Virus record (IMG/VR): IMGVR_UViG_3300010885_058021
Coordinates: 1 to 25,389 of that record
Direction: 5' to 3' (one strand)
DNA from: a virus
DNA: 25,389 bases
The translations under genes and the position numbers were made by a program. This document shows, piece by piece, positions 1 through 25,389 of this stretch. Under the pieces are notes generated by a model, which was not told the DNA's origin, searched no databases, and was given only the letters and a program-made list of their open reading frames with translations. Numbering within the stretch: the first letter of the stretch is position 1; the number at the start of each line of letters is the position of its first letter.

Positions 1-1
1 G

Positions 2-1207
2 CAGGTGGCCAATCTGGACAACATAGTCAAGAGCTTGATTGATCAGAAGAAGACCAGCCAAGCACAGGCCCGCCAGCAGGAACAACAGGCTGACAGGACT
101 CGTTTGGCCAAGTCCAAGACTGAGTTGCTTAAGCAGATTGATGCCATGCGCCAAGCGCCTGATCCTCAAACAGATGCTGCCAAGACTGAGATAGCCAGGT
201 TACGTGCTAAAGTAGATGACGAGATCAAGCAAGCTCGTGCTGTCATAGAACAGCTGACCAACAAGCTAAGCCAGGGCAGCGACACAGACAAGCTGCAGGC
301 TGACATAGATGCACAGAACGATGCTATCAAAGCTGCAGAAGCACAGATTGAACTGCTGAACGCAGACAAGTTCAAGCTAGAGACTGAAGGTCGCAAGCTG
401 GAAGCAGAGACTGGGCCGATCAAGTACATAGCACAGGCCCTATATGGCGATGCGGTTGACCAGACTCTGTTGGAGCATGCTGTGCGCTGGATCATTACGC
501 TGATCATCGTGGTATTTGATCCACTGGCTATTCTCATGCTAATAGCAGCAAACCAGGGTCTTGCCCAATGGCAAAGCAATAAGAACCAAAAGAGACAAGA
601 ACCAGAGACTGTGATTGAAACTGTTTTTGATCTACCGCCAGTTGCGTCTACAGCCGAATCCGAGGTGTCTGCGCCGCAGACAGTTAATCTGACCATAGAC
701 GGCAAGGACGAGCTGATTGCTGCTGTGGAAGGACTGCGTGCGGAGATGGCTGCACTCAATGCTGCTATAGCTGCTCCAACTGCAGAAAGCGTTGCCGAGA
801 CAGAGATAATATCCGAGCCTATGATAGCAGAGCCACAGAATCATACCATTAATTTTGATGCCAACGATGACAAGGTAACTATTTCTACTGATGATACTGA
901 TCAACCTGCCTGGGATGATAAACTAGCTATCGAACCAGAAACTCCAGTTAGATTACCAGTAGTTGCTGATGACATAGCTGAAGAAGATATAGATAAGCTG
1001 GCATCAGTCATTGAAGATTCGGAAGATGATGCTGTTTCTAAATGGGAAATCATAGATCGATTACCAACTCCGGCGCAGTCAGATGATCAGATGCCTGTGC
1101 AGCCCGAAACTGTCCGTTCAATAGATGCATTGTTTGATCAAATGCGCGACCGCCATCAATCACGAATTGATCAACACGTTGAATCATTAAATAAAGAGCA
1201 GGGATAA
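2..1207 (+). CDS. Coiled-coil membrane protein, probably 5'-truncated by window edge
   Basis: The frame is open to the left edge of the window. The first possible start is a GTG at base 5 with no room to see a ribosome site, so the N-terminus may lie outside. From that GTG there are 400 residues. Residues 1-140 are rich in K, Q, E, A and D with heptad-like spacing, so probably a coiled coil. Residues 161-183 form one strong hydrophobic segment containing the phrase [17 protein letters not shown] recall similar phrases in uncharacterised phage membrane proteins, but I cannot name the family. The remaining ~215 residues are acidic and low in complexity. It ends 4 nt before clpX, so the two are probably co-transcribed. 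Function unknown; a membrane-anchored scaffold is one guess. Confidence 0.75.
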
Positions 1208-1211
1208 TACC

Positions 1212-2468
1212 ATGGCAAAGGACACGATTAACCATTTGTTTTCATGCAGCTTTTGCAGCAAAAACCAGCGTGAAGTTACCAAGCTAATAAGCGGTAATGA
1301 TGTATACATCTGCAATGAATGCGTGGATCTGTGCCACGGTATACTGCGCGAAGAAAAGATCCAGGCGCGACCAGACACGACTGATCTAACCCCCGCTAAG
1401 ATAAAATCATGGCTTGATGATCGCTTGGTAGGACAAGACCATGCTAAGATGGTATTAAGCGTGGCTGTTTACAACCATATCAAGCGCATCAACAATCCAG
1501 TGATAGACGGCGTAGAGATAGACAAGAGCAACGTGATGTTTGTTGGTCCTACCGGATGCGGCAAGACCTATATGATACAGCAGATAGCCAAGCTATTAGA
1601 TATACCGTTGGTGATCATCGATGCTACGAGCATCACCGAAAGTGGTTATGTTGGTTTAGACGTAGAAGAAACCATAGCCAGACTGTATCAGGCTGCTGAC
1701 CAAGATATCGCCAAGACCGAGCGCGGCATCGTGTATATAGACGAGATCGACAAGAAGAGCCGCAAGAGCGAGAGCAGCAGCATCACACGCGATGTAAGCG
1801 GCGAAGGTGTGCAACAGGGCTTGCTCAAGATACTGGAAGGCTGTGAGGTCAAGGTACCGCCCGCTGGAGGTCGCAAGAATCCACAGGGCGAATTTATAAT
1901 GGTAAACACCAAGAACATATTGTTCATACTTGGTGGTGCGTTTGTTGGATTGAAAGACATCGTAGCCAAACGCCTAGATGTTGGCGGCGGCATTGGATTT
2001 GGTGCTAAGCTGAACAAGCAAGAAAGAAACGATTCTGAAAGCTTTGAGTTGGTCAGCCAAGCTCGACAGGAAGACCTCATCACGTTCGGAATCATCCCAG
2101 AGATGATTGGTCGCATTCCTGTGATAGTACCATTCAAAGACCTCGACGAGGATGATCTAGTTCGCATACTCACCGAACCAAAGAACGCGATAATCAAACA
2201 GTATCAAAAGATGTTTAGCGTAGACGGAGTTGATCTAGAAGTACAAACGTCTGCACTGCGGCTGATAGCACAACAGGCCAAAGCTAGCAATACAGGAGCA
2301 CGTGGCCTGCGCGGTATCATAGAAAATCTACTGCTCAAGAGCCAGTTTGATCTGCCCCAACTGAGCAAAGATGGTGTCAGCAAGATCATCATCACTGATG
2401 ATATGGTCAACAATGGCAGTGAACCAATGCGGGTGCACAGAGCTGTACCCGCAGCTGCTAACGTCTGA
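1212..2468 (+). CDS. clpX: ATP-dependent Clp protease ATP-binding subunit ClpX
   Basis: This is a full-length ClpX (418 residues; E. coli ClpX has 424), the AAA+ unfoldase that feeds proteins to ClpP. Visible landmarks are the zinc-binding domain (C12, C15, C34, C37), Walker A GPTGCGKT at 112-119, the pore loop GYVG at 145-148, Walker B IVYIDEID near 173-180, the IGF loop at 261-263 that docks on ClpP, and sensor-2 GARGLR at 362-367. The RKH loop of bacterial ClpX reads RKN here (221-223). That loop contributes to substrate recognition in E. coli, so specificity could differ. No clpP is present in the window. With the IGF loop intact it probably uses host ClpP, or works as a free unfoldase. 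Start ATG lies 4 nt after the upstream gene. Confidence 0.97.
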
Positions 2469-2495
2469 TATGATGCCATTTAGGATAATTAATTG

Positions 2496-2765
2496 ATGGC
2501 ACGAGATTATAAAGACACGTTTGGCGACAGGGAAAGTTGGTCAAACAAGAAAGGCCTCACCGTGCAGGTCTGGAATGGCAACCTCAATAAAGCGTTGAGC
2601 CAACTCAAGAAACGTGTAGCCACAGAAGGCATTGCCAAAGAGCTGCGCAAGCGCAAGAACTTTGAAACCAACACTGCCAAGCGTCGCAGGGCTATGGCAG
2701 AAGCCAAGAGCCGTTGGCGCAAGAAACAATCTCAGTTTGATGGGACTGATAAACGCAGGCCGTGA
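2496..2765 (+). CDS. rpsU: Ribosomal protein bS21, phage-encoded
   Basis: This 89-residue, very basic protein matches bacterial bS21, a small-subunit protein near the anti-Shine-Dalgarno region that helps initiation. The matching pattern is an N-terminal beta-like segment VQVWNG, then ALSQLKKRVATEGIAKELRKR, a FETNTAKRRR turn and a basic helix ending RWRKK. It has about 20 extra N-terminal residues compared with E. coli S21. Start: ATG 2496, chosen over the TTG just before it, with TAGGAT upstream. Phage bS21 genes are known, for example in pelagiphages, and are thought to exchange into host ribosomes. It lies 27 nt after clpX and converges with the S53 peptidase gene, with 3 nt between stops and no visible terminator. 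Confidence 0.9.
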   Translation: MARDYKDTFGDRESWSNKKGLTVQVWNGNLNKALSQLKKRVATEGIAKELRKRKNFETNTAKRRRAMAEAKSRWRKKQSQFDGTDKRRP

Positions 2766-2768
2766 ATA

Positions 2769-4571
2769 TCAGAAGGTCTTGCTCAATGGCACGATAGTGC
2801 GTTGGCTGCTCTGTAATGGATTTTGATTGTTCATAGTGTTGCTAAAACTAACAGCAGACGGTGCACTGCTATTGCCCATGGAAATTGCCATGGTGGTCGT
2901 ACTGGATCCCTGGCGTATGTTTGGTCGAGCGTAGGTTTGTCCTGTGGCAGGTCGAGCACCTACCAGATAGTTTGGATATGTCATACCAGATTGGGTCTGA
3001 TATAATGCTAAGATGCTGGTACCAATTGGACTACCAATACCAGTGCAGGCGTCCCAGCCAGCAGTAGCAACATAGCCCACTGTATTGCCGCCGTGATTAT
3101 CACCTACTGTGATGTCATTGAATGCTGTAGCACTTGCCGTATACCATGTTGGATTTACAAAACCTATGCGGCTGCTGGTCATGCTGTTGAGCCTAGCCAT
3201 CATGCCACCCAACAATGGGGCCACTGCACTAGTACCTAAAAACGTTCCACTAGCATTAGTGATGCCATAATAGAAAGTGTATCCAGTGGCCATGGCACTG
3301 ACATCAGGAATGCTACGCCCAGTGAGAGTAACAGGGCTGCTCGGGGTAGGATAGGTCTTGCTGGTCAATCCTGTTTGCCAAGTAGGCACGCTGTATATGG
3401 TGCTTACGCCTCCGCCGCCGGCATATGATCCGCCTGCAGTGCCCCATGCTACTTCACTGGCTATAGTATAGTCATTGTTGATTGTAACAACGGTACCACC
3501 TGCGCCTATGACATATGGACTGGAGCCAGGATATTGCAAAGTATATGTTGGAGCTCCATTTATAGCACGGACTCCAAAATCACCAGTTGCTACGAAAGTG
3601 GTAATGCCCCTTACTATGGCAGCCTGCAGTGCAGTATCAAACTGTGTGTTGTTTCCGAACCAGTTGCTGTCGGTGGTTCCCCAGCTAATGCTTAGCACGC
3701 TGGGATTGTTGACCATGTCATTTGTAGCAGCTGTGATGCAATCAATGAACCCTTGGAAGCTGTTTGGAGCAAAATACATAGCTATGGTAGCAGCCGGAGC
3801 TACCGCACCAACGCAATAGATATCCAACATGACTTCGCCACTGCTGTTGATATCAGTTGGATCATTGACTCCGCCATCGACACTGACATCAACTACAGTT
3901 GGATTTGGCTGTCCTATCCTACCAAACGTGCTGGTCAGATTCTGTGTGGTCCAACCTCCGCCAAGCTCCACGATACCAACACAGGTATTAGCACCTTGGA
4001 CTAGATCACCGCCTGCAGCTCTAGGAAATTTGTAAGCTAGTGCTAGGTCGACAGGGGTTGGGCTTGAGATCAGATTGGGATCTATGTTGGTTACCATTGC
4101 TCCAACTGGAGGTGCATCTGGATCTAGTCTAGCATAGGATTCAAAAGTCAATGAATTATCGAGACCTAGCACCAGTTCTACCACGCTGTTGATCTCACTT
4201 GGTATGGTGATAGTTCCAGAGTGTGTGATATAGCTTCTTGAGCCTGTCGTAACGGTTTCTAGCTTTACAGCAAACAGTTCGTTCATCTGTCCAACATTAC
4301 CTTCGACTTTGACAGTGGCTATACCAGATCCAAACTCTATCACGGTCAAATCGTTGGCTACTGCCCAATCAACTACCAGCTTTATCTCATCCTCTACGCT
4401 GCCAAATTGATACACAAACTCGTCATGATCTAGCGCAGGATGGGTCCCGGCTATGACAGCATCTGCATACTCCTGCAGTGTCATGCCGTTCTCGTGACAA
4501 TCTCTCCTAAGATAGATGCTGATCAACAGCCTAGCATTGACATCTGCGAAGTTTCTGACAGGTAAGCTCAT
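2769..4571 (-). CDS. S53 family peptidase (sedolisin/kumamolisin-like) with pro-domain
   Basis: This 600-residue protein has the complete S53 architecture. Residues ~10-145 resemble the pro-kumamolisin activation domain (IYLRRDCH, MTLQEYADAVI, LTVIEF). The catalytic core follows: Glu246 and Asp250 in GEVMLDIYCVGAVAPAA, oxyanion Asp331 in VATGDFGV, and nucleophile Ser448 in LGTSAVAPLLGG. The calcium-site phrases FNDITVGDN (~484-492) and GWDACTGIGSP (~505-515) are also kept. S53 enzymes are acid-active serine-carboxyl endopeptidases that process their own pro-domain. There is no signal peptide, so it is not obviously exported alone. It starts 1 nt after the collagen-like gene, so a virion or tail-associated role is likely (inference). 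The last ~60 residues are Ser/Thr/Asn-rich and of unknown role. Confidence 0.93.
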   Translation of the reverse strand: MSLPVRNFADVNARLLISIYLRRDCHENGMTLQEYADAVIAGTHPALDHDEFVYQFGSVEDEIKLVVDWAVANDLTVIEFGSGIATVKVEGNVGQMNELFAVKLETVTTGSRSYITHSGTITIPSEINSVVELVLGLDNSLTFESYARLDPDAPPVGAMVTNIDPNLISSPTPVDLALAYKFPRAAGGDLVQGANTCVGIVELGGGWTTQNLTSTFGRIGQPNPTVVDVSVDGGVNDPTDINSSGEVMLDIYCVGAVAPAATIAMYFAPNSFQGFIDCITAATNDMVNNPSVLSISWGTTDSNWFGNNTQFDTALQAAIVRGITTFVATGDFGVRAINGAPTYTLQYPGSSPYVIGAGGTVVTINNDYTIASEVAWGTAGGSYAGGGGVSTIYSVPTWQTGLTSKTYPTPSSPVTLTGRSIPDVSAMATGYTFYYGITNASGTFLGTSAVAPLLGGMMARLNSMTSSRIGFVNPTWYTASATAFNDITVGDNHGGNTVGYVATAGWDACTGIGSPIGTSILALYQTQSGMTYPNYLVGARPATGQTYARPNIRQGSSTTTMAISMGNSSAPSAVSFSNTMNNQNPLQSSQRTIVPLSKTF

Positions 4572-4572
4572 G

Positions 4573-5418
4573 TTATACCTCGGTCTTTAACAGCGTCAAT
4601 GTGACAGTTATGGCCACAGAAGTATTACCAGTGTTTTGTACCTTGAGGGGTATGCTGGTAGTGGGAGGCGACTCGCTACTGAAGCCTGCTGCTGCTGGCG
4701 TGATAAGCTGGGTCACAGCTCCCGCTGATATGATTTCAGCTATCACGCCACTGCCTGGAGTTGGATTAGTTGATTGTGCTCTGCTAGCATCTGCAGTTCG
4801 TGCTGCTGTGCTGCTATAGACCGTTACCCATGCTGCATGATCAACCTGTATGCTGTATAGATTATAACCCTTGAATCCCGTGGCAGTCACTGCAGCATTT
4901 GATCCTGCTGCTAGAGTTGTAGTTGTTACGCTGACATTATTCCTACTAGAAACGCTGCCTGCACCAGTTGCCCCAGTTGCTCCTTGTGATCCGGTTGGAC
5001 CTGTAGCACCCATACCAGGACCAGTGGGACCATTCTGTCCGGTTGGACCAGTTGCTCCTGTGCCTACAGGACCAGTAGCACCTGCTGAGCCGCTAGCACC
5101 GGTTGGTCCGGTCAGTGACGATGCTGGTCCAGTTGGACCTATACCAGATGGCCCAGTTGGCCCAGTTACAGTTGATGCTGCCCCAGACGGGCCTGTGCGT
5201 CCAGTTGGGCCAGTCGACCCGGTATCACCTTTGCTGGCAGCTGTACCAGGTTGTCCAGTGGGCCCAGTGATGCTTGTTCCAGTGGGCCCAGTTATACCTC
5301 TGGCTCCAGTTGGTCCCTGCGTACCAGCTGTACCGCTCTGTCCTATTGCACCTGTCGCCCCAGTAACACCTCGAGCCCCTGTGGCACCAGTTGGGCCAGT
5401 GACATTGATGGCTGCCAT
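4573..5418 (-). CDS. Collagen-like (Gly-X-Y repeat) probable virion/tail protein
   Basis: 281 residues. About residues 7-150 are Gly-X-Y triplets, mostly GPT, GAT and GPS, with short interruptions, which should form a collagen-type triple helix. The C-terminal ~130 residues are a compact, beta-rich domain (Val/Thr-rich; [15 protein letters not shown]; ending [10 protein letters not shown]), a plausible trimerisation or receptor-facing domain. The start at 5418 is chosen because AAGGAG lies at a good distance upstream; a longer reading frame to 5478 lacks such a site. Collagen-like segments are common in phage tail fibres. It is the first gene of a minus-strand unit with the S53 peptidase. A GATAAATA box lies upstream. 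Confidence 0.9.
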
Positions 5419-5441
5419 GATGATCTCCTTTGTAGCTGAGA

Positions 5442-5449
5442 TATTTATC
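5442..5449 (-). promoter_or_regulatory. Possible T4-type late promoter box (GATAAATA)
   Basis: Reading the minus strand, GATAAATA matches the T4 late consensus TATAAATA in 7 of 8 positions and lies 23 nt upstream of the collagen-like start, leaving room for a short leader with the AAGGAG site. Late promoters of this type drive virion genes in T4-like phages. An 8-nt AT-rich match can occur by chance, so this is tentative. Confidence 0.4.
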
Positions 5450-5463
5450 GATACCTCCATATC

Positions 5464-5492
5464 TTGACAGTGGCACACAGACGCATTAAATA
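5464..5492 (+). promoter_or_regulatory. Candidate sigma-70 promoter for hsp20
   Basis: TTGACA (5464-5469), 17-nt spacer, TAAATA (5487-5492). The -35 is perfect and the -10 is weak. It lies in the divergent gap between the collagen-like gene and hsp20. Confidence 0.5.
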
Positions 5493-5507
5493 TGTTCTGC
5501 AGGTGCC

Positions 5508-5520
5508 TACAGGGCCTGTA
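5508..5520. repeat. Inverted repeat TACAGG-G-CCTGTA upstream of hsp20
   Basis: A perfect 6-bp dyad around one central base, lying just downstream of the predicted hsp20 transcription start. It could be a repressor operator; a chance palindrome is also possible. Confidence 0.35.
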
Positions 5521-5554
5521 CTAGATAATGCTTCGCTTTAACAGGAGGTATCAA

Positions 5555-6034
5555 ATGCGAAACCAATCTACCTATCTATTGCCATCCATGGACGATTTCT
5601 TCAGAGATCTAAATCGATTCGCCATTGGATTTGAACCAATGATCACCAGGATCCACAGCCTGCATCCAAATCAAGCCGCAGGTTATCCGCCCTACAATCT
5701 TGAAAACGACGGTTCTACCTATCGTTTAGAACTAGCGGTAGCTGGATTCAAGATGGAAGAGCTAGAGATCTATCTAACCAACGATCGTGTGCTCATGGTC
5801 AGAGGCAGCAAAAGCACTGACCAAAGTGAGAGAAATTGGATCCATCGCGGCATTGCTGGTCGTGATTTTGAGCGTCAATTCACTCTAGCAGAGCACATCA
5901 AGGTAGTCAACGCCAAGCTGGAAGATGGCTTGCTGATCATTGAGCTGGAGCGCGAAGTGCCAGAGGCTACCAAAGGACGTGTGATTCCGATCAGCAACAG
6001 CACTGTCATTGACGTCACGTCTTCAGCAGAATGA
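5555..6034 (+). CDS. Hsp20/alpha-crystallin small heat-shock protein (IbpA-like)
   Basis: 159 residues. A small heat-shock chaperone that holds unfolding proteins without ATP. The alpha-crystallin domain spans roughly residues 45-140: YRLELAVAGFKMEELEIYL, the loop before RVLMVRGSK, WIHRGIAGRDFERQF, then LEDGLLIIELE, the hallmark beta-8/9 region. The C-terminal tail has RVIPI, similar to the I-x-I anchoring motif. The start at 5555 follows AGGAGG at a 6-nt gap; an ATG at 5528 lies upstream of that site and is rejected. Hsp20 genes are common in T4-like marine phages. It precedes clpS, which has its own promoter. Confidence 0.93.
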   Translation: MRNQSTYLLPSMDDFFRDLNRFAIGFEPMITRIHSLHPNQAAGYPPYNLENDGSTYRLELAVAGFKMEELEIYLTNDRVLMVRGSKSTDQSERNWIHRGIAGRDFERQFTLAEHIKVVNAKLEDGLLIIELEREVPEATKGRVIPISNSTVIDVTSSAE

Positions 6035-6036
6035 CC

Positions 6037-6065
6037 TTGCACGGACCTGCGATTAGCCTTATAAT
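6037..6065 (+). promoter_or_regulatory. Candidate sigma-70 promoter for clpS
   Basis: TTGCAC (weak -35), 17-nt spacer, perfect TATAAT (6060-6065). The predicted start near 6072 leaves a short leader containing AGGAGGG before the clpS ATG. Confidence 0.6.
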
Positions 6066-6087
6066 GTAACATAGACAGGAGGGACCA

Positions 6088-6399
6088 ATGGCCGAGACCA
6101 AGAAGCAAAATGTAGTCGCTGTGGTAGAACGTGTTGCCATGGCCCCTCCTCGCATGTGGAATGTATGGTTGGTAAATGATGACCAGACAACCATGGAATT
6201 CGTGGTACTTGTGCTCATGCAGATCTTCCATCGCAGCTTTGAAGAAGCGCAGGATATAATGATGCACATCCATACTAACGGACGCGGAATAGCAGGCACT
6301 TACAGCCATGAAGTGGCCACTCAAAAGCGCGACGAGACTGTTGCTATTGCTAGATCGAGCGGATTTCCACTGGTTGCAGAGCTAAATCCAGCAGAATAA
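6088..6399 (+). CDS. clpS: ClpS-like N-degron adaptor for Clp protease
   Basis: 103 residues, close to E. coli ClpS (106). ClpS binds proteins with destabilising N-terminal residues and delivers them to ClpAP. The pocket residues are kept: N30-D31 in WLVNDDQTTMEF, M36 next to it, and H62 in HIHTNGRGIAG. The N-terminal extension is divergent, as is usual. The strong AGGAGG site sits just upstream. ClpS normally partners ClpA, not ClpX, and neither clpA nor clpP is in the window. The phage copy therefore probably works with host ClpAP, either to redirect or to block N-degron degradation (inference). Confidence 0.93.
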   Translation: MAETKKQNVVAVVERVAMAPPRMWNVWLVNDDQTTMEFVVLVLMQIFHRSFEEAQDIMMHIHTNGRGIAGTYSHEVATQKRDETVAIARSSGFPLVAELNPAE

Positions 6400-6403
6400 C
6401 CGG

Positions 6404-6431
6404 TTGACAGCATATAAATCGGTGCTATAGT
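6404..6431 (+). promoter_or_regulatory. Strong sigma-70 early-type promoter (TTGACA-N16-TATAGT)
   Basis: TTGACA (6404-6409), 16-nt spacer ending TGC, TATAGT (6426-6431). It belongs to a set of five similar promoters in the window. The leader holds a small hairpin (TTGTC-aaac-GACAA, 6449-6462) before the GGAG site. Confidence 0.8.
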
Positions 6432-6481
6432 CATAATGCAAATGAAGCTTGTCAAACGACAATGCAACTAGGAGACTGCAA

Positions 6482-6775
6482 ATGACTGCATACGTTACAC
6501 AGGCTGAGAAAGTTCTCAGCTATCTCACCAAGGGCAACACGCTCACGGCCAAGCAAGCACGCGCTCGCTTCAAGATCCAGAACCTCCGCGCTCGCATCCA
6601 TGAGCTCAAGCAGGAAGGTCACAACATTGGTACCAAGCCAGTTACCTATCGTGACACGGGTGCCGACGGTGTTGCATACACGCTGGTCATGCCTAAGAAG
6701 GTTGCCAAGACCAAAGCTGCAAAAGCTCCTGCCAAGCCAGCTACCAAGCCAGCTACCAAAGGCGGCAAGAAGTAA
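6482..6775 (+). CDS. Small HTH DNA-binding protein with histone-H1-like tail
   Basis: 97 residues. Residues ~8-70 resemble the phage helix-turn-helix family HTH_39: VLSYLTKGNTLTAKQARARF, LRARIHELKQEGHNI, then a wing-like strand ending GVAYTLV. Residues ~70-97 are a Lys/Ala/Pro tail with AKAPAKPATKPATK, like a histone H1 tail, suitable for non-specific DNA contact. Start: ATG 6482 with GGAG 7 nt upstream; a TTG at 6449 gives a longer frame with no site. It has its own strong promoter and its own terminator, so it is probably highly expressed. It is likely a nucleoid-type or transcription regulator; the target is unknown. Confidence 0.8.
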   Translation: MTAYVTQAEKVLSYLTKGNTLTAKQARARFKIQNLRARIHELKQEGHNIGTKPVTYRDTGADGVAYTLVMPKKVAKTKAAKAPAKPATKPATKGGKK

Positions 6776-6778
6776 TCA

Positions 6779-6832
6779 CTAAGAACTTGTTAGGGTAAGC
6801 TTACCCAAAGCGCAAAGCGTGTACAAGTCTAG
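6779..6832 (+). ncRNA. Structured 3' region: possible three-way-junction RNA
   Basis: Outer stem CTA/TAG plus ACTTGT (6785-6790) with ACAAGT (6823-6828). Inside it are a perfect 14-nt palindrome GGGTAAGCTTACCC (6793-6806) and a small CGC-AAA-GCG hairpin (6811-6819). It lies between the HTH stop and the terminator, so it is transcribed with the HTH gene. It may be a 3'-derived small RNA or an mRNA-protecting structure. No known RNA family is recognised. Confidence 0.4.
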
Positions 6833-6840
6833 GGAGGTAG

Positions 6841-6869
6841 AAGGGTTCCAGGAAACTGGGACCCTTTTT
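6841..6869 (+). terminator. Intrinsic terminator after HTH gene
   Basis: An 11-bp stem (6841-6851 with 6856-6866, one G-U pair) capped by a GAAA tetraloop and followed by a run of T to 6869. It has no T run on the other side, so it acts on plus-strand transcripts. It abuts the stop of the convergent cyclotransferase gene. Confidence 0.9.
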
Positions 6870-7324
6870 CATCTATATCTGTGTTTCAGCTCAGTGATAC
6901 GATCGTCTAATGCAGCGATTAGCTGCTGCATGGGTATGCTGTTTTCTCGATAGCCAGTGGCAACAAAATCCACATATTCTGGTGTAGGTGGCAGATCGCT
7001 GTGATGCTTGCCCAGCATCACGTAGGTCATGGCCTTGATTATCTTGCCGCGATATTCTATTGGTATGATCTTGTGTCTATATATCTTGTGATAACCTTCT
7101 ACCCAATCTAGCTTGTCCAGCTTCTGTACAGGGACAATCCATAAGACACCATGCACAGTGTCTCCTTTGGATTCTATCACGTTGCTGACATTTTCCAGCA
7201 CGTACCTGTGGTCTGGTAGATCAGCATGTCCTATAAGCTGGGCTTCTGGCACACGCTTGTACATCTCTTCGAGATTGGTATTGTGCCCATATGCAAAATA
7301 GGGTATGTGTTCCCAGGCTGCCAT
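6869..7324 (-). CDS. Gamma-glutamylcyclotransferase-like (AIG2/GGCT fold) protein
   Basis: 151 residues, the usual size of the family, whose members release 5-oxoproline from gamma-glutamyl compounds. The N-terminal YFAYGHNTN (9-17) is the YFAYGSN substrate loop. The predicted catalytic Glu is E76 in LDWVEGYHK, and a YRHKIIPI strand follows. The substrate is unknown: glutathione, gamma-glutamyl-amino acids or gamma-glutamylamines are all possible. It starts 5 nt after the Ntn hydrolase, so the two form a minus-strand unit. A second, divergent copy lies at 24068-24487. The loop has H where S is common, and the second copy has R there. Confidence 0.82.
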   Translation of the reverse strand: MAAWEHIPYFAYGHNTNLEEMYKRVPEAQLIGHADLPDHRYVLENVSNVIESKGDTVHGVLWIVPVQKLDKLDWVEGYHKIYRHKIIPIEYRGKIIKAMTYVMLGKHHSDLPPTPEYVDFVATGYRENSIPMQQLIAALDDRITELKHRYR

Positions 7325-7329
7325 CTAGC

Positions 7330-8235
7330 TCACTCGCTGCTGTGCTGCATCTTAGGGAATGGTTTGGTACCCATCTCCTTGCGATGATCGTATAGCACCT
7401 TGTTGCTGAGTATCTCTACCCAGCACTTGTTTTGAGGATGGTTGAGATCCCAGAAGTTGAAGCTCATGTGGCTCTGCACTGGACGCACGGCAAAGGTGTT
7501 TTCGCTGGGCGTGACCATGATCTGGCTGGTGGTGCGCATCATCTTCTTTTGGTCTGTGGTGCGTAGGCAATTGAGCTGTGGGTTATCGATGTATACACCA
7601 GCAAGTCCGTCTATCATCTCCTGAGGTGAGTTGGCAGCATTTACCACTCTTTCGGCTATGAGCTTGCGACTTTCGCTGCTGAGCCTGCTCATGGTATGCG
7701 ACACCCCCGGATTGTGCTTTTGCTGACCTTCTGGCTGATAACCAGCCCAGGGCAAACCAACACCGTGATTGGTACGTACCACGGATTTATCTCTGGGTAT
7801 CTCCATGACCTTGTAGGCGTATTTTTCGTTCTCATACTCGCCCGGCTCCCAGCAGCCTTCTAAGAGGTAGCAGGTGTCCTTGTCAAAAATAAGCGTGTTA
7901 CCAGGCAGCTTGTCCTTGATCAGGCTCATGGTAGCTGCTTTGACATTGGGATAGCGTAGTGCCTTCCTCAGCTTGGCGCCATCCTTGCTGGGCGTCTTGC
8001 TGCGCACCTGTATCTCCATCTCATCGTCCTTGACCATGAGGCTGGCTGAGATGATGCTGACGCCGCCCGAATTCATGCCTTCGCAGTACTGCGTGATGTC
8101 ATCCCAGAACATCATGATCTCAACACCATCGTGTTCCTGGCGCTTGAAGCTGATCTCTGGAATATAGTTGCGGTCTCGGTTCTTGACACCGACCCAACCA
8201 ACATCGGGAAAGAACTTAGCAGATACAACGCACAC
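7330..8235 (-). CDS. N-terminal-Cys Ntn hydrolase (peptidase C45/acyltransferase-like)
   Basis: 301 residues. Translation starts at GTG with GGAG 9 nt upstream, and the second residue is Cys, which would be the N-terminal nucleophile after Met removal. VGVKNRDRNY (residues 16-24) matches the G-x-N-x-D segment near the active site of cholylglycine hydrolase, penicillin acylase and C45 enzymes. Further on, VVRTNHGVGLPWAG resembles the TNH block of C45 and acyl-CoA:6-APA acyltransferase-like proteins. The family cleaves or forms linear amides; the substrate here is unknown. Its partner gene is the gamma-glutamylcyclotransferase-like protein, which suggests amide or gamma-glutamyl chemistry (inference). 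Divergent from the DUF59 gene. Confidence 0.7.
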   Translation of the reverse strand: MCVVSAKFFPDVGWVGVKNRDRNYIPEISFKRQEHDGVEIMMFWDDITQYCEGMNSGGVSIISASLMVKDDEMEIQVRSKTPSKDGAKLRKALRYPNVKAATMSLIKDKLPGNTLIFDKDTCYLLEGCWEPGEYENEKYAYKVMEIPRDKSVVRTNHGVGLPWAGYQPEGQQKHNPGVSHTMSRLSSESRKLIAERVVNAANSPQEMIDGLAGVYIDNPQLNCLRTTDQKKMMRTTSQIMVTPSENTFAVRPVQSHMSFNFWDLNHPQNKCWVEILSNKVLYDHRKEMGTKPFPKMQHSSE

Positions 8236-8263
8236 AGGGATTCTCCAATAAATTATTTATCTG

Positions 8264-8292
8264 TTGTACATCTTTGAATCATGTGATATAAT
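8264..8292 (+). promoter_or_regulatory. Sigma-70 promoter giving a near-leaderless DUF59 mRNA
   Basis: TTGTAC (8264-8269), 17-nt spacer, perfect TATAAT (8287-8292). The DUF59 ATG begins only 5 nt after the -10, at the expected transcription start, and no Shine-Dalgarno site fits between them. Confidence 0.7.
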
Positions 8293-8297
8293 TTGCC

Positions 8298-8642
8298 ATG
8301 TCTGAAGAAATTAAGAACAAGATAATAGCCAATCTGCGCCAGGTTTATGATCCTGAGATCAGCACCAACATCTATGATCTTGGATTGATCTACAAGATCG
8401 ATCTTGATCACTTACCCAAAGCGCTAATAGAAATGACCTTGACTTCGGCATGGTGTCCCAGTGCAGAAGATATCATGCGTGATGCTGAAGAGGCTGGTAC
8501 AGTTGAAGGTGTTGACAAGTGCGAGATAAAGATAGTATGGACACCACAATGGGGACCGCACATGATGAGCGAAGAAGCACAGCTAGAGCTGAATATGATG
8601 CAGGATTTTGATGACAGATCAGGATGGGGGCCGCCCTATTGA
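8298..8642 (+). CDS. DUF59/MIP18 (SufT/PaaD-like) Fe-S cluster assembly factor
   Basis: 114 residues. Family members help load iron-sulfur clusters onto target enzymes. The family block DPEISTNIYDLGLIY spans 18-32, the reactive-Cys block MTLTSAWCPSAEDIM contains C53, and WTPQWGPHMMSEEAQLEL near 81-98 matches the W-x-P-W...MSEEA-LELG signature. The start sits at the predicted transcription start, so the mRNA may be leaderless. The stop overlaps the proposed TTG start of the first radical-SAM gene (TTGA). This places an Fe-S factor at the head of an operon of Fe-S enzymes; that it matures them is inference. Confidence 0.92.
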   Translation: MSEEIKNKIIANLRQVYDPEISTNIYDLGLIYKIDLDHLPKALIEMTLTSAWCPSAEDIMRDAEEAGTVEGVDKCEIKIVWTPQWGPHMMSEEAQLELNMMQDFDDRSGWGPPY

Positions 8643-9253
8643 ATACCATACACATTGAGCCCAGCACCAGATGCACGCTGTTGTGTCCTCAGTGCCCGAG
8701 GACTGAATATCTGGTAGATATTCAAATCCAGGATTGTGACATAGCATCCACTGTAGCAGCGTGCCACGGATTTGATGAGATACTGATGTGCGGTAACCAC
8801 GGGGATCCGATCTATCATGCAGAATTCCATGAGTTGTTAACTGCGCTGCGGGCTGATCAACCACATGTTGTTTTTGACATCATCACCAATGGTGCTTTCA
8901 GATCCGAACATTGGTGGCAAACCACTGCTGGTTTATTGCAAGACTTTGACCGCATTACCTTCAGCATCGATGGCATGCCAAATACCAACCATATCTATAG
9001 AGTAAACAGCAAATGGTCAACCATAGAGTTGGCGATTAAGACCCTAAGGCAACATGGACCTGTTAGATTGAAATTGATATGGAAGCACATCCTGTTTAGA
9101 TACAATGAGCACGAGGTCCAAGATGCGCTTGATATTGCTAAGTCTTTGGGATTTGATAAATTCACGTTGGTTGGCAGCGTGCGTAACGAACCAAATGAAC
9201 CATTAACACCTACCAAGACATTGGACAGCATAAGAGTACGACTGCATGCCTAA
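8639..9253 (+). CDS. Radical SAM core protein, copy 1 (split from SPASM-like partner)
   Basis: 204 residues from the TTG start proposed here; an ATG at 8624 would add five. TTG is preferred because it aligns exactly with the start of the second copy (NTIHIEP versus KSIHIEP) and overlaps the DUF59 stop as TTGA. The CX3CX2C [4Fe-4S]/SAM motif is RCTLLCPQCPR at the N-terminus. Other core marks are MCGNHGDP, DIITNGAF and FSIDGMPNTNH, the usual beta-strand motifs. The gene ends before any auxiliary-cluster domain; that part is encoded by the next ORF, whose ATG overlaps this stop in the string ATGCCTAA. Substrate unknown; peptide or sugar modification is possible. Confidence 0.88.
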   Translation: MNTIHIEPSTRCTLLCPQCPRTEYLVDIQIQDCDIASTVAACHGFDEILMCGNHGDPIYHAEFHELLTALRADQPHVVFDIITNGAFRSEHWWQTTAGLLQDFDRITFSIDGMPNTNHIYRVNSKWSTIELAIKTLRQHGPVRLKLIWKHILFRYNEHEVQDALDIAKSLGFDKFTLVGSVRNEPNEPLTPTKTLDSIRVRLHA

Positions 9254-9596
9254 GGTATTTCCACGCTGCAAAGCAGATCAGATATTACCTTACCTCAGCG
9301 CAGATGGCTATTTCTTTCCGTGCTGTTGGATAGCTAACGAACCCTACATCAAGGACGTGAAATCCTTCCTTGGTGATAGCTTTGCTACAATGGATGTTAA
9401 AGCTCACACCATCGCAGAGATCAAAGCTGGTGCAGGATGGAACAAGCTAGAAGCAAGCTGGGAGCAGGGTCTATGCTGGTCGTGCACGAGATTTTGTAAC
9501 CAAGATTACACAAAACTAGAAAATCCGCATCGGAATAAATATTTGCCTATCATACTAACGGAATCACGCAGCGATGATGAAAAGCATACATATTGA
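9246..9596 (+). CDS. SPASM-like auxiliary Fe-S partner of radical SAM copy 1
   Basis: 116 residues. It continues the preceding radical-SAM protein in a different frame. Cysteines lie in FPRCKAD, DGYFFPCCWIANEP and CWSCTRFCNQ, the layout of SPASM/twitch auxiliary-cluster domains that normally form the C-terminus of one radical-SAM polypeptide. The middle, FLGDSFATMDVKAHTIAEI, fits the domain's helix. The ATG overlaps the previous stop by 8 nt, so translation is probably by termination-reinitiation; frameshift fusion is less likely but possible. Its own end overlaps the next radical-SAM gene by 23 nt. Confidence 0.8.
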   Translation: MPKVFPRCKADQILPYLSADGYFFPCCWIANEPYIKDVKSFLGDSFATMDVKAHTIAEIKAGAGWNKLEASWEQGLCWSCTRFCNQDYTKLENPHRNKYLPIILTESRSDDEKHTY

Positions 9597-10191
9597 ACCA
9601 AGCAGCAGATGTACGCTTGGTTGTCCAGAGTGTCCTCGTACCTACAATCTAGATACGATTCCAATAGAAGATTGCGATATTCCCAGCATGGTTAGAGCAT
9701 GCAGAGGATTCAAAGAAATAGTCATGTGCGGCAATCACGGTGATCCGATATATCATGCTGAATTCCATGAACTATTACATAGATTACGCGAAGATCAACC
9801 AAGTGTTAGTATCACGATCGTAACCAATGGAGCGTTCAGGACAGAAAACTGGTGGAAACAGACAGCCAATCTTTTGAAACCAACTGACCATGTGATGTTC
9901 AGCATAGACGGCCTTCCCAGCAACAACCACATCTATCGTGTAAACAGCCGCTGGGATGGTATCGAGGCAGGCATACGCACTCTGAGAAACCATGCACCTG
10001 ATCAAATGTTGATGACATGGAAATGGATATTATTCCGTTATAACGAAAACGATGTAAAGCAAGGCAAGCAGATAGCCAGGGATCTAGGATTCAATAGATT
10101 TCTGTTGGTTCAAAGTGCCCGATACTCTGAAAAAGAATTATTCATACCTACCAAGAGTTTGCTTGAGATCTGGGAAGATGCCAATGTCTAA
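9574..10191 (+). CDS. Radical SAM core protein, copy 2
   Basis: 205 residues (two adjacent ATGs, 9574 and 9577). It is a clear paralogue of copy 1: GNHGDPIYHAEFHELL is identical, and TNGAF, HIYRVNS and LFRYNE are kept. The CX3CX2C motif is C13, C17, C20 (RCTLGCPECPR). FSIDGLPSNNH and WKWILFRYNEN complete the core. Sequence divergence from copy 1 is concentrated in the C-terminal third, so the two may act on different substrates. It begins inside the end of the previous SPASM-like gene, and its stop overlaps the next partner ATG as ATGTCTAA. Confidence 0.88.
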   Translation: MMKSIHIEPSSRCTLGCPECPRTYNLDTIPIEDCDIPSMVRACRGFKEIVMCGNHGDPIYHAEFHELLHRLREDQPSVSITIVTNGAFRTENWWKQTANLLKPTDHVMFSIDGLPSNNHIYRVNSRWDGIEAGIRTLRNHAPDQMLMTWKWILFRYNENDVKQGKQIARDLGFNRFLLVQSARYSEKELFIPTKSLLEIWEDANV

Positions 10192-10495
10192 GATATATCC
10201 ACGCTGCAAAACAGAATTTGCCCAACCATACATCAGTGCGCATGGATATTATTTCCCCTGCAGTTTGATTGGCACCGAACCTAATAGATCCGAATTAGAA
10301 GAATTTTTGGGCGATCTGTTTCAGACTTTTGACATAAAGAAAGTAGGATTAGCTGATGCTATACACGGTACCGGTATGCAGTTCTTGGAGGCTTCTTTTG
10401 AAACTAATCCACCCAAGGCATGCCGGTTCTTTTGTGGCACACCGATCACAGAAAACAGCATGGATCGCAATACAACAGTAAGAGGCAATCTGTAA
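10184..10495 (+). CDS. SPASM-like auxiliary Fe-S partner of radical SAM copy 2
   Basis: 103 residues. The ATG at 10184 is chosen because it aligns with the start of the first partner (MPKVFPRCK versus MSKIYPRCK); in-frame starts further upstream would run through the previous gene. Cysteines fall in YPRCKTE, GYYFPCSLIGTEP and KACRFFCGT. Compared with the first partner it has one Cys where that has CC, and fewer C-terminal Cys, so its cluster ligation may differ. LEEFLGDLFQTFDIKKVGL matches the partner's helix. It is followed by AAGGA and the cyclophilin-FkbM fusion gene 12 nt on. Confidence 0.78.
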   Translation: MSKIYPRCKTEFAQPYISAHGYYFPCSLIGTEPNRSELEEFLGDLFQTFDIKKVGLADAIHGTGMQFLEASFETNPPKACRFFCGTPITENSMDRNTTVRGNL

Positions 10496-10507
10496 GAAGG
10501 AACTCAC

Positions 10508-11716
10508 ATGCCCAATCCTATATTGAAGATGGAACTAGCCCATGGCGATGTGCTCATAGAGTGCTATCCAGATAAAGCTCCGAACCACGTGGCGCAGATA
10601 ATCCGCCAGGCCAATTCTGGACTTTATGACGACACTGACTTCCACCGAGTGATTGAAGGGTTCATGGCACAAGGCGGCTGGACCAAGCAACCTCTGCCGC
10701 AGCTTCAAGCAGAATTCAATGATGTCTCTCACACAGAAGGCATCTGCAGCATGGCGCGTACCAATGATCCTAACAGTGCCAGCGATCAGTTCTTTATCTG
10801 CTTTGGTAATGCTCAGTTCCTAGATAGACAATACACAGTGTGGGGCAAAGTGATCTACGGAATGCAGCATGTGCATGCGATCACTCGCGGCGAACCGCCG
10901 CAGAATCCTAGCAAGATAGTGAAGATGCGGCAGCTGAGCATGCACGCTGTAGAATCTCTACAACCCATGGCTGATGGATCGGTTGTGTACAAGAATACCA
11001 TCAACGGTCCGTTGATCATGTTGAAAAACGATTGGTGGATCAAGCATGGAATGGAAAACATTGATCTGATCAATCAGGAACTGCATCAGTTCAATCAATT
11101 GATCAAGCTCGCCAGGCAGCTACGTCCAGAGCTTACTAGCGTGATTGACGGTGGATCCAACATGGGATCGTGGACCATGCCTCTGGCACGGGCAAACAGA
11201 GACATTGAATTCCATACGTTTGAAGTGCAGAAATTGGTGTACTACATCAGCTGTGGCAACTTCGCACTCAACGGTGTGACCAACGTCTATGCTAACTGGG
11301 CCGGCTTGACCGACCAAGAAGGTCTGATTGCCCTTCCGGTACCAAACTATGACAGCTCGCAGAACTTTGGATCATTTGAAGTTGCACCCCCTTTTGCCAA
11401 CAGCGATTGCGTGCTCACCTATACAGGCAAGATTGATCTAGTTAGGACGGTGACCATAGACAGCTTAGAGCTGAGTCCTGTGTTGATAAAGTTGGACATA
11501 GAAGGCATGGAATATCGCGCACTGAACGGCGGCATCAATACCATTGATTCACATCTGCCAATAGTTTGGTGCGAGAGCCAAAAGAGTGATCCGGTTGCAG
11601 TCACTGGTTTCTTTGTAAACAGAGGCTACGTGCTCAGCTTGGCCATAGAAGGGCACTGGTTGTTCATCCCACCTTGGTTGCAGGGTAATCCAAGCTTAGA
11701 ATCAATATTGGGATAA
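10508..11716 (+). CDS. Cyclophilin peptidyl-prolyl isomerase fused to FkbM-family methyltransferase
   Basis: 402 residues, two domains. Residues 1-145 are a cyclophilin, which isomerises Xaa-Pro bonds: active-site R47, F52 and Q55 in FHRVIEGFMAQGGW, SDQFFICFGNAQFLD at 92-106, then YTVWGKVIYGMQ. Residues ~210-380 are an FkbM-type SAM-dependent methyltransferase: SVIDGGSNMGSW at 211-222 is the SAM-binding loop and IKLDIEGMEYRALNGG at 327-342 is the family signature. The frame is continuous, and the linker (~146-205) has no stop or repeat, so this is a true fusion. FkbM proteins O-methylate sugars or small molecules. It follows the radical-SAM pairs with an AAGGA site; a joint role is inference. 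Confidence 0.92.
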   Translation: MPNPILKMELAHGDVLIECYPDKAPNHVAQIIRQANSGLYDDTDFHRVIEGFMAQGGWTKQPLPQLQAEFNDVSHTEGICSMARTNDPNSASDQFFICFGNAQFLDRQYTVWGKVIYGMQHVHAITRGEPPQNPSKIVKMRQLSMHAVESLQPMADGSVVYKNTINGPLIMLKNDWWIKHGMENIDLINQELHQFNQLIKLARQLRPELTSVIDGGSNMGSWTMPLARANRDIEFHTFEVQKLVYYISCGNFALNGVTNVYANWAGLTDQEGLIALPVPNYDSSQNFGSFEVAPPFANSDCVLTYTGKIDLVRTVTIDSLELSPVLIKLDIEGMEYRALNGGINTIDSHLPIVWCESQKSDPVAVTGFFVNRGYVLSLAIEGHWLFIPPWLQGNPSLESILG

Positions 11717-11724
11717 CACAAACA

Positions 11725-12156
11725 ATGTGGTGGGAGACGACCAAGCTGGAAGACATGGATCAGCAGCAGTGGGAGAGCCTCTGTGATGGGTGCGGCCGCT
11801 GCTGCTTGAAAAAAGCTTGGCGAGGTAGCGAAATAGAAGTGACTTGCATTGCCTGCAGATTGATGGATGTCACCACTGCTAGCTGCTCAGATTATCACAA
11901 TAGACATCAGAAAGTACACGAATGCATCAAACTTCATCCCGGTAATGTAGGTCATCCTCTGCTGCCGAGGACCTGTGCATATCTCCTGATACACCAAGGC
12001 AAACCGTTGGAATGGTGGCATCCTTTGGTAAGCGGCAGTAAGGAGACTGTAAAGCAAGCTGGTATCAGCATCATAGGCGATATCACACACACTGAGCGCA
12101 CCGTGAGCCTGGCCAAGATGGCACTTTTCAAGTCGTTGGATCGAGCAATACCTTGA
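11725..12156 (+). CDS. YcgN/UPF0260 family cysteine-cluster protein
   Basis: 143 residues, matching the proteobacterial YcgN (UPF0260) family over its length: an N-terminal WE-T-K-L--M, WESLCDGCGRCCL at 16-28, ACRLMDVTTASCSDY at 43-57, a CIKL turn, LPRTCAYLLIHQGKPLEWWHPL at ~80-101, then GSKE. Cysteines 20, 23, 26, 27, 41, 44, 54, 67 and 84 are a probable metal- or Fe-S-binding set. The biochemical role of the family is not established. The gene sits 8 nt after the cyclophilin-FkbM gene, in the radical-SAM operon. Rare in phages as far as I know; close similarity to bacterial copies suggests host acquisition. Confidence 0.9.
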   Translation: MWWETTKLEDMDQQQWESLCDGCGRCCLKKAWRGSEIEVTCIACRLMDVTTASCSDYHNRHQKVHECIKLHPGNVGHPLLPRTCAYLLIHQGKPLEWWHPLVSGSKETVKQAGISIIGDITHTERTVSLAKMALFKSLDRAIP

Positions 12157-12183
12157 CAATACAGCATCAAATGACTATATAAT
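12153..12183 (+). promoter_or_regulatory. Sigma-70 promoter for dnaK
   Basis: TTGACA (12153-12158), 17-nt spacer, then TATATAAT (12176-12183), which offers a 17- or 19-nt spacing. It begins inside the last codons of the YcgN-like gene. Predicted start near 12188-12190. Confidence 0.75.
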
Positions 12184-12186
12184 GTT

Positions 12187-12211
12187 CATGGCCGGGCTAC
12201 GGCCGGCCATG
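12187..12211 (+). repeat. 5'-terminal GC-rich hairpin in dnaK leader
   Basis: CATGGCCGG (12187-12195) pairs perfectly with CCGGCCATG (12203-12211) around a 7-nt loop. It lies at or next to the predicted 5' end of the mRNA and 17 nt before the GAGGAG site. It is not a CIRCE element. Likely roles are 5' mRNA stabiliser or operator. Confidence 0.7.
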
Positions 12212-12240
12212 GCACAATCTTGCTTTATGAGGAGATAGAA

Positions 12241-14097
12241 ATGAGCAAAGTGATCGGTATTGACCTTGGAACCACCAACAGCTGCGTGGCTGTGATAGAA
12301 GGTGGCAAGGCCAAAGTTCTAGAGAACGCAGAAGGCGCTCGCACCACACCCAGCATCGTGGGATTCAAGGACGGCGAAACGCTGGTGGGTGCTCCTGCCA
12401 AGCGACAGGCAGTAACCAACCCAACCAACACCCTGCATGCGGTAAAGCGCCTCATAGGCCGCCGCTACGAAGATGACAGCGTGCAAAAAGACAAGAAGCT
12501 GCTGAGCTATGCCATCGTGGCAGCTGCCAACGGTGACGCCTGGGTGGAAGTTGACGGCAAGAAGATGAGCCCTAGTGAGGTATCAGCCAAGATCCTCACC
12601 AAGATGAAAGAGACTGCAGAGCGCTATCTTGGTACCACGGTAGATCAAGCAGTGATCACTGTACCAGCCTACTTCAACGACAGCCAGAGACAGGCTACCA
12701 AGGACGCAGGCAAGATTGCAGGCATGGAAGTGCTGCGCATCATCAACGAACCAACTGCGGCTGCGCTGGCATATGGACTGGACAAAAAGCAAGCTGGCAA
12801 GATTGCAGTTTACGATCTTGGCGGTGGTACCTTTGACGTTTCAATACTTGAACTGGGCGATGGCGTGTTTGAAGTGCTCAGCACCAACGGTGATACTCAG
12901 CTGGGCGGCGAAGACTTTGACCTGCGCATTGTTGACTTCCTGGCAGATACATTCAAGAAGGAACAGGGCATCGATCTCCGCAAGGATAACATGGCACTGC
13001 AGCGCCTCAAGGAAGCTGCAGAGAAGGCCAAGATAGAGCTGTCAAGCAGCGCAAGCACTGATGTTAACCTGCCATACATCACAGCTGACAAGGATGGCCC
13101 CAAGCATCTAACGGTCACACTGTCACGCAGCAAGCTGGAAAGCTTGGTTGATGACCTGGTCACCCGCACGCAGGGACCATGCCGCAAGGCTCTGGCAGAT
13201 GCAGGCCTACAGGCTGGGGAAATCAGCGAAGTCATCCTCGTTGGTGGTCAGACACGCATGCCCAGGGTTCAACAGGCTGTGAAAGACATCTTCAAGCGTG
13301 ATCCCAGCCAGGGCGTTAACCCAGACGAAGTGGTTGCCATGGGTGCTGCTATCCAAGGCGGGGTGCTACAGGGCGACGTCAAGGACGTGTTGTTGCTGGA
13401 CGTGACTCCACTATCACTGGGAATCGAGACACTAGGCGGCGTGTTTACCAAACTGATCGAGCGCAACACAACCATCCCTACCAAGAAGAGCCAAGTGTTC
13501 TCTACTGCTGCTGATAACCAGCCAGCTGTGAGCATCGCTGTGTTTCAAGGCGAACGTCAGATAGCACGCGATAACAAGAGCTTGGCCAACTTCGAGCTCA
13601 CTGGCATTGCACCAGCACCTCGCGGCATGCCTCAGATCGAAGTTACCTTTGACATTGATGCCAACGGTATAGTGCATGTCAGTGCCAAGGACCAAGCCAC
13701 TGGCAAGGAACAGAAGATAGCGATCCAGAGCAGCGGTGGGCTCAGTGATGCTGACATCGAACGCATGGTTCGCGAAGCTGAAGAAAACGCTGAAGCTGAC
13801 AAGCGTAAGCGTGAAGTCATCGAAACACGTAACGGTGCTGAGACTCAGATCCACATGGCTGAAAAGCAGCTTAAAGAACATGAAGACAAGATCCCAGCTG
13901 AACTCAAGGCTGAGGTTGAAGCAGCTATCACTGAAGCACGTAGTGCTATCGCAGGTGATGATCTCGATGCTATGAAGCCAGTGTTAGAACGTTTTGGCCA
14001 AAAGCTGATGAAGATCGGTGAGATCGTCTACAAGGCACAGAGCACGCCTCCTAGCCCTGACGAGCCAATTGATGTAGAAGCTAAGCCAGCTGAGTGA
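12241..14097 (+). CDS. dnaK: Molecular chaperone DnaK (Hsp70)
   Basis: 618 residues (E. coli DnaK has 638). A full Hsp70: [10 protein letters not shown] phosphate loop at the N-terminus, [21 protein letters not shown], the [11 protein letters not shown] block and the linker [14 protein letters not shown], then the substrate domain and a helical lid. The C-terminal tail is short and ends [11 protein letters not shown], without the usual EEV-type bacterial ending. Start: ATG 12241 after GAGGAG; an upstream TTG frame is rejected. The sequence reads as proteobacterial, for example [13 protein letters not shown], which is alphaproteobacterial in style (from memory). No dnaJ or grpE is present, so it must use host co-chaperones. 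It leads a unit with a nucleotidyltransferase and a ferredoxin-NADP reductase. Confidence 0.98.
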
Positions 14098-14103
14098 TAA
14101 CCA

Positions 14104-14547
14104 ATGATGCGCGTGGGACGGATTGGATTTACATGTAGCACATTTGATCTGTTCCACGCGGGTCACATAGCCATGCTGGAAGAAGCCAAACGCAGTTGTG
14201 ATTGGCTGATTGCAGGCATACAGAGCGATCCAACGCTGGACAGGGCTACCAAGAACCGACCAGTACAGAGCATCGTAGAACGCCAGATACAGGTCAGAGG
14301 TTGTAGATTTGTAGATGAAACGTGGATCTATGATACAGAACGAGACCTAGAAGATCTGTTGAACATACTGCCCATTGATGTGCGTATACTTGGAGATGAA
14401 TATCGAGGCAAGCAGTTCACTGGTCTAAAGATCTGCGAGGAGCGAGGCATTGATATAGTGTTCAACCAGAGGCGGCACGATTTCAGCAGCAGTGGCCTGC
14501 GAGCCAGGGTTTATGATCTAGAGCGTATGAAAAAGAAAGATCAGTAA
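14104..14547 (+). CDS. Cytidylyltransferase-like protein (TagD-type nucleotidyltransferase)
   Basis: 147 residues. The nucleotidyltransferase family couples CTP to glycerol-3-phosphate or related phosphates. The nucleotide motif HAGH is at 18-21 within GFTCSTFDLFHAGHIAMLEEAK, and the second motif RRHDFSSSGLRARV near the C-terminus corresponds to R-T-x-G-I-S-[ST]-[ST]. Length fits TagD. Related genes are widespread in T4-like marine phages with no known substrate. It lies 6 nt after dnaK and its stop overlaps the reductase start by one base (TAATG). Confidence 0.9.
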   Translation: MMRVGRIGFTCSTFDLFHAGHIAMLEEAKRSCDWLIAGIQSDPTLDRATKNRPVQSIVERQIQVRGCRFVDETWIYDTERDLEDLLNILPIDVRILGDEYRGKQFTGLKICEERGIDIVFNQRRHDFSSSGLRARVYDLERMKKKDQ

Positions 14548-15308
14548 TGCACAGCGAAACAATCACTGAAGTGACTCATTGGACAGATAGGCTGATGAGC
14601 ATACGTACCACGCGAGGACCTGCACTGCGATTCCAATCCGGACAGTTTACCATGATCGGATTGCCAGTAGATGGCAGACCTTTGTTGCGTGCCTACAGCA
14701 TCGTCAGTCCACACTATGAAGACCATTTGGAGTTCTACAGCATCAAGGTTACAGATGGTCCGCTGACCAGCAGGTTACAGCATGTTACAGTAGGAGATCA
14801 GCTGATAGTTGGTCCCAAGCCTGTGGGCACTTTGATGTTGGATAACCTGCTGCCTGGACGCAACCTTTGGTTCTTGGCCACGGGCACAGGTATCGCCCCG
14901 TTCCTCAGCCTCATGCGTGATCCCATTGCCTATGAGCGTTACGATCGTGTGGTCCTCATACATGGCTGCAGGCAAGCTGCTGAACTGGCGTATGGTGCAA
15001 AGATGGTCAATGATCTGCGCGGCAACGAGTTGATTGCAGAATTCAATGACAAGCTGTTGTACAGAGCAATCACCACCAGAGAACCGTCCCCCGTCATGGG
15101 TCGTATAACCGACATGATCACAGATGGTAGATTATGGGCAGCGACGGGACTGCCAGAGATGGATGCTGCTCAGGACCGCGTGATGATCTGCGGTAGCACT
15201 GCTATGACCGTTGATCTCACTGAGATCATGTTAGCGCGTGGATTTACCGAAGGCAGCGCCTTCGTTCCTGGAGGATTTGTCTACGAGAAATCCTTCGTAG
15301 ATCGTTGA
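14547..15308 (+). CDS. fpr: Ferredoxin/flavodoxin-NADP+ reductase (Fpr-like)
   Basis: 253 residues, the size of bacterial Fpr (~250). This flavoenzyme moves electrons between NADPH and ferredoxin or flavodoxin. The FAD-binding RAYSIVSP is at 48-56, the NADP region ATGTGIAPFL at 111-120, MICGSTAMT at 213-221, and the C-terminal YEKSFVD resembles the bacterial FAD-stacking tail. All key blocks are present, so it should be active. Translationally coupled (TAATG) to the nucleotidyltransferase. Reduced flavodoxin or ferredoxin is what radical-SAM enzymes need, and several are encoded nearby; that link is inference. No ferredoxin gene is seen. Confidence 0.92.
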   Translation: MHSETITEVTHWTDRLMSIRTTRGPALRFQSGQFTMIGLPVDGRPLLRAYSIVSPHYEDHLEFYSIKVTDGPLTSRLQHVTVGDQLIVGPKPVGTLMLDNLLPGRNLWFLATGTGIAPFLSLMRDPIAYERYDRVVLIHGCRQAAELAYGAKMVNDLRGNELIAEFNDKLLYRAITTREPSPVMGRITDMITDGRLWAATGLPEMDAAQDRVMICGSTAMTVDLTEIMLARGFTEGSAFVPGGFVYEKSFVDR

Positions 15309-15314
15309 TATCGG

Positions 15315-15342
15315 TTGACAGATTGCAGAACTATGCTAAATT
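15315..15342 (+). promoter_or_regulatory. Early-type promoter (TTGACA-N16-TAAATT)
   Basis: TTGACA (15315-15320), 16-nt spacer ending TGC, TAAATT (15337-15342). Shares its layout with four other promoters in the window; precedes the secreted Gly-rich protein. Confidence 0.7.
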
Positions 15343-15370
15343 AACATGTGATCCAACGAGGAGATCTAGG

Positions 15371-15709
15371 ATGCGCAAGATTATTGCAACTGCTTTGGCT
15401 TTGACCTTGATGACGGGCTCTGCTATGGCAGATGGTTGGGGATATGGACGTGGGCCTTGCAATTTCAACGGCTGCTACGGCGGGCACGGCGGGTATCACC
15501 AACACTATCACGGTGGCGGCGGTGGTAACTGGGCTGCACCACTGGTTGGTGGGTTGATCATCGGCGGCATGCTTGGTGCCATGAGCCAACCTCGCTATTA
15601 TCAAGAACAACCAGCTTATCATACCGAGTGCCGCTGGGAACAGATGTATGATAACTGGGGCAACTACATTGGTAACGGGCGTCGTTGCTATAACGTTCCA
15701 AACTATTGA
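15371..15709 (+). CDS. Secreted glycine/histidine/tyrosine-rich protein
   Basis: 112 residues. The first 20 are a Sec signal peptide: basic MRK, a hydrophobic core TALALTLMTG and an SAMA cleavage site before DGWGYG. The mature part is rich in Gly, His and Tyr (GGHGGYHQHYHGGGGG), with a short hydrophobic stretch APLVGGLIIGGMLGAM, and four Cys (two in CNFNGC, two in CRWEQMY...RRC). A periplasmic or envelope-facing role is likely; the function is unknown. Start: ATG 15371, after GAGGAG (15358-15363); earlier in-frame starts lie upstream of the promoter. It could be a host-envelope modifier or a substrate of a modifying enzyme (speculation). Confidence 0.8.
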   Translation: MRKIIATALALTLMTGSAMADGWGYGRGPCNFNGCYGGHGGYHQHYHGGGGGNWAAPLVGGLIIGGMLGAMSQPRYYQEQPAYHTECRWEQMYDNWGNYIGNGRRCYNVPNY

Positions 15710-15710
15710 G

Positions 15711-15738
15711 TTGACAGATCATGCGAGCGTGCTATAGT
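15711..15738 (+). promoter_or_regulatory. Early-type promoter (TTGACA-N16-TATAGT)
   Basis: TTGACA (15711-15716), 16-nt spacer ending TGC, TATAGT (15733-15738). It begins 2 nt after the stop of the secreted protein gene and drives the small basic protein gene. Confidence 0.8.
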
Positions 15739-15765
15739 ACCACTGTTATCATAGAGGAGGTACCT

Positions 15766-15894
15766 GTGCGCAATGCCTACGCAAAAGCTCTTGCCCATCC
15801 CGTATTCAGACAGCGCAAGGTCGCTGCCCGCAAGGGCAAAGGCGCCTACAAGCGCACAGCCAAGCATGTCCAAAAACCAACCCTGGACGTTTGA
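15766..15894 (+). CDS. Small very basic protein, 42 residues, GTG start
   Basis: AGGAGG (15755-15760) is followed after 5 nt by GTG, opening a 42-residue frame that starts RNAYAKALAHPVFRQRKV and continues with ARKGKGAYKR. It has about 13 Lys/Arg and few acidic residues. I recall short basic proteins opening RN-AKAL--P-FR-Q-V in T4-like phages; they are usually unassigned. The site position favours this frame over the ATG at 15773 in another frame. It overlaps the next gene by 29 nt. Possible roles are nucleic-acid or ribosome binding. Confidence 0.75.
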   Translation: MRNAYAKALAHPVFRQRKVAARKGKGAYKRTAKHVQKPTLDV

Positions 15895-16144
15895 CAATAC
15901 CTGGTGGCATGCTGAGAGCCAATCTCTGCGACGCAAGATCAACAGCTTGCCCTATGATACCAAACGCGAAATGACCAAGCTGTTTGAAGCCTGTGAGGAT
16001 CAGGCCATGGCCATATGGCGCGAAGAGATAACCTGCAGATATCGCAATTCTCAAACTGAGAAACACGCTGCTCTGATGTCTAAGTTCTTGCAATCACACA
16101 GCAATCTAGAACAGCATGTGGTTATGGCCCTGCTGATGATCTAG
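15866..16144 (+). CDS. Hypothetical protein, 92 residues
   Basis: Starts at ATG 15866 (MSKNQPWTFDNTWWH), inside the 3' end of the small basic protein gene. A longer frame from 15773 would read through that gene out of frame, so the shorter version is preferred. It is mostly helical and charged (REMTKLFEACEDQAMAIWRE), with a hydrophobic C-terminus VVMALLMI. No recognised domain. Likely translated by coupling to the upstream gene. Typical small phage early protein. Confidence 0.65.
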   Translation: MSKNQPWTFDNTWWHAESQSLRRKINSLPYDTKREMTKLFEACEDQAMAIWREEITCRYRNSQTEKHAALMSKFLQSHSNLEQHVVMALLMI

Positions 16145-16156
16145 GCAAATCAGTGG

Positions 16157-16184
16157 TTGACAGACCCTAGATCTATGCTATTGT
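16157..16184 (+). promoter_or_regulatory. Early-type promoter (TTGACA-N16-TATTGT)
   Basis: TTGACA (16157-16162), 16-nt spacer ending TGC, TATTGT (16179-16184). Drives the cluster of small genes from 16219. Confidence 0.78.
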
Positions 16185-16218
16185 AACTTATCAACGGCAA
16201 TATTCACGGAGAAACAGC

Positions 16219-16611
16219 ATGATCTGTGTAAACGAAGATACCAACACTACATGCAAGACTGCCAATCCTTTAGGCGCATGGCTTAACGCGAAAGAGCGCG
16301 GCGAAGTAGCCATGAACTTACACAGAGAATTCTTTGAGAGCGACGAACACCTGGACCGATTGGAAGCCGTGGCACAGATCATCAAAGATTTCTTTGGGCA
16401 TAGTCCAAACTATTACACCCCTCGCGGTATCGGTCGCAAACCTTTTGAAAGCGTAAAGGTATCAGATTGTGGTTGGTTCCTCAGCCGCAAGAGCGTGCAG
16501 GAAAAAAGCGAACGCTTGTATGAGCCGTTAGATGCGCTAGGTGACGTTGATTTCAAGAGCAAGAACGGTCACCTTATCGTGCGTGTGTTTCCCAAGAGCA
16601 AGCAGCCGTGA
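16219..16611 (+). CDS. Hypothetical protein, 130 residues
   Basis: ATG 16219 with GGAG about 7 nt upstream and its own promoter. No family recognised. Soluble and mixed helix/strand; it contains KERGEVAMNLHREFFESDEH, YYTPRGIGRKPF, and a C-terminal strand LIVRVFPKSK. First gene of a run of small, tightly packed genes (16219-18696). Its stop overlaps the next GTG start (GTGA). Confidence 0.7.
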   Translation: MICVNEDTNTTCKTANPLGAWLNAKERGEVAMNLHREFFESDEHLDRLEAVAQIIKDFFGHSPNYYTPRGIGRKPFESVKVSDCGWFLSRKSVQEKSERLYEPLDALGDVDFKSKNGHLIVRVFPKSKQP

Positions 16612-16850
16612 GTGTTGGGGTCAATGTGTTCCTGCACTTGATCTGGGTGCTACTCTGCGGTGGTATTGGATACATTTTGCGCTGGAGCATGGAGGAGTTC
16701 AAGGCCATGGATCAACAGGTAGAGCGTTTAAACCAGCCAGAACAGCCCATTTCTAAAACACAATCGTCTGTGCCAAGCGCAGCTAGTAGTCTACAAGCCA
16801 AGGCAGATCCAGCTAAACTAGCAGAACTTAAAGCCAGCCTCAAAAAGTAA
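16608..16850 (+). CDS. Small single-pass membrane protein, 80 residues
   Basis: GTG start overlapping the upstream stop by 4 nt. Residues ~5-25 (VNVFLHLIWVLLCGGIGYIL) form one transmembrane helix. The rest is a polar tail rich in Q, S, P, A and K ending LAELKASLKK. No recognised domain. Translationally coupled to the upstream gene; possible inner-membrane effector. Confidence 0.65.
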   Translation: MSVGVNVFLHLIWVLLCGGIGYILRWSMEEFKAMDQQVERLNQPEQPISKTQSSVPSAASSLQAKADPAKLAELKASLKK

Positions 16851-16878
16851 CGATATATACTGCTGGGAGGACCAGCTG

Positions 16879-17049
16879 ATGGAGATAGAAGCATATTTTG
16901 ATACAGAGCAAGATTGCTATATCGTTGTGTTATGGAAGGGCGACGAAGTGATAGAAAAACATCAGTACGCAAGCATGGATGATGTAAATGCCAGCGTGAA
17001 TCTGCTGCGCCGGCATCATCCACATGCCACAGTGATATATGGAGTCTAA
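16879..17049 (+). CDS. Small acidic/mixed hypothetical protein, 56 residues
   Basis: ATG 16879 with GGAGG 8 nt upstream. The reading frame begins MEIEAYFDTEQDCYIVVLWK, passes EVIEKHQYASMDDVNASVNL and ends ATVIYGV. The beta-beta-alpha-beta-like pattern suggests a small folded protein. No family recognised. Followed after 1 nt by another small frame. Confidence 0.7.
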   Translation: MEIEAYFDTEQDCYIVVLWKGDEVIEKHQYASMDDVNASVNLLRRHHPHATVIYGV

Positions 17050-17050
17050 G

Positions 17051-17158
17051 ATGCCACTGGCTATGAGAGCTATGATATACTCAGTCGTGGTACCACAAAG
17101 CCTATGTCTCATGGGCTTGTGTTGGTACGCAGCAGGAATGAAGCATTTTCAACGCTAA
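17051..17158 (+). CDS. Putative 35-residue membrane microprotein
   Basis: ATG 17051, 1 nt after the preceding stop, with GGAG (17041-17044) inside the previous gene as a coupled ribosome site. The middle (YSVVVPQSLCLMGLCWYAAG) is hydrophobic enough for one membrane helix, and the end is basic (MKHFQR). No homologue recognised; the small size leaves doubt. Confidence 0.5.
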   Translation: MPLAMRAMIYSVVVPQSLCLMGLCWYAAGMKHFQR

Positions 17159-17174
17159 TACCGAGGTACACCAA

Positions 17175-17738
17175 ATGTACGCAGCTGATCACTTTACAGG
17201 ACGCCAAGACCGAAGCTGGGGAACGCGAATCAAGCATCTCTTGATAATGAACGTCATTGCTTATTGCGTGAGTCGATTAACCAGGCTGACTATGGGTCCG
17301 ATCTATTGGTTGTGTATGGCGTTACCTTATTTCGGTATCTTTCTCCAGCAAAAAATCTTGCAAGATGCTAAGTTGCATCATGATGTTAGCATCACACAGT
17401 TTGGTGTGATGTCTTACGCTGATCTATACAGCTGGTTTAACATAGCTATCTTTGCAGCACTGCTACTGTTTCTCTGCGGAACGATAGGTTATGGAATAGC
17501 TGGTGGGCTACGTGCTATCGTTTGGTATGCTCCTGTATTGTTGATCCCAGTTGCTTACTTCTACGTTGGGCCGACTCTGCACTATCAGGGTGGCAGCAAT
17601 GCCTACTTAAAGAAGTACTATTCACAGGACTGCAGCAGACAGCATGCCAACCTCATGTCACACGGCAACGTGTACAACAGCGACGGATCATATGCTCCTT
17701 GCAGCTGGGTTTTGTCACCAGGAGCACCCGTACCTTGA
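17175..17738 (+). CDS. Multi-pass membrane protein, 187 residues
   Basis: ATG 17175 after a GAGGT-like site. Hydrophobic stretches near residues 23-58 (one or two helices, including PIYWLCMALPYFGIFL), 90-108 (IAIFAALLLFLCGTIGYGI) and 114-131 (AIVWYAPVLLIPVAYFYVG) suggest three or four membrane helices. The C-terminal ~50 residues are polar with two Cys (DCSRQH, APCSW). No known family. The stop overlaps the next ATG (TGATG). Confidence 0.65.
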   Translation: MYAADHFTGRQDRSWGTRIKHLLIMNVIAYCVSRLTRLTMGPIYWLCMALPYFGIFLQQKILQDAKLHHDVSITQFGVMSYADLYSWFNIAIFAALLLFLCGTIGYGIAGGLRAIVWYAPVLLIPVAYFYVGPTLHYQGGSNAYLKKYYSQDCSRQHANLMSHGNVYNSDGSYAPCSWVLSPGAPVP

Positions 17739-17821
17739 TGATTGCTATCTCTGTACTTGTGTTGATATGTGCTGCATGCACAGGCATCTATGCTCTGCTT
17801 AATTACAAGGATCCAGCATGA
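17738..17821 (+). CDS. 27-residue transmembrane microprotein
   Basis: ATG 17738 overlaps the upstream stop (TGATG), and its own TGA overlaps the next ATG (ATGA). The 27 residues are a single hydrophobic helix (IAISVLVLICAACTGIYALL) with a short polar end NYKDPA. Tight overlaps on both sides argue that it is translated. An AGGAG lies about 13 nt upstream, which is rather far. Confidence 0.5.
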   Translation: MIAISVLVLICAACTGIYALLNYKDPA

Positions 17822-18696
17822 AGATAATCAATTATCGCACAGGACAGAAGGGCAGCTTGCTGGCCAACTGGTTGAGCTTTGGTCGCACAGTGACCACAGA
17901 TAGCACTGGCGCCAGCGTTATGATAGCTGGCACCGAAAGATTGAAATGGTGGTTCTATCACGGTGTCTATGAGCGTTTGGCAGCCTTGGGCCTACATCCT
18001 CCTGGTAACAGACCTCCTCCGACCATAACCTGGGAGCAGCAGCGCGAATGGTTTCTCGATGATCACATAGCTGATATTGCATTTGCAGGCATGCTTGAGA
18101 CCTTGGATACAGTGACAGGCACGGTGATAAGCATGCAGCATCTACCAATGCTGCGCAGGTATCACATCGATCAGTTGCGAGACCGAGGTCACGAGTTATG
18201 GGGCATCACTACCAAGCCAGAACGAGTGAAACAGATTGAGATTGAAAATCACTTCAAGACCGCAGACAGAGATTACATAACCGAACCTCACAAGCAGCAG
18301 ATCAGAGAATATCTGGCCAGCAAGGACCTAGCTTGCCCAGAAGGGCGTCCAGAAAAAGAGATAGATGCCTACTGTGCAGAGCGCGATATGTCGCCCACAG
18401 ATGAAAACCGTGTGTTGGTCATGCACAAGCTGATAGCTATGAGCAACAGGCCCAATCGTGCAGAAGGTCACACTCTGATACGCTGCAACGATCTTTATGC
18501 CAAGCTTGGCATACCCACGGTGGATTATGACGAGCTGTTCTATCCGCCATATGATGGCATGTCTGAGATAGAACCAGATGCAGATCTCAGCAAGTGGCAT
18601 GAAGAAGTACAGCGAAGCTGGGTCCCCAAAACAGTAGAGATGTTTGGAATAAACTGGAACTTAGCAGAATGTGGATATGATCCGCAGAGAAAATAG
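17818..18696 (+). CDS. Hypothetical protein, 292 residues; weak sulfotransferase/P-loop resemblance
   Basis: ATG 17818 overlaps the previous stop. The N-terminus MKIINYRTGQKGSLLANWL has a strand, a Gly-rich loop and a helix like the phosphosulfate- or nucleotide-binding loop of sulfotransferase/kinase folds. The phrase VDYDELFYPPYDGM near the C-terminus resembles the late YEDL-type strand of such proteins. This is a weak, motif-level resemblance only. The middle is helical and charged. It is the last gene of the small-gene run, followed by the rIIA promoter. Confidence 0.6.
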   Translation: MKIINYRTGQKGSLLANWLSFGRTVTTDSTGASVMIAGTERLKWWFYHGVYERLAALGLHPPGNRPPPTITWEQQREWFLDDHIADIAFAGMLETLDTVTGTVISMQHLPMLRRYHIDQLRDRGHELWGITTKPERVKQIEIENHFKTADRDYITEPHKQQIREYLASKDLACPEGRPEKEIDAYCAERDMSPTDENRVLVMHKLIAMSNRPNRAEGHTLIRCNDLYAKLGIPTVDYDELFYPPYDGMSEIEPDADLSKWHEEVQRSWVPKTVEMFGINWNLAECGYDPQRK

Positions 18697-18737
18697 CCAA
18701 TAACCTGCAAAATTATCTATGATTTCAATGACATAAA

Positions 18738-18757
18738 TGTCAACAAAACGGTTGACA
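18738..18757. promoter_or_regulatory. Inverted repeat overlapping the rIIA -35 (possible operator)
   Basis: TGTCAAC (18738-18744) and GTTGACA (18751-18757) form a perfect 7-bp dyad around AAAACG; the right arm contains the -35 box. A further TGACA at 18729 also pairs with the left arm. A repressor bound here would block the promoter. Confidence 0.45.
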
Positions 18758-18779
18758 CTAGCGTATTGTGTGCTATTGT
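18752..18779 (+). promoter_or_regulatory. Early-type promoter for rIIA (TTGACA-N16-TATTGT)
   Basis: TTGACA (18752-18757), 16-nt spacer ending TGC, TATTGT (18774-18779), followed by a short leader with GAGGAG before ATG 18805. Confidence 0.82.
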
Positions 18780-18804
18780 AATCATGTAGCACAGAGGAGC
18801 GGGC

Positions 18805-20910
18805 ATGAAGATCGCAGACACGGCAACTACCACAGATACCAACAGCGCATTCACCATCGCTGCCACCGGCAAAGCGTTCAAGATCCTCAGCGATGGCCTA
18901 TATTCAGACAAGATACGTGCTATCATCCGCGAGCTGGCCTGCAACGCTCGGGACAGCCACGTAGCGGCTGGCAATGGTGCGCCATGGAGCATGCACCTTC
19001 CAACCTATGATGAACAATGGTTCAGCATTGAAGATTTTGGCACAGGCATGAGCCACGAGGACGTGATCAACGTCTACAGCCGCTACTTCGCCAGCACCAA
19101 GACTGCCAGCAACGATTTCGTGGGACAGCTGGGCTTGGGCAGCAAGAGTCCATTTAGCTATACCAGAGAGTTTTGGGTAAACAGCCGCTATGCTGGCGTT
19201 GAGAATCGTTACCGCATGTATTTCGACGACAGTGACACTCCTCGAGTGGATCACATTGCCAGCGGTCCTGCCATGGGCTCAGGCATCATGGTTCAGTTTG
19301 CTGTGATCAGCGGTATCGAGCGCTGGCACCACAAGGCTGTGGAAGTGCTGCGATGGTTTGACCAGAAACCAACCTGCAACGTCCAAATCGAGATGGACAT
19401 TGCTGAACCCGCGCGTCGTGGACAGGGTTGGCGCATCTGGGACAAGGCTCAGTGGAATGGATATTATATCCAGATCCTCATGGGAGGTGTGCTCTATCCT
19501 TTGGATCGCCACAGCATCCCTGACATGGACCACCGTATTGGTTACCTCTGTGATTTTCCCATCGTGATCGACATGCCCATCGGCGACTGCGACGTGGCTG
19601 CTAGCCGTGAAGGTCTCAGCTATGATCCGCGCACGGTCAGCAACATCATTGCTCGCTTGACTGCGGTACGTGACAACATGGTGGCCATGATCAGCAATGC
19701 GATCAGCAACGCACCCACGCTCTGGGACGCACATCACCAATGGCATGTGAACTTCGCAGGCTCAGTTGGCTACAACATGCGCCGCGTGTTTGATGACGTG
19801 CAGCTGGAATGGCAAGGCTGCAACATCGATCGTGGTACCATGTCGGTGGACACAAACAAGCTGTACAAGAACCCTGACAATGGCGTGCGGCTGATGCCTG
19901 CACAGATCAAGAGCGTGCGCAAGCATGACAGCTTCATGATAACCTGTGCTCCTGCTACCAAGATCGTGTTTGACGATCTCAAGAAAGGTGGCTTGGCTCG
20001 CACACGGCAGATGCATGCTGCAGCTGATTACAAGAATGTCACAGTGCTGTTCCCACCTCGACAGGGCGGTTGGGAAGCATTGCGTGCCGAGCTGGGTTAC
20101 CCAGACGTAGTCTACGCCAGCACGCTGCCTGACGTGGTCAAGAAGACACGTAACACCGTGCAGCAGGTCTGGGAGTTTAATCATCAGTCAAGGACCAGTG
20201 GCAAGTATGCTTGGCGCAGCATTGATCCCGCCACGCTGGCCACCACAGGCAAGATGATCTACGTCACGCTTAAGAACTGGGATGTTATCACTGGTCACAA
20301 GATGCTGGGTCGCTATGGCCTGGATACTCTGCGATCGGCTGCTGTACAGGCCGGATTGATCATGCAAGATACACCAATCTATGCGGTACGTCCTGCTAGC
20401 GTGCGCAAGCTTGATGCCAAGCGCTGGGTGAGCTTGCATGATCATCTGCAACCATTGGTAACGGCCATGCTGGCTGAGCCCAAGATACAAGCACTGTACA
20501 GGGTACATGCAGAACAATCGCAGGTGCAGGACGTGCTACCCACCACCATCAACAAGCTCAGCAACTGGGTTGATCAGTTGCGCAAGAAACTGCGCGATCC
20601 GGAAAGTGAACTGATCCATTTTCTCACTGCGCTCAGCGACATGAAGACTGCCAGCAATGTAGATCTCAGTCCATATCGCACGCTGCAGAGACACTATGAG
20701 ATCAGCATGCCCGAGTTTGATGAGCGCAGCGCAGTGGGCATGGAAGCAGCACGCATCGCTCGCAAGTATAGCATGCTCAGCTATATAAACCTTGGCTATC
20801 ACATTGATCCCAAGTCAATGGATGATTTGGCCAACTATATCGATGCGGTTGACACTGCGCATGTGTTCCTCAGTTTGAGCAAGACTGAACCAGACAGCGC
20901 GGAACAGTAA
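18805..20910 (+). CDS. rIIA: rIIA-like protein (GHKL ATPase fold)
   Basis: 701 residues (T4 rIIA has 725). The GHKL ATP-binding site is clear: the N-box ELACNARDSH with E43, N47 and D50, the G1 box IEDFGTGMS at 75-83, and GQLGLGSKSPFSY at 107-119. In T4, rIIA is a membrane-associated protein needed to avoid exclusion by lambda Rex and involved in lysis inhibition; the mechanism is unclear. Start: ATG after GAGGAG, under a strong promoter with a dyad over its -35. No rIIB is found next to it; the following gene is a radical-SAM protein. Strong support for a T4-like phage. Confidence 0.92.
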   Translation: MKIADTATTTDTNSAFTIAATGKAFKILSDGLYSDKIRAIIRELACNARDSHVAAGNGAPWSMHLPTYDEQWFSIEDFGTGMSHEDVINVYSRYFASTKTASNDFVGQLGLGSKSPFSYTREFWVNSRYAGVENRYRMYFDDSDTPRVDHIASGPAMGSGIMVQFAVISGIERWHHKAVEVLRWFDQKPTCNVQIEMDIAEPARRGQGWRIWDKAQWNGYYIQILMGGVLYPLDRHSIPDMDHRIGYLCDFPIVIDMPIGDCDVAASREGLSYDPRTVSNIIARLTAVRDNMVAMISNAISNAPTLWDAHHQWHVNFAGSVGYNMRRVFDDVQLEWQGCNIDRGTMSVDTNKLYKNPDNGVRLMPAQIKSVRKHDSFMITCAPATKIVFDDLKKGGLARTRQMHAAADYKNVTVLFPPRQGGWEALRAELGYPDVVYASTLPDVVKKTRNTVQQVWEFNHQSRTSGKYAWRSIDPATLATTGKMIYVTLKNWDVITGHKMLGRYGLDTLRSAAVQAGLIMQDTPIYAVRPASVRKLDAKRWVSLHDHLQPLVTAMLAEPKIQALYRVHAEQSQVQDVLPTTINKLSNWVDQLRKKLRDPESELIHFLTALSDMKTASNVDLSPYRTLQRHYEISMPEFDERSAVGMEAARIARKYSMLSYINLGYHIDPKSMDDLANYIDAVDTAHVFLSLSKTEPDSAEQ

Positions 20911-20917
20911 ATAGCAC

Positions 20918-22039
20918 ATGGATGACATAGAGCACTACTGTGCTGCACCATTCGTGCACATCGCGATCGATAATGCCAGTCCCGACACCTACAGGCCCTG
21001 CTGTCTATGGCAGGGCCCTTCACAGTCCGCAGCCACTTCAGCTATGGCAGCTTTTGAAAGCCAGGACATGGCGGACCTGCGCAAACAAATGCTGTCTGGG
21101 CTGCCTCATCAAGGTTGCAACATCTGCCATGCCCACGAAGCAGCATCCGGTGACAGCTTGCGTCTGGGTTTCAACAGGCAGTACGGCTGCGTAGATCAAG
21201 CTGATCTGCAAGACATTGAATTCAATCTAGGCAACTTATGCAACATGCGCTGCAGGATGTGCAGCAGCATCAGCAGCAGCCGTTGGATAGCTGATGATGA
21301 AGTGCTAGGTCGCAAGAGCACCAAGCTGACCAGACGCAAGCTCGCACAGCTGGGGGTTGACATAGCCAAACTGAAAAAGATCAAGTTCATAGGCGGAGAG
21401 ATAACACTTGAGCAAGACGAAGTCAAGCATGTGCTTGATTCTATCAAACAGCAGTGCGGTGGGTTAGGCCATCTAGCCGTGGAGATAATCACCAATGGCA
21501 TGCTGCGATTGGACGATGGTATCATGCAGATGCTGCTGTCCTGTCGGTCAGTGGACATGGTGCTGAGCTTAGATGGCATGGCTACATCAAACGATTACCA
21601 ACGCAGCGAAGGCGATTGGTCAGTGATCACTGCCACCGCACGCTACTATGATGGGCTACGTGGTTCAGTGTTCAATCCTGGTATCATCAGCACCATAAGC
21701 ATGCTGACCATAGCAGATGCAGTTGATCTCATGGAATGGGTAACCAATGAACTGCCCCAAACATGGCACGTGGCCAACGCATTAGCTTGGCCGTCTGAGC
21801 TGGCAGTTCGCAATCTACCGCAGGCCTATAAAGCAAAGATGCGCCACAAATTGCTTGACTGGGTTCCATCAGTGAACAAATCTAGGCATGATGAGATACG
21901 GGGGCGGCTGCTGCAAGCATTGGATTTAGATGCCAACTGCGACCTCGCACAGGTGCAGCAGCATCTAACACTGCTCGATCAATTGCGCGGCGAAAGATTG
22001 CTTGATACATTACCGGAACTGCATTCTGCTATTTTCTGA
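20918..22039 (+). CDS. Radical SAM protein with N-terminal twitch-like Cys region, copy A
   Basis: 373 residues. The N-terminal ~75 residues hold C8 (HYCAAPF), C28-C29 (RPCC) and C67/C70 (GCNICHAHE), the Cys layout of twitch-domain radical-SAM proteins, which would bind an auxiliary cluster. The radical-SAM motif CX3CX2C is C108, C112, C115 (LCNMRCRMC). IKFIGGEITLE is the GGE motif contacting SAM, and EIITNGML and VLSLDGM follow. The C-terminus ends RLLDTLPELHSAI. It is a paralogue of the gene at 22838. It follows rIIA by 7 nt with no clear ribosome site. Substrate unknown. Confidence 0.9.
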   Translation: MDDIEHYCAAPFVHIAIDNASPDTYRPCCLWQGPSQSAATSAMAAFESQDMADLRKQMLSGLPHQGCNICHAHEAASGDSLRLGFNRQYGCVDQADLQDIEFNLGNLCNMRCRMCSSISSSRWIADDEVLGRKSTKLTRRKLAQLGVDIAKLKKIKFIGGEITLEQDEVKHVLDSIKQQCGGLGHLAVEIITNGMLRLDDGIMQMLLSCRSVDMVLSLDGMATSNDYQRSEGDWSVITATARYYDGLRGSVFNPGIISTISMLTIADAVDLMEWVTNELPQTWHVANALAWPSELAVRNLPQAYKAKMRHKLLDWVPSVNKSRHDEIRGRLLQALDLDANCDLAQVQQHLTLLDQLRGERLLDTLPELHSAIF

Positions 22040-22105
22040 TGAATATTATTAGATAACTCTGCTGATAGTGTGCATAATTAGGCAAGTAACCAGGCGGAGA
22101 TACTC

Positions 22106-22819
22106 ATGGAACTAACTCAAGACATGGTCAAGGTGCTGCAGGCAGCTAGGGTTCACTTTTGCATACCCTGCTACGGCGGCCAGATCAACGAAGGCACCTT
22201 CATCAGCATGCTGAAATACATGGCCACGGCACAGCGCCTTGGGTTGAATTTCACGATTGATACCATGGTAAACGAAAGCCTCGTTTGCCGCGCTCGCAAC
22301 AGCTTGGTTGCCAAGATGCTGTTCTTTGAACCCAAGAGCACGCATCTCATGTTCGTGGACGCAGACATCGGCTTCGAACCAGAAGAGATCTTCAAGCTGA
22401 TCATCGCAGATCGCGACGTGGTCGGCGGCTTGTATCCCAAGAAGGCACTGCCCATCAGCTACGTGGTCAACAAGGTACCTGGTGCTGAGAAAGAAGGCAA
22501 CTTGGTGGAAGTGGCTAACCTGGGCACAGGCTTCATGATGATCAAGCGCCATGTGCTGGAGCAGATGATCGCCAAGCATCCAGAGCTGCACTACGTGGAC
22601 AGCATCGGATTGGATCCCAAGTACGATCCTTTCAAGTATGCGCTGTTTGACACAGAGATCGACAACGACAGCAAGGAATATCTGTCAGAAGACTACACCT
22701 TCTGCAAGCGCTGGCGTGCAATGGGCGGCAAGATCTGGGCAGACCTGACCATCACGCTGAACCACATAGGCTACTTCACCTTCCGAGGTGATGCTACTCA
22801 GCTGCAACCACATCTCTGA
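22106..22819 (+). CDS. Family 2-like glycosyltransferase, phage type
   Basis: 237 residues. Opens with HFCIPCYGGQINEGTFISML and has VCRARNSLVAKML and the metal-binding DxD in MFVDADIGF (D85-A-D87), the hallmark of GT-A glycosyltransferases; LGTGFMMIKR and SEDYTFCKRWRAMG resemble the acceptor/catalytic region. Similar proteins are frequent in T4-like marine phages. GGAG lies 8 nt upstream of the ATG. It is flanked on both sides by paralogous radical-SAM genes, so these may modify the same target, a virion protein or host glycan (inference). Codon use looks richer in C/G than in its neighbours. Confidence 0.88.
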   Translation: MELTQDMVKVLQAARVHFCIPCYGGQINEGTFISMLKYMATAQRLGLNFTIDTMVNESLVCRARNSLVAKMLFFEPKSTHLMFVDADIGFEPEEIFKLIIADRDVVGGLYPKKALPISYVVNKVPGAEKEGNLVEVANLGTGFMMIKRHVLEQMIAKHPELHYVDSIGLDPKYDPFKYALFDTEIDNDSKEYLSEDYTFCKRWRAMGGKIWADLTITLNHIGYFTFRGDATQLQPHL

Positions 22820-22837
22820 GAAAAAGGTACACGGCGC

Positions 22838-24022
22838 ATGATCAGTGAAACATTCTGTGCTGCGCCGTGGACCGTGCACTGCATCAATGCCGACGGCACT
22901 GCTGGCGTGTGCTGTGTAAACAGCAGCACGCTAACCAATAGCAACGATCATGCAGGTTTGATAAACGGATCTGCTGTGCGGCAGATGAAGCTGGACATGC
23001 TATCCGGAAAACCAGCAGTAGGCTGCGAGAAATGCTATGATCATGAAGCAGCAGGTGTGTACAGCCTACGCAATCTCTACAATGACCTAACCGCTGATGT
23101 GCTAGATCCTTCTAGGTTATCTGATGACGATTACGAGAATCGCACATGGTACGACCTCAGCCTCAGCAACAAATGCAATCAGAAGTGCAGGATCTGCGGA
23201 CCATATAACAGCACAGCATGGGCCAAAGATGCAGCTGCTATAGCAGATCTCAAATGGACGCATGTGAATTGGCGCGAGCTAGATGATGTTCTGATTGACA
23301 GCAGCAGTGCCATACCCGGCATACTGGCCAGCATGCAAGCAGCAACATCTCCGTTCAGGATAGAGCTCAAGGGTGGTGAACCTCTGTACATGGAAAGCAG
23401 CAGGGCTTTGATCAGCAGCATGATCAAGCTTGGTCTGCACGAACGCACGGAAGAGCTACGCATCATCACCAATGGCACGCAGCATGACGCTGGATTACTG
23501 GAGATGCTATCTGCGTTCCCTGCCATAGACATGGCGCTTAGCGTAGATGCCACTGGTAGGTTGCACGAATACACTCGTGGCACCAACATGACCTGGGACC
23601 AGTGCAGGCGCAGCTGGGAAGAAGTGACCAGCTTGCCCAACATCAAGCGCTTGCGCATCAGCAACACAGTTTATGCCTACACAATATTCGATCTGCCCAA
23701 TCTGCGCCAATGGGCAGCCAGCGAATTTGGCCGCACCGTAGACATGGCAGATGCCATGCTGCACAAGCCACGTTATCTACATGCAAAGATACTGCCTCAG
23801 GTATTGCGTGACCAAGCTGTAGCGCTGTTACCAGCTGGCGATGACATGATAGCCGTGATATCTGGTCAACCAACCACGGCTGAATTTGGTAACAAGCAAG
23901 CGTTAGAAATCACTCTGCAACAGTTGCGATCTCAGTTCAAGATCTTCACCGAGCGCATGGACAGCCTAAGAAGAGAGAATCTCTTAGATATTGTGCCCGA
24001 ATTGTCGGAGATGATGAGATAA
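22838..24022 (+). CDS. Radical SAM protein with N-terminal twitch-like Cys region, copy B
   Basis: 394 residues and the same plan as the gene at 20918. N-terminal Cys: C7 (FCAAPW), C15, C25-C26 (GVCC) and C63/C66 (GCEKCYDHEAA). The radical-SAM motif is C113, C117, C120 (NKCNQKCRIC). ELKGGEPLYM is the GGE motif, RIITNGTQHD the next core strand, and MALSVDAT the following one. The C-terminus ENLLDIVPELSEMM matches copy A's ending. It starts 18 nt after the glycosyltransferase. Similarity to copy A is clear in motifs but low overall, so the duplication is old or the targets differ. Substrate unknown. Confidence 0.9.
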   Translation: MISETFCAAPWTVHCINADGTAGVCCVNSSTLTNSNDHAGLINGSAVRQMKLDMLSGKPAVGCEKCYDHEAAGVYSLRNLYNDLTADVLDPSRLSDDDYENRTWYDLSLSNKCNQKCRICGPYNSTAWAKDAAAIADLKWTHVNWRELDDVLIDSSSAIPGILASMQAATSPFRIELKGGEPLYMESSRALISSMIKLGLHERTEELRIITNGTQHDAGLLEMLSAFPAIDMALSVDATGRLHEYTRGTNMTWDQCRRSWEEVTSLPNIKRLRISNTVYAYTIFDLPNLRQWAASEFGRTVDMADAMLHKPRYLHAKILPQVLRDQAVALLPAGDDMIAVISGQPTTAEFGNKQALEITLQQLRSQFKIFTERMDSLRRENLLDIVPELSEMMR

Positions 24023-24032
24023 TCTCTGTCTG

Positions 24033-24061
24033 TTGACGCTGTGCTACATACCTGCTACAAT
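24033..24061 (+). promoter_or_regulatory. Sigma-70 promoter giving a near-leaderless mRNA
   Basis: TTGACG (24033-24038), 17-nt spacer ending TGC, TACAAT (24056-24061). The ATG at 24068 lies 6 nt after the -10, at the expected transcription start. Confidence 0.65.
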
Positions 24062-24067
24062 GTACGC

Positions 24068-24487
24068 ATGACACATTATTACTTTGCCTATGGGCGCAAC
24101 ACCAACATAAAGACCATGCAGGAACGCTGCCCGCGAGCAGTGTGTCTTGGGCCCAGCTGGGTTGATGGGTATGTGTTCCGCTGGCGCGGTGTAGCTGATT
24201 TAGATATGTCCCCAGATGACTACGTGATAGGTGTGCTCTGGGAACTCAACGATGGTGATCTGGCTGCGCTGGATTGGTACGAAGGTTTTCCGCGCAAATA
24301 CTTCAGGCAGCGAGTGATAGCCAAGACCAACCAGCAGGAATATACAAGCTGGGCCTACATGATGGTCAATCAGGGCAACGAGTCGCTGCCTGGAGACGAG
24401 TATCGCACTGCGCTGTTTGAAGGATATGATCAAAACCATCTAAGCACAGATCAGATGCTAGTGGGCCTCAAACGCCTAAACGGTTAG
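24068..24487 (+). CDS. Gamma-glutamylcyclotransferase-like protein, second copy
   Basis: 139 residues, paralogue of the gene at 6869-7324. The YYFAYGRNTN loop is at the N-terminus and the predicted catalytic E72 lies in LDWYEGFPRKYF. An earlier in-frame ATG (24041) lies upstream of the -10 box, so the start is placed at 24068. The mRNA would then be leaderless. Two copies with different neighbours (an Ntn hydrolase at the first, a radical-SAM/glycosyltransferase set here) suggest different substrates. The stop overlaps the stop of the convergent LamG-like gene. Confidence 0.8.
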   Translation: MTHYYFAYGRNTNIKTMQERCPRAVCLGPSWVDGYVFRWRGVADLDMSPDDYVIGVLWELNDGDLAALDWYEGFPRKYFRQRVIAKTNQQEYTSWAYMMVNQGNESLPGDEYRTALFEGYDQNHLSTDQMLVGLKRLNG

Positions 24488-25212
24488 AATGGTGCTTGCG
24501 TGCTGCTGATCACGCTGCCAACGTTGGTCACTGTGAATGCATTGTTGCTAGTATCTGTCAAGAAACCAGCACCGCTATAGGTGTTGAGTAGAAGCTGAGT
24601 CTGACCTGCTGTGATCGCGCTGCTGGGATTACCGTTGGCGTTGGCGCTCTGTGTCACAGCGAAGTTGGTGGTAGGTACAGTGAATGCACCAGTATATACA
24701 CCTAAACCTATGACCACACGCAGGTTGCTGATATATCCGTTGATCTTAAATGTACCTTGGTTACCAATATAGTTTATAGTATCTGTCACAAAATTTGGTG
24801 CAGATCCCGATGATCCAACACTTGCCCCATTCTTATACAATGTGATGGTGCTAGCATTCTTTACTGCGGCAATGTGTACCCATGCTCCTGTTGTCATAGT
24901 GACTGTGTCAGTGATCAAGGTAGAGACCTGTGCCTGTCCCAGTGCCAGTCTCCCTGAGCCATTCATGAAAACATCAACACCGCCGTTGTTGCCGCGCCAG
25001 AAACTGGCATTGTTGGTCGTTGAGTTTAGATATACCCAGAACTCTATGGTGAAGGCACCTGTACCCGGATTAAGAGCTACGTTGTTGGGCACGCTTAGGT
25101 AATTGCTACCGCTGAACTGTGCGCTACCGTTGATGAGGCTCACGGGAACTGCGCCAGCACCTATGGTGATGCCGCCTTGTATGGTAATGCCCTGCTGTAT
25201 CACTATGCTCAT
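24484..25212 (-). CDS. LamG/concanavalin-like structural protein, probable tail component
   Basis: 242 residues. The centre (~30-185) is a laminin-G/concanavalin-type beta sandwich: GSAQFSGSNYLSVPNN, GAFTIEFWVYLN, GAWVHIAAVKNASTITLYKNG, then GYISNLRVVIGLGVY. This fold is common in tail and appendage proteins of marine phages, where it may bind sugars. It is rich in N, T, S, G and V like the other minus-strand virion genes. No strong ribosome site is seen; a GGTAAATA box ends 5 nt before the ATG. The N-terminus MSIVIQQGITIQGG is repeat-like. Confidence 0.85.
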   Translation of the reverse strand: MSIVIQQGITIQGGITIGAGAVPVSLINGSAQFSGSNYLSVPNNVALNPGTGAFTIEFWVYLNSTTNNASFWRGNNGGVDVFMNGSGRLALGQAQVSTLITDTVTMTTGAWVHIAAVKNASTITLYKNGASVGSSGSAPNFVTDTINYIGNQGTFKINGYISNLRVVIGLGVYTGAFTVPTTNFAVTQSANANGNPSSAITAGQTQLLLNTYSGAGFLTDTSNNAFTVTNVGSVISSTQAPF

Positions 25213-25217
25213 GCTGA

Positions 25218-25225
25218 TATTTACC
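25218..25225 (-). promoter_or_regulatory. Possible late promoter box (GGTAAATA)
   Basis: Reading the minus strand, GGTAAATA matches the T4 late consensus in 6 of 8 positions and ends 5 nt before the LamG-like ATG. It shares TAAATATC with the box before the collagen-like gene. Tentative. Confidence 0.3.
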
Positions 25226-25261
25226 CGGTGGTCAGCCTACTACGGCTAGTGTCACTATCAG

Positions 25262-25387
25262 TTATTGTGTAACATAACCCCAATACACAGTCTGTGGTGA
25301 TCCGCTATTGTTATAGATAACAAAATCAAACACATTTGAAGTAGTACCCACACTGGGATTGCTAGAAACAATTACGCCAGCTGTGCC
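25262..25387 (-). CDS. 3' end of a probable structural protein (partial)
   Basis: On the minus strand an open frame enters from the right edge and ends at TAA 25262-25264. The visible 41 residues include VIVSSNPSVGTTSNVFDFV and end QTVYWGYVTQ. They are Ser/Asn/Thr/Val-rich, like the neighbouring LamG-like and collagen-like proteins, so probably another virion protein. The bulk of the gene lies outside. The 48 nt before the next gene hold a small AGCC/GGCT hairpin and no clear terminator. Confidence 0.6.
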   Translation of the reverse strand, partial: GTAGVIVSSNPSVGTTSNVFDFVIYNNSGSPQTVYWGYVTQ

Positions 25388-25389
25388 GA

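Follow-up and report, generated by a model that had tools for sequence, protein, structure and literature searches.

Gene organization of the locus

In the window, which is the whole 25,389-nucleotide stretch of viral DNA that was analysed, a radical-SAM protein twice ends just before a Cys-rich domain, which is encoded by a second, overlapping gene in another frame. This arrangement raises the question whether each gene pair encodes a two-subunit enzyme or a single polypeptide chain that is interrupted by read error, decay or frameshifting. The window record, which is from IMG/VR, encodes an rIIA-like protein (phrog_612, E 3e-107), which fits a T4-like phage.

All genes of the locus are located on the plus strand. 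Core subunit 1, which is assigned as a radical-SAM barrel with CX3CX2C from its PF04055 match, motif and modelled barrel, is encoded at 8624-9253. Its start is either ATG at 8624 or TTG at 8639, of which the latter aligns with the start of core subunit 2, and its stop is TAA at 9251-9253. Auxiliary subunit 1 (9246-9596) starts with ATG at 9246 within the end of core gene 1, and the sequence shared by the two genes is the 8-nt overlap ATGCCTAA (9246-9253). Core subunit 2 (9574-10191) starts with ATG at 9574 and has its stop at 10189-10191. Auxiliary subunit 2 (10184-10495) begins at 10184, likewise within the end of its core gene, with the 8-nt overlap ATGTCTAA (10184-10191). The end of auxiliary gene 1 and the start of core gene 2 share 23 nt. 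Directly upstream of core gene 1, and overlapping it, lies a SufT/PaaD-like Fe-S assembly gene at 8298-8642 (PF01883, E 1.2e-13; TIGR02945, E 2.3e-32, below the cut-off of this profile), the product of which is possibly a maturation factor. Each of the five genes between 8298, where the SufT-like gene starts, and the end of auxiliary gene 2 overlaps its neighbour head to tail. Promoter and terminator scans gave results at the chance level.

The two tandem pairs and their 8-nt overlaps are thus found as originally noted. Both pairs are intact, and in both the auxiliary gene is in the +1 frame relative to the core gene. The cores are 58% and the auxiliaries ~40% identical to each other, and therefore the pair has been duplicated as a unit, as had been claimed; the same 8-nt overlap in the two tandem duplicates reflects common descent. 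An 8-nt overlap is enriched in core/auxiliary pairs (14/52 clusters at 70% identity, vs 14/231 other adjacent same-strand gene pairs of the related loci), but it is an ordinary class among neighbouring genes, for which 4 nt is the commonest overlap. An overlap of any length is present in 48 of the 52 core/auxiliary clusters and 151 of the 231 other pairs; the p values of this comparison ignore relatedness.

Core and auxiliary subunits

Core 2 matches PF04055 with 31.2 bits (E 2.9e-7), above the gathering score of 29.5, and core 1 with 26.4 bits (E 9e-6), just under it. Both window cores have CX3CX2C in the first loop (CTLLCPQC in core 1, CTLGCPEC in core 2), and CxxxCxxC is invariant across eight aligned split cores. 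In the model of the joined pair described below, core 1 forms a partial (beta/alpha)6 barrel of six strands alternating with helices. The best NCBIfam profile for the cores is TIGR04317, a tungsten cofactor oxidoreductase radical SAM maturase (E 1.5e-10 and 5.6e-11), of which the N-terminal half is matched by the cores and the C-terminal half by the auxiliary of locus L090. This maturase is a single chain, however, and the window cores (40.8 and 42.1 bits) are far under its curated cut-off of 380 bits.

The Cys-rich domain was expected to be SPASM-like. A separate ORF with a Cys domain does follow each core in another frame, but it is of the twitch (single-cluster) type, not a seven-Cys SPASM domain. 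A SPASM domain has the motif CX9-15GX4C-gap-CX2CX5CX3C-gap-C, with seven Cys and two clusters, whereas a twitch domain is a truncated SPASM domain with one cluster, in which CX9-15GX4C is followed by two later Cys (PMC6231123). The window auxiliaries contain PRC-X12-GYFFPC or GYYFPC plus CX3C, and the resulting CX12GX4C and CX3C pattern is found in 50 of the 52 clusters. Four Cys are invariant in the first eight auxiliaries aligned, with a nearly constant Gly and no other invariant Cys, and the same four Cys and the Gly (C8, G21, C26, C80 and C84 in auxiliary 1) are invariant or nearly so when auxiliaries 1 and 2 are aligned with 33 others. Because only four Cys are conserved, as compared with seven in SPASM, and the seven-Cys motif is absent, the auxiliary is classed from its sequence as a twitch domain with one predicted Fe-S cluster. 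Two auxiliaries encoded upstream of their cores, L147 (286-576) and L162 (410-706), lack the first cluster Cys, as if a coordination site were open.

Matches to the Pfam SPASM profile (PF13186, gathering score 21.5) are variable: auxiliary 1 scores 14.6 bits, below the gathering score, auxiliary 2 does not match, and 21 of the 35 aligned auxiliaries match at E<0.01. Of 95 tails of fused relatives, 91 are matched by an HMM of the auxiliaries (E<1e-3), and profile-profile comparison of auxiliaries and fused tails gives a probability of 98.7 (E 2.8e-16). The second ORFs therefore do match auxiliary-cluster domains.

Spread of split pairs

Relatives were collected by IMG/VR scans, and HMMs for core and auxiliary were run over all loci. 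Core alignments were needed as queries: core 1 alone gave no matches in the viral-contig scan, auxiliary sequences retrieved few loci from viral contigs and none in a genome scan, and an alignment of all auxiliaries is too divergent to serve as a query. Split pairs were retrieved from 94 contigs and number 115, of which 86 are distinct, in 52 clusters at 70% identity. They occur on many phage contigs that are independent of one another and in one isolated phage; a few further contigs are from MAGs and are perhaps partly viral. The pair of a Bdellovibrionaceae MAG (L174) is located in a chromosomal-looking region, where a gene that by eye appears to encode arginyl-tRNA synthetase lies ~2 kb away. 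A tblastn search of isolated phages gave a split pair only in Pelagibacter phage Mosig EXVC030M, in which Mosig_00084 (211 aa) and Mosig_00085 (112 aa, annotated as hypothetical) share the 8-nt overlap ATGGCTAA, despite a core identity of only 24%.

The core ORFs fall into two groups by the length of their tails, 0-56 aa (split) or 87-178 aa. The majority of relatives in the first scan are fused single chains. In single-chain phage proteins (median length 354 aa), such as those of L009-L027 and gp080 of Campylobacter phage CP220, core and twitch tail are homologous to the split pairs, but are fused in one chain, unlike the window pairs. Of the cores first listed without an auxiliary, those of the L152 group have it beyond an inserted gene and those of the L171 group inside a longer ORF; the core of L040 reaches the contig end, and L060, L061 and L124 have cores without an assigned auxiliary. 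No core/auxiliary pair was seen in L005, where the match does not coincide with a long ORF on the same strand, and this locus was discarded.

Origin of the split

The predominance of single chains among the relatives of the first scan raises the possibility that a gene for one chain has been broken by sequencing error or has recently decayed. The chance of this is negligible, because the split is kept in 52 clusters and in the isolated phage Mosig, both window pairs are intact, and both halves are under purifying selection, as judged from dN/dS values of ~0.11 for the core and ~0.15 for the auxiliary between window pair 1 and L004. The homologues are thus not all continuous genes, and the view that the split is ancestral rather than an error or decay is strongly supported.

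A programmed +1 frameshift at the overlap, by which the two ORFs would be one gene producing one fused protein, is suggested by the position of both window auxiliaries in the +1 frame exactly at the core stop and by the existence of fused relatives. However, a comparison of the junctions of homologues makes it very unlikely. The auxiliary is in one relative frame in 26 clusters and in the other in 20, the overlap is 8, 4, 11, 14, 17 nt or of other lengths, and no slippery string is conserved. ATG is retained at the junction in 83 of 86 distinct auxiliaries (the start nearest the junction being chosen), and the auxiliary gene comes first in six distinct pairs, for example in L053 (8-nt overlap) and L092 (11-nt overlap). 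In L152, L153, L155 and L156, a whole gene, MazG-like as named by eye, sits between auxiliary and core. In L171-L173, the core is separate, and the protein to which the auxiliary is fused shares 67% identity with the product of the gene directly after the auxiliary gene in L181. Because frame and order vary, a gene is inserted and the auxiliary is fused elsewhere, read error, decay and programmed frameshifting are excluded as general explanations. Some members may nevertheless make a fused product.

The core tree requires at least 13 changes of reading frame and at least four of gene order. Core and twitch have undergone repeated fission or fusion. A single origin of the split was considered and is rejected on the same tree (AU p 4e-73). 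A functional split into two subunits, as originally proposed, is strongly supported at the level of sequence by the spread of the pairs, the varying frame and order, the selection on both genes and the single-chain relatives.

Structure prediction and probable partnership of the subunits

For structure prediction, window pair 1 was joined as one artificial chain by reading GCCT as one step, with an alignment of fused relatives, separate cores and separate auxiliaries. The model has a mean pLDDT of 86.8 and a pTM of 0.85, and its Foldseek matches include BlsE, SkfB, anSME, MoaA, SuiB, PqqE, SpeY, DesII and viperin. The joined chain folds well; because the chain is joined and fused homologues favour docking, the model indicates compatibility of the core and auxiliary folds, not their association. 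Auxiliary 1 alone is also predicted to fold (pLDDT 86.9), and a fold search with it gave no significant structural match, the top seven being all anSME. The twitch radical-SAM enzymes MoaA, BtrN, SkfB and SpeY, of which SkfB (TMq 0.59), MoaA and SpeY are matched by the joined model, likewise consist of a CX3CX2C barrel and a twitch domain with CX9-15GX4C and later Cys. They are composed of one chain, whereas the twitch domain has a gene of its own in each of the 115 split pairs.

The auxiliary could instead be an Fe-S protein in its own right, acting as an electron carrier or as a partner common to several phage radical-SAM enzymes. Its gene is separate from that of the core, may precede or follow it, and sometimes has another gene in between; in L171-L173 the auxiliary is fused to another protein, and intermolecular electron transfer is known for PapB (PMC10470005). 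This explanation is improbable, because the auxiliary shares homology with the twitch domain that is covalently attached in relatives, and nearly every core has its own auxiliary, even where pairs lie side by side. Core and auxiliary distances correlate with r=0.82 (0 of 2000 permutations), of which linkage alone gives some correlation. Within contigs that have two pairs, own partners co-diverge in 12 of 13 (positive correlation of differences), a comparison in which the window pairs are uninformative. Because the distances correlate and own partners co-diverge, dedicated core/auxiliary partners are favoured. The suggestion of a shared or swappable auxiliary is less supported by these data, since almost all cores are adjacent to an auxiliary of their own, with which they co-diverge.

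Proposed enzyme

Each pair thus very probably encodes a two-subunit, heteromeric radical-SAM enzyme of the twitch type, for which association, cluster content and a role in electron transfer are inferred. In the core subunit (~210 aa), which would be a (beta/alpha)6 barrel, CX3CX2C would bind the [4Fe-4S] cluster that cleaves SAM. The small subunit (~115 aa) would be the twitch domain that forms the C-terminus of the same chain in relatives, with one auxiliary Fe-S cluster predicted on its four Cys. It probably docks at the site occupied by the covalent twitch domain, and there probably either accepts or returns an electron, or binds substrate. The two subunits would be made in step by translational coupling, because the end of one gene extends a few bases past the start of the next. 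A more radical form of this proposal, in which the auxiliary is dissociable, so that it binds the core reversibly or connects it to another enzyme, and which would represent a widespread, undescribed heteromeric radical-SAM class with intermolecular electron return by design, is rather unlikely; the link to another enzyme is suggested by the fusion of the auxiliary to the neighbouring glycosyltransferase-like gene in L171-L173. The fused ORF of L171 (4643-5573; also in L172 and L173) has the auxiliary followed by a glycosyltransferase-like C-terminal part, which is the separate next gene in L181 (3504-4100).

LipS1 and LipS2 are both radical-SAM-type proteins, rather than a core plus a twitch domain. 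They belong to a different family from the split pairs. Together they form a lipoyl synthase, for which two proteins are likewise needed in one radical-SAM reaction (PMC9585515).

Gene neighbourhood and possible substrate

The commonest neighbours at 45 split loci are a DegT aminotransferase (25 loci), an unknown 283-aa protein (23), another radical-SAM protein (20), a GDSL-like protein (16), a nitroreductase (15), a carbamoyltransferase (12), a methyltransferase (9) and a QueC-like PP-loop protein (8). The window also encodes an FkbM domain, an HldE-like nucleotidyltransferase, a glycosyltransferase-like protein and a flavin/NAD oxidoreductase. Host-recognition regions of pelagimyophages contain LPS genes and radical-SAM cassettes (PMC7029224). 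A T4-like marine virus is reported to have 12 radical-SAM genes and paaD, with split genes not mentioned in the section consulted (PMC5332604). The substrate might be a sugar, or a sugar nucleotide, that is used for glycans of the cell surface or the virion, an assignment that we make tentatively. With similar reserve, the reaction might be oxidation or rearrangement of this sugar or sugar nucleotide, by analogy with twitch dehydrogenases of the BtrN/SpeY type.

Action on a peptide or protein instead, as in RiPP-like modification or metalloenzyme maturation, is unlikely, though not remotely so. Many characterised SPASM/twitch enzymes modify peptides, and the closest NCBIfam profile is the maturase TIGR04317, matched far under its cut-off. 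However, the split loci have sugar-cassette neighbours, BlsE, SpeY and DesII are among the structural matches, and the pelagimyophage regions combine LPS and radical-SAM genes (PMC7029224); short of a systematic search, no precursor peptide was noticed.

Several other genes were observed. The QueC-like PP-loop ATPases near split pairs have an SGG(A/L)DSA motif (L123, 1332-2066; L092, 3027-3848; L008, 2026-2694; 8/45 loci). Right after the window pairs, a cyclophilin is fused to an FkbM methyltransferase (10508-11716); the cyclophilin is encoded alone in L004 (5366-5818). Two more radical-SAM proteins of the window (20918-22039 and 22838-24022) are NF033640 single chains with an N-terminal twitch domain, and flank a glycosyltransferase-like phrog_1574 protein (22106-22819). 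This one phage fragment also encodes a protein-quality-control set of ClpX, IbpA-like Hsp20, ClpS and DnaK (1212-2468, 5528-6034, 6088-6399 and 12220-14097), a kumamolisin-type prodomain protein adjoining a collagen-like Gly-X-Y protein (2769-4571 and 4573-5478, both on the minus strand), two gamma-glutamylcyclotransferase/AIG2-like proteins (6869-7324, minus strand; 24041-24487, plus strand) and a YcgN-family Cys-cluster protein that matches phrog_33999 (11725-12156).

Implications

In the open full-text literature that was searched, a separately encoded twitch or SPASM subunit does not appear, and LipS1/LipS2 is the nearest two-protein precedent met there. The split core/twitch pair is apparently a two-gene variant of known twitch radical-SAM enzymes that is widespread in marine phages. 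If so, core-only annotations in these phages are incomplete, and small 'hypothetical' genes such as Mosig_00085 are the missing enzyme halves. The role of auxiliary clusters in SPASM/twitch enzymes is still to be settled (PMC9012708, PMC10470005). These clusters have so far been studied in single chains, and a natural two-subunit version would allow the cluster to be added, omitted, titrated or swapped.
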